Below are positions 1 through 64,000 of a stretch of 64,000 nt of DNA, piece after piece. Location of the stretch: contig NZ_WBKB01000002.1 in the NCBI RefSeq assembly GCF_008831155.1, positions 372,001 through 436,000 of the forward strand. The letters run 5' to 3'. Made by a program: the position numbers and the translations under genes. The notes under the pieces were generated by a model. The model ran no database searches, was not told where the DNA came from, and worked only from the letters and a program-made list of their open reading frames with translations. Position 1 is the stretch's first letter; each line of letters opens with the position of its first letter. The stretch is from Gulosibacter chungangensis. GTDB lineage: Bacteria > Actinomycetota > Actinomycetes > Actinomycetales > Microbacteriaceae.

Positions 1-313
1 TATTGAATTTCGCTTCCGGGAGCGTCTCGAGCGCTTCCGCCACGGTAGAAATCTGCTGACCCTGGCGAGTGCGTCGCTGCAATTCGCCGAGTGTGAGATC
101 GCGGATGCGCGTCTTCGTGCCGTCCCAACGTTCGAGCGACTCGTCGTGCCACAGCACGGCCACATCGTCCTTCGTGACCTGCGCATCAGTTTCCATGTGG
201 GTGACCCCGACATCGAAGGCAGCCCGGAACGCGGCCAGGGTGTTCTCTGGAACGTCAATCGCCAGCCCGCGATGCGCCAGGATGCGCGGGGGAGCCGGCT
301 CAAAATAACCCAT
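1..313 (-). CDS. Glycerophosphodiester phosphodiesterase, N-terminal part (cut by window edge)
   Basis: Reverse-strand reading frame of 104 codons that runs off the left edge. It starts MGYFEPAPPRILAHRG and continues with ENTLAAFRAAFDVGVTHMET, which is the start of the GDPD TIM barrel: the HRG histidine and the E-N and E-x-D metal/phosphate positions are present. The family hydrolyses glycerophosphodiesters to glycerol 3-phosphate and an alcohol. No signal peptide precedes the domain, so a cytoplasmic enzyme is expected. A CAGACT hexamer lies six bases before the ATG (bases 325-320), one mismatch from the leaderless -10 pattern seen elsewhere in the window. The C-terminal two thirds are outside the window. 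Confidence 0.85.
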   Translation of the reverse strand, partial: MGYFEPAPPRILAHRGLAIDVPENTLAAFRAAFDVGVTHMETDAQVTKDDVAVLWHDESLERWDGTKTRIRDLTLGELQRRTRQGQQISTVAEALETLPEAKFN

Positions 314-384
314 GGGCTTAGTCTGCCCTGATTCCTCGCAGAACCGGTCTCGACGCGCCTCCCGAGGCGCAGTCCGTGGCCAAG

Positions 385-390
385 TAGAAT
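385..390 (+). promoter_or_regulatory. -10 box TAGAAT of a leaderless promoter (SDR gene)
   Basis: TAGAAT with a 7-base gap to the ATG at 398, so transcription should begin at or next to the start codon. No Shine-Dalgarno sequence fits in this space. Confidence 0.6.
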
Positions 391-397
391 CGCATTC

Positions 398-1174
398 ATG
401 TCTGAAGCAATTGAAAATCCGCTCGCACCCGCATCCTTGACGGGTAAGCGCGTGCTCGTGACCGGCTCATCCCGTGGCGTTGGTGCCGACACGATTCGCT
501 ATTTCGCCAAGGCCGGGGCCAGTGTCGTGGTGAATTATCGGAATAAAGAAGCCCGTGCGCTCAAGCTCGTAAATGAGATTAAGGATGCTGGCGGTACGGC
601 AATTGCGGTTGGCGCAGACTTGACCGATGCCGATTCTGTGAAGGCAATGATCGACACCATTCGAGATGAATTCGGTGGCCTCGACATTCTTGTGCTGAAT
701 GCCTCGGGCGGCATGGAGTCGAACATGGGGGAGGACTACGCGCTGCGCCTCAATCGCGATGCCCAGGTGGGTATGTTGCAGGCGGCTCGCGAGATCCTCA
801 GTGAGAATTCCCGCGTGGTGTTCGTTACGAGCCACCAGGCTCACTTTATTAAGACCACCCCAACGATGCCGGAATACGAACCGGTGGCACGTTCCAAGCG
901 AGCCGGTGAGGATGCACTACTTGAGTTGGTGCCGGAGCTCAAGGCGAACGCGATTGATTTCGTTGTGGTCTCAGGGGACATGATCGAGGGGACGATTACC
1001 GCAACGCTCCTGAACCGATTGAGCCCGGGGGCTATCGAGCAGCGTCGGGAACAGGCCGGGAAGCTCTACAACGTGGCTGAATTTGCGGCTGAGGTTGCCA
1101 AGGCGACGGTTGAGCCGATTCCGGCGGACAATATTCGGCTCGTCGGTGACGTTTCGAGCTTCAACGTCGCGTAG
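398..1174 (+). CDS. SDR family oxidoreductase
   Basis: 258 aa short-chain dehydrogenase/reductase. The N-terminal Rossmann motif is VTGSSRGVGADTIRYF (residues about 20-35), followed by VVVNYRN, a beta-2 end typical of NADP(H) users. An NASGG motif sits near residue 102. The usual YxxxK is not clear: the region after VFVTSHQAH reads YEPVARSKRAGE, so Tyr and Lys have other spacing (Y-x6-K). The substrate cannot be named. It stands alone between the divergent GDPD gene and the convergent SRPBCC gene. The start is supported by a TAGAAT -10 box seven bases upstream, giving a leaderless mRNA. Confidence 0.85.
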   Translation: MSEAIENPLAPASLTGKRVLVTGSSRGVGADTIRYFAKAGASVVVNYRNKEARALKLVNEIKDAGGTAIAVGADLTDADSVKAMIDTIRDEFGGLDILVLNASGGMESNMGEDYALRLNRDAQVGMLQAAREILSENSRVVFVTSHQAHFIKTTPTMPEYEPVARSKRAGEDALLELVPELKANAIDFVVVSGDMIEGTITATLLNRLSPGAIEQRREQAGKLYNVAEFAAEVAKATVEPIPADNIRLVGDVSSFNVA

Positions 1175-1238
1175 GTCTGCGCCGCAGAATCATTTCTGCC
1201 CGGCCGGATAATCCACAATCTAGTCATTATGACAGTGA

Positions 1239-1272
1239 GTGCCCGGTTGTGTCCTAGTGCGCAACCGGGCAC
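1239..1272. terminator. Hairpin between convergent SDR and SRPBCC genes
   Basis: Perfect 11-bp inverted repeat GTGCCCGGTTG / CAACCGGGCAC with a 12-base loop, between the two gene ends at 1174 and 1294. There is no long T run, so it is a probable but not certain bidirectional terminator. Confidence 0.6.
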
Positions 1273-1293
1273 CGGTCTTCCTATCCGGCATGC

Positions 1294-1734
1294 CTAAGGT
1301 GTGGCACCGTCCACGTACTCGCTGATTGCAGACAGCGCCGTTCGCCACGCTTCTCGACATTCCGTGACGATTTGATGGCTGCTGCCATTGTCGGGCAGCC
1401 CGGATTCCACCACGCGCAATCGAGACTTGTGCTTGAGCTGGGAAAGGTAGATGTGGACTACCGAGTCGAACGCGCCGGGCTCTGAATGTAACTTCAGTCG
1501 AATTTCCTCGTGCGGCACGATTTTGAGGATCTTAATCTTGACTCGTTGACGTGATTTCGGCGGTGCGCCCGGCCCGGCGTTGACGGTGAACTTATCGCCA
1601 CCGGGCCTCTTGATGCGCATCCGAAAGGCGGGCCACCATTTGGCAACGGCCTGTTCGTCGGTCAGCGCTGACCAGACTTCGGTTGCGGGCGCTTTGAAGC
1701 GAATAGAAATATCCAGTGAGGGATCAAAGGGCAT
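1294..1734 (-). CDS. SRPBCC (START-like) domain protein
   Basis: 146 aa protein with the START/AHSA1 helix-grip pattern: ISIRFKAPATEVWSALTDEQ at the N-terminus, a KWW motif near residue 32, beta strands through the middle and a C-terminal amphipathic helix (CREAWRTALSAISEYVDG). Members bind hydrophobic ligands or act as cyclases or as chaperone co-factors, and the ligand here is unknown. It is a single gene, convergent with the SDR gene and separated from it by the hairpin at 1239-1272. No clear ribosome site was seen before the ATG. Confidence 0.75.
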   Translation of the reverse strand: MPFDPSLDISIRFKAPATEVWSALTDEQAVAKWWPAFRMRIKRPGGDKFTVNAGPGAPPKSRQRVKIKILKIVPHEEIRLKLHSEPGAFDSVVHIYLSQLKHKSRLRVVESGLPDNGSSHQIVTECREAWRTALSAISEYVDGATP

Positions 1735-1827
1735 GCCATCGGGGTGGAGCGGTCGCAGGGTCTGGGGTATGAGTAATGCGCCACCGGCGAGAGCTAGTGA
1801 CGCATTATTGGGGATTGGCCCGGAAGG

Positions 1828-2052
1828 CTACTTACGGCTGTGACCGACGATCTGCCATGGGATGTAGAACGCGAGGCTGTTGAGCAGCACACCCGCGGTG
1901 AACACAAGCAGCGAAAGCATGTCGTTGTCCAGGTGGAATGCGAGCGGATAGCAGGCAATACCGGCTGCAAAGACGATCATGCAGACAATGGCGATGAGGG
2001 CGCTCACAGAGATTCTCCCAACGTGATGATTAGACACTTCTTCGCCAGTCAC
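1828..2052 (-). CDS. Small two-helix membrane protein of unknown function
   Basis: 74 aa. Two hydrophobic segments are visible, about residues 14-38 (SALIAIVCMIVFAAGIACYP) and 45-69 (LSLLVFTAGVLLNSLAFYIP), with a charged tail HSRK. The first start is GTG at 2052, and a second in-frame GTG five codons later is possible. I do not recognise a family. It is divergent from the acyltransferase gene, with about 250 bases between them that hold no other gene I can support. Confidence 0.5.
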   Translation of the reverse strand: MTGEEVSNHHVGRISVSALIAIVCMIVFAAGIACYPLAFHLDNDMLSLLVFTAGVLLNSLAFYIPWQIVGHSRK

Positions 2053-2301
2053 TGGCGCTACTGGACATACTACGCGATTTCACAGGAACCGATCGCATCG
2101 GCAGGCCGCGCGCCGACCGCTTCTGAGCACCTGAGCAATATCCGATAATGCACATTATGACAATTCAGCAATCTTGCGTCGCACTCCCGACCAACCTGCA
2201 CGACTCATCGCGGCGCCTCGACGCCTACCCCGCTCCAACGCGACGTTCAGTCTTTCTTGGTTCACTTGCGGCTTTCGCTTTTCCGTCAAGAGAGAGACAA
2301 G

Positions 2302-4416
2302 ATGACCGCCACCCGCGAAACCCTTCGCGATGCACAACAGCATGGAGCCGATAGCGAGGCGGCGGCTGCGGCGTCCAAGGCTGCCGCGTTCCGGCCGGAC
2401 TTGCAGGGATTGCGTGCCATCGCCGTTGGCGTGGTGCTTCTCTACCACGCGGGAATTCCACTGTTTTCCGGCGGATTCATCGGCGTGGACGTGTTTTTCG
2501 TGATTTCGGGATATCTGATCACGACTGGACTGCTGCGCTCAAGCCTTCGCGAGGGGCGCATCCACCTGGCCGATTTCTATGCCAAGCGCGTCCGGCGCAT
2601 CCTGCCTGCCGCGACGTTGGTACTCCTCTTCGTCGGCGTGATGACCCTCACGGTACTTCCGATGACACGATGGCAGTCCATCGGGCAAGATCTCATCGGT
2701 AGCGCCCTATACGTTGCGAATTGGAACTTTGCCGCCGGCACCGACTACCTCAACGCAGATCGTGCAGCCAGTCCCCTGCAACACTTCTGGACACTCTCGG
2801 TTGAGGAACAGTTCTATCTGGTGTGGCCGGTGATCATGATCATTGGCCTGTGGTCTGCGAAGCGACAATCCCAGCGCCGTGCAGAGCCGGTTGCTGACCC
2901 CGAACGCATCCGGCGCTACTTCCAGTGGGGTGTTTGGCTGATTATTCTGCCGTCACTGGCTTGGTCGGTGTATGAAACTGCGGTGAATCCCTCCCCCGCG
3001 TATTTTCACACCACCGCGCGACTCTGGGAGCTCGGCATCGGTGCCGCGGTGGCGATTTACGCGACCCGGCTGGCACGAATCAGTGATCGATTTGGCTATC
3101 TGCTCGGTGCCCTCGGCATGGGCGCCATCCTCACTTCGGCAGTGTGGTTCAGTGCGCAGGCTCCGGCCTTCCCCGGTGCTGCGGCAATGTTGCCAACTCT
3201 GGGAGCAGCTGCGGTGATTGTTGGCGGAATGGCAGGCCGAGCAAGCACCGGAATCGGCTATTGGCTCTCCCTTGGCCCGATGCGGTGGGTGGGTGACCTG
3301 TCATATTCCCTCTATCTGTGGCACTGGCCGCTCATTGTGCTCGCTACCTTCTGGCTCGGTGGCGAACTGAATCCGTGGGCTGGCCTCGTAGTCGTGACGA
3401 TCTCCTTCCTTCCCGCCTGGTTGAGTTACCACTTCGTAGAGACACCATTTCGAAACTGGCGGTTGCTCAAAACGCGGATCAGCTCGGCCCTGCAGCTCGG
3501 CGCTGCGATGATGCTCGGATCCGCGATGGTTGGTGCGAGCCTCAACGCGATCCCTGCCCAGTACGCGGTATCAGCCCAGGATGTTGCGGGTGCGGAGGCG
3601 CTTGTCTCGGACCCGAATGCCGGGGAACCGATTCAACATGCGAGTGCCTTTGCCCCATCCTTCGGCGAGGTTGCGGATGATCTGCCCGCGCTCTATGCGG
3701 ACGGTTGTGGGGAATCCTCGCCGGCGGCTGTGGCAAAGCCCTGCATCTATGGCGATCCGGATGGTGACACCACGGTTGCCCTGGTCGGTGATTCGCACGC
3801 GGCGCAGTGGTTCCCGGCGCTGGAACCGATTGCGAAGCAGCAGGGATGGCGCCTTGAAATCTATACAAAATCATCCTGCCCCTTCGCAACCGTGTCGGTA
3901 TTAGACGGCCACGATCAGCGAAATAGCGGCTGTGATGACTGGAATGATCAGGTCACCGAAGCCCTCACGGGTGAGCGCAAACCCAACCACGTGATCGTAA
4001 GTTCCTACGGATATCGAACCGTGAATGATGAGTCCTATGCCGACGGGCTCGCGCAGGCATGGCAAACAGTCTTGGACGCCGAGATCGAGCTCACGGTGCT
4101 TGTCGATCCGCCGGCTGCAGGAATTGATGTGCCCGAGTGCGTTGCCACGCATCTGGACTCGCTCAACAGCTGCACGCTCCCCCAAGGCCAGGGAAATTCA
4201 GGCGGTGCGGATGCACAACTCGAGGCAGCAACCGAGGTAGACGTTTCGACGGTCGACATGAGTGAACTGGTGTGCCCGGAAGACGAGTGCTCGCCGATCA
4301 TCGGTGACGTACTTACCTTCCGCGATCAGCATCACCTCACGGCTACCTATGTGACGACCCTCACCGAGCCCCTCGAAGCTGCCCTGCGAGAAGATTCGAC
4401 GCTCCCCCTCGACTGA
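2302..4416 (+). CDS. OafA/YrhL-type acyltransferase with SGNH domain
   Basis: 704 aa integral membrane O-acyltransferase. The N-terminal acyltransferase-3 domain begins FRPDLQGLRAIAVGVVLLYH (catalytic His near residue 48) and has about ten membrane segments up to about residue 400, including the conserved SVEEQFYLVWP. An extracytoplasmic SGNH hydrolase-like domain follows, with block I GDSHAAQW and a C-terminal D-x-HHLT block that supplies Asp and His. Such proteins move acetyl or other acyl groups onto cell-surface polysaccharide or peptidoglycan. I chose the ATG at 2302, behind a purine-rich AAGAGAGAGA site, over a TTG at 2257. The acceptor is unknown. Confidence 0.88.
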   Translation: MTATRETLRDAQQHGADSEAAAAASKAAAFRPDLQGLRAIAVGVVLLYHAGIPLFSGGFIGVDVFFVISGYLITTGLLRSSLREGRIHLADFYAKRVRRILPAATLVLLFVGVMTLTVLPMTRWQSIGQDLIGSALYVANWNFAAGTDYLNADRAASPLQHFWTLSVEEQFYLVWPVIMIIGLWSAKRQSQRRAEPVADPERIRRYFQWGVWLIILPSLAWSVYETAVNPSPAYFHTTARLWELGIGAAVAIYATRLARISDRFGYLLGALGMGAILTSAVWFSAQAPAFPGAAAMLPTLGAAAVIVGGMAGRASTGIGYWLSLGPMRWVGDLSYSLYLWHWPLIVLATFWLGGELNPWAGLVVVTISFLPAWLSYHFVETPFRNWRLLKTRISSALQLGAAMMLGSAMVGASLNAIPAQYAVSAQDVAGAEALVSDPNAGEPIQHASAFAPSFGEVADDLPALYADGCGESSPAAVAKPCIYGDPDGDTTVALVGDSHAAQWFPALEPIAKQQGWRLEIYTKSSCPFATVSVLDGHDQRNSGCDDWNDQVTEALTGERKPNHVIVSSYGYRTVNDESYADGLAQAWQTVLDAEIELTVLVDPPAAGIDVPECVATHLDSLNSCTLPQGQGNSGGADAQLEAATEVDVSTVDMSELVCPEDECSPIIGDVLTFRDQHHLTATYVTTLTEPLEAALREDSTLPLD

Positions 4417-4457
4417 GGCGTCCAACAGGCCTGATCACCCGAGTCGAAGCAGCACAA

Positions 4458-5180
4458 CTACCGAATGAGTATCGCGAATTCCGCCGCAACGACCCAAGTT
4501 GCTAGGCCACAGATCACCGCAAAACTCAGATTCCACACCAGTTTTGGCACGCCGGTGAGCTGTGCCAAAACACCGGGGTCGCTTTGCGAGCCGCCACCAA
4601 GCAGGACCGCCCCGAGGTGTCGCCACGCTCCTACGACGAGCACAGCGCCCAGACCCAACAGCACTGGCGCCTGAATCGCATCCACACGCCACCACCACAG
4701 GGCAGCAAAAGCCGCGATCGCAATGACCATCACCAATCCGGTCAGCAGCGATCTGATTCTGAACAGCGCAATCAAAAGAATCAGCAGCACCATGCTGATC
4801 ACCGGTGCAGCCCATCCCTCACCGCTCAGCCAAGCGAAGGCCGCCCCGATAACTGCCGGTGCGGGATAACCGGCCCAAGTCGTGATGACTCGTCCAAACC
4901 CGCGAACCGGGCCAACGGTTACCGCCGCGCCGGACATATCCCCTCGCAATACGAAACCGGTGAACTTTCGTCCTACCAGCATCCCAATAATTGCGTGCCC
5001 GAGTTCGTGTACGAGTGTCACCAGCAGTCGGAAACGCAGCCAGACGAAAGGAACCCCGACGGCAATCGCGGCGACAACGAGCACAATGATCAGTGTCTGC
5101 ACCGACAGGGCCGCGGGCGACGCCGCCGGAATCACTCGCTCCCACAGCTCCTGAAACCACGCACTCTCAAAGAAATTCAC
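4458..5180 (-). CDS. M50-family membrane zinc metallopeptidase
   Basis: 240 aa with about six hydrophobic segments. HELGH (residues 58-62) is the zinc-binding HExxH motif embedded in a transmembrane segment, as in site-2-protease-like M50 enzymes. A glycine-rich region with TWAGYPAPAV follows and resembles the second M50 motif with an altered Asp position. It may cleave membrane anchors or be a non-proteolytic relative. An upstream ATG at 5249 would overlap the divergent gene. I prefer GTG at 5180, which has TAGCCT eight bases upstream, the leaderless pattern. Confidence 0.78.
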   Translation of the reverse strand: MNFFESAWFQELWERVIPAASPAALSVQTLIIVLVVAAIAVGVPFVWLRFRLLVTLVHELGHAIIGMLVGRKFTGFVLRGDMSGAAVTVGPVRGFGRVITTWAGYPAPAVIGAAFAWLSGEGWAAPVISMVLLILLIALFRIRSLLTGLVMVIAIAAFAALWWWRVDAIQAPVLLGLGAVLVVGAWRHLGAVLLGGGSQSDPGVLAQLTGVPKLVWNLSFAVICGLATWVVAAEFAILIR

Positions 5181-5188
5181 GAGGCACG

Positions 5189-5194
5189 AGGCTA
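5189..5194 (-). promoter_or_regulatory. -10 box TAGCCT of a leaderless promoter (M50 peptidase gene)
   Basis: Read on the reverse strand as TAGCCT, with an 8-base gap to the GTG start at 5180. It lies back to back with the TACCCT box of the divergent gene. Confidence 0.5.
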
Positions 5195-5200
5195 GCCAAC

Positions 5201-5206
5201 TACCCT
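5201..5206 (+). promoter_or_regulatory. -10 box TACCCT of a leaderless promoter (DUF4031-HD gene)
   Basis: TACCCT with a 6-base gap to the ATG at 5213. Confidence 0.6.
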
Positions 5207-5212
5207 GGGGCG

Positions 5213-6139
5213 ATGGCGATATTGATTGACCCGCCCAGGTGGCCGGCACACGGTTACCGCTGGAGCCACCTCGTGTCGGATGTGAGTCTTGACGAATTGC
5301 ACGCCTTCGCTCGGAGCCTCGGACTCCCCCGACGTAGTTTCGATCTCGACCACTATGACGTTGCTGAATTTAACTATGACCGGGCGATATCAGCTGGCGC
5401 TGTGCCGGTTTCCGGCCACGCACTGGTACGCGCCCTACGCGCTTCCGGCTTAAGAGTGCGACAGGTAGACCGCGGGAAGATCAAGTCCGTGCGCCGGGAA
5501 GAATTCTTGCTGCGTGAATGGTCACGGCTTGGGGAGCGCCTCCAGCTTGGTGAGGATACGCGTTGGACTGCGCTTGGGTGGGAGCTCCTTGGCCGCTGGA
5601 ACGAGCCGCATCGCAGCTACCACGACCAACGCCATCTCGAAGACGTACTCTTAGCGCTCGACCAGCTTGCGATTGCGGGCGAGCAAATCCAACCGGTAAC
5701 GCTGCTCGCGGCGTGGTTTCATGATGCGGTCTACGCGGGTGCGCTCGGAGAAGATGAGCGCGCCTCCGCCGAACTTGCCCAGTCGCAACTTGTCTCGCTG
5801 GGCGTGCCCGTGCGACTTATCGAGGAAGTCCACGATTGTATTTTGGCAACGACTCCGGAAACACCATTCGCCGAGGTGTCGCGGCCATTCGCGCAGATGC
5901 TCGACGCTGATCTGGCAATCTTTGCCGCTGGTGAACGACGCTACGCAGAATACGCCGAAGCGGTTCGTGTCGAATACGCGCATGTCAGCGAGCCAGATTT
6001 TCGACGGGGACGTGCGCAAATTCTGCGCCGATACTTAGCGCGCCCGAGGATCTACCGCCTCGAATCTGCAAACACGATCTGGGAAGCCCGCGCGCGACAT
6101 AACCTCAACGCTGAGGTGCAAAAGCTTTCTGCGAACTAA
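5213..6139 (+). CDS. DUF4031-HD domain fusion protein (predicted metal-dependent phosphohydrolase)
   Basis: 308 aa with two parts. Residues 1-90 are a DUF4031 domain (MAILIDPPRWPAHGYRWSHL, then SDVSLDELHAFARSLGLP). Residues about 115-300 are an HD-superfamily domain with the metal ligands H in SYHDQRHL, HD in AAWFHDAVY and D in LDADLAIF. The HD part resembles uncharacterised predicted HD phosphohydrolases and should hydrolyse a phosphoester, probably a nucleotide. Start: the ATG at 5213 is six bases after TACCCT. The protein begins directly with the conserved DUF4031 sequence, so longer upstream starts are rejected. It is divergent from the M50 gene, with start codons 32 bases apart. Confidence 0.85.
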   Translation: MAILIDPPRWPAHGYRWSHLVSDVSLDELHAFARSLGLPRRSFDLDHYDVAEFNYDRAISAGAVPVSGHALVRALRASGLRVRQVDRGKIKSVRREEFLLREWSRLGERLQLGEDTRWTALGWELLGRWNEPHRSYHDQRHLEDVLLALDQLAIAGEQIQPVTLLAAWFHDAVYAGALGEDERASAELAQSQLVSLGVPVRLIEEVHDCILATTPETPFAEVSRPFAQMLDADLAIFAAGERRYAEYAEAVRVEYAHVSEPDFRRGRAQILRRYLARPRIYRLESANTIWEARARHNLNAEVQKLSAN

Positions 6140-6157
6140 CTGGATCCACAGTGCTTA

Positions 6158-6207
6158 AAGACGTCGAGGTGGCGACCGCAAGATGTGCGACCCCACCTCG
6201 ACGTCTT
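6158..6207. terminator. Bidirectional hairpin terminator
   Basis: Perfect 15-bp inverted repeat AAGACGTCGAGGTGG / CCACCTCGACGTCTT with a 20-base loop, between the convergent DUF4031-HD gene and the lysine-rich gene. Confidence 0.8.
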
Positions 6208-6253
6208 GCCTGACCGCAAGGAATTGCGGATCCGGCAAGGAAGCCTCTTGGAG

Positions 6254-6505
6254 TTACTTCTTCTTGTTCTTCTTCTTGGCCTTCGACTTCTTAGCGGCCT
6301 TCGACTTGGCGCCCTTCTTGACGGCCTTGACCTTCTTCGAAACGGCCTTTTCAGCCTTCTTCGCGGTCTTCTTGGCGTCCTTCTTCGCGGCCTTGGCCTT
6401 CTTTTCGGCCTTCTTCTCTGCCTTTGCTGCGAGCTTCTCGGCCTTCGCCGCCTGCTTCTTCGTCAGCTTGGCGACCTTGTCGTCCTTTTTGGTCTTCTTC
6501 GCCAT
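6254..6505 (-). CDS. Lysine/alanine-rich histone H1-like basic protein
   Basis: 83 aa, of which 39 are lysine (47 %) and most of the rest alanine, with no arginine and no aromatic residue. It starts MAKKTKKDDKVAKLTKKQ and continues as repeated AEKKAEKKAKAAKK blocks to a KKKNKKK end. The composition matches the C-terminal tails of actinobacterial HU proteins and histone H1, but there is no folded HU domain, so it is a free-standing tail. It probably binds nucleic acid or polyphosphate non-specifically. A GAAAGGCG ribosome site precedes the ATG. A well-formed terminator follows, which supports a real gene despite the low complexity. Confidence 0.72.
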   Translation of the reverse strand: MAKKTKKDDKVAKLTKKQAAKAEKLAAKAEKKAEKKAKAAKKDAKKTAKKAEKAVSKKVKAVKKGAKSKAAKKSKAKKKNKKK

Positions 6506-6591
6506 GTTTCACGCCTTTCGGTGATTTTCGTGGATGGCTAGAGTCAACCAACTCTTGACGAAAGTGTCAACCCTTCGTTGCCATCACTTGG

Positions 6592-6597
6592 TACTCT
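6592..6597 (+). promoter_or_regulatory. -10 box TACTCT of a leaderless promoter
   Basis: TACTCT with a 6-base gap to the GTG at 6604. It decides the start of the small helix-turn-helix gene. Confidence 0.55.
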
Positions 6598-6603
6598 TGG
6601 AGT

Positions 6604-6888
6604 GTGGTTGAACGTGATCTCGACTCCCCCGGCGAACTGCGACGCAAGCTCATTGAGGCGTTGCTGGCCTATGAGCGCGCGGAAACGGAACTCGAAGAGC
6701 TCGCGGCCGCACGTCAGGCGCGTGAACTTGCCGATGCCATGGAGTTCGAAGCCATTCGCTCCGCGCGGGATGCGCGGGTGTCTTGGGCGAAAATCGGTAC
6801 CGTGTACGGGCTCACCAAGCAGGGCGCGCAGCAGCGGTTTGGGGAAAAACTCGCTGCCGCGCCAGACCCGGACATAGCAAATTCTTAA
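6604..6888 (+). CDS. Small helix-turn-helix protein with N-terminal coiled coil
   Basis: 94 aa. Residues about 10-50 form a heptad-like acidic helix (ELRRKLIEALLAYERAETEL and following). The C-terminal part WAKIGTVYGLTKQGAQQRF looks like a helix-turn-helix of the sigma-region-4 type, with GLTKQGAQ as the turn and recognition helix. It is probably a small DNA-binding protein, target unknown. GTG start, leaderless. It is followed after 47 bases by the HtrA gene on the same strand. Confidence 0.65.
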   Translation: MVERDLDSPGELRRKLIEALLAYERAETELEELAAARQARELADAMEFEAIRSARDARVSWAKIGTVYGLTKQGAQQRFGEKLAAAPDPDIANS

Positions 6889-6921
6889 GTTGGCTCCAGG
6901 GTTCCTTAATCGTTCGGCGAC

Positions 6922-6927
6922 TAAGTT
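6922..6927 (+). promoter_or_regulatory. -10 box TAAGTT of a leaderless promoter (HtrA gene)
   Basis: TAAGTT with an 8-base gap to the ATG at 6936. Confidence 0.5.
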
Positions 6928-6935
6928 TTTGAGTC

Positions 6936-8273
6936 ATGACTGCTGACGACTCGCAATGCGGTGCCCCAGACCACGGGATGCCGCCCTTGCCTCCTTTGGA
7001 TCCGCAATACGGCGTGCCACAGACCCCGTACGGCCAGGTGGGTCAGCAGCAGACTGTCTACGGGCAGCCGGCCCCGCGCCATGACAACGGCGGCTATGGC
7101 GAGCCGCCGCAATTCGGCCAACAGCACTCCCCCTTGGCCGGACCGCAACCGTATTTTGCTGGATCGGGTTCGACACGCGCGAAGAAACCACGCCGCGCAC
7201 CGGGATGGACGCCAATCATTGTCACTGCCGCCGTCGTTGGCCTGATTGCCGGTGGCGCAAGTGCCTACGCGATTAATCTTTCGCAGCCGTATATTGCCGG
7301 GTCCTCTCCCGCTGTGGTGCAGGTCGAGGGCGCGGATATCGATTGGACTGCTGTGGCCGAAGCGGTGTCGAATTCGGTGGTTTCAATTCAGGTCTCGAGC
7401 TCCGCTGGAACCGGTCAAGGCTCAGGTGTGGTTTGGGACGATCAGGGCCACGTGGTGACGAACCATCACGTTGTCGAGACCGCTGCCGATGGTGGTCAGA
7501 TCGTTGTAATGGTCGGTAACCACGCCTATCCAGCAACGCTGGTGGGATCGGACGCCGCCACGGATCTTGCGGTCATCCAACTCGAAGAAATCCCGGCTGG
7601 TCTCGCAGCACTCGCTCGCGGAGACTCGACCAGCCTTGAGGTCGGCGCCGAGGTGATGGCAGTCGGTAGCCCACTGGGGCTCTCCGGTTCGGTCACCACG
7701 GGTATCGTCTCGGCGCTTGATCGACCGGTTTCGACCGGTCAAATTGAAAATAGCCTCATCGTGACGAACGCGATCCAGACCTCGGCTCCGCTCAACCCCG
7801 GGAATTCCGGAGGCGCCCTCGTTGATGCCGCGGGGCAACTGATCGGTATTAACTCATCCATTGCCACGCTGGGAAGCTCCGAGAGCACCTCCGGAAGCAT
7901 CGGCATTGGCTTCGCGATTCCGGTGCAGTTGGCAGAGAATATTGCCAGTCAACTGATCGATACCGGCAAAGTGGAACACGCCTATCTCGGCACCTCAACC
8001 ACAACCGGCCAAGCCGATCTGAGCGACGGTTCGGCCGTCGTTGGTGCGGATGTGAAGGATGTCGTGGAGGACGGCCCGGCAGAGGCTGCGGGAATCGAAG
8101 TCGGCGATTTGATTGTGGCAATCAACGACAAACAGATCACGAGTTCCGAGCATCTGGTCGGAACCGTTCGCGCACTGAAGGTGGGTGAAACCGCCTCCTT
8201 CACGGTGATTCGCAACGGTAAGGAGCAGACGGTCGAGGTCACCATGGGTGTCTCCCCCGATTTGGGTGGCTAG
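6936..8273 (+). CDS. HtrA/DegP-type membrane-anchored serine protease with PDZ domain
   Basis: 445 aa. A proline/glutamine-rich cytoplasmic N-terminus (about 85 residues) precedes one membrane anchor (about 92-113). A trypsin-like domain follows with the triad His about 176 in TNHHVVE, Asp about 210 in AATDLAVIQL and Ser about 291 in NPGNSGGALVD. The C-terminus is a PDZ domain (GPAEAAGIEVGDLIVAINDK). The family degrades or chaperones damaged exported proteins on the outer face of the membrane, and actinobacterial members often act in cell-envelope stress. The anchor-protease-PDZ order is complete and all catalytic residues are present. The adjacent CDF exporter is probably transcribed separately. 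Confidence 0.93.
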   Translation: MTADDSQCGAPDHGMPPLPPLDPQYGVPQTPYGQVGQQQTVYGQPAPRHDNGGYGEPPQFGQQHSPLAGPQPYFAGSGSTRAKKPRRAPGWTPIIVTAAVVGLIAGGASAYAINLSQPYIAGSSPAVVQVEGADIDWTAVAEAVSNSVVSIQVSSSAGTGQGSGVVWDDQGHVVTNHHVVETAADGGQIVVMVGNHAYPATLVGSDAATDLAVIQLEEIPAGLAALARGDSTSLEVGAEVMAVGSPLGLSGSVTTGIVSALDRPVSTGQIENSLIVTNAIQTSAPLNPGNSGGALVDAAGQLIGINSSIATLGSSESTSGSIGIGFAIPVQLAENIASQLIDTGKVEHAYLGTSTTTGQADLSDGSAVVGADVKDVVEDGPAEAAGIEVGDLIVAINDKQITSSEHLVGTVRALKVGETASFTVIRNGKEQTVEVTMGVSPDLGG

Positions 8274-8345
8274 GCCACACCTGGCCGATGTAGGTGGCTT
8301 TGCTGCGTCAGATAGGGCTCTAGCCGCTTCGTGCAGCAGACGGGC

Positions 8346-8351
8346 TACCCT
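8346..8351 (+). promoter_or_regulatory. -10 box TACCCT of a leaderless promoter (CDF gene)
   Basis: TACCCT with a 9-base gap to the ATG at 8361. Confidence 0.5.
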
Positions 8352-8360
8352 GGCAAGACC

Positions 8361-9287
8361 ATGAGCCACGATCATTCGCACCACGCCACCAACCGCACTC
8401 GACTGGCGATTGCCTTCGGCATCACCACCGCGATTCTGATCGCGGAAGTGGTCGGGGCGGTGCTGACCGGCTCACTTGCGCTCTTGGTGGATGCGGGTCA
8501 CATGGTGGTGGATGCGGGCGGTTTGCTGATGGCGCTGACTGCCGCCTCGCTCATGCTGAAGCCACCAACTGACCGTCATACTTGGGGTTTTCGCCGCGCT
8601 GAGGTAATTGCCGCTGCAATGCAAGCCGCCGTGCTGCTCGTGGTCGGCCTCTATGCCGTGTACGAAGGCATCCGCAGGCTATTCAGCGAAGACGTCGAAA
8701 TTCACTCCGGAGCACTGTTGATCTTCGGCGTTGTTGGTTTGATGGGCAACATTATTGCGATGCTGGTGCTCTCAGGTGGTCGGAGCAGCTCGCTCAATAT
8801 GCGCGCAGCCTTCCTAGAAGTGTTCACGGATGCCTTGGGCTCCGTCGCGGTGATCATTTCGGCGATTGTGATCGCCACAACGGGATGGACCGGCATCGAT
8901 GCAATCGTCGGTTTGCTGATCGCCGCACTGATCATCCCCCGGGCACTCAAGCTCTTGCGGGAATCGGGTGGGGTGCTGTTGGAAGAGACTCCCCCGGAAC
9001 TCGACCTCGAGCAGGTGCGTCAGCACATCCTCGAGGTTGCCCACGTGATTGATGTGCACGACTTGCATGCCTCCAGAATCTCTACGGATCTGCCGGTGCT
9101 CACCGCCCATGTGGTGCTGGAAGACCAGTGCTTCCACGATGGGCACGCGACCGAAATTCTGCATGATCTTCAGGAGTGTGTGGCGAGCCACTTCCCCGTG
9201 TCAGTCAAGCACTCCACCTTCCAGCTCGAACCGCTGGGGATGGTCGACGTCGAAGATGCCTGCGCACCGAGTCACCAGCACGACTAA
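8361..9287 (+). CDS. Cation diffusion facilitator (Zn/Co efflux) transporter
   Basis: 308 aa. A His-rich start (MSHDHSHH) is followed by six transmembrane segments. The metal site is visible as VDAGHMVVDAGG in TM2 (HxxxD) and FTDALGSVAVI in TM5, the HD-HD-like tetrahedral site of CzcD/ZitB exporters. A C-terminal cytoplasmic ferredoxin-like domain (HVIDVHDLHASRIS, then HVVLEDQCF) and a His-rich tail HQHD complete it. It exports Zn2+ or similar cations by proton antiport. I chose the ATG at 8361 because the His-rich leader and the -10 box fit it. No metal regulator gene is adjacent. Confidence 0.92.
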   Translation: MSHDHSHHATNRTRLAIAFGITTAILIAEVVGAVLTGSLALLVDAGHMVVDAGGLLMALTAASLMLKPPTDRHTWGFRRAEVIAAAMQAAVLLVVGLYAVYEGIRRLFSEDVEIHSGALLIFGVVGLMGNIIAMLVLSGGRSSSLNMRAAFLEVFTDALGSVAVIISAIVIATTGWTGIDAIVGLLIAALIIPRALKLLRESGGVLLEETPPELDLEQVRQHILEVAHVIDVHDLHASRISTDLPVLTAHVVLEDQCFHDGHATEILHDLQECVASHFPVSVKHSTFQLEPLGMVDVEDACAPSHQHD

Positions 9288-9341
9288 CCTTTTGCCGAAA
9301 GTGTGACCTGATCGCCGGATAATTCGGCAACAATTAGGAAC

Positions 9342-9968
9342 ATGACTGTTCGACACGTGTTTTGGGATCTCGGCGGCACACTGGTGAATTCCTATCCGTC
9401 AATCCGCAAAGCGTTCCTCTCGGTATTGAATGGGACCGGAACTCGCATTTCCGAGTCGGAACTCCAGCAGATGTTGAACGTTTCGATTCAGAACACCATC
9501 GAGACACTCTCCTCCCGATTCGACATCGCGCCCGAGCGGTTCGACCAGGCCTACACGGCGCTGAAAGAAAAATGGGCACAGGGTGCGGCACCGTTGATGC
9601 CCGGAGCGGTCAGTGTCATGACGGAAATTAAGCGCATGCGCGGACTGAACTTGGTCGTCACCAATCGCGATGAACGCAGTGCAAAACTACTGGTGCGCGT
9701 GACGAAACTGCGCGTGGACGACATGATCTGTGCATCCGAGACCATGCCCCGCAAGCCTGACCCGACCATGCACTTGGAGCTGCTAAAGCGTCACAATCTT
9801 GACCCGGCTGAGTGTCTCGGGGTCGGCGACCGGGACATCGACACGATTGCCGCGCAGGCCGCCGGGATGCAGACGGTGCAGTTCGTTGGTAGTCCCGGCG
9901 CGCGGGTGCCCGTCGGGGTGCCGACCATCGGCTCCCTCATCGACCTGCACCACTATTTGCGGCCCTAG
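9342..9968 (+). CDS. HAD-superfamily hydrolase
   Basis: 208 aa. Motif I is degenerate: FWDLGGTLVNS has WDLGGT where phosphatases have DxDGT, so the second Asp (general acid) is replaced by Gly. Motif II (VVTNRDE) and motif III/IV (KPDPTMHLELL, then CLGVGDRDIDTIAAQAAG) are in place, with an alpha-helical cap of subclass I between. It may be a slow phosphatase or act on another substrate. The gene ends at the first copy of a 14-bp tandem repeat. Confidence 0.8.
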   Translation: MTVRHVFWDLGGTLVNSYPSIRKAFLSVLNGTGTRISESELQQMLNVSIQNTIETLSSRFDIAPERFDQAYTALKEKWAQGAAPLMPGAVSVMTEIKRMRGLNLVVTNRDERSAKLLVRVTKLRVDDMICASETMPRKPDPTMHLELLKRHNLDPAECLGVGDRDIDTIAAQAAGMQTVQFVGSPGARVPVGVPTIGSLIDLHHYLRP

Positions 9969-10050
9969 TCTTAGGTGTCGAGTCTTAGGTGTCGAGTCTT
10001 AGGTGTCGAGTCTTAGGTATCTAGTCTTAGGTGTCGAGTCTTAGGTATCG
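9967..10050. repeat. Six tandem copies of a 14-bp repeat spanning two convergent stop codons
   Basis: The unit AGTCTTAGGTGTCG occurs at 9967, 9981, 9995, 10009 (variant ending ATCT), 10023 and 10037 (variant ending ATCG). The last copy carries the TAA stop of the topoisomerase gene on the reverse strand, and the first copy overlaps the TAG stop of the HAD gene. Each copy repeats the Asp-Thr-stop end of the topoisomerase gene, so the array looks like slipped-strand expansion of that gene's 3' end. Confidence 0.9.
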
Positions 10051-12125
10051 ATCAGCTGCGCGTCGATCTCTTCGGCGCCTTCCACGATGAACTCGCGGCG
10101 GGGTGCGACCTCGCTGCCCATCAGCATCTCGAACACCGCTTCGGCCTCGGCAGCATCATGCATTGTCATGCGACGCAATAACCGATGCTCGGGGTTCATG
10201 GTGGTGTCCCAGAGCTGGTCCTCATCCATCTCACCGAGGCCCTTATAGCGTTGAATCGGCTCGACGTACTTCTTTCCGGAACGCTCGAGCTTCTTCAACA
10301 GCTGCTGTAGCTCCGCCTCAGAGTACGTGTAGACCGTGTCGTTGGGCTTCTTCCCTGGGTTTTGGACCACGACGCGGTGCAGGGGCGGTACCGCGGCAAA
10401 GACGCGGCCCTCATCAAGCATTGGCCGCATATAGCGGAAGAACAGGGTCAGCAGCAGCGTGCGGATGTGGGCCCCGTCAACATCCGCATCCGACATGATG
10501 ATCACCTTGCCGTAGCGGATCTGCGAGACATCGAAAGTGCGGCCCGATCCCCCACCGAGCACCTGAATAATATTCGCGCATTCCGCGTTCTTGAGCATGT
10601 CGGCGAGCGACGCCTTTTGCACGTTGAGGATCTTGCCGCGAATCGGGAAGAGCGCCTGAAACTCAGAATTACGGGCCGGCTTTGCGGTGCCGAGTGCAGA
10701 GTCACCCTCAACAATGAAGAGCTCCGAGCGTTCGACGTCATTGGAACGGCAGTCGACGAGTTTCGCAGGTAAGGATGAATTCTCGAGCGCGGTCTTGCGG
10801 CGCTGGGTTTCTTTGTGTGCCCGAGCCGCGATGCGGCTCTTCATCTCCGTGACCACCTTTTCGAGCAGCATCGAGACCTCGGTCTTATCCTGCCGCTTGG
10901 TGGAAGAGAAGCGTTCCTTGAGCCCATCCGCGAGGGTCTTCTGGACAATATTGCGCGCCTGCGGGGTCCCGAGGACTTCCTTGGTCTGACCCTCAAACTG
11001 CGGCTCAGGGATGCGGACGGTCACCACGGCCGTGAGGCCGGCGAGGACATCATCCTTTTCAATCTTGTCGTTACCGACTTTCAGACGCCGGGCGTTTTTC
11101 TGCACCTCGTCGCGAACCGTGCGCAGCATCCCAGCTTCGAAACCTGCCACGTGAGTACCGCCCTTTGGCGTGGCAATAATGTTGACGTAGCTCTTCTGTA
11201 CCGTCTCGTAACCGATCCCCCAGCGCAGTGCGAGATCCACTTGCATCTCACGTTCAACCTCGCGGGACACCATGTGGCCCGACTTCGGGTCCAACACCGG
11301 CACGGTCTCGGTGTAGCTGCCGCTTCCCTGGATGCGCCACGTGTCAGTGAGCGGTCCGTCCGGAGCGAGAAACTCCACGTACTCGGAGATACCTCCCTCG
11401 TATTTGAAATTCTCTACACTTGGTGCCTCCGGGTCGCGGAGGTCTTCGAGTTCAATTTCGAGGCCGGGCACGAGGAACGCAGTCTGCCGAGCCCGGTCAC
11501 GCAGCTGCTCAATTTGGAAGTCTGCATCCCGCACGAAAATTTGCGGATCTGCCCAGTAACGAACCCGGGTGCCGGTGACGCCCTTTTTGGTCTTGCCGAG
11601 GATACGCAGCTCGGCTTTCCCCGGCTGCTCGGTGAAGGCTGCGTCAGGGCTCGGGTCCCCCGCATCCTGAAAGACCCCGGCGTGACCGCGCTGGAAGCTC
11701 ATCGCGTGCGTCTTGCCGTTGCGGTCGACCTCCACGTCCAATCGTGAGGACAGCGCGTTGACCACCGAGGCACCGACGCCGTGGAGACCACCGGCGGCAC
11801 CGTAGTTGGCGGAACCGAATTTGCCACCGGCGTGCAGCTTTGTGTACACCACCTGAACCCCGCTCCAACCGGTGCGAGGTTCAACATCGGTCGGGATTCC
11901 GCGACCCTGGTCACGAACCTCCACCGAGGAATCGGAGTGCAGGATGATGTCGATTCGCTTGCCGTAACCGGCGAGCGCCTCATCGACCGAGTTGTCGATG
12001 ATTTCCCATAGGCAGTGCATGATGCCGCGTGAGTCCGTAGACCCGATGTACATACCGGGACGCTTCCGGACAGCTTCAAGTCCCTCGAGAACCTGCAGCT
12101 GTGTTGCCGAATACGATTCCGTCAC
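10041..12125 (-). CDS. parE: Type IIA DNA topoisomerase subunit B (topoisomerase IV ParE / GyrB-like)
   Basis: 694 aa. GHKL ATPase motifs: EIIDNSVDEAL (residues about 43-53), GRGIPTD and GGLHGVGASVVNALS. The TOPRIM domain has LFIVEGDSALG and IIMSDADVDGAHIRTL, and the C-terminal YKGLGEMDEDQLWDTTMNP is conserved in GyrB/ParE. With its A partner it changes DNA topology using ATP. Actinobacteria often carry a second B subunit near the primary sigma factor gene, and YTKLHAGGKFG with GASVVNALS fits ParE better than GyrB. The GTG at 12125 behind AAGGGGG is preferred to TTG at 12143. No A-subunit gene is in the window. Confidence 0.88.
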   Translation of the reverse strand: MTESYSATQLQVLEGLEAVRKRPGMYIGSTDSRGIMHCLWEIIDNSVDEALAGYGKRIDIILHSDSSVEVRDQGRGIPTDVEPRTGWSGVQVVYTKLHAGGKFGSANYGAAGGLHGVGASVVNALSSRLDVEVDRNGKTHAMSFQRGHAGVFQDAGDPSPDAAFTEQPGKAELRILGKTKKGVTGTRVRYWADPQIFVRDADFQIEQLRDRARQTAFLVPGLEIELEDLRDPEAPSVENFKYEGGISEYVEFLAPDGPLTDTWRIQGSGSYTETVPVLDPKSGHMVSREVEREMQVDLALRWGIGYETVQKSYVNIIATPKGGTHVAGFEAGMLRTVRDEVQKNARRLKVGNDKIEKDDVLAGLTAVVTVRIPEPQFEGQTKEVLGTPQARNIVQKTLADGLKERFSSTKRQDKTEVSMLLEKVVTEMKSRIAARAHKETQRRKTALENSSLPAKLVDCRSNDVERSELFIVEGDSALGTAKPARNSEFQALFPIRGKILNVQKASLADMLKNAECANIIQVLGGGSGRTFDVSQIRYGKVIIMSDADVDGAHIRTLLLTLFFRYMRPMLDEGRVFAAVPPLHRVVVQNPGKKPNDTVYTYSEAELQQLLKKLERSGKKYVEPIQRYKGLGEMDEDQLWDTTMNPEHRLLRRMTMHDAAEAEAVFEMLMGSEVAPRREFIVEGAEEIDAQLIDT

Positions 12126-12246
12126 GATGCCCCCTTGTGTCAAGCTCTCAGGCTATTCCATCCATTACGGGTGTTGCCGCACCCACACCGAAATTAGCGC
12201 CATGTCGCAACTGAAGCGATAGGATCGGCACTTCGGAAGGAACAGG

Positions 12247-12930
12247 ATGAGCGTGACAGCACCCCCTCGAGTAGTCCGTATAGATATGACGGCGCTCGAA
12301 CAGAATCTCCAGCGGCTCGCTCCCGAGGTCATTGATGTGCGTGCCGATGCCTATGGCCATGGCTTGAATAGGGTCCTCGCGACCGCCCGCGAAAGCCTTC
12401 CGGGGTTGCGCGGTGCCATTGTGAGTGAGGTGGAGCTCGCCAGCATCGATCGTGAGCTCTTGCACGGACTCGAGGTCAGCCATGCCGCTGATCCCCGCGT
12501 CGCGTCCGCGGCAGTGTATGGCCTGGACCCTAACGCGGACACTGTGCCGGTGATGGCCGTACGAGCACAGGTGGTGCTGCGGAAGCCCTTGAAAGCGGGC
12601 GAGGGCGTCTCCTACGGAGGTTCCTACCGGTGTGAAACCGATACGTCCATGGCACTGGTCGCGATTGGTTATTCTCAGGGCATTGCCCGCCGAGCGTCGA
12701 ATCGCTGCTATGCCGCTGTGGCGGGGTCTCGCTGCCCCGTGGCGGGATCCATCTCAATGGATCTACTCAGCGTCGATGTTGGCGCATTACCGGTCGATCC
12801 CGGTGACTACGTAGAACTTTTCGGCAACCAGGTGCGCCTGACCGAGTGGTCGGCCGCCACTGGGATCGCTCCCCTGGCGCTCAGTAGCCGAATCCAACAG
12901 TCTGTTCCAAGAATCGAGGTGCGTGCATGA
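12247..12930 (+). CDS. Truncated alanine racemase-like subunit (AlrA): C-terminal domain with a collapsed barrel
   Basis: 227 aa, against about 370 in the family. The N-terminus keeps the first barrel strand and the RADAYGHG box, but the PLP-binding Lys is Arg32. About 150 residues of the barrel are missing: the line jumps from ELLHGLEVSHAADP to AAVYGLDP, and the Arg that contacts the PLP pyridine is gone. The C-terminal beta domain is intact, with the catalytic Tyr (Tyr123 in GEGVSYGGSYR) and Met171-Asp172 in GSISMDLLSVD. It cannot hold PLP as a Schiff base alone. The AAGGAACAGG ribosome site fixes the start. Its stop overlaps the next start (ATGA), so synthesis of the two is likely coupled. 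I infer that it donates Tyr to the active site of AlrB. Confidence 0.85.
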   Translation: MSVTAPPRVVRIDMTALEQNLQRLAPEVIDVRADAYGHGLNRVLATARESLPGLRGAIVSEVELASIDRELLHGLEVSHAADPRVASAAVYGLDPNADTVPVMAVRAQVVLRKPLKAGEGVSYGGSYRCETDTSMALVAIGYSQGIARRASNRCYAAVAGSRCPVAGSISMDLLSVDVGALPVDPGDYVELFGNQVRLTEWSAATGIAPLALSSRIQQSVPRIEVRA

Positions 12931-14045
12931 CCGCTGTTGAACAGGCACAGTCTCGCGCGGTGCTGACCACCGATCTCGAAGCGATTGCCAAGAACCTGCG
13001 GAAACTGCGGGCTGATTTCGCACCCGCCCGCACGATGCTCGTGGTCAAGGCGGATGCATACGGTCACGGCCTCGTTGAGGTTACGAAGACCGCGATTGCC
13101 GAGGGCGTCACAGACTTTGCGGTGCTCGATATCGAAGCCGGTGCTGAGGCACGTCGGGCCGGTGCGGAAGGCACCATCTTCGCCTGGCGACTCACGCCCA
13201 CGAGCGATCTTGCGCTCGCAAAGCGCGAGAAAATTGACCTCGGTGTGCAGAGCCTCGATCAGCTTGAATTGATTGCTGCCTCAGCGCCACTGGACGTGCC
13301 CGCGCGCATCCACCTCAAGCTTGATACTGGGCTCCACCGCGGCGGCGCGAACCCTGAAGAATGGGATGCGATCGTGGCCCGCGCCGTTGAGTTGGAGCGA
13401 GCCGGTGCCGTCGAAATTATCGGCGCTTGGACGCACTTCTCGGACAATACGATGGCTGAGGACGAGGCGTCCCTGGCGCTATTTCACCGGATGGTGCGCC
13501 GTGCGCAGCAGCAGGGCGCAAATTTCTCGGTGCTGCATGCCGCGGCGAGCGGCGCGGGGATTGACTTCCCCGAGTCACGGTTAGATTTTGTTCGACTCGG
13601 TCTTGGCGGATATGGAATCTCCCCCTTTGATGATCGCAGTGGCCTTGACCTTGGACTCTTTCCTGCCCTCACCCTCACCGCTCCGGTACGTGCGGTTGAC
13701 GCCGATACCGCGACCGTTGCGATTGGCTATGGCGATGGCTTGCAAAGTGCCAGTGGTGTCGAAATGTGGCTCGCAATTAATGGCCAGCGGCATCCGATCC
13801 TCGCGGTCGGCGTTGACGAGACCACCGTCCGGAGGATTCCCGGTATCGAGATTGCTGCCAGTTCGGTAGCGTATTGCTTTGGAAATGGCGACCACGGTGA
13901 GGCAACCGCCGAGCAGTGGGCCGAAGCGTTTGGGACGGTGCCCGATGAGATCGTCACGGGTGTCACTGCAAGAGTGATGAGAACCTCCACCGCTCGAAAT
14001 TCGGCCACCAGACCACACAGCAACGAAAATATAGAGAGCAGATAG
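12927..14045 (+). CDS. Alanine racemase-like PLP subunit lacking the catalytic tyrosine (AlrB)
   Basis: 372 aa. The barrel is complete, with Lys41 in VVKADAYGHG (PLP Schiff base), Tyr45, HLKLDTGLHRGG, and Arg223 in DFVRLGLGGYG (pyridine contact). The C-terminal domain is degenerate: after LTLTAPVRAVDADT the chain goes straight to VAIGYGDG, so the roughly 20 residues holding the second catalytic base (Tyr265 of Geobacillus Alr, motif VSYG) are absent. The Met-Asp region reads VGVDETTVRR. These losses are the reverse of those in AlrA, whose gene overlaps by ATGA. A heterodimer with one working site is inferred. The last 25 residues are polar and unlike Alr. Confidence 0.88.
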   Translation: MTAVEQAQSRAVLTTDLEAIAKNLRKLRADFAPARTMLVVKADAYGHGLVEVTKTAIAEGVTDFAVLDIEAGAEARRAGAEGTIFAWRLTPTSDLALAKREKIDLGVQSLDQLELIAASAPLDVPARIHLKLDTGLHRGGANPEEWDAIVARAVELERAGAVEIIGAWTHFSDNTMAEDEASLALFHRMVRRAQQQGANFSVLHAAASGAGIDFPESRLDFVRLGLGGYGISPFDDRSGLDLGLFPALTLTAPVRAVDADTATVAIGYGDGLQSASGVEMWLAINGQRHPILAVGVDETTVRRIPGIEIAASSVAYCFGNGDHGEATAEQWAEAFGTVPDEIVTGVTARVMRTSTARNSATRPHSNENIESR

Positions 14046-15059
14046 TTGAGCAATCTTTCTACCCGCGTGGGGTATCTCATTGAGCGTGCCCGCGTATTGA
14101 ATTTCGGGAGCGTCGTGGAACGCGCCAAGCAGACCGCGCAGCAGCATTCGAAGCGCTGGCCCATCGTGCTTGGCGACATGCTGATCGAATCCGCGGTCCA
14201 CGGCACCAACTTCCAGGATTATGTCGACTGGGACTTCGCGCGGCTCAAGAACAAGGAACGACGCACCTACCTCACGAACGGCATCAGCGCCTACATCGTC
14301 GAGAAATACAACGATCCCGAGTACTTCAAATACCTCGAAGACAAGGTGGAGTTCAACAAGCGCTTCGGCGAGTATCTCCACCGGGAATGGTTCCTGGTAA
14401 CCGAGCACACGGCCGAAGAACTGCGGGAATTCTTAACCCGACAGGAAAAGGTCATCGCGAAGGTTCCGGTGAGCAACTCCGGCTACGGCGTTGACCTGTA
14501 CTTTGCGAAGGATGTTGAGAACTGGGAAGAGTTCCGCGAGTTTCTGATCAAGCGCGATCAGATCCTGCTCGAGGAATACATCATCCAGCACGATGCCCTC
14601 GCTGCGGTTGCACCGGGAGTGGTGAACACCACTCGCGTGACCAGCTTCTTCAAGGATGGGGAGTTCAACGTCGTCTCCTTCGCGCAGAAGTTCGGCGTTG
14701 GTAACGGTGCGAGTGACCAACAGTCCTTTGGCGGCTTCTTCGTGTTGCTGGATGAAAAGGGACACGCGGTGAGCCCCGGTTACGGTTCGCACCAGCACAT
14801 TTACGCCAACCACCCGGAGACCGGAGCGTCAATTCCGGACTTCCAGCTCCCGCAGGTGGAAGACGTGCTGGCCCTCTGTGAGGAAGTCGCAAGGCAGATT
14901 CCCGAGATTCCCTATATTGCATGGGATGTTGTCGTGACACCTAAGGGCCCGGTGATCGTTGAGGGTAACCGCACCCCCGGCGCCTACGAAAACAAGCCCA
15001 CGGCCACCGGCGTGTGGACGGGCTCACTCCCCCGCGTGCGCGAGTTCATCGACATCTAA
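14046..15059 (+). CDS. ATP-grasp ligase (sugar-transfer-associated ATP-grasp type)
   Basis: 337 aa. It resembles the ATPgrasp_ST / TupA-like families: an ATP lysine region VIAKVPVSNSGYGVDLYF (about 134-151), the acidic hinge LLEEYIIQHD (about 171), NTTRVTSFF, and the metal site AWDVVV...IVEGNRTPGAY near the C-terminus (E-x-N). ATP-grasp enzymes activate a carboxylate as acyl phosphate and join it to an amine. The gene starts with TTG directly after the AlrB stop, so it is in one operon with alrA-alrB. This links it to whatever the racemase pair makes, probably by joining a D-amino acid to another molecule. The true substrates are unknown. Confidence 0.78.
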   Translation: MSNLSTRVGYLIERARVLNFGSVVERAKQTAQQHSKRWPIVLGDMLIESAVHGTNFQDYVDWDFARLKNKERRTYLTNGISAYIVEKYNDPEYFKYLEDKVEFNKRFGEYLHREWFLVTEHTAEELREFLTRQEKVIAKVPVSNSGYGVDLYFAKDVENWEEFREFLIKRDQILLEEYIIQHDALAAVAPGVVNTTRVTSFFKDGEFNVVSFAQKFGVGNGASDQQSFGGFFVLLDEKGHAVSPGYGSHQHIYANHPETGASIPDFQLPQVEDVLALCEEVARQIPEIPYIAWDVVVTPKGPVIVEGNRTPGAYENKPTATGVWTGSLPRVREFIDI

Positions 15060-15089
15060 ACTTCCCGCACACGCGTTTGCCAAGCTGCA

Positions 15090-15133
15090 ACAAGCGAGGG
15101 GCCCGGTTCAATTGAACCGGGCCCCTCGCTTGT
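15090..15133. terminator. Bidirectional terminator, perfect 44-base palindrome
   Basis: Arms of 22 bases (ACAAGCGAGGGGCCCGGTTC... and its exact complement) between the ATP-grasp gene and the convergent aminotransferase gene. Confidence 0.85.
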
Positions 15134-15141
15134 TCGATGGG

Positions 15142-16404
15142 TTAGGCGGCCGCTACTGCGTTATCAACAGCCTGGTCGAGGAGATCCAGCCCCCTATTGA
15201 GGGTTTCATCGTCACCGATGAGTGCGGGCATCACCTTGACGACCTCATCGTGGGCACCGCTGACCTCGATGACGAGGCCGAGCTTGAACGCCTCGCGGGA
15301 GATCGCCGAACCGAGGTCGTTGTTCTGCTCAGACACCAGACCTCGCAGCAGGCCTAAGCCGCGCACGGAGAATTTTCCTTCGTGGCGAGCAGCGATCGCG
15401 TTGAGTCGGTCAACCACGATCTCCGAGCGGTGCGCAATGAGCTTCTCGGTGGTGTCATCGGACCAGAACTCTTCGAGTGAACGAGCCGCACCGACGAAGG
15501 CAATCGAGTTGCCGCGGAAGGTGCCGGTGTGCATCCCGGGCTTCCAGACGTCGAACTCGGGACGAATCAGTACCAGCGACATCGGGAACCCATAGCCGGA
15601 AATCGACTTTGAGAGCGTCACAATGTCGGGCACGATCCCGGCGTGTTCGAAGCTAAAGAATTTACCGGAGCGACCCACACCGATCTGGATATCGTCAACG
15701 ATAAGCACGATTCCCTTTTCGGTGCACAGCTCACGAAGCTCCTGCAGCCATTGGTTGCTGGCAACATTGATGCCGCCTTCACCCTGGACGGTCTCCACGA
15801 TAACTGCCGCTGGGAGATCAAGCCCGCTCGAGGGGTCTTCGATGTGCTTGCGGAGTAGGGCGACGGTGTTAATTTCCTCACCGTAGTAGCCGTCATAGGG
15901 GTGGAAGACGACATCGCTCAGCGGAACGCCCGCAGCATCCCGATACCAGCTGTTCGCGGTTGCGGCGAGAGCCCCCAGTGAAAGTCCGTGATATCCGTGT
16001 GTGAAAGCGACGATGGTACTCCGGCCGGTTGCCAGGCGCGCCACCTTCATCGCGGATTCAACGGCGTTCGCGCCGGTGGGGCCGGAAAACTGCAGTTTGT
16101 ACTCGAGCCCACGGGGAGCCAGGATGTTGTCCCGGAACAGTTCGAGGAAACGCTTCTTGATCGAGGTTGCCATGTCCAGCGCGTGCTGGATTTTGTTCCC
16201 GCTGAGGTACTCAACGATCGACTTCTGCAGGACCGGGTGATTGTGACCGTAGTTTAGGGTGCCCGCGCCGCAGAAGAAGTCAATGTATTCGCGGCCTGCT
16301 TCATCGGTGAGGATGGAGCCCTGTGCGGTGTCGAACACCGTCGGGAATGCGCGAACATAGCTGCGTACTTCAGATTCCATAGTGGCGAAGACAGAGAGAT
16401 CCAC
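15142..16404 (-). CDS. Class III aminotransferase, EctB-like (diaminobutyrate--2-oxoglutarate transaminase)
   Basis: 420 aa, the usual length of EctB. PLP-binding features are FSGPTGANAVESAMK (about 105-119), the VDDIQIGVGRSG block with the PLP-contacting Asp, and the Schiff-base Lys in VTLSKSISGYG. EctB makes L-2,4-diaminobutyrate from aspartate semialdehyde with glutamate as donor. No ectA or ectC is near, so ectoine synthesis is not suggested. The neighbours are racemase and ligase genes instead. Start: AAAGGAG lies five bases before the GTG at 16404, and longer starts from 16452 would lack a site. It lies downstream of the CofE-like gene on the same strand, with a hairpin between. Confidence 0.85.
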   Translation of the reverse strand: MDLSVFATMESEVRSYVRAFPTVFDTAQGSILTDEAGREYIDFFCGAGTLNYGHNHPVLQKSIVEYLSGNKIQHALDMATSIKKRFLELFRDNILAPRGLEYKLQFSGPTGANAVESAMKVARLATGRSTIVAFTHGYHGLSLGALAATANSWYRDAAGVPLSDVVFHPYDGYYGEEINTVALLRKHIEDPSSGLDLPAAVIVETVQGEGGINVASNQWLQELRELCTEKGIVLIVDDIQIGVGRSGKFFSFEHAGIVPDIVTLSKSISGYGFPMSLVLIRPEFDVWKPGMHTGTFRGNSIAFVGAARSLEEFWSDDTTEKLIAHRSEIVVDRLNAIAARHEGKFSVRGLGLLRGLVSEQNNDLGSAISREAFKLGLVIEVSGAHDEVVKVMPALIGDDETLNRGLDLLDQAVDNAVAAA

Positions 16405-16471
16405 AACCACTCCTTTCATCATTAGCTTTGGCGGAGAGCTGTTCCCCGCCAAGCGAATTCAAGTCTCTACC

Positions 16472-16510
16472 CTAGCTACCCTCCCGCCGATCGGCTGGGA
16501 GGGTAGCTAG
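16472..16510 (-). terminator. Hairpin between the CofE-like and EctB-like genes
   Basis: A 14-bp inverted repeat CTAGCTACCCTCCC / GGGAGGGTAGCTAG with an 11-base loop, right after the stop of the CofE-like gene. It may end or attenuate transcription into the aminotransferase gene. Confidence 0.65.
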
Positions 16511-16514
16511 GTGA

Positions 16515-17219
16515 TTAGTGGGTGGATTCGGGCTGTCGGAGTACACCCATCGGAGTCGACTGGTGGCCCTGACCGAGCGGATTGTCCTTGAGGACGCGTA
16601 CCCAGTGGTCATTGAGATCCGCATCGAGGGTGGAGCCGAGGATGTTGCCGCCAATGTCGTTAATGTCGACAATGAGCACCTCAACCTTGTTCCCCAGCAG
16701 AATTTTCAGGTCCTGTGCAACAAGCTGCGGCGTCGCGGGACCGAGCACCACCGACTTGTTGTACGGCGGAATCGTTCCCGAGGTGGGGCCGTCAATCGCG
16801 CGTGCCTTTTCGCCGGCGATGCGATAGAAGTCACCCTTGCGGCCCATGGGCTTCGTGACCGCTGCCGCGGCAGCGGCGAAGAGGATGCGTGGAGTGCCGC
16901 ACTCCTGCAGCGCCATTTCCATGGTCTCTGGCATGCCGAGACCAATCCCGTGCGGAGTCTTGGTGACGTACTTCGCGAGGAAGTTCGCAAGCGGTCGCGG
17001 CTCAATCTCCTCAAGCAACATCGAACGGCCCTGCGTGATCGCGACGATCTTTTCCGTCACGAACAGCACATCACCTTCCTGTACGACCGGTTCGGCGTAC
17101 TTCCGAATAACCTGGCGAAGGTCGTCATCGGGCATCACGACATGGGTCTTGATGGGGATGCGCTGATAGGTCTTTCCGTCAACGGTCGATTCAAGGGTTT
17201 TGCCGTCGTTCGGCTGCAT
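16515..17219 (-). CDS. CofE-like amide ligase (coenzyme F420-0:L-glutamate ligase family)
   Basis: 234 aa. The fold signature of pfam F420_ligase is seen: an N-terminal RIPIKTHVVMPDDDL, EGDVLFVTEKIVAITQGRSM (about 47-66), a long Ala-rich segment RILFAAAAAAVTKPMGRKG, and the C-terminal VEVLIVDINDIGGNILG. True CofE adds gamma-linked glutamates to F420-0 with GTP. No other F420 gene (fbiA, fbiB, fbiC) lies in the window, and the neighbours are amino acid racemase, aminotransferase and ATP-grasp genes, so another amide bond to a glutamyl or diamino acid is inferred. Start: GAAGGA about ten bases before the ATG. The last 25 residues are polar and not part of the domain. Confidence 0.75.
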   Translation of the reverse strand: MQPNDGKTLESTVDGKTYQRIPIKTHVVMPDDDLRQVIRKYAEPVVQEGDVLFVTEKIVAITQGRSMLLEEIEPRPLANFLAKYVTKTPHGIGLGMPETMEMALQECGTPRILFAAAAAAVTKPMGRKGDFYRIAGEKARAIDGPTSGTIPPYNKSVVLGPATPQLVAQDLKILLGNKVEVLIVDINDIGGNILGSTLDADLNDHWVRVLKDNPLGQGHQSTPMGVLRQPESTH

Positions 17220-17267
17220 AGTCCTACTTTTCCTTCGAGGTCGTTCGAATGCGAGCTGCCCTAGAGA

Positions 17268-18719
17268 TTACTCGAGGTAATCGCGCAGAGATTGAGAACG
17301 CGACGGGTGGCGCAGCTTTGCCATCGTCTTCGACTCGATCTGACGGATTCGCTCTCGAGTTACCCCAAACGTTTCACCGATCTGGTCGAGGGTCTTCGGC
17401 ATGCCATCGCCAAGGCCGAAGCGCATCCGGATTACGCCGGCTTCGCGTTCAGAGAGCGAATCGAGCAGCGACTCCAACTGGCGCTGCAGCATGGTGAAGC
17501 TCACCGCGTCGGCCGGTACGACCGCTTCGGTGTCTTCGATGAGGTCACCGAATTCCGAATCGCCATCTTCACCGAGCGGGGTGTGCAGCGAAATTGGTTC
17601 GCGGCCGTACTTCTGCACCTCGACGACCTTTTCGGGGGTCATGTCGAGTTCGTGAGCCAGCTCTTCCGGGGTCGGTTCGCGGCCGAGGTCCTGCAGCATC
17701 TGCCGCTGTACGCGGGCGAGCTTATTGATGACTTCCACCATGTGCACCGGGATACGGATGGTACGTGCCTGGTCGGCCATGGCTCGGGTGATCGCCTGAC
17801 GGATCCACCAGGTGGCATAGGTCGAGAACTTGAAGCCCTTGGTGTAGTCGAACTTCTCGACCGCACGGATGAGACCGAGGTTACCTTCCTGAATCAGGTC
17901 GAGGAACTGCATCCCACGGCCCGTATAGCGCTTCGCGAGAGAGACCACCAGACGAAGGTTAGCGCCGAGCAGGTGGCTCTTCGCGCGCTTGCCGTCGCGC
18001 ATGATCCACTTGTATTCACGCTTGAGCTTTGGCTCGAGATCTGGATTCCGTAAGAGCTTGTCTTCGGCGTATAGACCGGCCTCGATACGCATCGCGAGGT
18101 CGACCTCTTCCGCAGCGTTCAGCAGCGGCACCTTACCGATCTGCTTGAGGTAGTCCTTCACCGGGTCAGCGGTGGCACCGGTGATCTGTGCGGAATACAC
18201 CGGCGTGTCGTCGTCATCGGTGTTCTTCAAGACGAGTGCGCCGGCAGCCTTCACTGCAGATTCTGCCTTTACGGCATCCTCTTCCGGGTCCTCTGACTTC
18301 TCGTCGCGCTTGCCGAGGTCGTCATCATCGTCTTCCTCAGCGTGCTTTTCGTCGTCCTCAGAGGTCTCCAGGTCATCCTGGTCGACTTCGTGATCCTCGT
18401 CGAGGTCGATCACGACGTTCTCGTCGTCCTCGACATCGTCTTCACCGAGGCCCACGTCAGCCTTCTTAGCGGCTGTACCCTTGGCACCGCTCTTCTGAGC
18501 ACCAGGCTTCGAGGCCTTGGCGGTGCCGCCTTCACCGGACTGGAACGCCAGTACGGCGTCGACAAGTTCGGCCTTCTTGAGTCCGGTCGTTCCGGCGAGA
18601 CCAATTTCCTTTGCAAGCGTTCGCAGGTCAACAACCTTCATCGCGTTCAGCTCGGATTTAGAGTGCGTCATAGATTGTGCTGCCGAATCGTTAGCAGCGC
18701 CCTTCTTCGTTGTTGCCAT
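17268..18719 (-). CDS. rpoD: Primary RNA polymerase sigma factor (RpoD/SigA/HrdB) with N-terminal Rho_N-like domain
   Basis: 483 aa. Residues about 22-60 ([20 protein letters not shown] and following, to KKAELVDAV) match the Rho N-terminal SAP-like domain. Next comes an acidic linker (about 88-148, rich in Asp and Glu). Region 1.2 starts [16 protein letters not shown]. Region 2 has [17 protein letters not shown] and [17 protein letters not shown]. Region 3 follows, and region 4 has [20 protein letters not shown] with the -35 helix-turn-helix. As the housekeeping sigma it directs RNA polymerase to promoters such as the TANNNT boxes listed here. Start: the ATG at 18719 behind GAAGGGG; a longer start at 18785 lacks a site. 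Confidence 0.93.
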
Positions 18720-18815
18720 GATCAACCCCTTCGCGTGGTTTTGGGCAAAAGGAATGCCCAAGTCAAGTTCTGCACGCGGCAGCACCTGTTGGGACAGACA
18801 ACAAGTATTACACGT

Positions 18816-18842
18816 GGGCGGCGGGTTTTATTCCCGCGGCCC
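18816..18842 (-). terminator. Probable terminator of the MFS gene
   Basis: GGGCGGCGGG / CCCGCGGCCC arms (one mismatch) around a 7-base T-rich loop, between the end of the MFS gene and the sigma factor gene. Confidence 0.4.
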
Positions 18843-18870
18843 GCCAATTCGCTCTGACCGGACCGATTCG

Positions 18871-20214
18871 CTAGCGCTTTCGACGCCAGCGGCGCACGAC
18901 GGCCGTCCACAATGGACCAACGACAACGCCCTCTTCTGCGGCGATTCGATTACGTGCTCGGTGCCGCTCTAACAACAAGCCAATCAGCCCAAGTCCGGTG
19001 ACGATGGGGATCGCCCACATGGCAATCTGAAATGCGCTCCAATCGCGAACGCCGCCGTTGAGGTGGGTACCGAGGTCAACCCCCAACCCAACCAGGAGGA
19101 AGGTGACCGCGCTCGCCGTAAAACCGCCCACATTTACAATTCCCGAAGCCGAACCGTAGCTGGATACGGGGTTGAAGGTCCGCGCAAAATCAAAGCCAAT
19201 CGTGGATCCGGTCGACCCCACGCCCATGACCGCCAACACCACAATGAAGAACCACAGCGGCGGTTGCCCAGGCCACAGCACCAGGATGATCCACCCGGCG
19301 GTGACCGCCAGCGCTGCGGCCATCACAATATTGGATCGACGCAGTGGGAACCGTGCCGTCAAAATCCCGAGCAGCGGCCCACAGGCTATGCCCGCCACTA
19401 CGGGTATCAGCAGGAGTGAGGACGCCAGCGGAGTGCTTAGACCGAGCCCTTCAACCATGAGCGGATACCCCCACAACAGCGCAAAGATTGTCGCGGGAAA
19501 CTGCGTGGTGAAGTGCGCCCAAAACCCGAGCCTTGTTCCGGGACGCGCGAAGGCCTCCCCCAGTTTCACGAAGGCACCGCGAAGCGACACCGGGCGCGAT
19601 TCGAAGCGTCGGTTCGGAGAGTCACGCAATACGAGTGAGGCGACGATCACCACAATCACTGCCAAGGAAGCTGCCGAGAGAAAGGAGACCGTCCAGCCGC
19701 TAATTCCGAGCAAGATGGCGAAGGGTATTGACGAGAGGAACTGGCCAATCTGGCCGCCTGAGGCAAAGATCTGCTGCATGATCGGCACCTTGCGAGGCTT
19801 GAACCAGGCGCCAATGATGCGCAATCCGGATACGAAGGTTGTCGCATCCCCGATCCCCACGAGTACGCGAGCAATAACCGCCAATTCCAACGTCGGCGCG
19901 TAGGCGAGCATGACCTGGGCCACGGTCATCAGGATTGCGCCCACCAAAATGAGACGCGCGGCACCGAAACGGTCCAATAGCATGCCCACCGGGATCTGCA
20001 TGAGCGCGTACACGGCGACCTGGGTGATCGCGAGCGTGGATAGTGCCGTAGCGCTTGCATCAAAACGTTCTGCAGCCGCGACACCTGCCACCGCGAGGGA
20101 AGACCGCTGCGCGACCGCAACGAGGTAGGCCACGAGCACGACGGTAAAAATGATGCCGGGCAGGCGCCTGGGGATTTGGCTGAGGGACTGGGTCGTTGGA
20201 ATGGCTGCGGTCAC
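18871..20214 (-). CDS. Major facilitator superfamily transporter
   Basis: 447 aa with twelve predicted membrane segments. The MFS loop signature lies between TM2 and TM3 (GMLLDRFGAARLILVGA, about residues 77-93), and the second half repeats it weakly as GILTARFPLRRSNI. It moves a small solute across the membrane by proton-coupled transport, and the substrate cannot be told from sequence. The GTG start at 20214 has AAGACT six bases upstream, one mismatch from the leaderless box. The C-terminus ends in an Arg/Lys-rich tail. Confidence 0.82.
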   Translation of the reverse strand: MTAAIPTTQSLSQIPRRLPGIIFTVVLVAYLVAVAQRSSLAVAGVAAAERFDASATALSTLAITQVAVYALMQIPVGMLLDRFGAARLILVGAILMTVAQVMLAYAPTLELAVIARVLVGIGDATTFVSGLRIIGAWFKPRKVPIMQQIFASGGQIGQFLSSIPFAILLGISGWTVSFLSAASLAVIVVIVASLVLRDSPNRRFESRPVSLRGAFVKLGEAFARPGTRLGFWAHFTTQFPATIFALLWGYPLMVEGLGLSTPLASSLLLIPVVAGIACGPLLGILTARFPLRRSNIVMAAALAVTAGWIILVLWPGQPPLWFFIVVLAVMGVGSTGSTIGFDFARTFNPVSSYGSASGIVNVGGFTASAVTFLLVGLGVDLGTHLNGGVRDWSAFQIAMWAIPIVTGLGLIGLLLERHRARNRIAAEEGVVVGPLWTAVVRRWRRKR

Positions 20215-20271
20215 ACCAACAGTCTTACACCCAAAATGTGTTGTGCGCGGTTTGTCTCGAGGGTGCCAGAG

Positions 20272-21201
20272 CTATGAGTCCTGGTCCTGGTCGTGATCCC
20301 GATCGCGTCGTGCCGAGAGGTATCGCTCGAGTTCGGCGGCAATATCGTCTGCGGTGGGGAGTTCACCGTCCGCATCGGCGAAGGGGTTCTCTTGCGGGGT
20401 ACCTTTGAGGAAACCGTCATGCTGGTTCTCTAAGAGCGATATCAACCGCTGCACTTCCTCGTTGCCGGCAATCTGTTCATCCACTTCGGCGCGGAACACC
20501 CGGTCGCGTTCGCGCAGGTCTTCCGTGGGGATGAGCAGTCCGGTTGCGGTGCCGAGCGCTTCAAGAAGCTTCAGTGGCCCCGCGGGAACAACCCCATCCG
20601 CTAAGTAATGCGGGACTAACACGACGAGGCTCGCCACCGGGTCGTCGGCTTCCATCAACTCATGTTCGAGTAAGTGCAAAGCGTGCGCGGGTGCTTCCAC
20701 TCGCGCCTTCCATACTGAGAGTTGTTCGACGATGTCCTGTCGGTTTCCGGTGGCGGTAAGCCGCAGCGGCCGGGTGTGCGGGACCGGCATCGGAATGGCG
20801 TGCGCCCAGGTGGTGGTACTCACGGCGAAGTGACTGACTAGTGCCATCACGATCTTGGTGAATTCCTCCCAGCGGAAGTCTGGCTCGTAGCCGCTGAGCA
20901 GTAGGTATTTTTGGCCTATTGAGTCGCGTAGCATCCGCAAATCGAGCCTCGGGATGCGATACCCGCGGACTTCTGAACCGTCGATCGTGACGATGGGACG
21001 ACGAGCGCGGTAGTCAAGCAGCGCATCCGGGCTGAAGGTGGCTACGACTTCGGCCTGACCGTGCTCAATCATGGTCTCCATCGTCTGCCGAACTGTGGCG
21101 CCGGAATCTCGATAGCCAGTGAGCAATACGACAAGCGGGAGCCCTGCGGGGACATCTGCCCACGCACTATCCGGTCGAAAAATCGCTCCCTGAGCACCCA
21201 T
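20272..21201 (-). CDS. PAC2 family protein
   Basis: 309 aa. PAC2 fold: an N-terminal PLVVLLTGYRDSGATVRQTM, then VVATFSPDALLDYRARRP, then LLSGYEPDFRWEEF (about residues 120-133). The archaeal and eukaryotic relatives help assemble proteasomes. The actinobacterial members are uncharacterised and often lie near the primary sigma factor gene, as here. The C-terminal third is acidic and ends in a charged RRDRDHDQDQDS tail. TACGAT seven bases upstream fixes the ATG at 21201, which makes an upstream start at 21264 unlikely. Confidence 0.85.
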   Translation of the reverse strand: MGAQGAIFRPDSAWADVPAGLPLVVLLTGYRDSGATVRQTMETMIEHGQAEVVATFSPDALLDYRARRPIVTIDGSEVRGYRIPRLDLRMLRDSIGQKYLLLSGYEPDFRWEEFTKIVMALVSHFAVSTTTWAHAIPMPVPHTRPLRLTATGNRQDIVEQLSVWKARVEAPAHALHLLEHELMEADDPVASLVVLVPHYLADGVVPAGPLKLLEALGTATGLLIPTEDLRERDRVFRAEVDEQIAGNEEVQRLISLLENQHDGFLKGTPQENPFADADGELPTADDIAAELERYLSARRDRDHDQDQDS

Positions 21202-21208
21202 GGTCCCC

Positions 21209-21214
21209 ATCGTA
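21209..21214 (-). promoter_or_regulatory. -10 box TACGAT of a leaderless promoter (PAC2 gene)
   Basis: Reverse-strand TACGAT with a 7-base gap to the ATG at 21201. Confidence 0.55.
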
Positions 21215-21304
21215 CGGGTCACGGCCTTGATTGCAGTGAGTGTTTCGCTCGCGGCGTGGCACAAGTCCCGATGAACTCAGCGAACTATATATAAGGTCGA
21301 AATC

Positions 21305-22783
21305 ATGACCAATGTAGATTTTGTTCTAGACGCGAAACCATATGCTGCCGACACGCTCACCGTGGTACCCGTGCTGCAGGGTGAAGAGTTGGAGCTACTC
21401 GGCTCTTCCGACCTCGGTCTCGACGCGGAGCGCCTTGCGGCGCTTAACGTGAGCGCAAAAGCCGGCGCAACCCAGCGCATCCTTGTCGCTGCCGAGCATG
21501 GCGAGGGAGAAGCGCCGGTACTCCTGCTCGGAATTGGCGACGAGCGAACCCGCGAGTCACTTCGCCGTGCGGCGGGCGTTGCCGCGCGTGCGCTGAGCAA
21601 TGTCAGTGACGTGACCTACGACTTGGCTGACGTTACCGCCGAAGAAGTGGAAGCGATCGCCACCGGTCATGCACTCGGTGGATATGTCTTCGACCGGTTT
21701 AAGTCGGCGCCGTCCGATGAAGCTGATTCAACCAGCGGGCAGCGCGTGGCGATTAATGCAGCTCCTGCTGAGGGCCAGGCTGCGCTGGCAAAGGCACGAG
21801 TCGTGAGCGAATCAGTCGCGCTGACTCGTAACCTCGTCAATACTCCCCCGAATGCCCTCGTGCCAGAAGAATTTGCGGACCGGGTGGCGGCTGAATTCGC
21901 CGATTCGGCGGTCTCGGTCGAGGTGTGGGACGAACCGCGACTTATCGAAGAAGGTTGCGGCGGCATCACTGGGGTCGGTCAGGGCTCGGCAAATGCTCCG
22001 CGATTGGTTCACCTGGAGTACACGCCGGAGAACCCGAAAGCCTATGTTGCGCTTGTCGGTAAGGGCATTACGTTCGACTCAGGAGGGCTTTCGCTCAAGC
22101 CGGCGGCATCCATGGTGGGCATGAAATTTGACATGTCGGGCGCTGCCTCGGTTGTCGGTGTCATCCGTGCGGTGGCTGCTCTGGAGCTCCCTGTCCGAGT
22201 GAGTGGTTGGTGCGCACTCGCCGAAAACATGCCGTCTGCTACGGCACTGAAACCGGACGACGTCATCACGATGCGCTCGAAGACTACCGTGGAAGTTACG
22301 AACACCGACGCCGAGGGAAGACTGGTCTTGGCTGATGCGCTCGCCTTGGCTTCAGAACAGCAACCCGATGTGATCATCGACATTGCCACGCTGACCGGTG
22401 CGCAGGTAATCGCGCTCGGAGATCGCACCACTGGCCTCATGGGTAACGAGGAACAGTGGCGCGAGCGCATCCTGAATGCGGCACGCACTGCGGGTGAGCC
22501 GACGTGGTCCATGCCAATTCCGGAAGAGATCGCCGAAAAGCTCGATTCGAATGTTGCCGACATTGTGAATGCCAAGCCGGGCGATCGTGCTGGCGGGATG
22601 CTCTTTGCCGCGGCTTTCCTCGAAAAGTTCATTGGCAAGGATGCTGAGGAGCAGTCGATCCCGTGGGTCCACCTTGACATTGCGGGGCCGGCTGACACGA
22701 AGTCCGCGTACGGCTATGTGCCTAAGGGCGCCTCGGGTGTCCCGGTGCGAACGCTCATCGAAGCGATTGCGGCGATTGCCTAA
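21305..22783 (+). CDS. pepA: Leucyl aminopeptidase (M17 family)
   Basis: 492 aa, the full family length. The C-terminal catalytic half has the metal and active-site motifs KGITFDSGGLSLKP (Lys and Asp, about 255-268), MKFDMSGAASV and NTDAEGRLVLADAL, the M17 signature. It is a cytosolic hexameric di-zinc enzyme that removes N-terminal residues in peptide turnover. It stands before lpdA-sucB, an order known in other actinobacteria. A TATATA-like box lies 10-15 bases before the ATG. Confidence 0.95.
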   Translation: MTNVDFVLDAKPYAADTLTVVPVLQGEELELLGSSDLGLDAERLAALNVSAKAGATQRILVAAEHGEGEAPVLLLGIGDERTRESLRRAAGVAARALSNVSDVTYDLADVTAEEVEAIATGHALGGYVFDRFKSAPSDEADSTSGQRVAINAAPAEGQAALAKARVVSESVALTRNLVNTPPNALVPEEFADRVAAEFADSAVSVEVWDEPRLIEEGCGGITGVGQGSANAPRLVHLEYTPENPKAYVALVGKGITFDSGGLSLKPAASMVGMKFDMSGAASVVGVIRAVAALELPVRVSGWCALAENMPSATALKPDDVITMRSKTTVEVTNTDAEGRLVLADALALASEQQPDVIIDIATLTGAQVIALGDRTTGLMGNEEQWRERILNAARTAGEPTWSMPIPEEIAEKLDSNVADIVNAKPGDRAGGMLFAAAFLEKFIGKDAEEQSIPWVHLDIAGPADTKSAYGYVPKGASGVPVRTLIEAIAAIA

Positions 22784-22880
22784 ATCGACTCAGCGCACGT
22801 AGGTAGTTAATGGACTAGATCCATCATTAGCAGGCCTCGCCTCACTTATGGCGAACCCAAGATTCTTCATAACTGAGGTG

Positions 22881-22886
22881 TAGGCT
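22881..22886 (+). promoter_or_regulatory. Candidate -10 box TAGGCT upstream of lpdA
   Basis: TAGGCT five bases before an in-frame GTG at 22892. It either starts a roughly 75-base leader before the GTG at 22970 or gives a leaderless protein with 26 extra residues. Confidence 0.4.
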
Positions 22887-22969
22887 TGCCTGTGGCTTTC
22901 GCCGCGCTTTTGCAGCAGGTAACCCCTGGTGCATGCGAACTGTTCGACTCTTATAGGGGAGCTTTCCGG

Positions 22970-24343
22970 GTGTCAGATCAAAACTTTGACCTTGTTGTCC
23001 TCGGCGGTGGTAGCGCAGGCTACGCTGCCGCCATCCGCGCTACACAGTTGGGCATGACCGCCGCTGTGATCGAGAAGGACAAGCTGGGTGGTACCTGCTT
23101 ACACCGAGGGTGCATCCCAACCAAGGCGATGGTGCACAGTGCCGAACTCGCCGAGTCGGTTGCCGAGGGTGCTCGCGTTGGTGTCAACCTCACCCTTGAC
23201 GGTGTGGATGCGGAAAAGGTAGCGGCATTCCGTGACGATATTGTCACCGGTAAATTTAAGGGGCTGCAGGGCCTACTCAAGGCGAAGAAGGTTTCGGTCA
23301 TCAACGGTGAAGGCCGACTGACCTCCTCGACCACCGTGCAGGTCGGTACCGACACCATCACGGCGAAGAACATCGTGCTTGCCACCGGTTCCTACTCGAA
23401 GACCATTCCCGGTCTCGAAATCACCGGCAACGTCATCACCTCGGATCAGGCACTCCAGATGAACTGGATCCCGAAGCGCGCGGTCGTGCTCGGCGGTGGC
23501 GTGATCGGCCTCGAGTTCGCTAGCTTGTGGCGCTCTTTCGGTGCTGAGGTAACGATCATTGAGGGTCTGCCGCACCTTGCGCCCGCAGAAGATGAAGCGA
23601 TCTCGAAGCAGCTCGAGCGTGCATACCGCAAGCGCGGCATCAACTTCCAGACCAACACGAAGTTCGATTCCGTCACCCAGGATGAATATGGCGTTCACGT
23701 CAAGACTGAAAAGGGTGAGGTTATCGATGGCGACGTTCTCCTCGTCGCAATCGGCCGCGGTCCGGTAACCGCGAATATCGGCCTCGAAGAAGTTGGAGTG
23801 CAGCTCGACCGCGGTTTTGTGACCGTTGACAAAACCCTGCAAACCACCGTCCCCGGCGTTTACGCAATCGGCGACATTGTTCCAGGGCTGCAGCTGGCAC
23901 ACCGCTCGTACCAGCACGGCATCTTCGTTGCCGAGCAGATCGCGGGTCAGAACCCCGTGCTCATTTCCGACGTGAACATCCCCAAGGTGACCTACTCGGA
24001 GCCGCAGATTGGTTCAATCGGCCTTTCGGAAGCCAAGGCGAAGGAAGAGCACGGCGCCGATGCAATTGAGGCGTATGAGTACAACCTCGCTGGCAACGGC
24101 AAGAGCTCGATTCTCGGGACCAGCGGCTCAGTCAAGGTAGTCCGAGTCAAGGACGGCCCCGTCATTGGTATTCACATGATCGGTGGTCGCATCGGCGAGC
24201 TCATCGGTGAAGCGCAGCTGATTGTGAATTGGGACGCATATCCCGAGGACGTCGCACAGCTCGTGCACGCACACCCGACACAGAACGAGTCCCTGGGCGA
24301 GGCGATGCTCAAGCTCGCTGGCAAGCCCCTTCACGCGCTCTAA
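22970..24343 (+). CDS. lpdA: Dihydrolipoyl dehydrogenase (E3)
   Basis: 457 aa flavoprotein. FAD Rossmann motif [16 protein letters not shown] (about 7-22), redox-active pair in [16 protein letters not shown]-binding [16 protein letters not shown] (about 171), and the C-terminal catalytic His-Glu in [13 protein letters not shown]. It reoxidises dihydrolipoyl groups on E2 of the pyruvate and 2-oxoglutarate dehydrogenase complexes, passing electrons to NAD+. The GTG at 22970 follows an AGGGGAGC site and begins one residue block before the domain. The E2 gene follows after 38 bases, so the two form an operon. E1 (aceE) lies 24 kb away. Confidence 0.95.
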
Positions 24344-24381
24344 GCCGCGTACGCGATTTTTCAGAACTAGGAGAAATTCTT

Positions 24382-26094
24382 ATGAGTCAGGAAGTAACAC
24401 TCCCGGCACTCGGTGAAAGCGTCACCGAAGGAACCGTTACCCGTTGGCTAAAGGCCGTCGGTGACACTGTCGCTGTTGATGAGGCACTGCTGGAAGTGTC
24501 GACCGACAAGGTTGACACCGAAGTCCCTTCGCCCGTTGCCGGTGTAATCGAAGAGATTCTCGTCCAAGAGGACGAGACCGTGGATGTCGGCGCTGTCTTG
24601 GTGCGTATTGGCGACGGTAGTGGCGCCGCAGCACCAGCTGCCCAAGAAGCTCCAGCGCAAGAAGCAGCGGTAGAAGAGACTCCCGCCCCTGCAGCCGAAG
24701 AAGCTCCGGCGCCGGCAGCAGAAGCAGCTGCCCCCGCGGGTGATGCTTCTGACGTGACGCTCCCGGCACTCGGCGAGAGTGTCACCGAAGGTACCGTGAC
24801 CCGTTGGCTGAAGAACGTTGGTGACAGCGTTGAGGTGGATGAAGCACTCCTAGAGGTGTCGACGGACAAGGTTGACACCGAAGTTCCTTCGCCGGTCGCG
24901 GGTGTAGTGCAGGAAATCCTCGTGAAGGAAGATGAGACTGCCGAGGTTGGGACTGTGCTTGCTCGCATCGGTTCGGGCGCACCCGCCGCAGCAGCTCCTG
25001 CACCGGCAGCTGCACCTGCCCCCGAAGCAGCGCCTGCTCCGGCTCCCACCCCTGCTGCACCTGCCCCTGCTGCACCGGCCGCGCCTGCAGCACCGGCCGC
25101 TCCCAAAGCACCTGCTGCACCCGCAGCTCCGGCCACTCCCACGGCACCTGCGGCACCCACGGCTCCGGCGTCGAAGAGCGACCCTCGCTACGTCACCCCG
25201 ATCGTGCGCAAGCTTGCGAACGAGCACGGCGTAGACCTCACGAAGGTTTCGGGCACCGGTGTAGGTGGCCGCATCCGCAAGGAGGATGTACTCGCCGCAG
25301 CGAAGGCGCAGAGCGCCGCTGCACCGGCAGCACCCGCGTCCGCAGCAGCTGAGGCTGCCCCCGTGCAGGTATCCGAACTCCGGGGCACTACCCAGAAGAT
25401 GTCGCGCCTGCGTAAGGTCGTTGCCACGCGCGCGGTTGAGTCGATGACCGGCACCGCGCAGCTGACCACCGTGGTTGAGGTTGACGTCACGAAGATCGCC
25501 AACCTGCGCCAAGCCAAGAAGGAAGAGTTCCTGCAGAAGACCGGCTCGAAGCTCTCCTTCCTGCCCTTCTTCACGCTTGCCGCGATTGAAGCGCTGCAGA
25601 CCTACCCGATTATCAACTCGCGCGTAGAGGGCGACTCGATCGTCTACCCCGCCACCGAGAACATCTCGATGGCAGTGGACACCGAACGGGGCCTGCTCAC
25701 TCCGGTGATCAAGAACGCTGGCGGTAAGACGATTGCCGAGCTCGCGTCTGAGATCGACGACCTCGCGACCCGCAGCCGTGACAACAAGCTCACCCCCGAT
25801 GACCTTGCCGGTGGCACGTTCACCGTCACGAACACCGGTTCACGCGGTGCACTCTTCGACACCCCGGTGGTGTTCCTCCCGCAGGAAGCGATCCTTGGCC
25901 TCGGTATCGTGACCAAGCGTCCGGTAGTAGTCAAGTCCGCGGATGGCGATGAAAGCATCGCAATCCGTTCGATGGTGTACCTCGCCCTGAGCTATGACCA
26001 CCGCATCATTGATGGTGCCGACGCGGCTCGTTACCTTGGACAGGTAAAGCAGCGTCTGGAGGCGGGTGCTTTCGAGGGCAACCTCGGCATCTAA
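24382..26094 (+). CDS. sucB: Dihydrolipoamide acyltransferase (E2) with two lipoyl domains
   Basis: 570 aa. Two lipoyl domains (about 1-78 and 122-200) both carry [12 protein letters not shown], where the Lys takes lipoate. They are near copies also in DNA, showing recent internal duplication. Long Ala/Pro linkers follow each. A peripheral subunit-binding domain ([17 protein letters not shown], then GGRIRKEDV) and the catalytic domain with [16 protein letters not shown] (HxxxDG) complete it. In actinobacteria such an E2 often serves pyruvate dehydrogenase, so the name is by homology only. AGGAGAAAT fixes the ATG. The lipoate genes lipB and lipA that often follow are not here. Confidence 0.93.
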
Positions 26095-26104
26095 GTCCAC
26101 GTCA

Positions 26105-26148
26105 CGAAGGCGGGGTGCGACAACCGATGTTGTCGCACCCCGCCTTCG
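26105..26148 (+). terminator. Terminator after the lpdA-E2 operon
   Basis: 20-bp perfect inverted repeat (CGAAGGCGGGGTGCGACAAC and its complement) with a 4-base loop, 10 bases after the E2 stop. Confidence 0.85.
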
Positions 26149-26179
26149 TTGAACGCACGCTCCCCCAACGTGCACAATC

Positions 26180-26225
26180 AATATGGCGGTGGGCACCGAG
26201 GTATATCGGTGCCCACCGCCATATT
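26180..26225 (-). terminator. Terminator of the flavoprotein hydroxylase gene
   Basis: 20-bp perfect inverted repeat (AATATGGCGGTGGGCACCGA and its complement) with a 6-base loop, 10 bases beyond the reverse-strand stop at 26236. Confidence 0.85.
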
Positions 26226-26235
26226 CGTGATGTGA

Positions 26236-28176
26236 CTAGCGCTGTGCAGTCATCGACTGGGCAAAGAACTCGGTGAGTTCTTCACGTGCATCCAGCGGGA
26301 GGATGTGGGCGACGTACTGGTCGGGACGAACGATTACGATCGCACCATCTCGACTGATTTCGCGCAGGTCATAGATGTCTGGTTCCTGCTGGGCAGCTTC
26401 CATGTCATTGACGTCGCTAATCGTCCCCACAGAGTGAACACGGAAGTAGTCCTGGAGCTGATACGGCCCGTGGTCGGGACGGAACGCTTTGGGTATGTCG
26501 GTGAAATCAAATTCCGTATAGCGCTGCTGGTAGACGACATTAACCTCGAAGCGCGAGTTGAGGTCTGCACCCTCCGGGGTAAATCGAAGCAGCGGCGAGT
26601 CGGCCGAGGTTTGCAACCAGTCTGCCAAACGTTCAGTGGCCGAGTCGGTGCCGACCTTAGCTTGGTCTGCAAAGACGTAGATGCGGTATCGACCGTCTGC
26701 GAAAGCTTGGTGCCCGAGATAGATCGGGTTCACATCGGCGATACGAATCACCGGCGCCGCTTTGAATCGCTTACCAATTGGGTATCCCTTAGCGAGGTCC
26801 TGATACTTCGTATCACCGGTAATGATCGAAGGGCCATATTCGGTCATGAAGCCAGCCGGGAACTCAGCGGTTTTGACGTAGAACTCTTCAACTTCACCCG
26901 GGTTCTCAAAGTCCTCAGGTTTCTTGGCCATGAGACCTGACCACTGCTTGTCAAAGTTGATCAGATCGACGGCAACCGACTGACGTTCAGCCGAGTAGGT
27001 GTCCAGCAACGATTCCGGTGCAAGACCGCTCAGTACCTGGCCAAGTTTCCACGAGATATTCCAGCCGTCCTGCATCGAGACATTCATACCTTGACCGGCC
27101 TTCGCACTGTGCGTGTGGCAGGCGTCACCGGTGATGAAGACCCGGGGGCTGCGCTGCCCTACCTCTTCTTCGGGCACATTGTCGAACTTGTCAGTGACGC
27201 GGTGGCCGACTTCGTAGACGCTGTGCCACGGTACGTCCTTCACATCGAGTGTGTAAGGGTGAAGGATTCCATTCGCCTTCTTAATGACGTCCTCGAGTGG
27301 GGTCTGGCGAATAGCGTGGTTGTCGTTTTCCGGCACCTCGCCGAGGTCGACGTAGATCCGTGAAAGGTGGCCTCCTTCACGTGGGATGTGCAGGATGCTC
27401 CCTGCGGATGCGTGGATGACCGACTTGATTCGTACGTCAGGGAAAGTGGTCTGTGCAAGCACATCCATCACACCCCAGGCATGGTTGGACACGTCCCCGA
27501 CCAGGCGGCGGCCGATTGCTTTACGCACCTTACTCGCTGCGCCATCACAACCGATGACGTACTTCGCGCGTACCGTGCGCTCTTGGCCTTCGTGCTCGCC
27601 GGCTGTGCTGCGCACGGTGACAGTTACCGGATACTCGGCCCCATCGTCAATTTCAAGGGCCACAAACTCGTAACCGTAGTTTGGACTGATGCGACCGGGT
27701 GAGCGCTCGGCGAATTCAATGAAGTAGTCCAGCACGCGAGCCTGATTCACCACGATGTGCTGAAACTCGCTGATGTCTTGGCTATCGTCGGGCGTGCGGC
27801 CGGTGCGGATGATGTTTCCCGGATTCTTGGGGTCTGGATTCCAAAACGCCGTCTCCGTGATGCGGTACGCCTCAGACACGATGCGCTCTTCGAATCCAAA
27901 GCAGTGGAATGTCTCCACAGTCCGTGCCTGGACACCATCGGCCTGGCCCAACTTCAGGCGGCTATCACGACGCTCAATAATGTGAGTGCGAATATCTGGG
28001 TACTGTGAGAGCTGCGCAGCCGCAATCACCCCTGCCGGACCGGTGCCCACAATCAAGACATCGAGTTCATCGGGCAGATCACTCGGGCGGCTCATGCCGT
28101 ATCCGGCGGCGTTCTGCACGCGTGGCTCCTGCGACACGTATCCGTGATGGTGAAACTGAATGGTTGAACTCTGCAT
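26236..28176 (-). CDS. FAD-dependent phenol 2-monooxygenase / 3-hydroxybenzoate hydroxylase-like enzyme
   Basis: 646 aa, the usual length of the phenol hydroxylase type. N-terminal FAD site DVLIVGTGPAGVIAAAQL (about 40-57), DG motif VIGCDGAASKVRKAIG, GD motif RVFITGDACHTHSAKAGQG, and a C-terminal thioredoxin-like domain (GKRFKAAPVIR onward) found in phenol 2-monooxygenase and MobA. It should add one oxygen to an aromatic ring using NAD(P)H. Perfect AGGAGG precedes the ATG at 28176, and the upstream open frame to 28365 is not used. It is a single gene with no ring-cleavage genes or regulator beside it, inserted where lipB-lipA often lie, so it may be an acquired gene. Confidence 0.88.
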   Translation of the reverse strand: MQSSTIQFHHHGYVSQEPRVQNAAGYGMSRPSDLPDELDVLIVGTGPAGVIAAAQLSQYPDIRTHIIERRDSRLKLGQADGVQARTVETFHCFGFEERIVSEAYRITETAFWNPDPKNPGNIIRTGRTPDDSQDISEFQHIVVNQARVLDYFIEFAERSPGRISPNYGYEFVALEIDDGAEYPVTVTVRSTAGEHEGQERTVRAKYVIGCDGAASKVRKAIGRRLVGDVSNHAWGVMDVLAQTTFPDVRIKSVIHASAGSILHIPREGGHLSRIYVDLGEVPENDNHAIRQTPLEDVIKKANGILHPYTLDVKDVPWHSVYEVGHRVTDKFDNVPEEEVGQRSPRVFITGDACHTHSAKAGQGMNVSMQDGWNISWKLGQVLSGLAPESLLDTYSAERQSVAVDLINFDKQWSGLMAKKPEDFENPGEVEEFYVKTAEFPAGFMTEYGPSIITGDTKYQDLAKGYPIGKRFKAAPVIRIADVNPIYLGHQAFADGRYRIYVFADQAKVGTDSATERLADWLQTSADSPLLRFTPEGADLNSRFEVNVVYQQRYTEFDFTDIPKAFRPDHGPYQLQDYFRVHSVGTISDVNDMEAAQQEPDIYDLREISRDGAIVIVRPDQYVAHILPLDAREELTEFFAQSMTAQR

Positions 28177-28318
28177 TGTGAAAATCCTCCTCGATCCCGC
28201 ACGCAAGCTCAGAGGCGTATTGCGTGGCTTCCCGAGAAGATTAGCGCTTCTACGGGAAGCCCATTGAACTAATTCGCTAATTCCGCGAAAGGTTGGATCG
28301 CAACAGCCTTTCGCCGGA

Positions 28319-29896
28319 TTAGCGGGACATATCGGGCAGCCAGATCTCTCGAAGCAGCCATCCATCAGGCGTTCGTTCTAGCGAGAGCGAGCCCGCTTCA
28401 CTGCCGCTAATGAGCTCGATGTCCCCCAGGTCAGCAGCGAGTAGCCACTCCTGCTGTTCACTGAGCTGCAGTTCGTCATGCGAGTTACTGTTCGGTGCCT
28501 CCATCGCCTCGAGTGTATCCAAATCTGCCGCGAGCCCCGGAGCATCTGGGGCATAGAGCTCCGTTAGGCACTGGGGATCCCGGGCCGTTACACAGGCATT
28601 TCTTGCGGCGACTAATTCTGGTGCTGCCGCGATGGCAGTCTTGGGTGGTTCGGGCGGCGAGTCGGTAGCAAGATTCGTGTCGAAACCGGTTTCTGGACTC
28701 GTGAGACTCTCAGCGGCCTCAGCAGTCTCAGCGGCCTCGGCGGCGACGTGCGTGGATGGCTCGGGATTGGCAGTGCCAACACTCTGCGTGCTCATGAGCA
28801 GCGCACCTCCTAAGAGTACGAGCAGACCAACGATTCCCAGTCCCGCCCAGATAGCCGGACGGACGTTACCGACCCAGCCCGAGAGTCTGGCAAGGCCACT
28901 TTTCGCTGATTGAACACTGGTGAGCAAAAATCGGCGACCGCTCAAGGGTGTCGGCGGCGCAATGAGTGGTTCGTGTACCTCGTCTTCATTTGTGGTAAGT
29001 AAATGGAGGTCCCCCACTCCGGGTTCGCGATTGCCGCTCGTGCGGTTCGGAGAGTTCGTGGGTGACGGGTGCCCGCCCGGCAATGCCGCGACCGGGAGTG
29101 GTTCGGGTTCACACCATTGAAAGAGGGCGTCTATGAGCCTTCCTGCGGCATCCTTCGGAGTCACGCCATCGCAGAGGGCATCAACCAGTAGACGGAGCTG
29201 CTCGGTTGGCTCCTCGGTGCAAATGGCGAATAGCGCATCAGCAATCTTGCCTAATGCGCGTAAGTCGTTGCTGCGCGCGAGGTCCGCTTTGATTGTCGCA
29301 AGGTCAGCAAGTCGTACTGCTCTCCCCCAATCATCGAGTCCCGGTCTTCCCTGCTCGTCGATGAGGCAGGAATGCAGTGAGACCGTTCCGTGAGCAATGT
29401 CATTTTCGTGCGCGAGTTGGAGTGCTTCTACTACCGGGACCAATGCCGTGACTATTGCGCCAGCGGGAAAGTCGGTTTCTGTGGCCACAACCTCGGACCA
29501 AGTTCGGACTCGTCGGATCGGAAATATCGCAATCCGGTGGGGGCCGTCAACGAGTGTCTCCTCGGCAAGTTCCACGAACTCAGAGCCAATTTCATCCCGC
29601 AATGAACATTCCTCCGCGAGCTTCGCGCAGGCACTGGGCTCACTAGCAATCACAATGCGTCGGTGTTGCAGCCGCGGACGTGCGGATGCGCCAAACCCAA
29701 ACCAGTGGTCGCTGCCGCTGGTGGCGACAGTATTCGGGAATTCCGCCACCCCAACAAACTCTCGATGATCCTGAGTCAGCGGGCGCACCAGACGCCAACC
29801 GGCGACCGTGTCACCAGGGCTCAGGGAGGTGCTGATCTCGTCTTTCGGATTGCGATCAAGGAACATGTGAGCATATTGCCCTAGGTCAGTGGCCAT
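28319..29896 (-). CDS. Pseudokinase-like membrane protein
   Basis: 525 aa. Residues about 15-270 follow the layout of a Ser/Thr protein kinase, but the catalytic loop reads IAHGTVSLHSCLID where kinases have HRD-x-K-x-x-N: the catalytic Asp, Lys and Asn are all replaced. The DFG region is LDDWG. A Pro/Ser-rich linker, one membrane segment (AIWAGLGIVGLLVLLGGALL, about 365-384) and an exported C-terminal part with a Glu/Ala-rich stalk follow. It is probably a non-catalytic envelope sensor or scaffold. The ATG at 29896 avoids overlap with the divergent DUF4191 gene, though other starts are possible. Confidence 0.65.
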   Translation of the reverse strand: MATDLGQYAHMFLDRNPKDEISTSLSPGDTVAGWRLVRPLTQDHREFVGVAEFPNTVATSGSDHWFGFGASARPRLQHRRIVIASEPSACAKLAEECSLRDEIGSEFVELAEETLVDGPHRIAIFPIRRVRTWSEVVATETDFPAGAIVTALVPVVEALQLAHENDIAHGTVSLHSCLIDEQGRPGLDDWGRAVRLADLATIKADLARSNDLRALGKIADALFAICTEEPTEQLRLLVDALCDGVTPKDAAGRLIDALFQWCEPEPLPVAALPGGHPSPTNSPNRTSGNREPGVGDLHLLTTNEDEVHEPLIAPPTPLSGRRFLLTSVQSAKSGLARLSGWVGNVRPAIWAGLGIVGLLVLLGGALLMSTQSVGTANPEPSTHVAAEAAETAEAAESLTSPETGFDTNLATDSPPEPPKTAIAAAPELVAARNACVTARDPQCLTELYAPDAPGLAADLDTLEAMEAPNSNSHDELQLSEQQEWLLAADLGDIELISGSEAGSLSLERTPDGWLLREIWLPDMSR

Positions 29897-29966
29897 AGAC
29901 GCTCGTGCCAGGGCCACCTGTTGATAACTCTTGCTTTCGGGAATCCTGTGGATGGTTTTGGCCGGG

Positions 29967-29972
29967 TATTCT
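29967..29972 (+). promoter_or_regulatory. -10 box TATTCT of a leaderless promoter (DUF4191 gene)
   Basis: TATTCT with a 9-base gap to the ATG at 29982. Confidence 0.5.
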
Positions 29973-29981
29973 AGAAGTACT

Positions 29982-30689
29982 ATGGCGAAAACTTCCGACG
30001 CAGCTCCCAAGGAGCCGGGCCGCATCCGGCAACTCATTGACGTCTTCAAGATGACCGCGAAGTACGACAAGGCGGGTGTCGTCCTGATCACTGCGGGACT
30101 CGTCCTGCCGATCCTTCTCGCGGTCGTACTCTGTCTGGTGACGGGCGCAAACTGGATCATGTGGATCCTCTACGTCGTGCTGGGCTTTGTCTTCGGACTG
30201 CTCATCGCGATGCTGCTACTGAACTGGCGAGCAGAACGAGTTGCCTTCAATCAACTTGAAGGCCGACAGGGTGCATCAGGAGCGGTGCTGAGTTCGGCCA
30301 TGCGCGGAACCTGGCGCACCAGTGACCAGCCCGTAGCGTTCAACGCGAAGACTCAAGACTTCGTGTTTAGAGCCATTGGTAAGCCGGGCGTGGTGTTGAT
30401 TACTGAGTCCAACAGTGCCGCGACGAAGCGGTTGCTCAATGATGAACGCCGCAAGACCGAGCGACTGGTCCCCACCGTGACGGTGCACCACGTGCTTGTC
30501 GGTGAACAGGCCGGTGGCGTGAAACTGGCGGATCTCAAGCGGTCGCTCAAGAAACTCCCCAAGCAGCTGCGTCGCGAGGAAATCCTCGCAGTGGAAAGCC
30601 GTCTCGCTTCGTTGCAGCAAAACCAGCTCCCGATCCCCAAGGGAATCGATCCGAATAAGATTCGTCCTTCCCGCTCGAAACTTCGTTAG
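29982..30689 (+). CDS. DUF4191 family membrane protein
   Basis: 235 aa. After a charged start (MAKTSDAAPKEPGRIRQLID) come two membrane segments (about 37-57 and 62-82), then a soluble basic domain with RGTWRTSDQPVAFNAKTQDF and a Lys/Arg-rich C-terminus. DUF4191 is an actinobacterial family often encoded between the lipoate genes and the RDD-glnA pair. Its function is unknown. Leaderless start. Confidence 0.82.
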   Translation: MAKTSDAAPKEPGRIRQLIDVFKMTAKYDKAGVVLITAGLVLPILLAVVLCLVTGANWIMWILYVVLGFVFGLLIAMLLLNWRAERVAFNQLEGRQGASGAVLSSAMRGTWRTSDQPVAFNAKTQDFVFRAIGKPGVVLITESNSAATKRLLNDERRKTERLVPTVTVHHVLVGEQAGGVKLADLKRSLKKLPKQLRREEILAVESRLASLQQNQLPIPKGIDPNKIRPSRSKLR

Positions 30690-30699
30690 AAACGCAAAC

Positions 30700-30732
30700 G
30701 GCGACTGCGCCCCACTTTGGAGCGCAGTCGCC
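30700..30732. terminator. Bidirectional terminator
   Basis: 11-bp inverted repeat GGCGACTGCGC / GCGCAGTCGCC, 11-base loop, flanked by AAAC and GCTTT, between the convergent DUF4191 and RDD genes. Confidence 0.75.
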
Positions 30733-30770
30733 GCTTTCGTTTCCTGCAGCGAGCGTCACATCGGGCCGAG

Positions 30771-31193
30771 CTAGCGGAAGCGACGAAGCACGAGACCGGT
30801 GAGAACCTCATGCGCGCCACGCTGATCGGAGTCCATGATGATGGCTGGAATTACCAGTGAGAGGAGCACTTGCCGAACCCAAGGGCGCCACCATCCCGGT
30901 GCTTCGCCGCGAATGGTGTTCACTCGCATCCCAAAGATGAGATGACCAATCGTGCTGCCGAGGAGTGCGATGCAGACGCTTGTCAGCACGATGAAAATCG
31001 CCGAAACTGCGAAGGCTGCGTAGTCGAATATCCACCAGGCCAGCACTGCCGCAAGACCCCAGTCAATGACCAGAGCAAAGATTCGCATGCCAAACCGAGC
31101 AACCGATCCTGGGCCCTCTTCAGGGAGGCCCAATCGCTCGCCCGGATAATTGCTTTCAGGGACCGCAGAACCGGCCGAGGAGGATTTGGTCAT
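30771..31193 (-). CDS. RDD family membrane protein
   Basis: 140 aa. RDD-type core: FGMRIFALVIDWGLAAVLAW (first helix with the R and D positions), a second hydrophobic stretch (AAFAVSAIFIVLTSVCIALL), GHLIFGMRVN, and RPWVRQVLLSLVIPAI, then the conserved end RGAHEVLTGLVLRR. The role of the family is uncertain, with some members acting as ion antiporters. It is divergent from glnA, as in many actinobacteria. Leaderless ATG at 31193. Confidence 0.85.
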   Translation of the reverse strand: MTKSSSAGSAVPESNYPGERLGLPEEGPGSVARFGMRIFALVIDWGLAAVLAWWIFDYAAFAVSAIFIVLTSVCIALLGSTIGHLIFGMRVNTIRGEAPGWWRPWVRQVLLSLVIPAIIMDSDQRGAHEVLTGLVLRRFR

Positions 31194-31199
31194 TCCCTC

Positions 31200-31205
31200 A
31201 GTCTA
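31200..31205 (-). promoter_or_regulatory. -10 box TAGACT of a leaderless promoter (RDD gene)
   Basis: Reverse-strand TAGACT with a 6-base gap to the ATG at 31193. Confidence 0.6.
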
Positions 31206-31279
31206 GTCATCGAAGAATCCCACCCAATAAAAAATCCACTGACAGGCGCGCTATGCCACCACCAACAGACAATGATGCG

Positions 31280-31285
31280 TATACT
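31280..31285 (+). promoter_or_regulatory. -10 box TATACT, glnA promoter
   Basis: TATACT about 90 bases before the glnA ATG in the RDD/glnA gap. It implies a leader of about 80 bases ending in AGGAGG. Confidence 0.5.
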
Positions 31286-31373
31286 GCTTCATAGCGTCGT
31301 CATCGCGTGTGTCGCACGTGAACCCGGCACTGGGTAAATGCCCGGACCACCAAACCGAGGAGGAACTCCGAAT

Positions 31374-32798
31374 ATGTTCACCGAGCCCGCCGAACTACTC
31401 TCTTTTATTAAGGAAAAGGGGATCTCGTTTATCGACATCCGCTTCACCGACCTGCCCGGAACTCAGCAGCACTTCAACGTCCCAGCTTCGACGATTGATG
31501 ATGATTTCTTCAGCAGCGGCCAGCTCTTCGACGGTTCCTCAATCCGTGGTTTTGCATCCATCAACGAGTCGGACCTGCAGCTCATCCCCGACGTTACGAC
31601 CGCCTATGTCGACCCCTTCCGGGCAGAGCCCACCGTGATCATCCTCTGCGACATCTTCAACCCGCGCACGGGCGAGATTTACCACCGCGACCCGCGACAG
31701 GTCGCCAAGAAAGCGGAAAAGTTCTTGGCTTCGACCGGTGTTGCCGACACCGCAATCTTCGCTCCGGAAGCAGAGTTCTACGTTTTCGAGGACGTTCGGT
31801 TTGAGAACCACCCGCACCGCACCTACTACCAGGTCGACTCGGATGAGGGCTTCTGGAACACCGGTCGTGAGGAAGTTGGTGGCAACCTCGGCAACAAGAC
31901 GCCCAAGAAGGGTGGCTACTTCCCGGTTCCGCCAGTCGACAAGCAGGCTGACCTGCGCGATGCCATGAGCATGACGCTGATTGAGAGCGGTTTCCAGCTG
32001 GAACGTGCTCACCACGAAGTGGGTTCCGGTGGTCAGGCCGAAATTAACTACCGCTTCAACACGCTCGTGCACTCGGCGGATGACGTGTTGAAGTTCAAGT
32101 ACCTCATCAAGGGTGTTGCCAATGACTGGGGTAAGACCGTGACCTTCATGCCGAAGCCCATGTTCGGCGAGAACGGGTCGGGTATGCACACCCACATGTC
32201 GCTCTGGTTGAACGGTGACCCGCTCTTCTACGACGAGGCGGGCTACGCCTCGCTCTCGGACACCGCTCGCTGGTACATTGGCGGCATCCTCGCCCACGGT
32301 AAGTCACTTGCTGCGTTTACGAACCCCAGTACGAACTCGTACCACCGACTCGTCAAGGGCTACGAGGCACCCATTAACCTTGCTTACTCGGCCGGCAACC
32401 GGTCAGCCGCGGTACGCATCCCGATCACCGGGTCGAACCCCAAGGCGAAGCGCATCGAGTTCCGTACCCCGGATGCGACTGCGAACCCCTATCTCGCATT
32501 CGCCGCGCTCCTGATGGCGGGCCTCGACGGCATCCAGAACCGTATCGAGCCCCTCGAGCCGATCGACAAGGACCTTTACGAGCTGCCACCGGAAGAAGCC
32601 AAGAACATTCCGCAGATGCCGGTCTCGCTCAGTGAAGCACTGCACGCGCTCGAGGAAGACCACGACTACCTGCTCAAGGGCGGCGTATTCGACGAGGACC
32701 TGATCCAAACCTGGATCGAGTACAAGACGAACGCAGAAATCGTGCCCATGGCCGAGCGCCCGCACCCCTACGAGTACGAGCTCTACTTCGGCGTCTAG
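31374..32798 (+). CDS. glnA: Glutamine synthetase type I
   Basis: 474 aa, full length for the GSI-beta dodecamer subunit. Motifs are FDGSSIRGF (about 54), [10 protein letters not shown], the [16 protein letters not shown] metal site, [11 protein letters not shown], the arginine-rich [11 protein letters not shown] and [15 protein letters not shown]. The adenylylation Tyr is in [11 protein letters not shown], which fits control by the GlnE encoded next door. It makes glutamine from glutamate, ammonia and ATP. AGGAGG fixes the ATG at 31374. Confidence 0.97.
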
Positions 32799-32809
32799 TA
32801 GATCGCGCT

Positions 32810-32857
32810 AAAGATCCCGGCTCTCCGCAAATTCAACTGCGGAGAACCGGGATCTTT
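32810..32857. terminator. Bidirectional terminator after glnA
   Basis: 20-base arms AAAGATCCCGG-C-TCTCCGCA / TGCGGAGA-A-CCGGGATCTTT (one internal mismatch), ending in T4, between convergent glnA and glnE. Confidence 0.85.
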
Positions 32858-32898
32858 TATGTGCATGGGAACGGAACAGCTTCTATCCCCCGCTACCT

Positions 32899-35898
32899 TC
32901 AATCCCCATAAAACAGCGTCTCGAACACCGCGCGGGAACGACGCGTGGCGGTGAGATAGTCGTTTTCGAGGTCGACGCCGTGCCCGGGCTCATATCCGAG
33001 GAGTCGAGCGACCCCATCGAGTTCCTCTGGGGCCCCTGGCAGCACATCAGTCTGGGCGTTCGAGAACAGATACACCGCAGAACGGATGCGTGTGGCAAGG
33101 GTCCAAGCGTGGCGCAGAATTGCGGTGTCTTCATCAGAAATCAGACCGCGAGATCGGGCAGCCTCAAGTGCGGCAAGCGTGCCCGGCGTACGCAATTCGG
33201 TCATCTCATGTGCGTGGTCGAGCTGCAGAATCTGCACAAGCCATTCAACATCGGACAGAGATCCACGCCCGAGCTTGAGATGCCGCTTTGGGTCAGCGCC
33301 ACGCGGGAGCCGCTCGCTTTCCATCCGAGCTTTGATGCGTCGAATCTCGGTGAGTTCGGACTTGTCGAGACCTCGCTTGCGATAGCGGGTGCGATCACAG
33401 ATCTCCATGAAACGGTCGAGAAGCTCTGCATCTCCAGCGACCCGACTCGCTCGCAGGAGAGCCTGAGCCTCCCAACTGAGCGACCATTTCGAGTAATAGG
33501 CCTCATAGGCAGCTAACGACCGGGCAAGCGGGCCAGATTTCCCCTCCGGCCGGAGCCCCGCATCCAGATCGATGGGCATCCGGTTGTCATCCAGGAGCTC
33601 ACCGATTCGCCTCACGAGCTGCCGAGCCAACTTGCTGGCTTCTTCGCTTTGCCGTTCTTCAGGATCGTAGACATAGAGCACGTCGAGATCGGAGCCGAAG
33701 CCAAGCTCGGCACCTCCAAACCGGCCCATCCCGATAACCGCGAAGGCGGGGTAGTTCACCTCGGCATCAATCTGACGGATCGCCTTTTCTGCAGAACGGA
33801 TTGTGACCACAGAAATATCAGTTAGCCCCGTCGCGATGCTGCGCATATCGGTGACACCGAGGACAAAGCCGATCGCCAGGCGGAGGACTTCACGGCGCCG
33901 CACCCCGCGGATTACCCGTCCGAGTGAGACCTCATCGCTGTAGCGCGACAGTGCACCGTTGATTTCGCGCTCGAGCGCTGCCTCGGTGGCTGGCCGCAGC
34001 TGATCCTCGCCATCGAGCCAAATTACGGCTTCGGGGAAGAGTTCCAGGAAGGTGGCACAGAACTCGCTGCTCGAGAGAATGTCGCATAGCCTCCGCGCAG
34101 CAAATTTCGAGTCGCGCAGCAGTCGTACGTACCACGATGCGTCGCCGAGTTGTTCCGAGAGTTTCCGGAAGGCCAGTAGCCCCTGATCGGGGTTGGCGCC
34201 CTCGGTGAACCACTCGAGCAATACTGGCAGCAGATGCGTCATCATGGTCGAGCGTCGGGACACCCCGCTAATGAGCGCCTTGATGTGGTTGAGCGCGCCG
34301 CGCGGATCTCGATAGCCAATCGCACGCATCCGGGCGATGGCTTGATCGCTCGTGAGCTGATAGCTCTCGCTCGGCAGGGTGGCTACTGCGGTCAGCAGCG
34401 GACGGTAGAAGACCTTTTCGTGAATGCCACGCACTCGACGTCGTACGGTCGCCAACTGTTCAAGCAACTGCTTTGGTGTGAGCCCAATGGCCCGCCCGAG
34501 GATGCGCTGCTCCTCCGGATCGTCCGGAAACAGATGTGTGCGTTGCATGTGCCGAAGTTGCACGCGGTGTTCCAGTAGCCGGAGAAAACGGTAGTCATTG
34601 GTGAACTCCGCACCGTCATCGCGGCCAATGTGTCCTTCGGCAGCCAGCGCCGTGAGCGCATCCAGCGTCGTGTGCACTCGAACCGATTCATCGGCCTGAC
34701 CGTGCACGAGCTGCAAGAGCTGCACCGTGAACTCAATATCGCGCAGGCCTCCGGGTCCGAGCTTGAGCTCGCGATCCACTTCTTCCTTGGGAATGTGACT
34801 AATTACTCGGGCGCGCATTTTCTGCACTTGCAGCACGAAGTTATCTCGCCCGGCCGCCTCCCAGACCATCGGCGTGATCTGGCTGATGAAGGACTCGCCA
34901 AGCTCAGCGTCACCCGCGATTGCGCGGGCCTTCAGCAGTGCCATGAATTCCCAGTTCTCAGCCCAGCGCTTGTAGTACGTGATGTAGCTATCCACCGTGC
35001 GAACGAGGGCACCGTCCTTGCCCTCCGGGCGCAGATTCGCGTCAACTTCCCACAGTCCCGGCTCAATCTGATAGTCGGAGAGCACGTTCATGGCCTTGCG
35101 AGCCAAGCGCGTCGCGATCTCAATCATGCGGGCCGTGGATAGCTCCGAACCCTCACGAGCCTCGGCAACGTACATGACATCGACATCTGAAATGTAGTTG
35201 AGTTCACGGGCGCCGCCCTTGCCCATGCCGATGACGGCCAAGCGGACATCCCGCACCTGTTCCGCCGGGAATCGACCGAAGCCCGCAGGCGGTGCGGTGA
35301 TCTCTGCCCGCGCGACCGCAAGGGCAGCGTCCATTGCCGCAGCGGCGAGGTCTGAGAGCGCCGCTGCGACCCGGTGGAGCGAGACCGCCGCATCCTCGAG
35401 GCGTGCGTCATACAGCGCGATTTTGCCGAGCTGGGTGCGATACTCCACGCGCAGCGCGTTGGCTGCCTCGTCCCCCGTGCGCTGTGCGACGAGCTGATTG
35501 GATTCCGGTTCGATTACGGCGTGTACCGAGGCGAGCATCCGTTCGCGAAGGGTCTGTGGGGAGGCCAAGAGGTTCGAGTCTTCGTGGATTTCCCGCAATC
35601 GCTGCGGGTGCCGGATGAAGAAATCCTCGGAAGCGGTCGAGAGCGCAAAGAGTGTGATCACGCTGCGAAGCAGCCCATGATCGGATTTCAGATCGGGACC
35701 GCATCCTGGTTGCCGCTGCACGAGGCGAAGCAGCGAGGCGAGCGCACCGTCGGGATCAGGGTCAATGGGTTCGAAAAAGCTCGTGAGCAGGACCGGATCC
35801 ATCCCGAGAATATCGGCAAGCTCCGAAAAGCGCTCCGCCGCTTCGAGGGGTTTCGAAAAGCCCACCCGAATCAATCGAGTGCGGATACCTTCACGCAA
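32899..35898 (-). CDS. glnE: Bifunctional glutamine synthetase adenylyltransferase/deadenylase
   Basis: 999 aa with two nucleotidyltransferase halves. The N-terminal (deadenylase) site is ARELNYISDVDVMYVAE (about residue 236), and the C-terminal (adenylylase) site is GGAELGFGSDLDVLYVYD (about 730), each with the metal D-x-D. Each half is followed by the helical GlnD-type region (LGPGGLRDIEFTVQLLQL and LGRGSLSDVEWLVQILQL). It switches glutamine synthetase off and on by AMP transfer to the Tyr of GlnA. TTG start behind GGGGAG. It follows glnA2 after 31 bases, so the two share an operon. Confidence 0.95.
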   Translation of the reverse strand: MREGIRTRLIRVGFSKPLEAAERFSELADILGMDPVLLTSFFEPIDPDPDGALASLLRLVQRQPGCGPDLKSDHGLLRSVITLFALSTASEDFFIRHPQRLREIHEDSNLLASPQTLRERMLASVHAVIEPESNQLVAQRTGDEAANALRVEYRTQLGKIALYDARLEDAAVSLHRVAAALSDLAAAAMDAALAVARAEITAPPAGFGRFPAEQVRDVRLAVIGMGKGGARELNYISDVDVMYVAEAREGSELSTARMIEIATRLARKAMNVLSDYQIEPGLWEVDANLRPEGKDGALVRTVDSYITYYKRWAENWEFMALLKARAIAGDAELGESFISQITPMVWEAAGRDNFVLQVQKMRARVISHIPKEEVDRELKLGPGGLRDIEFTVQLLQLVHGQADESVRVHTTLDALTALAAEGHIGRDDGAEFTNDYRFLRLLEHRVQLRHMQRTHLFPDDPEEQRILGRAIGLTPKQLLEQLATVRRRVRGIHEKVFYRPLLTAVATLPSESYQLTSDQAIARMRAIGYRDPRGALNHIKALISGVSRRSTMMTHLLPVLLEWFTEGANPDQGLLAFRKLSEQLGDASWYVRLLRDSKFAARRLCDILSSSEFCATFLELFPEAVIWLDGEDQLRPATEAALEREINGALSRYSDEVSLGRVIRGVRRREVLRLAIGFVLGVTDMRSIATGLTDISVVTIRSAEKAIRQIDAEVNYPAFAVIGMGRFGGAELGFGSDLDVLYVYDPEERQSEEASKLARQLVRRIGELLDDNRMPIDLDAGLRPEGKSGPLARSLAAYEAYYSKWSLSWEAQALLRASRVAGDAELLDRFMEICDRTRYRKRGLDKSELTEIRRIKARMESERLPRGADPKRHLKLGRGSLSDVEWLVQILQLDHAHEMTELRTPGTLAALEAARSRGLISDEDTAILRHAWTLATRIRSAVYLFSNAQTDVLPGAPEELDGVARLLGYEPGHGVDLENDYLTATRRSRAVFETLFYGD

Positions 35899-35929
35899 TA
35901 CGGTTCACTCCCCTGGTTCAGTCGCGTCG

Positions 35930-37255
35930 CTATAGGTTGCGCTGCAGCTCGAAGTTGGTGACCTGGCGCCGGAAGCCGAGCCATTCATCCTGCTTATTCG
36001 TCAAGAAGTAGTCGAAGAGCTGCTCCCCCAGGGTTTCCGCGACGAGTTCGGATTCCTGGGTGAGCGCAAGCGCCTCATCGAGGTTCATCGGCAGGTTCTT
36101 GTAGCCGAGCACCTGCCGTTCTCGTTCGGAGAGATCTCGCAAATCGCCGTCAATTTCGTCGGGAATTTCATACCCTTCTTCGATCCCTCGCAGCCCCGCT
36201 TCCAGCAAAAGGGCGTAGGTGAGGTATGGGTTTGCTGCGGAATCAATAGCCCGATACTCAACGCGAGCGGATCGTGATTTTTCGGGCTTATAGGTTGGTA
36301 CTCGCACCAGCGCTGAAGAGTTGTTGTGCCCCCAGCAGACGTAACTCGGTGCTTCGTCACCGCCCCAAAGCCGTCGGTAGGAATTGACGTGCTGATTGGT
36401 CACCGCCGTGATCTCCCGAGCGTGGTGTAGCAGGCCCGCGATGAATTGGCGGCCAGTGCGCGAAAGCTGATGCTTGGCACCCGCTTCGTGGAAGACATTT
36501 GTGGCACCTTCAAAGAGCGACATGTGGGTATGCATCCCCGAGCCCGGCCATTTCGAATGGGGTTTGGGCATGAAGGTTGCGTGAATGCCCTGCTCTGCAG
36601 CTGCTTCCTGAATCACCGTACGGAACGTGATGACGTTATCGGCCATGGCCAAGGCATCTGCATAGCGCAGATCAATTTCGTTCTGGCCGGGGCCCGCCTC
36701 GTGGTGGCTGAATTCCACCGAGATGCCGAGTTCTTCCAGCAGCCTCACGGACCGTCGCCGGAAGAGGTCCACAACATTTCCGGGCACGTGATCGAAATAG
36801 CCGGCCTGATCAACGGGCTCAAGACCGTCGGGCCCGGGCGAGGCGGATTTGAGGAGATAAAACTCGATTTCCGGGTGGATGTAGAAGGTGAAGCCAAGGT
36901 CACGCGCCCGGTCGAGGGCTCGACGCAGCACCTGGCGCGGGTCTGCCGACGCCGGTTGACCATCGGGCGTAGTGATATCGCAGAACATGCGTGCGGTTTC
37001 ATCGTCACCGTGCCACGGCAGCACCTGGAACGTCGAGGGATCCGGATGCAAGAGCATGTCGGCCTCGGTGCGTCGCGTGAGCCCCTCGATTGCGGATCCG
37101 TCGAAGCCGACGCCTTCGTTGAACGCGCCCTCAACCTCGGCGGGCGCCAAGGCAATGGACTTCAAGGTGCCGAGCACATCGGTAAACCAGAGGCGGATAA
37201 ATTTGATCCCACGGTCACTGATGGTTTGCAACACGTAGTCCTGTTGCTTGCTCAT
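35930..37255 (-). CDS. glnA2: Second glutamine synthetase-family enzyme (GlnA2 type)
   Basis: 441 aa, shorter than GlnA. GS motifs [42 protein letters not shown] and EYRAIDSAANPYLTYALLL are present. The adenylylation-site Tyr loop is absent, so control by GlnE is not expected. The actinobacterial GlnA2-type genes next to glnE are glutamine synthetases of unclear need or gamma-glutamyl-polyamine synthetases. The sequence alone does not decide between these. AGAGGAGCG lies before the ATG. Upstream it is divergent from panB. Confidence 0.9.
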   Translation of the reverse strand: MSKQQDYVLQTISDRGIKFIRLWFTDVLGTLKSIALAPAEVEGAFNEGVGFDGSAIEGLTRRTEADMLLHPDPSTFQVLPWHGDDETARMFCDITTPDGQPASADPRQVLRRALDRARDLGFTFYIHPEIEFYLLKSASPGPDGLEPVDQAGYFDHVPGNVVDLFRRRSVRLLEELGISVEFSHHEAGPGQNEIDLRYADALAMADNVITFRTVIQEAAAEQGIHATFMPKPHSKWPGSGMHTHMSLFEGATNVFHEAGAKHQLSRTGRQFIAGLLHHAREITAVTNQHVNSYRRLWGGDEAPSYVCWGHNNSSALVRVPTYKPEKSRSARVEYRAIDSAANPYLTYALLLEAGLRGIEEGYEIPDEIDGDLRDLSERERQVLGYKNLPMNLDEALALTQESELVAETLGEQLFDYFLTNKQDEWLGFRRQVTNFELQRNL

Positions 37256-37305
37256 GGATGCGCTCCTCTTTATTGACGTGTGTCCAGGCTACCGGCGAGC
37301 TTCCC

Positions 37306-37311
37306 TAGAAT
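37306..37311 (+). promoter_or_regulatory. -10 box TAGAAT of a leaderless promoter (panB)
   Basis: TAGAAT with a 6-base gap to the ATG at 37318. Confidence 0.65.
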
Positions 37312-37317
37312 GTCCCT

Positions 37318-38151
37318 ATGACTGACAACGCTGCAGTAAAACGAGTCCGCACCCGCCATTTTTCTCGCGCGAAGCGTGATGGCCACAAAATCTCCGGTCT
37401 CACTGCCTACGATGCCGCCAGCGCACAGATATTTGACCAAGCTGGGATTGATTTCTTGCTGGTGGGCGACTCTGCCGCGAACGTGATGCTGGGTTACGAC
37501 ACAACGCTCCCAATCAGCGTAAACGAGATGATTACGATGTCGCGGTCGGTGGCGCGAGCGGCCAAGCGTGCTTTCGTGATCGCGGATCTGCCCTTCGGCA
37601 GTTACGAGATCTCGCCGGAACAAGCCCTCGAGACCGCAGTGCGCTTCATGAAAGAAGCCGAGGTGCACGCCGTGAAGCTCGAGGGTGGGGTCGCGGTGGA
37701 AGGTCATATTCGTCGGATTACCGAGTCGGGCATCCCGGTTTGTGCGCACATTGGTTTCACCCCGCAGTCAGAACACAACCTCGGCGGGCACGTCATTCAG
37801 GGGCGAGGGGATGCGGCCGAGCAGCTCCTCGAGGATGCTCGCGCAATCGAGCGCGCCGGGGCATTCTTAGTGGTCCTCGAGATGGTGCCGACGGATGTTG
37901 CGGCACAGGTGACGGCGGAGCTGTCTATCCCAACCATCAGCGTCGGGGCGGGGCCGCACTGCGACGGGCAACTCACGGTATGGACCGACACTTTCGGTTA
38001 TAGCCAGGGCCGAGTGCCCAAGTTCGTTAGGAAATACGCGAATCTCGCCGATATCCTGCGCGAAGCTACCGAACAGTACATCAGTGATATTCAGGCTAGT
38101 GCCTACCCGAGCGCGGCCGAGTCCTACGAGAATGTGCCGCCAGAGCACTAA
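37318..38151 (+). CDS. panB: 3-methyl-2-oxobutanoate hydroxymethyltransferase
   Basis: 277 aa, normal PanB length. Motifs are KISGLTAYDAASAQIFDQ (about 24), FLLVGDSAANVMLGYDTTLP (Asp binding Mg2+), AVKLEGG, VCAHIGFTPQS, and the Glu in LEMVPTDVA. It transfers a one-carbon unit from methylenetetrahydrofolate to ketoisovalerate, the first step to pantothenate. The gene is single, with panC and panE not in the window. Leaderless start. Confidence 0.95.
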   Translation: MTDNAAVKRVRTRHFSRAKRDGHKISGLTAYDAASAQIFDQAGIDFLLVGDSAANVMLGYDTTLPISVNEMITMSRSVARAAKRAFVIADLPFGSYEISPEQALETAVRFMKEAEVHAVKLEGGVAVEGHIRRITESGIPVCAHIGFTPQSEHNLGGHVIQGRGDAAEQLLEDARAIERAGAFLVVLEMVPTDVAAQVTAELSIPTISVGAGPHCDGQLTVWTDTFGYSQGRVPKFVRKYANLADILREATEQYISDIQASAYPSAAESYENVPPEH

Positions 38152-38157
38152 ACGCTA

Positions 38158-38197
38158 AGCGGTGGCCGTATCGCCAGGTGGCGATACGGCCACCGCT
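38158..38197. terminator. Bidirectional terminator
   Basis: 18-19-bp perfect inverted repeat AGCGGTGGCCGTATCGCC / GGCGATACGGCCACCGCT with a very short loop, between convergent panB and the small SPOR-like gene. Confidence 0.8.
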
Positions 38198-38223
38198 CGC
38201 GAGCTGGTGGAAGCTACACCGTT

Positions 38224-38424
38224 TCAATAACCGTCTTCCGCTTCAGCCGCCGCCTCCTCTTCCGCCCATTTGCGCGCATTCTCGGCGAGTTTTTCATTGG
38301 CACGTGCTGCCTCAGCTTCCGTGGCGAACGGACCAAGCCGCTCGGAAGCGATGGATTGCTTACCCTTTTCAACTTCCCCGGTGCGGGTGTTAAACCAGAA
38401 TTCGTCTTCGCGTGTGTCAGTCAT
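38224..38424 (-). CDS. Small SPOR-domain-like acidic protein
   Basis: 66 aa. It starts MTDTREDEFWFNTRTGEVEK, continues with SERLGPFATEAEAARANEKL, and ends in a Glu/Ala-rich helix. The short WFNxxTGEVE...GPF-T-EAEA pattern is seen in small actinobacterial proteins labelled SPOR-like or methionine-aminopeptidase neighbours, with unknown role. A longer frame read through from inside map on the other strand is rejected, because TACGCT seven bases before the ATG at 38424 gives a leaderless start. Its promoter interlocks with that of map. Confidence 0.75.
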   Translation of the reverse strand: MTDTREDEFWFNTRTGEVEKGKQSIASERLGPFATEAEAARANEKLAENARKWAEEEAAAEAEDGY

Positions 38425-38437
38425 AGACTTGAGCGTA
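38424..38437. promoter_or_regulatory. Interlocked divergent leaderless promoters (SPOR-like gene and map)
   Basis: In 14 bases lie the forward -10 TAGACT (38424-38429, seven bases before the map ATG at 38437) and the reverse -10 TACGCT (38437-38432, seven bases before the ATG at 38424). The first base of each -10 is also the first base of the other gene's start codon. Confidence 0.65.
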
Positions 38438-39318
38438 TGCCGAAAAACCCTGAAACTGGTCTGCTCATCCCCGGAACCGTTACTCCCATGCGTCCGGTAC
38501 CCGCGCACATCCCGCGACCGGAGTATGTCGGCAAGGTAAATCCCAATGAGCCCGATGGCAGCGGTGACCTGTACACGGCCGAAGAAATCGAACGGGTTCG
38601 TCACGCCAGTCGAATCGCAGCGGCGACGCTTGAACACCTTGAACAGTTCGTGAAGCCCGGTGTCACGACCGAGGAACTCGACGTGATTGCCCACAATTTT
38701 CTCATTGAGCACGAGGCATACCCGTCCTGCCTCGGCTACCGGGGCTTCCCCAAGGCTTCCTGTACCTCGCTGAACGAGGTGATCTGCCACGGCATTCCTG
38801 ATTCCACCGTGCTCGAAGATGGGGACATCATCAATATTGACGTCACCGCCTTCGCACAGGGCATGCACGGCGACACGAACCGCATGTACCTGGTCGGTGA
38901 AGTCGATGAAGAGTCGCGTTTGCTCGTAGAACGGGCCCACGAGGCGATGATGCGCGGCATCAAGGCCGCCAAACCGGGCCGTGAGGTCAACGTGATCGGT
39001 CGTGTGATCGAAAAGTACGCCGGCCGTTTTGGCTACGAGTCTGTGCACGACTACACGGGACACGGCGTCGGACGAACCTTCCACTCTGGGCTGATCATTC
39101 CCCACTACGACGCACCTCATTTCAAGGACGTCATCCAACCGGGAATGGTCTTCACGGTCGAACCAATGCTGGTCACGGGCTCCCAAGCATGGGACCAGTG
39201 GGACGACAATTGGACCGTGGTCACCAAGGACGGTTCGCGCTGCGCCCAATATGAGCACACCATCCTGATTACCGAAGACGGTTACGAGATCCTGACGCTG
39301 CCACCCTCGCAGCTATAA
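38437..39318 (+). CDS. map: Methionine aminopeptidase type I with N-terminal linker
   Basis: 293 aa. The N-terminal extension (MPKNPETGLLIPGTVTPMRP) resembles the linker of mycobacterial MapB. In the pita-bread core, His in VICHGIPDS, Asp in INIDVTAF and GDTNRMYLVG, His in TGHGVGRTFH, Glu in FTVEPML and Glu in YEHTILI form the dinuclear metal site. It removes initiator methionine from new proteins, an essential step. The linker sequence and the TAGACT box support the start at 38437. Confidence 0.95.
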   Translation: MPKNPETGLLIPGTVTPMRPVPAHIPRPEYVGKVNPNEPDGSGDLYTAEEIERVRHASRIAAATLEHLEQFVKPGVTTEELDVIAHNFLIEHEAYPSCLGYRGFPKASCTSLNEVICHGIPDSTVLEDGDIINIDVTAFAQGMHGDTNRMYLVGEVDEESRLLVERAHEAMMRGIKAAKPGREVNVIGRVIEKYAGRFGYESVHDYTGHGVGRTFHSGLIIPHYDAPHFKDVIQPGMVFTVEPMLVTGSQAWDQWDDNWTVVTKDGSRCAQYEHTILITEDGYEILTLPPSQL

Positions 39319-39347
39319 GTTCCGGCATTTCTTTCGCCAAGGCATCC

Positions 39348-39353
39348 TAGGCT
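39348..39353 (+). promoter_or_regulatory. -10 box TAGGCT of a leaderless promoter (ppgK)
   Basis: TAGGCT with a 6-base gap to the ATG at 39360. Confidence 0.6.
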
Positions 39354-39359
39354 GGTGCC

Positions 39360-40142
39360 ATGGCGAAGAAGCAGGACCGTTACGCGGTAGGTATCGATAT
39401 TGGTGGCACCGGCATCAAGGGCGGGCTCGTCGATCTCAAAAAGGGACGTCTCGTTGGGGAACGAAAGAAGCGGAAGACTCCCCCGGGTGCCCCGATCGAT
39501 GCGGTTATCGCGGCCGTGGTGAAGGTGTATGAAGAGATTCTGGCCCAGGACGAGGCGGCGGGTCTCGATCCGGCAGTTGGACTCTGTATGCCCTCGGTGA
39601 TGAGACACGGAGTGTCGTATACCGCCGCCAATATTGACGAGGCGTGGATTGGTTTCAATGCTCGGGATGCGTTCACGAAGGCCATCGGTAAGCCGGTTTC
39701 GCTCGTGAATGATGCTGATGCAGCGGGCTATGGCGAGGTGCGCTACGGGGAAGCGGCGGATGACCTGGGCTCGGTGCTCGTGCTGACCCTCGGCACCGGG
39801 ATCGGTTCGGCGCTCATCCACGGCGGGCGCCTCTTCCCGAATACCGAACTTGGGCACCTGGAACTCAACGGAAAACCGGACTACGAACGGTATGCGTCGG
39901 CCAAGGCGCGCGAGCGAGAGAACCTCAGTTTCGAAGCTTGGGGCGAGCGCCTCACCCCATATTTCCGCCATCTCGAAGCGGTAATCCAGCCCGATGAATT
40001 CATTGTTTCCGGCGGTATCTCGAAGCAGGCCGACGAGTTTTTGTATCTCATCGACATCAAGACACCCGTGAAAGTCGCAAAGCTCAAGAACAACGCGGGG
40101 ATCATTGGTGCGGCACTGCTCGGCGCCGAAGGCTGGGACTAA
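39360..40142 (+). CDS. ppgK: Polyphosphate glucokinase (ROK family)
   Basis: 260 aa. The phosphate motif VGIDIGGTGIKGGLVDL (about 10-26) has the TGIKG variant typical of polyphosphate glucokinases. The sugar motif LVNDADAAGYGE holds the catalytic Asp, and VLTLGTGIGSALI is also present. It phosphorylates glucose with polyphosphate or ATP. The ROK zinc-binding motif is absent, as usual in PpgK. Glycogen phosphorylase 17 kb away belongs to the same sugar phosphate pool. Leaderless start. Confidence 0.93.
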   Translation: MAKKQDRYAVGIDIGGTGIKGGLVDLKKGRLVGERKKRKTPPGAPIDAVIAAVVKVYEEILAQDEAAGLDPAVGLCMPSVMRHGVSYTAANIDEAWIGFNARDAFTKAIGKPVSLVNDADAAGYGEVRYGEAADDLGSVLVLTLGTGIGSALIHGGRLFPNTELGHLELNGKPDYERYASAKARERENLSFEAWGERLTPYFRHLEAVIQPDEFIVSGGISKQADEFLYLIDIKTPVKVAKLKNNAGIIGAALLGAEGWD

Positions 40143-40159
40143 GCCCGGCCAAGATCACG

Positions 40160-40165
40160 TAGAAT
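40160..40165 (+). promoter_or_regulatory. -10 box TAGAAT of rnpB
   Basis: TAGAAT about 8 bases before the 5' strand of RNase P helix P1. Confidence 0.6.
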
Positions 40166-40173
40166 TACCGGGA

Positions 40174-40524
40174 TGAATGGGTCGGCCAGACGGTCGCGCG
40201 CCGCGTAAGCGGTCCGAGGAACGTCCGGGCTCCATAGAGCAGGATGGTGGATAACGTCCACCCGGGGTAACCCGCGAGCTAGTGCAACAGAAAGCAAACC
40301 GCCCGCAAGGGTAAGGGTGAAAGGGTGGGGTAAGAGCCCACCGGGCGTCCGGTGACGGACGTTGCAAGGTAAACCTCATCCGGAGCAAGGCCAACAGGGA
40401 ACGTCGACGCTGCTCGCCGAGTTCCCGGGTGTGCTGCTAGAGCGGCGCGGTAACGCGTCGCCGAGATAGATGGCCGTCACGACTCTGGTCGGACAGAACC
40501 CGGCGTATCGGTCGGCCCACTCAT
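40174..40524 (+). ncRNA. rnpB: RNase P RNA (type A)
   Basis: The conserved 5' P4 strand GAGGAACGTCCGGGCTCC and the 3' strand ACAGAACCCGGCGTATCGG are present, with AGAAAGCAAACCGCC and GGTAAGGGTGAAAGGGTG in the core. The 5' end (ATGGGTCGGCC) pairs with the 3' end (GGTCGGCCCACTC) as helix P1. It is the catalytic RNA that matures tRNA 5' ends. The TAGAAT at 40160-40165 is a suitable -10 box. End positions are estimated from P1 pairing. Confidence 0.95.
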
Positions 40525-40552
40525 CGCCACTTCCTGCGGGCCGACCCACTCC

Positions 40553-41287
40553 TTAAATTGCGGAACGCTCAGTACGCACGAGGATCGCGTCGGTGTCCGG
40601 GCAGAAGACGATCTCATCGGCCGGTGCCTTAGCGATGCGTGCTAAGTCCGCAACCTCGATCGTTTCCTGCGATGCGGAAGATACCTTGCCGATCAGTTCG
40701 GCGGCACCGATCCCACTGCGCTTTCGCCGTTCCTCATAGAGCGCGACGAGCTGCTCCGGCAGACCGTCGACGAGCGTTCTCCGATCGGTGGCGAGCTCTT
40801 TGGCCTCGGTGCGGAGATTTTCACGCGCGAGGTCGCGCCGTCGCAGCAGATCCGCAGCTAGGTCCTCAATCTCACGCATCGCGGCGACACGCTCGTCGTG
40901 CGCCGCAGTCAGTTTCTCAACCAGCTCGAGCTGCGCCAGTTCCTGATCGTCGAGTGTGTCTTGACGGCGCGCAATGGTTTGCAGCTCAGCCTGCAAGGCT
41001 GCAATGTCCTTCGTGGATGTCGCCTGCTGTAGCCGCTGCTCATCCTGGGTTCGCCGCGCCGCAACCAGCTTCGAATCGTCTTGGATCGTCTTCAATTCGG
41101 ATTGTGCATCTTCAAGCTCGCCGAGTGACTGCGCGGCGGCCGCTCGACGGTCACGACGGTCTTGTTCGATCTCAACGAGGTGCAGCTGCTCGGGCATATT
41201 CTTGGCGAGATGTTGCAGCCGCGCGTGGCGGGCATCGACCTGGGCCAATTCGAGCAGGCGAAGCTGTTCCTTGGGATGTGCCTTCAT
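40553..41287 (-). CDS. C4-type zinc ribbon family coiled-coil protein with lost cysteines
   Basis: 244 aa. Residues about 10-170 are a long coiled coil (LKTIQDDSKLVAARRTQDEQ, then ALQAELQTIARRQD). The C-terminus aligns with the zinc ribbon of the family (RSGIGAAELIGKVSSASQ..., then IAKAPADEIVFCPDTDAILV), but of the four zinc cysteines only the one in FCPDTD remains. The fold may be kept without zinc. In actinobacteria the gene commonly follows the Nif3-like gene, as here (18 bases apart). Function unknown. GAGAAAATAGGACT precedes the ATG. Confidence 0.82.
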   Translation of the reverse strand: MKAHPKEQLRLLELAQVDARHARLQHLAKNMPEQLHLVEIEQDRRDRRAAAAQSLGELEDAQSELKTIQDDSKLVAARRTQDEQRLQQATSTKDIAALQAELQTIARRQDTLDDQELAQLELVEKLTAAHDERVAAMREIEDLAADLLRRRDLARENLRTEAKELATDRRTLVDGLPEQLVALYEERRKRSGIGAAELIGKVSSASQETIEVADLARIAKAPADEIVFCPDTDAILVRTERSAI

Positions 41288-41305
41288 AGTCCTATTTTCT
41301 CCTTG

Positions 41306-42145
41306 CTAGCGCTGCTGCGAAATGTGCCAGGTCCACGGATCGGTGTTTTGGGTCGAGACCCGCGCCTCGACGTCTGGATGCGCGGCTCGGATGCGTTCTG
41401 CGGCGCCTTCCAGCCAGAGCTGTTCACTGGCGTAGTGAGCGGTATCAACCAGCGCGGGCTTACCGCCATTGAGGGACGCCTGTTCGCGCGCCTCTGAGGC
41501 CGGGTGGTGCCGCAAGTCACTCGTGAGATACACATCCGCCCCGGTTACTGACGGGTGGCTCAGGAATGAATCTCCCGCACCCGAGCAACAGGCAACACGC
41601 TGAACCATCATCTCAGGGTTGCCGGCGACCCTGACTCCCCCGGCCGTAGCGGGGAAGATCTCGGCAACTCGTGCCGCGAAATCACGCAGACTCACGGGCT
41701 CTGGCAGATTGCCAACGAGTCCAATCCCCCGTTCGGGTTGGTCTTCCAGCGGTTGAAACGGGATGCGGTGTTCGGCTCCCGTCGGGATGCCCAGCAGATC
41801 GAAAATGGTGCCCGTCGGACCGCTTTCCACCACATCAGCATTGGTATGAGCCGAATGCAACGCACAGCCGCCGCGTATCAGCCGTGCGAGCAGCGCACCC
41901 TTATAACGGTCCTCCGCAATCGAAGTGACCCCTCGAAGTAGCAGTGGGTGGTGAGTGAAGAGCAGCTGCGCCCCCCATTCAAGTGCTTCCTCAACCGTGG
42001 CGGCGACCGGGTCTACCGCAAACAAAATCTTGCCGATTTCAGCGTCTGGATCACCGGTGGAGGTGCCGATAGCATCCCAGGCTTCCGCACCTCGCCTCGG
42101 GTAGAGAGACTCAATGGTCGATTGCACTTCACGCAGCGTGGTCAT
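41306..42145 (-). CDS. Nif3-like dinuclear metal centre protein
   Basis: 279 aa. Nif3/YqfO/YbgI signature: GAEAWDAIGTSTGDPDAEI at the N-terminus, LLFTHHPLLLRG (metal His pair, about 60-71), ALHSAHTNADVVESG (about 95), RVACCSGAGDSFL, and near the C-terminus LVDTAHYASEQLWLEG with the last His and Glu. The family forms toroidal hexamers with two metals per subunit and has been linked to GTP cyclohydrolase-like folds, with no agreed reaction. Leaderless start. First gene of an operon with the zinc-ribbon-family gene. Confidence 0.9.
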   Translation of the reverse strand: MTTLREVQSTIESLYPRRGAEAWDAIGTSTGDPDAEIGKILFAVDPVAATVEEALEWGAQLLFTHHPLLLRGVTSIAEDRYKGALLARLIRGGCALHSAHTNADVVESGPTGTIFDLLGIPTGAEHRIPFQPLEDQPERGIGLVGNLPEPVSLRDFAARVAEIFPATAGGVRVAGNPEMMVQRVACCSGAGDSFLSHPSVTGADVYLTSDLRHHPASEAREQASLNGGKPALVDTAHYASEQLWLEGAAERIRAAHPDVEARVSTQNTDPWTWHISQQR

Positions 42146-42151
42146 GCAGCC

Positions 42152-42157
42152 ACATTA
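42152..42157 (-). promoter_or_regulatory. -10 box TAATGT of a leaderless promoter (Nif3 gene)
   Basis: Reverse-strand TAATGT with a 6-base gap to the ATG at 42145. Confidence 0.6.
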
Positions 42158-42188
42158 CCCGGCAGCGAGAATTCCCTATTGACGGCAC

Positions 42189-42194
42189 TAGGCT
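42189..42194 (+). promoter_or_regulatory. -10 box TAGGCT of a leaderless promoter (PH-domain gene)
   Basis: TAGGCT with a 7-base gap to the ATG at 42202. Confidence 0.6.
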
Positions 42195-42201
42195 TGAACC
42201 C

Positions 42202-42696
42202 ATGGGACTGCCTCGTCGACTGCTCGGTGACAACGAACACGTCGTATTTCATTTGCGTACCCACTGGAAGCGCATTTTTGGCCACGTCGTCCTGGGCTTG
42301 CTCATCCTCAGTCTGGCAACGCTTGGAACGCTCTTAATGCCTGTCTCGGCGCAGCCAATCGGGTCTTACATTGTCTGGGGAATCGCCGTAATCGCGCTGT
42401 TTCCCGCCACGATTTCGCCGGTACTGAAGTGGCTGTCATCGACATTTACGATTACCGACCGACGGATCATTACTCGCACGGGCATCCTCAACAAAAAGGG
42501 CCACGATATTCCGCTCAACCGGATCGCAAATGTTGCATATGACCATTCCTTCATCGACCGGATCTTTGGCTGCGGCACATTGATCCTCGAGACCTCCGCC
42601 GATGAACCGCTCCATCTCGATGACATCCCACAGGTGGAAAAAGTGCACGTGCGGATGACAGAAATACTCTTTGCTTCCACTCGGAACCCCGAATAG
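42202..42696 (+). CDS. Bacterial PH domain (YdbS-like) membrane protein
   Basis: 164 aa. Two membrane segments (about 29-49 and 55-72) precede a bPH2 domain: WLSSTFTITDRRIITRTGIL, HDIPLNRIANVAYDHSFIDR, then GCGTLILETSADEPLHLDDI. Such proteins are membrane-associated with unknown ligand. The apt gene follows after 23 bases with its own AGGAAAG site, so the two are probably co-transcribed. Confidence 0.85.
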   Translation: MGLPRRLLGDNEHVVFHLRTHWKRIFGHVVLGLLILSLATLGTLLMPVSAQPIGSYIVWGIAVIALFPATISPVLKWLSSTFTITDRRIITRTGILNKKGHDIPLNRIANVAYDHSFIDRIFGCGTLILETSADEPLHLDDIPQVEKVHVRMTEILFASTRNPE

Positions 42697-42719
42697 CTCC
42701 CCAGGAAAGAACCTTCACT

Positions 42720-43244
42720 GTGACTACCGAACTTGCCCACGTCGAAGCACAGATCGTGGAAATTCCCGACTACCCGCAGCCCGGGGTGATCTTTCGAGAT
42801 GTGATGCCAGTGCTGAGTGACGGTGAAGCACTCCGAACAGTTGCTAAGGCGCTGCTCGCACCGTTTGCCGGTCAATTCGATGTGGTTGCCGGCATAGAAG
42901 CCCGAGGTTTTCTTCTCGCGGGCGCAGCCGCAACGGTCGCAAATGTTGGTCTTGTGCCCATCCGCAAGGCTGGCAAGTTACCGCGACCGGCCGCATCCGT
43001 CCCATATCAGCTCGAGTACGGGACCGAAGAAGTCGAAATTCAACGTGATATTGCTCCGGGAACTCGGGTGCTTGTGATGGATGACGTGCTCGCGACGGGC
43101 GGCACGATCGCCGCCGCCATCGAGCTGGTTCGAAAAATTGACGCGCTGCCCACGGGTATCGCCGTCCTGATGGAACTTGATGGGCTCGGTGGCCGGGAGG
43201 CGCTTGGCGACGGGCTCCCCCTGCACACGCTTTTTCACGGCTAA
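42720..43244 (+). CDS. apt: Adenine phosphoribosyltransferase
   Basis: 174 aa. Type I PRTase: PGVIFRDVMPVL (about 22), VAGIEARGFLLAGA, the PRPP loop VLVMDDVLATGGTIAAAIEL (about 118-137), and FRDVMPVL-type adenine-site residues. It converts adenine and PRPP to AMP for purine salvage. GTG start after AGGAAAGAACC. Confidence 0.93.
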   Translation: MTTELAHVEAQIVEIPDYPQPGVIFRDVMPVLSDGEALRTVAKALLAPFAGQFDVVAGIEARGFLLAGAAATVANVGLVPIRKAGKLPRPAASVPYQLEYGTEEVEIQRDIAPGTRVLVMDDVLATGGTIAAAIELVRKIDALPTGIAVLMELDGLGGREALGDGLPLHTLFHG

Positions 43245-43338
43245 CCGGTGGGAGCGGGGACATTCCCCGGGAGTTGTGACAAGCTTCCCGATGAAGCGGC
43301 ATACACTTTCGACACGATAGATTGAAAGGAATCGCCTG

Positions 43339-43692
43339 ATGGGAATTCAAGAACGCAAAGCAGCTATTGAATTGCTGGCGCAAATCTCGGAGAGCATTGA
43401 AGAGCGTGTCAAGCGTCATTCAATGGCTGAAGAAACCGGTACTCCGACGACCACGACCCGGCTGAGCCACGACCTCATCGCGATTCGCGACAAGATCGCC
43501 CTCGTGACCGGCGAACTCCTGGAGCCCGCAACCGCGGCGCACATTAATCGAGTACTCGATCGGATCACGCGGCCCAAATACGAAGAGGCTCCGCACAGTC
43601 TTAAGGAGCTTGCGGACGTACGTAAGAAGCTGGACCTGATCGTGAGTGACTTGCGAGTGATCGCCAACCGCAAGGAGTTTGAGGGGCTATAA
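43339..43692 (+). CDS. Small helical protein encoded before the GTPase, function unknown
   Basis: 117 aa, all-helical by pattern (AIELLAQISESIEERVKR, then LSHDLIAIRDKIALVTGELL, then SLKELADVRKKLDLIVSDLR). No known domain recognised. GAAAGGAATCG lies before the ATG. It is separated from the GTPase gene by a hairpin, but the two genes face the same way and may work together. Confidence 0.65.
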   Translation: MGIQERKAAIELLAQISESIEERVKRHSMAEETGTPTTTTRLSHDLIAIRDKIALVTGELLEPATAAHINRVLDRITRPKYEEAPHSLKELADVRKKLDLIVSDLRVIANRKEFEGL

Positions 43693-43704
43693 GCCACGAG
43701 TAAT

Positions 43705-43756
43705 GGGCGCTTGCAGTTGTGGAAGGATGTTAGGCCTTCTGCAGCTGCAAGCGCCC
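43705..43756 (+). terminator. Hairpin between the small helical protein and GTPase genes
   Basis: 12-bp perfect inverted repeat GGGCGCTTGCAG / CTGCAAGCGCCC followed by TTGT, with a large loop that itself folds (AAGG..CCTT). Confidence 0.65.
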
Positions 43757-43811
43757 TTGTATCTCCGCGGGCCGGGCTGGCCTGAACGATGATGAGAAAG
43801 GCTCCATCCAC

Positions 43812-44966
43812 ATGGCCAAAGATCCGCTTGATCGACCGAAGATCGACGATCAGGAGTTTATTGCCGCGAATTCGGAAGCAAGAAAACGCTACGGCCGCTT
43901 CAACCTCGCCGTCGTCGGAAACACGGGTGTAGGGAAATCTTCACTCGTCAACGCGGTGTTCGGTCGAGAACTCGCAAAGGTCGGTAAGGGCCTTCCTGTT
44001 ACCCAGGGAGTGAACTACTACGACGACGAGACCCTGGGCATATGGGACTTCGAGGGCTTCGAAATTGGGTCTGGTAAGACACCCGCGGAGTCACTTCGCG
44101 ATGGACTGAAAATCGTGGCGAAGCGACCATCGAGTGAACAGATCGCCGTCGTCTGGTACTGCGTGGCGGCGAACGCCGATCGCCTTACAGTTCCGGATAT
44201 TGAGATGATTCGCGAATTGGATGCGGCGGGGCTGCCTGTGATCCTCGTGTTGACCAAAGTGCACTGGACGAAGAATCCGGTTACCGGGAAGTATCGGGCT
44301 TCGAAAGACACGGAGGCGTTTCGCGATTGGCTTGAAGACCCGGTGGACGGCGATGGCGAGCCCATTCACCTTCCTGTGCGTCGTGTGATCTTGACTTCCT
44401 CGCAGGGTAAGAATGGAAAGGGCACGGGACATGGGCTCGGTGATCTCGTGGCACAGACCCTTGCCCTGTCGCCGGATAGCGAGAAAGACGCCTTTCGCGT
44501 TGCGCAGCGACTCAACCTCCCGTGGAAGCGCGAGATGGCGCGCCCGGTCATTCTTGCCGCGGTGGCTGCGTCAGCGGCCGCAGCGGCCGTCCCCATCCCG
44601 ATTGCGGATGCGACTACCCTGGCGCCGATCCAGATGACGATGATGGGGCGCATTGCTGCCATCTATGACCTCAATATGAAGACGATGATGTCCACGTCTG
44701 CGATTGCGCAATTGGGTGCGCAGATGGCTGGACGAGCCCTTGCCACGAGTCTTGTGAAACTCATTCCGGTGGCGGGCAACGTTATCAACGCCAGTGTCGC
44801 TTCGGCAATCACTGCGGCGACGGGAGAAGCGTGGGTTCGTTTCTGCGAGCAGGTGCATATCGGCAAGATCGATGTGTCGCAGATCGATGGGGCGTGGGAA
44901 CAATTCGCGCCCACCATTGTGTCTGTGCTCGGCAAGCTCGCCACGCAGAAGGGCATTAAGGGCTAA
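43812..44966 (+). CDS. Dynamin/Era-like GTPase with C-terminal DUF697-type helical region
   Basis: 384 aa. G1 P-loop GNTGVGKSSLVNAVFG (about 36-51), G2 Thr in PVTQG, G3 WDFEG, and G4 as LTKVHW (TKxD changed to TKVH). C-terminal hydrophobic helices (PVILAAVAASAAAAAVPIPI, then LAPIQMTMMGRIAAIYDL, then ATSLVKLIPVAGN) resemble DUF697/YcjF-type membrane-binding regions. It is a GTPase that probably associates with membrane, role unknown. The altered G4 could lower guanine specificity. Confidence 0.8.
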   Translation: MAKDPLDRPKIDDQEFIAANSEARKRYGRFNLAVVGNTGVGKSSLVNAVFGRELAKVGKGLPVTQGVNYYDDETLGIWDFEGFEIGSGKTPAESLRDGLKIVAKRPSSEQIAVVWYCVAANADRLTVPDIEMIRELDAAGLPVILVLTKVHWTKNPVTGKYRASKDTEAFRDWLEDPVDGDGEPIHLPVRRVILTSSQGKNGKGTGHGLGDLVAQTLALSPDSEKDAFRVAQRLNLPWKREMARPVILAAVAASAAAAAVPIPIADATTLAPIQMTMMGRIAAIYDLNMKTMMSTSAIAQLGAQMAGRALATSLVKLIPVAGNVINASVASAITAATGEAWVRFCEQVHIGKIDVSQIDGAWEQFAPTIVSVLGKLATQKGIKG

Positions 44967-44984
44967 ATCAGAAGTCATTTAGCC

Positions 44985-45386
44985 CTACTCAGGGATCACT
45001 TTGACCTCACGGAGATAAGCCAATAGCCCGGTCGTGAGTTCGAGGTCGTAGAGCTCATTGAGCGGAAACCAACGCGCACCTGCCGCGTCGTCGGCAGCTG
45101 CGAGTTCGCCACGGATTACACGCGTGTAGAAATTGTGGATCTCATACTCTCGGCCATCGAGGGTCGGCATCCTTGTAATGCCGAGCTTACGGATGATCTC
45201 AATAACCAGGCCAGTTTCTTCGGCGAATTCCCGAATCGCAGCGTCTTCAAATGATTCACCAGGATTGATTTTCCCACCGGGCAGAGACCATCGGCCACGC
45301 TGAGGCTCTCGACCTCTTTTCACCAGCAGCAGCCGACCTTGACCATCGATAGCTACGGCGCTTGCTGCACTGATTATCTGAGACAC
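44985..45386 (-). CDS. Nudix hydrolase
   Basis: 133 aa. Complete Nudix box: GGKINPGESFEDAAIREFAE followed by ETGLV (G-x5-E-x7-REUXEE-x-GU), about residues 39-63. MutT/ADP-ribose-type fold start QIISAASAVAIDGQGRLLLV. It hydrolyses a nucleoside diphosphate derivative, exact substrate unknown. The GTG at 45386 with TACCCT six bases upstream is chosen. The open frame that extends to 45620 overlaps the SDR gene and lacks a start signal. Confidence 0.85.
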   Translation of the reverse strand: MSQIISAASAVAIDGQGRLLLVKRGREPQRGRWSLPGGKINPGESFEDAAIREFAEETGLVIEIIRKLGITRMPTLDGREYEIHNFYTRVIRGELAAADDAAGARWFPLNELYDLELTTGLLAYLREVKVIPE

Positions 45387-45392
45387 CCGTCC

Positions 45393-45398
45393 AGGGTA
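45393..45398 (-). promoter_or_regulatory. -10 box TACCCT of a leaderless promoter (Nudix gene)
   Basis: Reverse-strand TACCCT with a 6-base gap to the GTG at 45386. Confidence 0.6.
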
Positions 45399-45471
45399 GG
45401 CCTCGTGTTGATATTTCGGGCTCAAGCGAGTCGAGATTGAAACAAGGTGATTGGCCTGCTCTTCGATCAGT

Positions 45472-46245
45472 TCAGATGCCGACCGTTTGTCCCCCGTCGA
45501 TAACGAACGCGTGACCGATGGTGAACCCGCCGAGGGGCGAGCAGAGCCAGAGGATCGCGGAGGCAATCTCCTCGGGTTTGCCCATGCGGCCAATGGGTTC
45601 CTGCCCGATGACGCGGGCACGACCTTCGGGGGTGCCGCCGGAGAAGCGTCCCATCATCGGTGTCTCGATGATGCCGGGGCAGATCGCGTTGATCTGAATG
45701 TTCTCGGAAGCGACTTCGAGTGCAGCCGACTTCGTCAGGCCGATGACACCGTGTTTGGTCGCCGCGTATGCGGCCTGATTACGTATGCCCATCACCCCGG
45801 CACCCGAGGAGATATTCACTATCGAACCACCGCCGCTGCCTCGCATAACAGGAATCTCATGCTTCATCGACAGGAAAACCCCGGTGAGATTCACGGCAAT
45901 GAGACGGTTCCAGTCCTCTTCGGTGGTTTCCTCGATTGGAGTATTGGGTTGTTCGATACCGGCGTTATTCACCGCGAAGTCGAGACGACCGAGGGTATCC
46001 ACCGTCGAGGATATGGCCGCCGCGATCGCGTCGCTATCCGAGATGTCAGCGACGACGGCATGCGCACGTCGTCCCTTCTCCTCGACCAGGCGCGCGGTCT
46101 CTTTCAGGTCTTTCTCGCCGATCGAGACGAGTGCGAGGTCAGCACCAGCATCCGCAAAGGCGAGGGCGGTCGCGCGTCCGATACCGACACCCGCGCCGGT
46201 GATGAATGCGACCTTGCCGGTAAAATCTACGAGGTTATTGCTCAC
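45472..46245 (-). CDS. SDR family oxidoreductase, classical type
   Basis: 257 aa. [20 protein letters not shown] cofactor motif (about 14-33), NNAGIEQP (NNAG, about 87), catalytic Ser in NISSGAG, YAATKHG (YxxxK), and the PG motif [10 protein letters not shown]. It ends GGQTVGI, usual in classical SDRs such as beta-ketoacyl-ACP reductase-like enzymes. Substrate unknown. It is divergent from a helix-turn-helix regulator gene that may have controlled it. GTG at 46245 behind GAAAGGC. Confidence 0.88.
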
Positions 46246-46454
46246 GATGCTGCCTTTCCAGTACGTCTTTTTCGGTGTGTAGCGGAGCCACACCACGCTC
46301 ACTTCGTCGACAAAGCCTTGTTGCAGTAACGACCAGTTGATCGTTTTGTCTCAGATCGTGCTTACATACCAAGAACATCACGGAGCCGTCGCGGATGAGA
46401 GCCTCTCTCAATGGTGGTACTGGCAGAGACTCCCAGAACACCACTGAGTAGACG

Positions 46455-46460
46455 TAACGT
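46455..46460 (+). promoter_or_regulatory. -10 box TAACGT of a leaderless promoter (regulator gene)
   Basis: TAACGT with a 6-base gap to the ATG at 46467. Confidence 0.5.
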
Positions 46461-46466
46461 GGATAC

Positions 46467-47341
46467 ATGGATAACCAGGCTGAGGTCCGGGATTTTCTAA
46501 CCTCACATCGAGACCGTATCGTTCCCGAACAGGTGGGTCTGCCAGCTGGTGGCAATCGCAGGGTTCCGGGGCTTCGCCGAAGTGAAGTTGCGACAATCGC
46601 GGGCATGAGCGTCGAGTATTACACCAAGCTCGAACGAGGGAATATTAGCGGTGCATCCGAAGAAGTGCTGGACAGCCTCGCACGGGCGTTGCAATTGGAC
46701 GACGCAGAACGGGCGCACTTGTTCGCCCTGGCACATGCCGCGAGCCCCGTTGCAAGGCCTCGGAAGCAGTGCAGCGGAAAGGGCTGGAAGCCGAATCCTG
46801 GCTTGCAGTGGGCCCTTAACGGCTTCACTGCTGGTCCCGCGTTCGTTCGGAACGGCCGCATGGACCTACTCGCAGTGAACCCCCTTGCGCGGGCCTTCTA
46901 TTGCGAGCTCTACGAAATGCCGGGGCAGCCGCCAAACATCGCGCGCCATACATTCCTCGACCGTCGCGCTGGCGATTTTATCCTGACTGGGATGCCTTTG
47001 CCGAGATCACCGTGGCGATCCTCAGAACCGAGGCAGCACGTGACCCTCACAACAGAGAACTCCACGATCTCATCGGCGAGCTGTCGACCCGCAGCGATGA
47101 AATCCGTAGACGCTGGGGCAAACACAACGTGCGCCATCACGGGAGCGGATTCAAGACTTTCCGTCACCCGGTCGTAGGTGAGCTGACACTCGCATACGAG
47201 GGTATGGACATGGAAGCTCATCACGGTCTGACATTCACCACCTATACGCCCGAACCGGGCTCAAAATCAGCAGAGGCGATACGGCTGCTCGGTTCCTGGG
47301 CTGCCAGCGTCCAAGTCGTTGATAATGGATGGCATTCCTGA
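46467..47341 (+). pseudogene. Helix-turn-helix regulator with MmyB-like ligand domain, frameshifted
   Basis: The first part encodes an XRE-type DNA-binding domain (VPGLRRSEVATIAGMSVEYY, then LERGNISGASEEVLDSLARA) and the start of the MmyB-like domain up to ARHTFLDRRAGDF. The family then continues YPDW, which is found in the +1-shifted frame as FYPDWDAFAEITVAILRTEA and runs on to the end at 47341. One T appears to be missing from the TTTT run at 46976-46979. About 290 residues would result if restored. Either a recent pseudogene or a sequencing slip. It lies divergent from the SDR gene. Confidence 0.85.
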
Positions 47342-47374
47342 CGCAGACAGCGCTCCGAGCAGGAGCCTCGTACA

Positions 47375-47411
47375 AAAAAACCCGGTCAAGAATAACTTGA
47401 CCGGGTTTTTT
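47375..47411 (-). terminator. Terminator of tRNA-Val (bidirectional, also faces the regulator gene)
   Basis: 16-base perfect arms AAAAAACCCGGTCAAG / CTTGACCGGGTTTTTT with a 5-base loop. The U run is present in both directions. Confidence 0.92.
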
Positions 47412-47415
47412 AACG

Positions 47416-47489
47416 TGGGCCCCGAGGGACTCGAACCCCCGACCCTCTGGGTGTAAACCAGATGCTCTAACCAACTGAGCTAGGAGCCC
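47416..47489 (-). tRNA. tRNA-Val (anticodon UAC)
   Basis: 74-base cloverleaf on the reverse strand starting GGGCTCCTAGCTCAGTTGGT. The anticodon stem TCTGG/CCAGA encloses loop TTTACAC, so the anticodon is TAC (Val, GUA). T arm GGGGG-TTCGAGT-CCCTC. The acceptor GGGCTCC pairs with GGGGCCC, and the discriminator is A. The CCA end is not encoded. A strong terminator follows directly. Confidence 0.93.
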
Positions 47490-47600
47490 ATCTGTTGTGC
47501 TTCGCGACTTGCTTGCCGCGATGTGCAACTCGGATACCTTAGCACCGGATTTGCGCGAATTCCAAACCTGCGATTCCGCCCGGGTGTGGCGAACCCGAGA

Positions 47601-48089
47601 TCAGCTCGTCGCCGCCCATTCCAAGCCGTACTCGTGGTGCTCCATTGACCGCTGCTCCCCCGCGTCGCAGGCGGCTGCGAGGACGCGGGTGCCGTCGGCA
47701 CGGATGGCCCAGGTGTGGCGACACGCCGTGCCTGATTGTCCGTCGAATGCAGCACATGCCCGCGCAATTTGACCGTGGGGCCAGTGGTCCGAGACACCGA
47801 GCAGCACCGCCTCCGGGTCCACTTCATGGAGCCACGCCGCCAAGGTCGGCGGAGCGTCGCAGGACGCAACAAGCAGTTGCACGCCAAGTTGATCAGCGCG
47901 CTGAGAAAGTTGGACAAGTTCCTTCACTTCGTTGCCGCACACGGGGGTAAACGCTGCAGGGATGAAGGCGAGCAACCGCGGTGATCCGGGACCGAGTACA
48001 CGAATTCGGTCACCACGGTGAGTGGGGGCGTCGAGCGGCATATCTGCGGGCAATGGAAGCTGAGACGTCACAGGACTAGTCTTGCTCAT
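47601..48089 (-). CDS. Peroxiredoxin-family (AhpC/TSA-like) protein
   Basis: 162 aa. Thioredoxin fold with the peroxidatic Cys in FIPAAFTPVCGNEVKEL (about residue 51). It then has QLLVASCDAPPTLAAWLHEV, and the Trp-Arg region is altered. A resolving Cys is not obvious, though several other cysteines are present. It would reduce peroxides with a low-molecular thiol or thioredoxin. Divergent from aceE with about 150 bases between. ATG start, no clear ribosome site. Confidence 0.78.
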   Translation of the reverse strand: MSKTSPVTSQLPLPADMPLDAPTHRGDRIRVLGPGSPRLLAFIPAAFTPVCGNEVKELVQLSQRADQLGVQLLVASCDAPPTLAAWLHEVDPEAVLLGVSDHWPHGQIARACAAFDGQSGTACRHTWAIRADGTRVLAAACDAGEQRSMEHHEYGLEWAATS

Positions 48090-48237
48090 AACTGGCAGGG
48101 ATGGGCTGCAAAATCCACTTGTCGCGGCCAGAATCCGCCATCTCCCGGTCAGGAATCGGTAGGCTGCAAGTTGTGCCCGCGTTCGAAACCCGTGCGCGGC
48201 ACTCGCACCTGCGCTCTAGAACATGAAAGAGGTCAAC

Positions 48238-50967
48238 ATGGCTGTCAACATCCAGGATCCCTATTCGGAGGACCATGTCGACACCGACCCGCAGGAAACT
48301 GCGGAATGGAAAGAATCGCTCGACGCCGTAGTCGCCGAGCGTGGGAGTACCCGCGCACGGGAGCTGATGCTTTCGTTGCTGCAGCGTTCGCGTGAAAAGC
48401 ACCTCGGTGTGCCGATGATTCCCGTCACAGACTTTGTCAACTCGATCGCGGCCGACGAGGAACCTGAATTCCCCGGTGACGAACGCATCGAACGCACCTA
48501 CCGTCGTTGGATTCGCTGGAACGCGGCGATCACGGTACAGAACTCGCAGAGCGCCGACATCGGCGTTGGTGGGCACATTTCTTCGTACGCAGCTCAGTCG
48601 ACGCTGTACGAAGTTGGCCTGAACCACTTCTTCAAGGGCTACGACCACCCGGACGGACCCGATCAGGTCTTCTTCCAGGGGCACGCCTCCCCCGGTAACT
48701 ACGCTCGCGGATACCTCGAGGGTCGTCTCACGGAAGAGAACCTCAACGCCTTCCGTCAGGAAGCTTCGAAGGCACCTCTTGGACTGTCGTCCTACCCGCA
48801 TCCGCGCCTCATGCCTGATTTCTGGCAGTTCCCGACGGTTTCGATGGGTCTGGGGCCGATGAATGCCATCTGGCAGGCGCAGACCAACAAGTACCTCACG
48901 AACCGCGGCATCAAGGATGCTTCGAAGTCCCACGTGTGGGCCTTCCTCGGTGACGGCGAAATGGATGAGCCGGAGTCGCGTGGTCAGCTGCAATTTGCTG
49001 CGAACAACAACCTCGACAACCTGACCTTCGTCGTGAATTGCAACCTGCAGCGTCTTGACGGTCCGGTTCGCGGTAACGGCAAGATCATCCAGGAACTCGA
49101 ATCCTTCTTCCGCGGTGCCGGTTGGCATGTCATCAAGGTGGTTTGGGGCCGCGAGTGGGATGAACTCCTCGCCCGTGATGAGCACAACGAACTTGTCAAG
49201 CTCATGAATGAAACCCCGGACGGTGACTACCAGACCTACAAGGCTGAGTCCGGCGCATTCGTCCGCGAACACTTCTTTGGCCGTAACCCGGAGACGCTCA
49301 AGCTCGTCGAGAACTACACCGACGACCAGATTTGGGGTCTCAAGCGTGGTGGCCACGATTACCGCAAGATGTACGCCGCCTACAAGGCAGCGGTTGAGCA
49401 CAAGGGTCAGCCCACGGTCATCCTTGCTCACACGGTGAAGGGCTACGGTCTCGGCACTCACTTCGAGGGTCGCAACGCGACGCACCAGATGAAGAAGCTG
49501 ACGCTGGAAGACCTCAAGACCTTCCGCGACAACCTGCAGATTCCGATCGCGGACAAGGATCTCGAGGCAGACCTCTACAACATCCCTTACTACCGCCCCG
49601 AGGAAAACGACGAGGCCCTCGAGTACCTTCGCGAACGTCGTCGCGCCCTCGGTGGTTTCGTCCCGGAGCGTCGTTCGAAGTACACGCAGATTGACCTTCC
49701 TGAGGACAAGGCCTACGCGCAGGTCAAGAAGGGTTCAGGCACTCAGGAAATCGCGACCACGATGGGCTTCGTGCGCCTGCTGAAGGACCTGATGCGCAGT
49801 GGCGAATTCGGCCGTCGCATTGTTCCGGTAATTCCGGATGAGGCACGCACCTTCGGTCTCGATGCGTTCTTCCCAACGGCAAAGATCTACAACCCGCACG
49901 GGCAGCACTACATGGCTGTGGACCGCGAGCTTCTACTCGCCTATCGCGAGTCACCGCAGGGTCAACTCATGCACGTGGGTATCAACGAGGGTGGCGCCGT
50001 TTCGGCCTTCACCGGCCTCGGCACGACCTATTCGACGCACGGTGAACTCACCGTGCCGTTCTACATGTTCTACTCGATGTTCGGTTTCCAGCGCACGGGT
50101 GACGGGTTCTGGGCTGCAGCCGACCAGCTCACGCGTGGCTTCATCATTGGTGCCACCGCCGGTCGCACCACGCTCACCGGCGAGGGCCTACAGCACATGG
50201 ACGGCCACTCGCACCTGATTGCGTGGACGAACCCGGCCATCCGCGCCTACGATCCAGCCTTTGCTTACGAAATTGCGCACATCGTCAAGGCCGGTATTGA
50301 GCGGATGTACGGCGGCAATCACCCCGATCCGAACGTCATGTACTACATCACGATGTACAACGAGCCGTACGTACAGCCGGCTGAACCGGAAAACGTTGAC
50401 GCCGAGGGCATCGTCAAGGGCATCTACTACCTCAACGCTCCGGAACTGACTTCCGGCCCCGAGGTTCAGTTGCTCGCATCCGGTGTTGCAGTGCCGTGGG
50501 CCATGCACGCACAGGAGATCCTGCGCGAAGACTGGGGCGTTTCGGCACACGTGTGGTCGGTCACCAGCTGGGCGGAACTGCGCCGCGAAGCGCTCGAGGC
50601 TGAAGAGCACAACTGGACGGCTCCGAGCGAGCCAGCACGCACGCCGTACCTGGCCGACAAGCTCTCGAACTCCAAGGGCGTCTTCCTCGGTGTGAGTGAC
50701 TACAACCACTCGCTGCCGGACATGATCCGCAAGTGGGTTCCCGGGGACTACGTCACGCTCGGTGCTGATGACTTCGGTATTTCGGACACCCGCGCTGCCG
50801 CTCGTCGTCACTATAAGATCGATGCGCACTCGATCGTGGTTCGCGCTCTGGCAGAGCTCGCACAGCGTGGCGAAGTCGACCGTTCGGTCGTGCAGCAGGC
50901 CATTGACAAGTACGACCTGCACAACCCCAATGCGGGTGTATCGGGTAACGCGGGCGGCGACGCCTAA
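48238..50967 (+). CDS. aceE: Pyruvate dehydrogenase E1 component, homodimeric
   Basis: 909 aa, the full length of homodimeric E1. The thiamine diphosphate motif [18 protein letters not shown] (GDG...NN, with [13 protein letters not shown]) lies at about 236-262. It starts [20 protein letters not shown], and the C-terminal domain has GASDLASQP-like [17 protein letters not shown]. It decarboxylates pyruvate and passes the acetyl group to lipoyl E2, giving acetyl-CoA. It stands directly before fasR and the FAS-II genes, so acetyl-CoA supply and use are encoded together. AAAGAGGTC fixes the ATG at 48238. Confidence 0.97.
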
Positions 50968-51024
50968 GACCCACTGCCCCACGATTTCGATACTGAGAAA
51001 GGTGCGGCCCAGCCGTTCCCATCT

Positions 51025-52236
51025 ATGACTGAGATAACCGATCGTCAACGCGCAGTGGCCTGGCTTCGGAGCCTGACTGGAGACCTCTCTACGTCAGTGC
51101 TAAAGCGAATGGAGCAAACGCTCCCCTGGTTCGCCGACATGCCACCGGGCCGTCGCTCCGCAGTTGCATTAGTTGCTCAGTCTGGAATTGCCTCATTCGT
51201 GTCGTGGTTTGAAGACCCGACCGCAGCTCCCTGGACGGCAAAGGATGTTTTTGATTCCGCCCCCAGGGAGCTGCTGCGGTCGGTCAGCCTGCAGCAGACG
51301 CTGCAGTTGATCCACGTGGTGGTCGATGTGTTCGAAGAGCGCACGGCTTCCGCGCCCGCGGAAATCCGCGAGGGCGTCCTGCGCTACTCCCGAGACATCG
51401 CTTTTGCCGCAGCCGACGTCTACGCCCGAGCCGCGGAACAACGCGGACTGTGGGATGCACGCCTTGAAGCGTTGGTCGTGGACTCGATCTTGACCGGGGA
51501 AAATGACACCGAACTTCCGAGCCGCATCGCAGCTCTGGGCTGGAGCGGTCACGGTGAAGTTGCCGTGCTGGTCGGCCTCACCCCGAAGTTCGTTGAAGTT
51601 GATCAACTGCGCCGTACCGCGCGCCACAATCAAGCCGATCTGCTGGTCGGTGTCCAGGGAAATCGTTTGGTGCTCGTTATTGGCCGCGCCAAGCAGAACG
51701 AAGACTCCGAGGGCGAACCACCGGCATTCCTTGAGATCGCAACCGCGCTCGAGCCCGGTTTTGGTCAGGGTAGCCTCGTGCTTGGCCCGGAGGTCTCCTC
51801 TGTCGTGGAAGCATCCCGAAGTGCCCGTGCCGCGCTGGTCGGATTCTCAGTAGCCAATGCCTATCGACGTCTCGAGCGGCCAATCCTGGCCGATGACTTA
51901 CTGCCGGAGCGCGCGCTTGCGGGCGATCCACTCGCACGCAAGACGCTCGTGCAGCGCGTGTACTCGCCGCTTGCCGACCACCAATCGGATCTTTTGACCA
52001 CGCTGTGGTGCTATCTCGACAACGGCCGCTCTCTTGAAGCGACCGCGCGTGAACTCTATGTACACCCGAACACCGTTCGCTATCGCTTGAAGCGAATCAC
52101 CGAGATTATCGGGTGGGATGCGACGGGTGCCCGCGAATGGCTCGTACTTCAATGTGCCCTGATTCTTGGCCGCATCGCGGACGGCCAAACACAAGATCCG
52201 CGACGACAGGTAAAGTCACCTCGTCGACGTGTTTAG
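51025..52236 (+). CDS. fasR: PucR-type transcriptional regulator of fatty acid synthesis (FasR-like)
   Basis: 403 aa. The C-terminal PucR helix-turn-helix reads DLLTTLWCYLDNGRSLEATA followed by RELYVHPNTVRYRLKRI (about 335-372). The middle is a GGDEF-like CdaR region and the N-terminus is helical. FasR in Streptomyces and Mycobacterium is encoded right before fabD and activates the fab operon, and the same position here supports the name. The start ATG has no close Shine-Dalgarno; GAGAAAGG is about 25 bases upstream. Confidence 0.85.
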   Translation: MTEITDRQRAVAWLRSLTGDLSTSVLKRMEQTLPWFADMPPGRRSAVALVAQSGIASFVSWFEDPTAAPWTAKDVFDSAPRELLRSVSLQQTLQLIHVVVDVFEERTASAPAEIREGVLRYSRDIAFAAADVYARAAEQRGLWDARLEALVVDSILTGENDTELPSRIAALGWSGHGEVAVLVGLTPKFVEVDQLRRTARHNQADLLVGVQGNRLVLVIGRAKQNEDSEGEPPAFLEIATALEPGFGQGSLVLGPEVSSVVEASRSARAALVGFSVANAYRRLERPILADDLLPERALAGDPLARKTLVQRVYSPLADHQSDLLTTLWCYLDNGRSLEATARELYVHPNTVRYRLKRITEIIGWDATGAREWLVLQCALILGRIADGQTQDPRRQVKSPRRRV

Positions 52237-52315
52237 CCAGTCCGCACAAGGATTTCGCTCTTTTATTTCTGTTTCCCCCTAAGTGATGGCCTTCGAGCCT
52301 GAGAAGATGGAGATT

Positions 52316-53236
52316 ATGACTGTCGTGACATTCCCCGGCCAGGGGTCCCAGAAGCCGGGCTTTCTGAGCCCTTGGCTCGAGGACTCGGCCAGCAGGTCCA
52401 CGCTCGAAGACTTGTCCACTGCCAGTGGCATCGACCTCATCCGTCACGGGACGGAGTCTGACGCTGAAACCATTCGCGACACCGCAGTCGCTCAGCCGCT
52501 GATCGTGGCGGCGGGCATCCTCACCTGGGATGCGCTCGTAGGACGACTGGGCGATCGGGTTGATGGAGCAGCCGTGGCTGGTCACTCCGTCGGGGAAATT
52601 GCTGCCGCTTATGCAGCAGGAATCTTTGACGCGGCCACGGCGATCCGCTTCGTCGTGAAGCGCTCACAGCTCATGGCGCAAGACGCCGCTGCGGTCACCA
52701 CGGGCATGTCCGCGATTATCGGCGGTAGCGAGGGGGACGTGATTGAGCACCTCAACAATCTGGACCTCTCCCCCGCGAACTTTAACGGTGCGGGGCAGAT
52801 CGTGGCGGCCGGTGAGCCCGAGCAGCTCGAAGCACTGCGGAAGAACCCACCCGCCGGCGCGCGGGTGATCCCGTTGAAGGTGGCCGGCGCGTTTCACACT
52901 CGGTGGATGGCGGATGCGCAGGCCGCGCTTGCCGGACTCGAAGAAGAGTTCTCGGTCGCAAAGCCCACGCGCCCCATCCACACCAACCGCGACGGCAGTG
53001 TCGTTACGGACGGTGTGACCTATCGCCGCTACCTCATCGAACAGGTAAATCGGCCGGTGCATTGGGATCTGTGCATGAATGCCTTCCTCGAGGCAGGGTA
53101 TTCCGGGCTCGTGGAAGCGGCACCCGCGGGTACTCTCGTGGGGCTCGCGAAGCGAGGCATGAAGGGCGTCCCCGCCGCAGCAATCAATGTCCCCGCCGAT
53201 ATCGACACGGCCGCAGAACTTTTCCCCGGCGCCTAA
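52316..53236 (+). CDS. fabD: Malonyl-CoA:ACP transacylase
   Basis: 306 aa. It begins VVTFPGQGSQKPGF. Nucleophile Ser in AGHSVGEIAAAYAAG (about 93), Arg in FVVKRSQLMAQ and catalytic His in VAGAFHTRWM. It loads malonyl groups on ACP for fatty acid synthesis. First enzyme gene of fabD-fabH-acpP-fabF. The ATG at 52316 follows GATGGAGATT, and an in-frame upstream start at 52283 is less likely. Confidence 0.96.
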   Translation: MTVVTFPGQGSQKPGFLSPWLEDSASRSTLEDLSTASGIDLIRHGTESDAETIRDTAVAQPLIVAAGILTWDALVGRLGDRVDGAAVAGHSVGEIAAAYAAGIFDAATAIRFVVKRSQLMAQDAAAVTTGMSAIIGGSEGDVIEHLNNLDLSPANFNGAGQIVAAGEPEQLEALRKNPPAGARVIPLKVAGAFHTRWMADAQAALAGLEEEFSVAKPTRPIHTNRDGSVVTDGVTYRRYLIEQVNRPVHWDLCMNAFLEAGYSGLVEAAPAGTLVGLAKRGMKGVPAAAINVPADIDTAAELFPGA

Positions 53237-53270
53237 GCGCGCGAGTTTGTTGAAAGGACTCCCAACTACA

Positions 53271-54278
53271 ATGAGCGAAACTGCAGTGCTGCGTCAGGCC
53301 AAGGGCCACCAGTTCACGCGCATTCACGGCATGGGCGCATTCCGCGGTCAAAACCTCGTCACGAATGATGAGATTGCTGGCCCGATTGATTCCTCGGATG
53401 AGTGGATCCGCCAGCGCACCGGCATCATCACGCGTGCCCGGGCAGATGCGGACACGGATGTCATTGACATGGCGGTCACGGCGGCGAAGGAAGCAATCGA
53501 AGCCGCCGGTATTGAGCCCTCCCAGATCGGTGCCGTGATTCTCGCGACGATCACCAACGTCGTACAGACCCCCGCGGCTGCAACCCGTGTTTGTGAGGCG
53601 ATTGGGGCAAGCCCTGCCGCTGCCTATGACATTTCGGCCGGATGCGCGGGCTATTGCTATGGCATCACCCAGGCGGATGCGCTGGTTCGGTCGGGTGTCG
53701 CCGACTATGTACTCGTTGTCGGTGCAGAAAAGCTATCGGACATTATTGATCCCACTGATCGCTCGATTTCTTTCCTTCTCGGGGACGGTGCCGGTGCCGC
53801 GGTAATCGGCCCGGCCGAGGAACCCGGTATTTCAGAATCGGTGATCGGCTCTGATGGCTCCAAATGGAACGCAGTGGCCATGAACCACGAGCTCCAGGAA
53901 TACCGCCGCGGAGAGACCGAGTGGCCCACGCTGCGCCAGGATGGTCGTGCCGTGTTCCGCTGGGCGGTGTGGGAAATGGCCAAGGCAGCCCGCGAGGTGC
54001 TTGAGCGTGCCGGGATCGAAGCTTCCGACTTGGCAGCGTTCATCCCCCACCAGGCGAATATGCGCATCATCGACGAGTTTGCGAACCAGCTGGGTCTTCC
54101 AGACAGTGTGGTAATCGCTCGCGATATCGCCGAGACCGGCAATACTTCTGCCGCATCCATCCCCCTGGCAACCCATCGACTACTCAAGGAACACCCTGAG
54201 CTTTCGGGCGGCCTTGCGCTGCAAATCGGATTCGGTGCGGGCCTGGCCTACGCCGCTCAGATCGTGCGTCTGCCCTAA
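53271..54278 (+). CDS. fabH: Beta-ketoacyl-ACP synthase III
   Basis: 335 aa. Catalytic triad: Cys in DISAGCAGYCYGI (about 125), His in FIPHQANMRI and Asn in ETGNTSAASIPLA. WIRQRTGI lies near residue 46. It condenses acetyl- or branched acyl-CoA with malonyl-ACP to start chains, so it sets the iso/anteiso fatty acid profile usual in this group. AAAGGA lies before the ATG. It follows fabD after 34 bases. Confidence 0.96.
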   Translation: MSETAVLRQAKGHQFTRIHGMGAFRGQNLVTNDEIAGPIDSSDEWIRQRTGIITRARADADTDVIDMAVTAAKEAIEAAGIEPSQIGAVILATITNVVQTPAAATRVCEAIGASPAAAYDISAGCAGYCYGITQADALVRSGVADYVLVVGAEKLSDIIDPTDRSISFLLGDGAGAAVIGPAEEPGISESVIGSDGSKWNAVAMNHELQEYRRGETEWPTLRQDGRAVFRWAVWEMAKAAREVLERAGIEASDLAAFIPHQANMRIIDEFANQLGLPDSVVIARDIAETGNTSAASIPLATHRLLKEHPELSGGLALQIGFGAGLAYAAQIVRLP

Positions 54279-54396
54279 ACAATTTCGGCTGGGCGGTATA
54301 TTCTCGCGGCTTATTCGTAAGTCTCGCCCGAAGAACCTTTGACCGGCAATACAATTACATTCGGTCATTGACTCAACCAAAAGGAGAAACCCCAAA

Positions 54397-54648
54397 ATGG
54401 CACTTTCAAAGGACGAGATTCTCGCAGGCCTCGCCGAGCTCGTGAACGAGGAGACCGGTATCGCCAGCGACACGGTGACCGGCGACAAGTCCTTCACGGA
54501 TGACCTCGACATCGACTCGATCTCGATGATGACCATCGTTGTGAACGCTGAAGAGAAGTTCGACGTTCAGATTCCGGACGCCGAGGTCGAGAACCTCAAG
54601 ACCGTTCAGGACGCGGTGGACTACATCGCGAACGCGCAGGAAGCCTAG
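54397..54648 (+). CDS. acpP: Acyl carrier protein
   Basis: 83 aa acidic four-helix protein. The phosphopantetheine Ser lies in DDLDIDSISMMTIV (DSI instead of the usual DSL). It carries the growing acyl chain between FabH, FabF and the other FAS-II enzymes. Strong AAAAGGAGAAA site. Confidence 0.96.
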   Translation: MALSKDEILAGLAELVNEETGIASDTVTGDKSFTDDLDIDSISMMTIVVNAEEKFDVQIPDAEVENLKTVQDAVDYIANAQEA

Positions 54649-54656
54649 CTTTCGCG

Positions 54657-54693
54657 AGGTGTCGGACAGCCACAATCGCGCTGTCCGACACCT
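54657..54693 (+). terminator. Hairpin between acpP and fabF (likely attenuator)
   Basis: 14-bp perfect inverted repeat AGGTGTCGGACAGC / GCTGTCCGACACCT, 9-base loop, followed by GTTCTT. It may end part of the transcripts so that acpP mRNA exceeds fabF mRNA. Confidence 0.65.
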
Positions 54694-54729
54694 GTTCTTG
54701 CCACCATCCCTAAGGAAAAAGATCTGTTA

Positions 54730-55977
54730 ATGACCAAGAAGATCGTAGTAACGGGCCTCGGAGCGTTCTCTCCGCTGGCGCCGAATGCGCGAGGAACCTG
54801 GGAAGCGCTACTTCGCGGTGAATCCGGTGCGCGTTCGCTCACTAACCAGGCCGAGAAGTACAACATCGACCTTCCCGTCACCTTCGCGGCCACGGTGAAA
54901 GAAGACCCCGCGGAACACCTCGAACGCGTCACAGCCAAGCGCCTTGACCCTTCGAGCCAGTATGCGCTGATCTGCGCCCGCGAGGCATTCGCGGATGCGG
55001 GCCTCACCACTGACGCTATCGATCCCGAGCGTCTACTCGTTGATTGGGCCACCGGCATCGGTGGTGTCTGGACACTCCTGGACGCCTGGGACACCCTACG
55101 GGAGCGCGGTCCTCGACGCGTCATGCCACTGACCGTACCCATGCTGATGCCGAACGGTCCCGGGGCTGCCATCGGTATGGAACTCGGCGCACGCGCCGGA
55201 ATCCACACGGCAGTTTCAGCCTGTGCTTCCAGCACGGAATCTATCTTCAACGCCTATCAGCACCTGCAGGCAGGCAACGCCGACGTCGTCATCGCCGGTG
55301 GTTCTGAAGCAGCGGTGCACCCGCTACCGATTGCTTCGTTTGCGGCCATGCAGGCGCTGTCCAAGCGCAATGACGATCCGCAGGTAGCTTCGCGACCCTA
55401 TGACGTCGACCGCGATGGCTTTGTCCTCGGTGAGGGTGCGGCAGCGCTCGTACTCGAAACCGAAGAGCACGCCCTCGCTCGCGGCGCCCGCATTTACGCG
55501 GAAATCGCCGGCGGTGGCGTCACCGCCGATGCTTATCACATCACCGCACCGGAGCCCGAAGGTGCAGGCGCCTCGCGTGCCGTGCAGGCTTGCCTCGAGC
55601 AGGCTGATGCGACCCCGGATGATGTTGTGCACATTAACGCGCACGCCACATCGACTCCGGTCGGTGACATTGCCGAATACAACGCCTTTAAGCGTGTGTT
55701 TGGTGACCGGGTCGATTCCATTCCCGTCTCGGCAACCAAGGCATCTGTCGGCCACCTCCTCGGTGGTGCCGGGGCGATTGAGGCGATGTTCACCGTGCTC
55801 GCATTGCACGAGGGAATGCTCCCCCCGACAATCAACCTCGAGCAACAAGACCCGGAAATCGGTCTCGATGTCGTCACCGAGCCGCGCAAGGTCGACGTGA
55901 AGTCGGGTGACATGGCCATCTCGACGTCCTTCGGGTTTGGTGGCCACAACGCAGTACTCGGCATTCGTGCCTACTAG
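54730..55977 (+). CDS. fabF: Beta-ketoacyl-ACP synthase II
   Basis: 415 aa. Nucleophile Cys in AVSACASSTESI (about 165), His in INAHATSTPVGD and His in KASVGHLLGGAGA. C-terminal SFGFGGHNAVL. It elongates acyl-ACP with malonyl-ACP. Last enzyme gene of the fab operon. Confidence 0.96.
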   Translation: MTKKIVVTGLGAFSPLAPNARGTWEALLRGESGARSLTNQAEKYNIDLPVTFAATVKEDPAEHLERVTAKRLDPSSQYALICAREAFADAGLTTDAIDPERLLVDWATGIGGVWTLLDAWDTLRERGPRRVMPLTVPMLMPNGPGAAIGMELGARAGIHTAVSACASSTESIFNAYQHLQAGNADVVIAGGSEAAVHPLPIASFAAMQALSKRNDDPQVASRPYDVDRDGFVLGEGAAALVLETEEHALARGARIYAEIAGGGVTADAYHITAPEPEGAGASRAVQACLEQADATPDDVVHINAHATSTPVGDIAEYNAFKRVFGDRVDSIPVSATKASVGHLLGGAGAIEAMFTVLALHEGMLPPTINLEQQDPEIGLDVVTEPRKVDVKSGDMAISTSFGFGGHNAVLGIRAY

Positions 55978-56002
55978 TCACCAGTAACGAGTCAGCGAAA
56001 AC

Positions 56003-56046
56003 GAAGAAGCGGCGTACGCATCCATGGATGCGTACGCCGCTTCTTC
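56003..56046. terminator. Bidirectional terminator, perfect 44-base palindrome
   Basis: GAAGAAGCGGCGTACGCATC... with exact complement around CCATGG, ending in TTCTTC, between convergent fabF and the DUF3145 gene. Confidence 0.85.
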
Positions 56047-56082
56047 GGTATCTGGGAGACAAATCGAAGTCTGGCAGCCTCG

Positions 56083-56586
56083 CTAGCCGACTCGGTGCAT
56101 CCACACCACTGGGCTGTGATCACCCGCGGTGCGGAACGGTTCGAGCTCTTCGTCCCAGGCGTGCCCGAGCGCCAGTGCAAGTTCGCGGTGGAGTTCGGTG
56201 GCGTTCCCACCGCTGACCTCCATGGCATACCGGATGCGTTCCTCTGGAATTACCACGTTGCCGGCCATGTCCGTTTGCGCATAGAAGATCCCTAGGCCCG
56301 GTGTGTGCAGCCATCGGCCCCCGTCGACACCGGCGCTCGGGTCTTCGCTGACCTCGAATCGCAGGTGCTCCCACCCGCGCAGCTGTGAGGCAATCGCCGC
56401 TCCGGTACCCGCCGGCCCGTGCCAGGTGTATTCAGCACGCACCGAACCCGGGATTACCGGCTGGGGTATCCACGGTAGGGACGCAGGCTCGCCGAGTGCG
56501 CGCCCTAGGCCCCATTCGACATGCTGGCACAGTGCGCGAGGTGCAGAGTGAACATAAAGGACACCCTGGGTTTGTGGTGCAGCCAT
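56083..56586 (-). CDS. DUF3145 family protein
   Basis: 167 aa. It matches the actinobacterial DUF3145 family by TQGVLYVHSAPRALCQHVEW (about 6-25), WHGPAGTGAAIASQLRGW, EVSEDPSAGVDGGRW and a Glu/His-rich end. The family lies beside the fab genes in several actinobacteria, which suggests a lipid-linked role, but none is known. GGAGGAG fixes the ATG at 56586. Confidence 0.85.
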   Translation of the reverse strand: MAAPQTQGVLYVHSAPRALCQHVEWGLGRALGEPASLPWIPQPVIPGSVRAEYTWHGPAGTGAAIASQLRGWEHLRFEVSEDPSAGVDGGRWLHTPGLGIFYAQTDMAGNVVIPEERIRYAMEVSGGNATELHRELALALGHAWDEELEPFRTAGDHSPVVWMHRVG

Positions 56587-56786
56587 TTTCTCCTCCAGTT
56601 TCACGGGTGGTACGTCTTCCCCTACGTCCATACGTGTGACTGAGGCCATACGGCGTCACCGTCGGTTATTCAATTCGACGATATCTCGTTGTCACAGGAA
56701 TTATGCCTGACATTAGCCTCAAATCACAAGCATGTGATTTATCGATACGGCGTGTTTCTCTTTGTGTGGCTATTGCTGGTTAATTG

Positions 56787-56827
56787 ATCGCGGCCCGAAT
56801 CCAGCACGCTTGGATTCGGGCCGCGAT
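56787..56827 (-). terminator. Terminator of glgP
   Basis: 17-bp perfect inverted repeat ATCGCGGCCCGAATCCA / TGGATTCGGGCCGCGAT, 7-base loop, next to the glgP stop at 56842. Confidence 0.85.
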
Positions 56828-56841
56828 TCAACGGGTCGTAA

Positions 56842-59394
56842 CTAGTTCGGGAACCGTACCAGTCCCAGCTCCGCGGGAGAGCGCAGCAAGCGGTGGTGTG
56901 GGACCACTCGAACGGTATACCCGAAGGTGCCAGGCAGGTCCACCGGGATATCCATCACAAACTGCGAACCGTCTGCTGTGGCATCCATTGTCACGGTCCG
57001 CGGATTCACAAGTTCACCGTATTCATCGGTGATGCCGATAACCGCTTCCACCCGAATATCTTCCGGTGTGAGTGAACCTAATTGGACGGTTGCTTCAAAT
57101 TGTGCGTGGCTTCCGGCTTGAGCGGAACCGGTCACATTTCGAATTTCGGTAATCGCAACTTGTGGCCAAGCATCCTTCACTTTGCTTTGCCACTGCGCGA
57201 ATGCGCGAGCATTCTCGAGCTGGTTGGCGATCCGGGAGGTGCGACCGGCGGGCAGGTAGAGGTCCTTGCAGTAGTCGCGCACCATTCGCTCGGCCGCAAC
57301 CTGCGGACCAACCTGCGACATCGAGTAGCGAATCTTCTCCACCCAGGCCTGCGGCACTCCCTGTTCGTCACGGTCGTAGAACATCGGCACAATTTCATGT
57401 TCGAGGATGTCGTACAGTGCCTGTGATTCCCATTTATCACGCATGTGTGGGTCTGCGTGCACGGCGCTCGGAATCGTCCAGCCGGCTTCATCATCCCGGA
57501 ACTCATCCCACCATCCGTCTGAGATCGACAGGGTGAGACATCCGTTCATCACGGCCTTCATGCCGGAGGTTCCCGAGGCTTCCTGCGGACGAATCGGGTT
57601 ATTGAGCCATACATCCGATCCCGCAACGAGGAATTTTGCCATGGAGATGTTGTAATCCGGAATGAAGATGATGCGATCGCGAACCCCGGCATCGTCGGCA
57701 TAGCGGATCAGTTCCTGAAGCAGCTCTTTGCCGCCCATGTCCGCCGGGTGTGCTTTACCGGCAATCACGAACTGGACGGGACGCTCAGGATTCATCAGGA
57801 TGCGGCGCAGTCGCTCGGGGTTTTGCAGCATCAGCGTGAGGCGCTTGTACGTGGACACGCGCCGAGCGAAGCCAATCGTGAGCGCATTTGGGTTGAAGAT
57901 GTTCTTCGTCCAGCCGAGTTCGGCTTCCTGCGCCCCGCGGTCTTCCCAGGACTGCAGCGAAAGCGCGCGGGAGTGCTCGACGAGTTCCTTGCGCAGTTCA
58001 TTGCGCACTCGCCAGAGTTCAGATGCACCGATAGCGTCGGGTGCGTTCCAGTGATTGGCGGTCGTGAGGTCCCGATTGCCACTCATAGCAGAGGCAATCG
58101 ATTTCATCGGCTTGCGGATCCAGGTGGGGATGTGCACGCCATTGGTTACCGACGTGATCGGCACTTCGCGCTCATCAAAATTGGGGTAGAGATCCTTGAA
58201 CATCGACCGTGACACGGCACCGTGCAGCTTCGCTACACCGTTCGCGTACTGAGCCAGGCGCAGACCGAGGTGTGCCATGTTGAAGCGGTTTGGGTCCTCT
58301 TCCTTGCCGAGTTCCAGGGCTCGGGATACCGGTACGCCAGGCGCAAGCCGGGAGATTCCCGACTCATCACCCTGCAGGTAGCGTTCTGCGAGCAGCATGT
58401 CGAATCGGTCGATACCTGCAGGGACCGGGGTGTGGGTAGTAAAGAGTGTGGATGCGCGTACCACAGCAAGCGCGGTTTCAAAGGTCTCCCCCGTACGGAT
58501 GAGCTGTCCCATCCGTTCGACACCCGCGAAGCCCGCGTGACCCTCGTTCATGTGGATGACATCGGGCTGTTTGCGGCCAGTGATTTCGCAGAACCGCTGC
58601 ACGGCTCGCAGCCCTGCAACACCGAGCACGAGCTCCTGCTTGATCCGGTGCTCCGCATCGCCACCGTAAAGCCGGTCGGTGATGACTCGGAAGTCTTCCG
58701 GGTTCGCTTCAATATTCGTGTCAAGCAGCAGCAGTGGCACCCGGCCAATGTCGGCCTTCCATACGGCCGCGAGTACCTCGCGCTGTTCTGGGTAGGTCAC
58801 GCTGACGTGGAGCTGCTCGCCCTGCTCGTCCAGCACGGGCAAGACAGCGAGATCCTGCGGATCGTGCTCGGTGTAGTGCTCCTGTTGCCAGCCCTCGCGT
58901 GAGAGGGTCTGCTTGAAGTATCCGTAGGTGTAGAGCAGCCCCACACCGATGATCGGCACGCCGAGGTCCGAAGCTGACTTCATGTGGTCGCCAGCGAGCA
59001 CACCGAGTCCGCCCGAATAGATTGGCAGCGATTGGTGAACACCGAATTCCATCGAGAAATACGCAATCGTGGTGTCGGCGTCTTCGGCGCCGGCGGTGTT
59101 CTTTTTGAACCACCGATCAAGTTCGCAGTAAGACTCGAAATCTTCGAGTTCCTGCTGCATTCGGTGCAGGAAGGTTTCGTCCTGTGCAAGTTCCTGCACC
59201 TTGCTCGCGCGCAGTGATTTCAACAGGGTGATGGGGTTGTGGCCGGTCTTGGTCCATAGGGCTGGGTCAATGCTGCGGAACAGCTCGTGCGTCTCATTAC
59301 GCCATGACCACCGAAGATTCATCGCGAGGGTTTGCAATGGCTGCAGTGCCTCGGGGAGGAGAGGGGTCACATTAAGCGAGTCATATGCTTTCAC
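56842..59394 (-). CDS. glgP: Alpha-glucan (glycogen/maltodextrin) phosphorylase
   Basis: 850 aa. N-terminal DUF3417 domain (LQTLAMNLRWSWRNETHELF, about 20-39), then the phosphorylase fold with YFSMEFGVHQSLPIYSGGLG, VIHMNEGHAGF, and the PLP lysine in EASGTSGMKAVMNG. It releases glucose 1-phosphate from alpha-1,4-glucans. The C-terminal 100 residues form a beta-rich extension (ATVQLGSLTPEDIRVEAVIG) usual in the actinobacterial type. GTG at 59394 with TAGTCT six bases before it, leaderless. Confidence 0.95.
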   Translation of the reverse strand: MKAYDSLNVTPLLPEALQPLQTLAMNLRWSWRNETHELFRSIDPALWTKTGHNPITLLKSLRASKVQELAQDETFLHRMQQELEDFESYCELDRWFKKNTAGAEDADTTIAYFSMEFGVHQSLPIYSGGLGVLAGDHMKSASDLGVPIIGVGLLYTYGYFKQTLSREGWQQEHYTEHDPQDLAVLPVLDEQGEQLHVSVTYPEQREVLAAVWKADIGRVPLLLLDTNIEANPEDFRVITDRLYGGDAEHRIKQELVLGVAGLRAVQRFCEITGRKQPDVIHMNEGHAGFAGVERMGQLIRTGETFETALAVVRASTLFTTHTPVPAGIDRFDMLLAERYLQGDESGISRLAPGVPVSRALELGKEEDPNRFNMAHLGLRLAQYANGVAKLHGAVSRSMFKDLYPNFDEREVPITSVTNGVHIPTWIRKPMKSIASAMSGNRDLTTANHWNAPDAIGASELWRVRNELRKELVEHSRALSLQSWEDRGAQEAELGWTKNIFNPNALTIGFARRVSTYKRLTLMLQNPERLRRILMNPERPVQFVIAGKAHPADMGGKELLQELIRYADDAGVRDRIIFIPDYNISMAKFLVAGSDVWLNNPIRPQEASGTSGMKAVMNGCLTLSISDGWWDEFRDDEAGWTIPSAVHADPHMRDKWESQALYDILEHEIVPMFYDRDEQGVPQAWVEKIRYSMSQVGPQVAAERMVRDYCKDLYLPAGRTSRIANQLENARAFAQWQSKVKDAWPQVAITEIRNVTGSAQAGSHAQFEATVQLGSLTPEDIRVEAVIGITDEYGELVNPRTVTMDATADGSQFVMDIPVDLPGTFGYTVRVVPHHRLLRSPAELGLVRFPN

Positions 59395-59400
59395 TCGGCC

Positions 59401-59406
59401 AGACTA
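59401..59406 (-). promoter_or_regulatory. -10 box TAGTCT of a leaderless promoter (glgP)
   Basis: Reverse-strand TAGTCT with a 6-base gap to the GTG at 59394. Confidence 0.6.
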
Positions 59407-59527
59407 CTCAAGGAAGTGAACGAACGGTGGCTTTGTCGTGACAAATTTTTGTCTGGCTAGTTTCGAACCGACATTCATTATGAGTGGCCGCAGAATCGTT
59501 CGCGGCACGCTAGACTTTCTTCGGTCC

Positions 59528-59601
59528 GGGGCGTTAGCTCAGCCGGTTAGAGCAGCGGACTCATAATCCGTCGGTCGCGGGTTCAAGCCCCGCACGCCCC
59601 A
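59528..59601 (+). tRNA. tRNA-Met (anticodon CAU; elongator type most likely)
   Basis: 74-base cloverleaf GGGGCGTTAGCTCAGCCGGT onward. Anticodon stem GCGGA/TCCGT around CTCATAA gives anticodon CAT. The T arm has GGTTCAA, and the acceptor GGGGCGT pairs with ACGCCCC. It lacks the initiator-type C1-A72 mismatch, so it is elongator Met, or Ile2 if the C is changed to lysidine. CCA is not encoded. Confidence 0.9.
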
Positions 59602-59612
59602 CCGGATAGCAA

Positions 59613-59652
59613 CAGCCCCTGGTGCGCACGTCTAAGCGCGCACCAGGGGCTG
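59613..59652. terminator. Bidirectional terminator between tRNA-Met and lysA
   Basis: 15-bp perfect inverted repeat CAGCCCCTGGTGCGC / GCGCACCAGGGGCTG with a 10-base loop. Confidence 0.85.
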
Positions 59653-59663
59653 ACTGCTTGGTT

Positions 59664-60956
59664 CTAGCGGGCGAGCAGCGGATCGTGCTGGACCGAGCCA
59701 ATGTCCTCACTGACCCCGAGTCCTGCCACGGTCGCAAAATAGTCCCGTGGGGTCTCCGCGCGGCGGATGAGTCGGGCGCTACCGTCTTCCTCGAGCAGCA
59801 CCTCGGCGGAGCGCAGCTTGCCGTTGTAGTTGTGTCCCATGGAATGACCGTGGGCCCCGGCATCGTGAATCACCACGAGGTCGCCAAGTTGGATCTGCGG
59901 CAGTTTCCGATCAATCGCGAATTTATCGTTGTTCTCGCAGAGCGCCCCTGTGACGTCGTAGACCTCGCTGAGCGGCGCATCCTCTCGCCCGGCCACGGTG
60001 ATGTGGTGATACGCGCCGTACATGGAAGGGCGCATGAGATTCGACGCCGAAGCGTCAAGCCCGATGTAGTGCTTGTGGATGTTTTTCTCATGGATCGCAG
60101 TCGCGACGAGCCAACCGTTCGGCCCGGTGATGAAGCGGCCGAGTTCGGTCACTACGGCCACTTCCCCGAGTCCGGACGGCAGGATGGTCTCCTGATATGC
60201 CCGCTCAACTTCGCGGCCGATGCGAGCGAGGTCCGCGCGGGGTCCCCCGGGCTCGTAGCCGATGCCGATCCCGCCGGAGAGGTTCACCAGGAAGAACTCC
60301 GCGCCGCAGGTCTCATGAAGCTCTACCGCAAGTTCGAATAGCATTCGCGCAATTGTCGGGTAGTAGTCACTATCCGTGGTGTTTGAGGAGAGGAAGGTGT
60401 GCAAGCCAAACTGTTTCACGCCCAGTTCCTGCAACCGACGAACGGCCACCGGGATCTGCTCGGGCGTCATACCGAACTTGGCCTCGGCGGGATTCCCCAT
60501 CACCTTGGTGCCAATGGAGAAGTCACCTCCAGGGTTATAGCGCAGTGAAATCCGCTCGGGAATGCCACCGTGTTCGGCGAGGAAATCGATGTGGGAGACG
60601 TCATCGAGGTTGATGATGACGTCGAGTTCACGGGCAAGTTCAAAGTCTTCGGCCGGGGTCACATTCGAAGAGAACATGATCTCGTCCCCGCGAAAGCCAA
60701 CTTCGTGCGCGAGCAGCAGCTCCGTGTATGAGGCGCAGTCGACCCCGCAACCAAGTTCTTTGAGCAGTCGCAGGATGCTCGGATTGGGAGTGGCTTTGAC
60801 CGCAAAGTATTCGGTAAAGCCGGGGTTCCAGGCGAATGCGGCCTGGAGTTCGCGGACATTGTCGCGGATGCCTTTCGCATCGTAGAGATGAAATGGCGTC
60901 GGCACCTGTTCGGTGATGGCGCGAAGCGTTTCAAGTGAGGGGGCTTGACGTGGCAT
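59664..60956 (-). CDS. lysA: Diaminopimelate decarboxylase
   Basis: 430 aa fold-III PLP enzyme. Schiff-base Lys in YFAVKATPNPS (about 53), His/Gly-rich GGIGIGYEPGG, Glu-x-GR in VTELGRFITG, and Cys in GALCENNDKFAID that reaches into the partner subunit. It converts meso-diaminopimelate to lysine. It follows dapL after three bases, so they are one operon. The CENNDKFA form differs from the usual CESGD form of actinobacterial LysA, hinting at shared transfer with dapL. Confidence 0.92.
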   Translation of the reverse strand: MPRQAPSLETLRAITEQVPTPFHLYDAKGIRDNVRELQAAFAWNPGFTEYFAVKATPNPSILRLLKELGCGVDCASYTELLLAHEVGFRGDEIMFSSNVTPAEDFELARELDVIINLDDVSHIDFLAEHGGIPERISLRYNPGGDFSIGTKVMGNPAEAKFGMTPEQIPVAVRRLQELGVKQFGLHTFLSSNTTDSDYYPTIARMLFELAVELHETCGAEFFLVNLSGGIGIGYEPGGPRADLARIGREVERAYQETILPSGLGEVAVVTELGRFITGPNGWLVATAIHEKNIHKHYIGLDASASNLMRPSMYGAYHHITVAGREDAPLSEVYDVTGALCENNDKFAIDRKLPQIQLGDLVVIHDAGAHGHSMGHNYNGKLRSAEVLLEEDGSARLIRRAETPRDYFATVAGLGVSEDIGSVQHDPLLAR

Positions 60957-60959
60957 CGG

Positions 60960-62201
60960 TTAGTTTTCCGATCGAATCAGGGAGGGTGAATAGGTTGGGA
61001 TGATCGCGGCCAATCGCGTTACCGCCTCGCGGGTGTCTTCATAGCTGCCGAAGGCGCTCAGTCGGAAGTGGTCTGCTCCCGCAGGACCAAAACCAACGCC
61101 GGGGGTTCCGACAATTTGCGCTTCCTGGAGCAGCGCGTCAAAGAACGTCCAGGAATCGAGTCCACCGGGGCAGCGGAACCAGACGTACGGTGAGTTCAGG
61201 CCGCCAACTGCGGGCACGCCGTTATTAAGCAACGCATCCCGAATAAGTCCGGCATTGCGGAGGTAGTAATCGAGGTCGGTCTGTACCTGGCGACTGCCTG
61301 CTTCGCTGTAGATTGCTTCGGCGGCGCGCTGCACGATGTACGGAGTTCCATTGAATTTCGTCGCGTGTCGACGGCTCCACATGGTGTGGAGCGAGGCCCC
61401 ATCACGGTGAAGCGCGCGCGGCACGACCGTCCAAGAGCAGCGCAGGCCGGTGAAGCCGGCGGTCTTTGAAAACGAGCCAAATTCGATGGCGACTTCTTCT
61501 GCGCCCGGGATCTCGTAGATCGAGCGCGGTACCGAGTCGTCCTTGATGAAGGCGCGGTAGGCGACGTCGAAGAGAATCACGGCACCGGTAGCCCGTGCCC
61601 AATCCACCCAGCGTTCAAGGTTCTCTCGCGAGAGCGTCGTGCCGGTGGGGTTATTTGGCGAGCAGAGATAGACGAGGTCGACCGGCGTTTCTGGGATGCT
61701 CGGTCGGTAGTCGTTTTCTTCCGTGCACTCGAGATACGTCAGGTTGTCCCAGCGACCGTTAGTACATTCCCCGAGTCGCCCGCTGAGAGCATTCGAGTCG
61801 ACATAGACTGGATACACCGGATCGCTCACGGCGACGGTTGCGTCCGCGGCAAAGAGTTCCTGAATGCCTGCGGTATCTGTTTTTGAACCGTCACCGACGA
61901 AGATCTCATCAGGGCTGATCGGGGCGCCGAGTGGGGCGTACTCCCCCGCGACGATGGCCTCTCGCAAGAATAGATACCCCTGTTCCGGACCGTACCCGCG
62001 GAAGCCTATTGTCGTGGCCTGTTCGGACGCGGCACGTTGAAGTGTATCGGCCACCGCCGCTGCCAGGGGCCTTGTGACATCGCCAATCCCGAGGCGCAAG
62101 ATTTCCGCACTGGGATGCTCGTCCTGGTATTGCTTGACGCGCGTGGCGACCTCGGAGAAAAGGTAAGCCGGTGGGATTTTTCCATAATGCTGATTGATCA
62201 A
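60960..62201 (-). CDS. dapL: LL-diaminopimelate aminotransferase (DapL-like)
   Basis: 413 aa class I/II aminotransferase. N-terminal INQHYGKIPPAYLFSEVATR and LRLGIGDVTRPL are characteristic of DapL. IFVGDGSKTDTAGIQELF, CSPNNPTGTTL and the PLP lysine in FGSFSKTAGFTGLRCSW are present. DapL makes LL-diaminopimelate from tetrahydrodipicolinate in one step. Most actinobacteria use acylated intermediates or a dehydrogenase, so this is uncommon. TTG start with GGAG eight bases before it. It leads the dapL-lysA operon. Confidence 0.9.
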   Translation of the reverse strand: MINQHYGKIPPAYLFSEVATRVKQYQDEHPSAEILRLGIGDVTRPLAAAVADTLQRAASEQATTIGFRGYGPEQGYLFLREAIVAGEYAPLGAPISPDEIFVGDGSKTDTAGIQELFAADATVAVSDPVYPVYVDSNALSGRLGECTNGRWDNLTYLECTEENDYRPSIPETPVDLVYLCSPNNPTGTTLSRENLERWVDWARATGAVILFDVAYRAFIKDDSVPRSIYEIPGAEEVAIEFGSFSKTAGFTGLRCSWTVVPRALHRDGASLHTMWSRRHATKFNGTPYIVQRAAEAIYSEAGSRQVQTDLDYYLRNAGLIRDALLNNGVPAVGGLNSPYVWFRCPGGLDSWTFFDALLQEAQIVGTPGVGFGPAGADHFRLSAFGSYEDTREAVTRLAAIIPTYSPSLIRSEN

Positions 62202-62301
62202 GTGCTAACTCCATTTAACTTGCGCAACTGTGATGCGCACAAGCATTAAGTGTCCACTGTTAGTGGCGTCATGTCAACGGCTAGTGGCTGGTGTGGGTTA
62301 A

Positions 62302-62320
62302 TGAGGTAAACCTAAGTAGG
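62302..62320 (+). promoter_or_regulatory. Candidate DtxR/IdeR iron box
   Basis: TGAGGTAAACCTAAGTAGG fits the iron box consensus TWAGGTWAGSCTWACCTWA in its left and centre parts (about 12 of 19) and overlaps a possible -10 TAGGCT at 62317-62322. It lies about 60 bases before a siderophore-interacting protein gene. Confidence 0.45.
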
Positions 62321-62381
62321 CTGGGGAGGATACCTATGCACAGGTGTGATCCTGCGAAGGCCCATACCAACAAGGAGACTC

Positions 62382-63248
62382 GTGATCGAACGAAAAGCAC
62401 GTAAGCCCAAGGTTCAGACTGTTCTTGAAGTGATCCGTCGTGAGCAACTCACCCCGCACATGGTGCGCCTCTATATCGGTGGCGAGAACTTTGCGGCGTT
62501 TAACGCCAACGCCTTCACCGATCCCTACATCAAGATTTTTTTCGTAAAGCCCGAGCTCGGTCTTGAGCCGCCTTATAACGTGCAGGAGTTGCGCGAAACC
62601 CTGGCCCCCGAGGACCTGCCGGTGACCCGTACCTACACGGTTCGCGAAGTGAACGCCGAAGAGGAGTGGATCTCGGTGGACTTCGTTGTCCACGGCGAAG
62701 CCGGCCTGGCAGCACCGTGGGCAGCAACTGCCGAGCCCGGTGAACGCGTGGTGTTTGCGGGGCCCGGCGGTGGCTACGCTCCCGATGCCAGTGCGGACTG
62801 GCACCTGCTTGTCGGTGACGAATCGGCCCTACCAGCAATCGCTTCGTCGATTGAGGCGATGACGCCGGAAGCTCAGGGTATCGCGCTGATCGAGGTTGGC
62901 GGCGAGGAGGATGAGCAGTCCATTACCGCGCCCGCAGGAATCGAGATTCGCTGGGTGCACCGTGGCGATGAAGAAGCTGGCACCTCGAACGTCCTCGTTG
63001 AGGCTGTCCGGAATCTGGAGTGGCGCGCGGGCCGTGTGCAGGTATTTGCGCACGGCGAGCGCGAAGCCATCAAGAAACTGCGCGATGTTTTCTTCAAGCA
63101 GCACGAACTCGAGCGCAAGCAGGTCTCGATCTCGGGCTACTGGGCCTACGGTCGCGTCGAAGACGAATTCCAGGCAGAGAAACGCACCCCGATTGGACAG
63201 ATCCTGCCGCCGGAGGAGACCGCTGAGGTCACAGCGTCCACTCGGTAA
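62382..63248 (+). CDS. Siderophore-interacting protein (FAD-dependent ferric-siderophore reductase, ViuB-like)
   Basis: 288 aa. FAD-binding RTYTVREV (about 87), VVFAGPGGGYAPD and HLLVGDESALPAIASSIE (about 143) are typical of the SIP family. The C-terminal NAD(P)H-binding part has the SGYWAYGR motif. It reduces ferric siderophores in the cytoplasm to release iron. GTG at 62382 behind AAGGAGACTC; a longer start at 62346 is less likely. A candidate iron box upstream fits control by iron. Confidence 0.92.
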   Translation: MIERKARKPKVQTVLEVIRREQLTPHMVRLYIGGENFAAFNANAFTDPYIKIFFVKPELGLEPPYNVQELRETLAPEDLPVTRTYTVREVNAEEEWISVDFVVHGEAGLAAPWAATAEPGERVVFAGPGGGYAPDASADWHLLVGDESALPAIASSIEAMTPEAQGIALIEVGGEEDEQSITAPAGIEIRWVHRGDEEAGTSNVLVEAVRNLEWRAGRVQVFAHGEREAIKKLRDVFFKQHELERKQVSISGYWAYGRVEDEFQAEKRTPIGQILPPEETAEVTASTR

Positions 63249-63279
63249 AAGTCGGATGCTCAGCGCAGGACTAGGATGA

Positions 63280-63311
63280 GGGGGTTCGTCGGCACGTTCC
63301 GACGGGCCCCC
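63280..63311 (+). terminator. Probable hairpin terminator after the siderophore-interacting protein gene
   Basis: GGGGG-TT-CGTCGG / CCGACG-GG-CCCCC (one two-base mismatch), 6-base loop. Confidence 0.5.
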
Positions 63312-63370
63312 GATTGCTCCCGGATTCCTTACGGGACCCTTTCGGGACAGAAATCCGATCAGGAGCAGGC

Positions 63371-64000
63371 ATGCGTTCCGCAATCTTTGACGCGATGGCT
63401 GGCTATAGGGAGCTGCCGAAAATCGCGGGACTACCGCAACTCATCCTGGCGATCTTCGCTCGGATTCCGGCGGCTATGGTCCCGCTTGGTGCCATGGTCG
63501 CGTTCACCGAATCAACCGGTTCCATCGCCACCGGTGGGCTCGCTACCGGGTTCGTATCCATCGCCACCGCGATATTCTCTCCGCTCATCGGCCGCTGGGT
63601 GGATCATTATGGGCAGCGCAGGGTCTTGTCCCTCGTGGCACCCGTCAACGCCATTGCCCTGGTCGCACTCTACTTAGCCGCCTGCATCCGCCTTGACGGT
63701 CCCCTCCTGTTCGCAATCTGCGCGGTGACCGGTGCTTCGATGATTCCGATTGGTTCTTTCACGAGGGCTCGCTGGAGCACGATCGCGAATAATCCGCGTG
63801 ATCTTGGGACGGCGTTTTCGTATGAGTCGACCGTGGATGAACTGGTCTTTGTCTTGGGCCCAGCCTTTGTGGGTGTAGCTTCAGCTGCTGCGATGTCGGC
63901 AGCACCACTTGCGGTTGCTGCCGGATTGGTGATCTTGGCCACCGTGCCATTCGCACTGACCTCACCGAAACAGGTACATCCCACCGCCAGCATCGAAATC
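63371..64000 (+). CDS. MFS transporter, N-terminal part (cut by window edge)
   Basis: 210 codons without stop to the right edge. About six hydrophobic segments are visible: IAGLPQLILAIFARIPAAMV, LATGFVSIATAIFSPLIGRW, VLSLVAPVNAIALVALYL and so on. The MFS loop motif is GRWVDHYGQRRVLSL. Substrate unknown. AGGAGCAGGC lies before the ATG. Confidence 0.8.
   Translation, partial: MRSAIFDAMAGYRELPKIAGLPQLILAIFARIPAAMVPLGAMVAFTESTGSIATGGLATGFVSIATAIFSPLIGRWVDHYGQRRVLSLVAPVNAIALVALYLAACIRLDGPLLFAICAVTGASMIPIGSFTRARWSTIANNPRDLGTAFSYESTVDELVFVLGPAFVGVASAAAMSAAPLAVAAGLVILATVPFALTSPKQVHPTASIEI

Follow-up and report, generated by a model that had tools for sequence, protein, structure and literature searches.

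The alrA-alrB gene pair

The window analyzed here, a stretch of 64,000 nucleotides from the genome of Gulosibacter chungangensis (contig NZ_WBKB01000002.1, positions 372,001 to 436,000), encodes two overlapping genes, alrA and alrB, both of which derive from alanine racemase (Alr) (Table 1). AlrA matches the C-terminal domain of Alr over nearly the entire profile (Ala_racemase_C, PF00842; 107.9 bits, profile positions 1-126 of 127) and scores only 15.3 bits against the barrel profile (PF01168; cut-off 24.1), as anticipated by the preliminary description of this locus, according to which most of the barrel is missing. AlrB matches the barrel profile in full (181.6 bits, positions 2-220 of 220); its match to the C-domain profile is over the cut-off but covers only positions 31-126. 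Against the TIGR00492 model of Alr (cut-off 168 bits), AlrB scores 173.6 bits and AlrA 113.7 bits.

Table 1. Features of the alrA-alrB locus (positions are those of the window)
Feature	Position	Strand	Description
alrA	12247..12930	+	chain of 227 aa derived from Alr, with a shrunken barrel and the whole C-domain
Arg32 codon of alrA	12340..12342	+	where the PLP lysine is expected; position computed
Tyr123 codon of alrA	12613..12615	+	proposed second catalytic base; position computed
ATGA	12927..12930	+	stop codon of alrA over start codon of alrB
alrB	12927..14045	+	372-aa Alr-derived chain; whole PLP barrel
Lys41 codon of alrB	13047..13049	+	proposed PLP lysine; position computed
ATP-grasp protein gene	14046..15059	+	PF14397; TTG start directly after the alrB stop
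Diaminobutyrate-2-oxoglutarate transaminase gene	15142..16452	-	EctB type; 593.9 bits, cut-off 552.2
CofE-like protein gene	16515..17219	-	F420_ligase family; 46.7 bits, cut-off 25

Alignment with ordinary Alr places Arg32 of AlrA at the position of the PLP lysine (Lys39 in the Alr reference), Tyr123 at that of the catalytic Tyr265 and Met171-Asp172 at that of Met312-Asp313; furthermore, Tyr142 and Arg148 correspond to Tyr284' and Arg290'. Lys41, Tyr45 and Arg223 of AlrB occupy the positions of Lys39, Tyr43 and Arg219, with Lys131, Arg138, His170 and Ser208 as further barrel residues, and there is a gap at Tyr265, the segment that contains this residue being missing. Every residue stated in the preliminary description is confirmed. 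The Met-Asp region of AlrB, which had been described as changed, has Val296 at the position of Met312; Asp297 does align with Asp313. The gate position, Tyr354, is occupied by Asp340 of AlrB. Each of the two chains thus lacks one member of the catalytic pair, the PLP lysine in AlrA and the tyrosine in AlrB, whereas all 84 ordinary copies in the alignment described below have both.

Partition of active-site residues among Microbacteriaceae

The homologue search with AlrA covered 149 genomes including that of the window; among these, 89 relatives from the same family were included in a PF00842 search, after which 120 loci were examined for Alr-like open reading frames. The resulting alignment comprises 165 rows from 80 of the 90 same-family genomes and includes 28 AlrA-like (A) chains, 27 AlrB-like (B) chains, 13 A/B fusions and 84 ordinary Alr. 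Ten genomes with a single, ordinary-looking PF00842 match were left out (G054, G056, G057, G059, G061, G069, G070, G073, G081 and G084), as were the fusion of genome G009 (L070), which is broken into two frames and contains an ambiguous codon, the two half frames of L110, from a genome that is 86% complete, and full-length racemases of other types (L106, L139 and L146). The L109 chain was counted as A-type.

In Alr, a two-base mechanism combines a lysine from one protomer with a tyrosine from the other, and further active-site residues likewise have own-chain or partner-chain roles, as described in PMC3485190, PMC4517790 and PMC3146814. Lys39 is present in all 27 split B chains and all 13 N-terminal halves of the fusions but in none of the 28 split A chains and none of the 13 fused C-terminal halves. 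The distribution of Tyr265 is the exact opposite (28/28 split A, 13/13 fused C halves, 0/27 split B and 0/13 fused N halves), and Met312 is partitioned in the same manner (41 of 41 A-type and 0 of 40 B-type chains). The ordinary full-length Alr have all three residues in 84 of 84 cases.

The partition extends to a wider set of 10 PLP-side (own-chain) positions and 6 opposite-chain positions. Split B chains keep 242 of 270 PLP-side cells of the alignment compared to 33 of 162 opposite-chain cells, and the fused N halves 118 of 130 compared to 7 of 78; split A chains keep 45 of 280 PLP-side and 156 of 168 opposite-chain cells, and the fused C halves 13 of 130 and 77 of 78, respectively. For ordinary Alr, the corresponding counts are 755/840 and 490/504. 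Opposite sets of active-site residues are therefore retained in two linked genes, a reciprocal pattern characteristic of chains that have one site in common. There are two deviations from this pattern. Asp313 is kept in 22 of the 27 B chains, so that the C-domain of these proteins is not entirely freed, and Tyr43 is kept in 20 of the 28 A chains and 11 of the 13 fused C halves despite the loss of the PLP lysine, a retention that a shared site does not explain.

For AlrA, the dN/dS ratio is 0.065-0.108 among five Pseudoclavibacter loci (10 pairs), 0.15-0.39 among eight Leifsonia loci (28 pairs) and 0.17 for one Frigoribacterium pair, values that indicate purifying selection on this gene.

Linkage of the two genes and the parE locus

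Among the 27 split A loci other than that of the window, 26 have an adjacent B gene, and in the remaining one (L109) the expected place of B lies beyond the contig end. A second set of loci, taken from records with organism names, consists of 46 loci after the exclusion of L200-L202 (from Variovorax and a proteobacterium, with an ordinary lysine motif) from the initial 49; it partly overlaps the first set, so that the counts are not additive. An adjacent B frame lacking the tyrosine motif was detected in 43 of these 46 loci, and the lysine motif pattern was matched in 40 of the 43; as for the others, the motif of the B gene in L181 is a variant one, L165 stops at a contig edge and L185 is ambiguous. 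Thus, no clear orphan A gene was found among the 27 split A loci and the 46-locus set, and the possibility that AlrA homologues often occur without AlrB, which would have spoken against an obligate heterodimer, does not hold. As the arrangement is repeated across 28 A chains and 27 B chains, those of the window included, and a B frame follows A in 43 of 46 loci, it is not due to chance or sequencing error.

The A frame overlaps the B frame by four bases in 22 of the 27 A loci (12 with ATG, 9 with GTG and 1 with CTG as the start codon) and in 34 of the 46 loci of the second set (26 ATG, 6 GTG and 2 CTG). It is plausible that this overlap ensures the supply of AlrA and AlrB in a 1:1 ratio.

In all 27 parE-locus stretches, including the window, a parE-like gene flanks the pair on one side; a sigma-70 gene is located on the other side in 24, and in the other three none was found within the stretch or contig. 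The split pair is present in records labelled Gulosibacter, Pseudoclavibacter, Leifsonia, Homoserinibacter, Salinibacterium and Protaetiibacter, as well as Humibacter, Diaminobutyricibacter, Pseudolysinimonas, Frigoribacterium (metagenome bins), Microbacterium and others. Among the matches listed for 394 genomes of the class, short frames that span the whole A model come only from the same family. A candidate for a fused form outside the family, L207, with a compact-looking match in a long frame, turned out to be an ordinary full-length Alr.

The ATP-grasp protein encoded next to alrB in the window falls into a cluster to which five other loci contribute one gene each, and it is possibly a ligase of the same pathway as the pair. 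The EctB-type transaminase, which would make L-2,4-diaminobutyrate (L-Dab), belongs to a cluster with one other member (in L051). Among the 27 parE-locus stretches, murT-like genes are present in 16, gatD-like genes in 11 and CofE-like genes in 8, one member of each cluster having been confirmed by Pfam. At this locus the CofE-like gene excludes murT and gatD (none of the 8 CofE-like stretches contains either) and is accompanied by an ATP-grasp gene in 6 of the 8.

Natural fusions and the alanine racemase complement

Among the 13 natural fusions in the residue table, 12 have the B-A order and one has the A-B order. In the genome of the window (99.71% complete, 21 contigs), PF00842 matches are confined to the pair and a single 670-aa open frame, so that the search detected no ordinary alr elsewhere. 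This other Alr is a B-A fusion, 659 aa long from the first start codon, and is located next to tsaE (L061 6327-8339, G000:C20). Each of the ten further genus members that were examined has such a B-A fusion (the copy in G009, L070, being broken), as do G082 and G058. In G058, one 789-aa frame (L073 5686-8055) contains an Alr lacking the tyrosine, a tyrosine-bearing Alr C-domain and TsaE; the second half of the fusion is barely more than the C-domain, and the frame continues into TsaE. A TsaE-type P-loop frame lies beside or within all 14 such loci that were checked (L059 and L061-L073) and beside all four ordinary alr loci that were checked. The genome of G003, which belongs to the genus of the window, encodes an A-B fusion at the parE locus (L035 6579-8366), a B-A fusion (L064 5801-7675) and an ordinary Alr (L078 4407-5555), and G086 carries two split pairs, one at the parE locus and the other, in the B-A order, at the tsaE locus.

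Altogether, 13 of the 90 genomes contain PF00842 matches without an ordinary copy (G000, G001, G002, G004-G010, G025, G058 and G086). In Gulosibacter relatives, the fusion at the alr-tsaE locus appears to be, in most cases, the only recognizable Alr. The 0.93-Mb genome G025 contains a split pair (L074 5726-7649) and no other PF00842 match; the A chain of this pair reads VSYC rather than VSYG, and the B chain has Asn at the position of Tyr43 and Asp at position 354. A D-Ala-D-Ala ligase (Ddl) scores over the cut-off in all 15 genomes analyzed in this respect (these 13, G003 and G082). In 13 of the 15 (G025 and G058 are the exceptions), the strong match is accompanied by another Ddl-like one that scores lower, at about 210-250 bits. 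Formation of D-Ala by a D-amino-acid transaminase was considered and set aside: no such enzyme exceeds the cut-off in any of the 15 genomes, although this cut-off is strict, as just one of the 14 control genomes exceeds it, and weaker matches are present in 12 of the 15. Given the absence of an ordinary Alr from the 13 genomes, the presence of Ddl in 15 of 15 and the lack of a transaminase over the cut-off, D-Ala in the organisms without an ordinary Alr is most likely produced by enzymes of the shared-site design.

Predicted structures

The AlphaFold2 model of AlrA has a pLDDT of 91.9 and a pTM of 0.86 and aligns with solved Alr chains over 213-224 of its 227 residues (best Z 22.7, rmsd 2.2, among the matches listed); as modelled, AlrA corresponds to an Alr whose barrel has shrunk. 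The natural fusion is modelled as one confident unit (pLDDT 82.2, pTM 0.85), the first half of which (residues 5-379) fits Alr with Z 30.4 and rmsd 2.7 over 357 residues. When Foldseek aligns the fusion with one Alr chain over about 605-618 columns, the rmsd is near 17-19 A, and over about 370-410 columns it falls to 3.3-4.8 A. Because the long matches have a high rmsd and the shorter ones a low rmsd, the second C-domain is read as displaced: it would not lie in the place of the chain's own C-domain, which fits, without proving, a location in trans.

Evolutionary origin of the split pairs and the fusions

Nine genomes encode two full-length Alr in tandem (L075, L076, L081, L083, L094, L096, L107, L130 and L137). 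In the tree of the barrel domain, a branch with 98% SH-aLRT support separates 26 of the 27 B chains, the nine second copies of the tandem pairs and the parE-locus fusion from the 12 fused N halves of the tsaE locus, the tsaE-locus B chain of G086 and the remaining ordinary Alr. Within the first of these two groups, the B chains and the full-length copies are interleaved, which implies that the history is not that of a simple clade: the label B requires six changes, four of which are forced by starred branches. A single origin of all barrels lacking the tyrosine was rejected (the constrained tree has a log-likelihood 122 lower; AU p 0.0145, from a quick tree). A single origin of all A-type chains is compatible with the C-domain tree, which is poorly resolved (AU p 0.714), and in which the tsaE-locus A chain of G086 is found next to the full-length second copies of the tandem pairs. 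On the strength of these phylogenies, at least two losses of the tyrosine from the PLP chain can safely be assumed for Microbacteriaceae. The duplication followed by reciprocal loss that was initially proposed for this locus is supported both by the barrel tree and by the survival of full-length tandem pairs.

Possible substrates

In Alr, Tyr354 narrows the entry to the active site and is linked to specificity, according to PMC3485190 and PMC4517790. This position is occupied by Asp or Glu in 26 of the 27 B chains and in all nine second copies of the tandem pairs, and by Tyr in all nine first copies. It is Tyr in the 12 tsaE-locus fusions and Glu in the parE-locus fusion; the only B chain with Tyr354 is that encoded at the tsaE locus of G086. 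A group of nine full-length Alr (L087, L097, L103, L113, L124, L131, L135, L138 and L147) has His at this position, and six of the nine lack Arg309. The peptidoglycan of Gulosibacter is described in PMC6113628 as containing DAB or D-ornithine.

Given the acidic gate residue (Asp or Glu) of 26 of 27 B chains, the ATP-grasp, EctB and CofE-like neighbors in the window and this wall composition, we tentatively suggest, at slightly less than even confidence, that the split pair racemizes a diamino acid (L-Orn or L-Dab) and so provides the D-diamino acid of the B-type peptidoglycan cross-bridge, with D-Ala being made by the fusion. A somewhat doubtful but serious alternative, which is compatible with a heterodimer, is that the pair is a second alanine racemase without a special substrate. 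G025, in which there is no other PF00842 match, speaks for this possibility: as its only candidate is a split pair with Asp354, either the pair serves D-Ala there too, in which case it may act on alanine in addition to another substrate, or D-Ala comes from elsewhere. Against plain alanine racemization stand the Asp or Glu residues at position 354 in 26 of 27 B chains and 9 of 9 second copies, compared to none of the nine first copies, the lowered alanine activity of a thermophile Alr with charged residues at this position (reported in PMC4517790), and the EctB, ATP-grasp and CofE-like genes that adjoin the pair in the window.

A probable shared active site

In our view, AlrA and AlrB are very probably complementary chains, a single site in AlrB being completed by AlrA, that arose by duplication and reciprocal loss. 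The preliminary description had proposed an obligate unit of this kind, with one active site, and the comparison of sequences, through the residue partition, the co-occurrence of the genes and the fusions, supports it well. The complete barrel of AlrB would bind PLP on Lys41, and AlrA, representing the half of the second protomer that is left, would dock with it, so that Tyr123 of AlrA enters the AlrB site as the second base while Tyr142, Arg148, Met171 and Asp172 provide carboxylate and entryway contacts; the would-be second site, in AlrA, would be gone. We infer that AlrA and AlrB form a complex in which each dimer has a single, functional site.

An AlrB that works alone by means of a different second base, be it as a racemase or as some other kind of PLP enzyme, and is regulated or stabilized by a non-catalytic AlrA, is improbable. 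In favor of this reading, nine of the ten PLP-side residues (all but Tyr354) are each kept in 26-27 of the 27 B rows, and the regulation of an active enzyme by an inactive paralogue has precedents elsewhere. However, all 27 B chains have lost Tyr265 and Met312, and the A chains keep the residues that reach into the partner (156 of 168 cells, with Tyr265 and Met312 in 28 of 28); a mere scaffold would not need to retain these partner-site residues. That AlrA is a decaying pseudogene fragment, or the product of a frameshift, beside a diverging paralogue devoid of racemase function can practically be dismissed: the loss of the PLP lysine and most of the barrel would fit decay, but recurrence, selection and co-occurrence disfavor it, with intact A frames that adjoin B in 26 of 27 and 43 of 46 loci, dN/dS well below 1, and the same design in fusions that are the sole PF00842 protein found in several genomes.

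Under the shared-site reading, the gene for an Alr homodimer would have been duplicated and complementary loss would have produced the pair; in Gulosibacter relatives, the two parts would have become a single chain by fusion at the alr-tsaE locus. The full-length tandem pairs, the split pairs in both orders and the fusions in both orders could then be surviving stages of one path. The broader scenario, in which Microbacteriaceae repeatedly made obligate one-site heteromers, with tandem Alr1/Alr2 giving rise to a split D-Orn/D-Dab racemase at the parE locus and to a tsaE-locus B-A fusion that replaced the ordinary Alr, and with the stages still extant, seems to us evenly poised between right and wrong.

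Comparison with known systems

Alanine racemase, which is targeted by antibiotics, is a textbook example of a homodimer. The AlrA-AlrB pair shares its fold, PLP site and two-base residues with the single-gene homodimeric enzymes (TIGR00492; PF01168 and PF00842) but differs from them in that the catalytic residues reside in different genes or fusion halves, with presumably one site per unit rather than two. The fold and the chemistry are those of Alr; what is new is that two complementary genes share the task. Searches of the open-access full-text literature brought up no paper describing an alanine racemase of heteromeric type.

The lysine-preferred and broad-specificity racemases, Lyr and Bar, resemble AlrB in the replacement of the gate residue Tyr354, which is linked to larger substrates in PMC3485190. 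Lyr and Bar have Thr or Ala at the gate and both catalytic residues in each chain, in contrast to AlrB, with Asp or Glu at the gate and no catalytic tyrosine. The diaminobutyrate racemase PddB would form the same product, D-Dab, if the suggested substrate is correct, but is described in PMC8225329 as a PLP-independent, DapF-like enzyme, unlike AlrA-AlrB. Within the portions of the literature covered, no PLP racemase assigned to the D-diamino acid of the group-B actinobacterial wall was found, and the pair could fill this gap as the source of that amino acid.

With the two catalytic bases in different genes, in many genera and with possible living intermediates, the step from a homomer to an obligate heteromer becomes directly testable. 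Deoxyhypusine synthase and the AdoMetDC-prozyme pair of trypanosomatids also consist of paralogues, one or both of which are impaired alone, that work as heteromers. These are other enzymes in other organisms, and the loss in AlrA-AlrB is cleanly reciprocal and recurs together with fusions. An engineered 'fragmentary alanine racemase' reportedly demonstrates that Alr made in two pieces can work; that enzyme is a man-made cut of one gene, whereas AlrA and AlrB are natural complementary paralogues.
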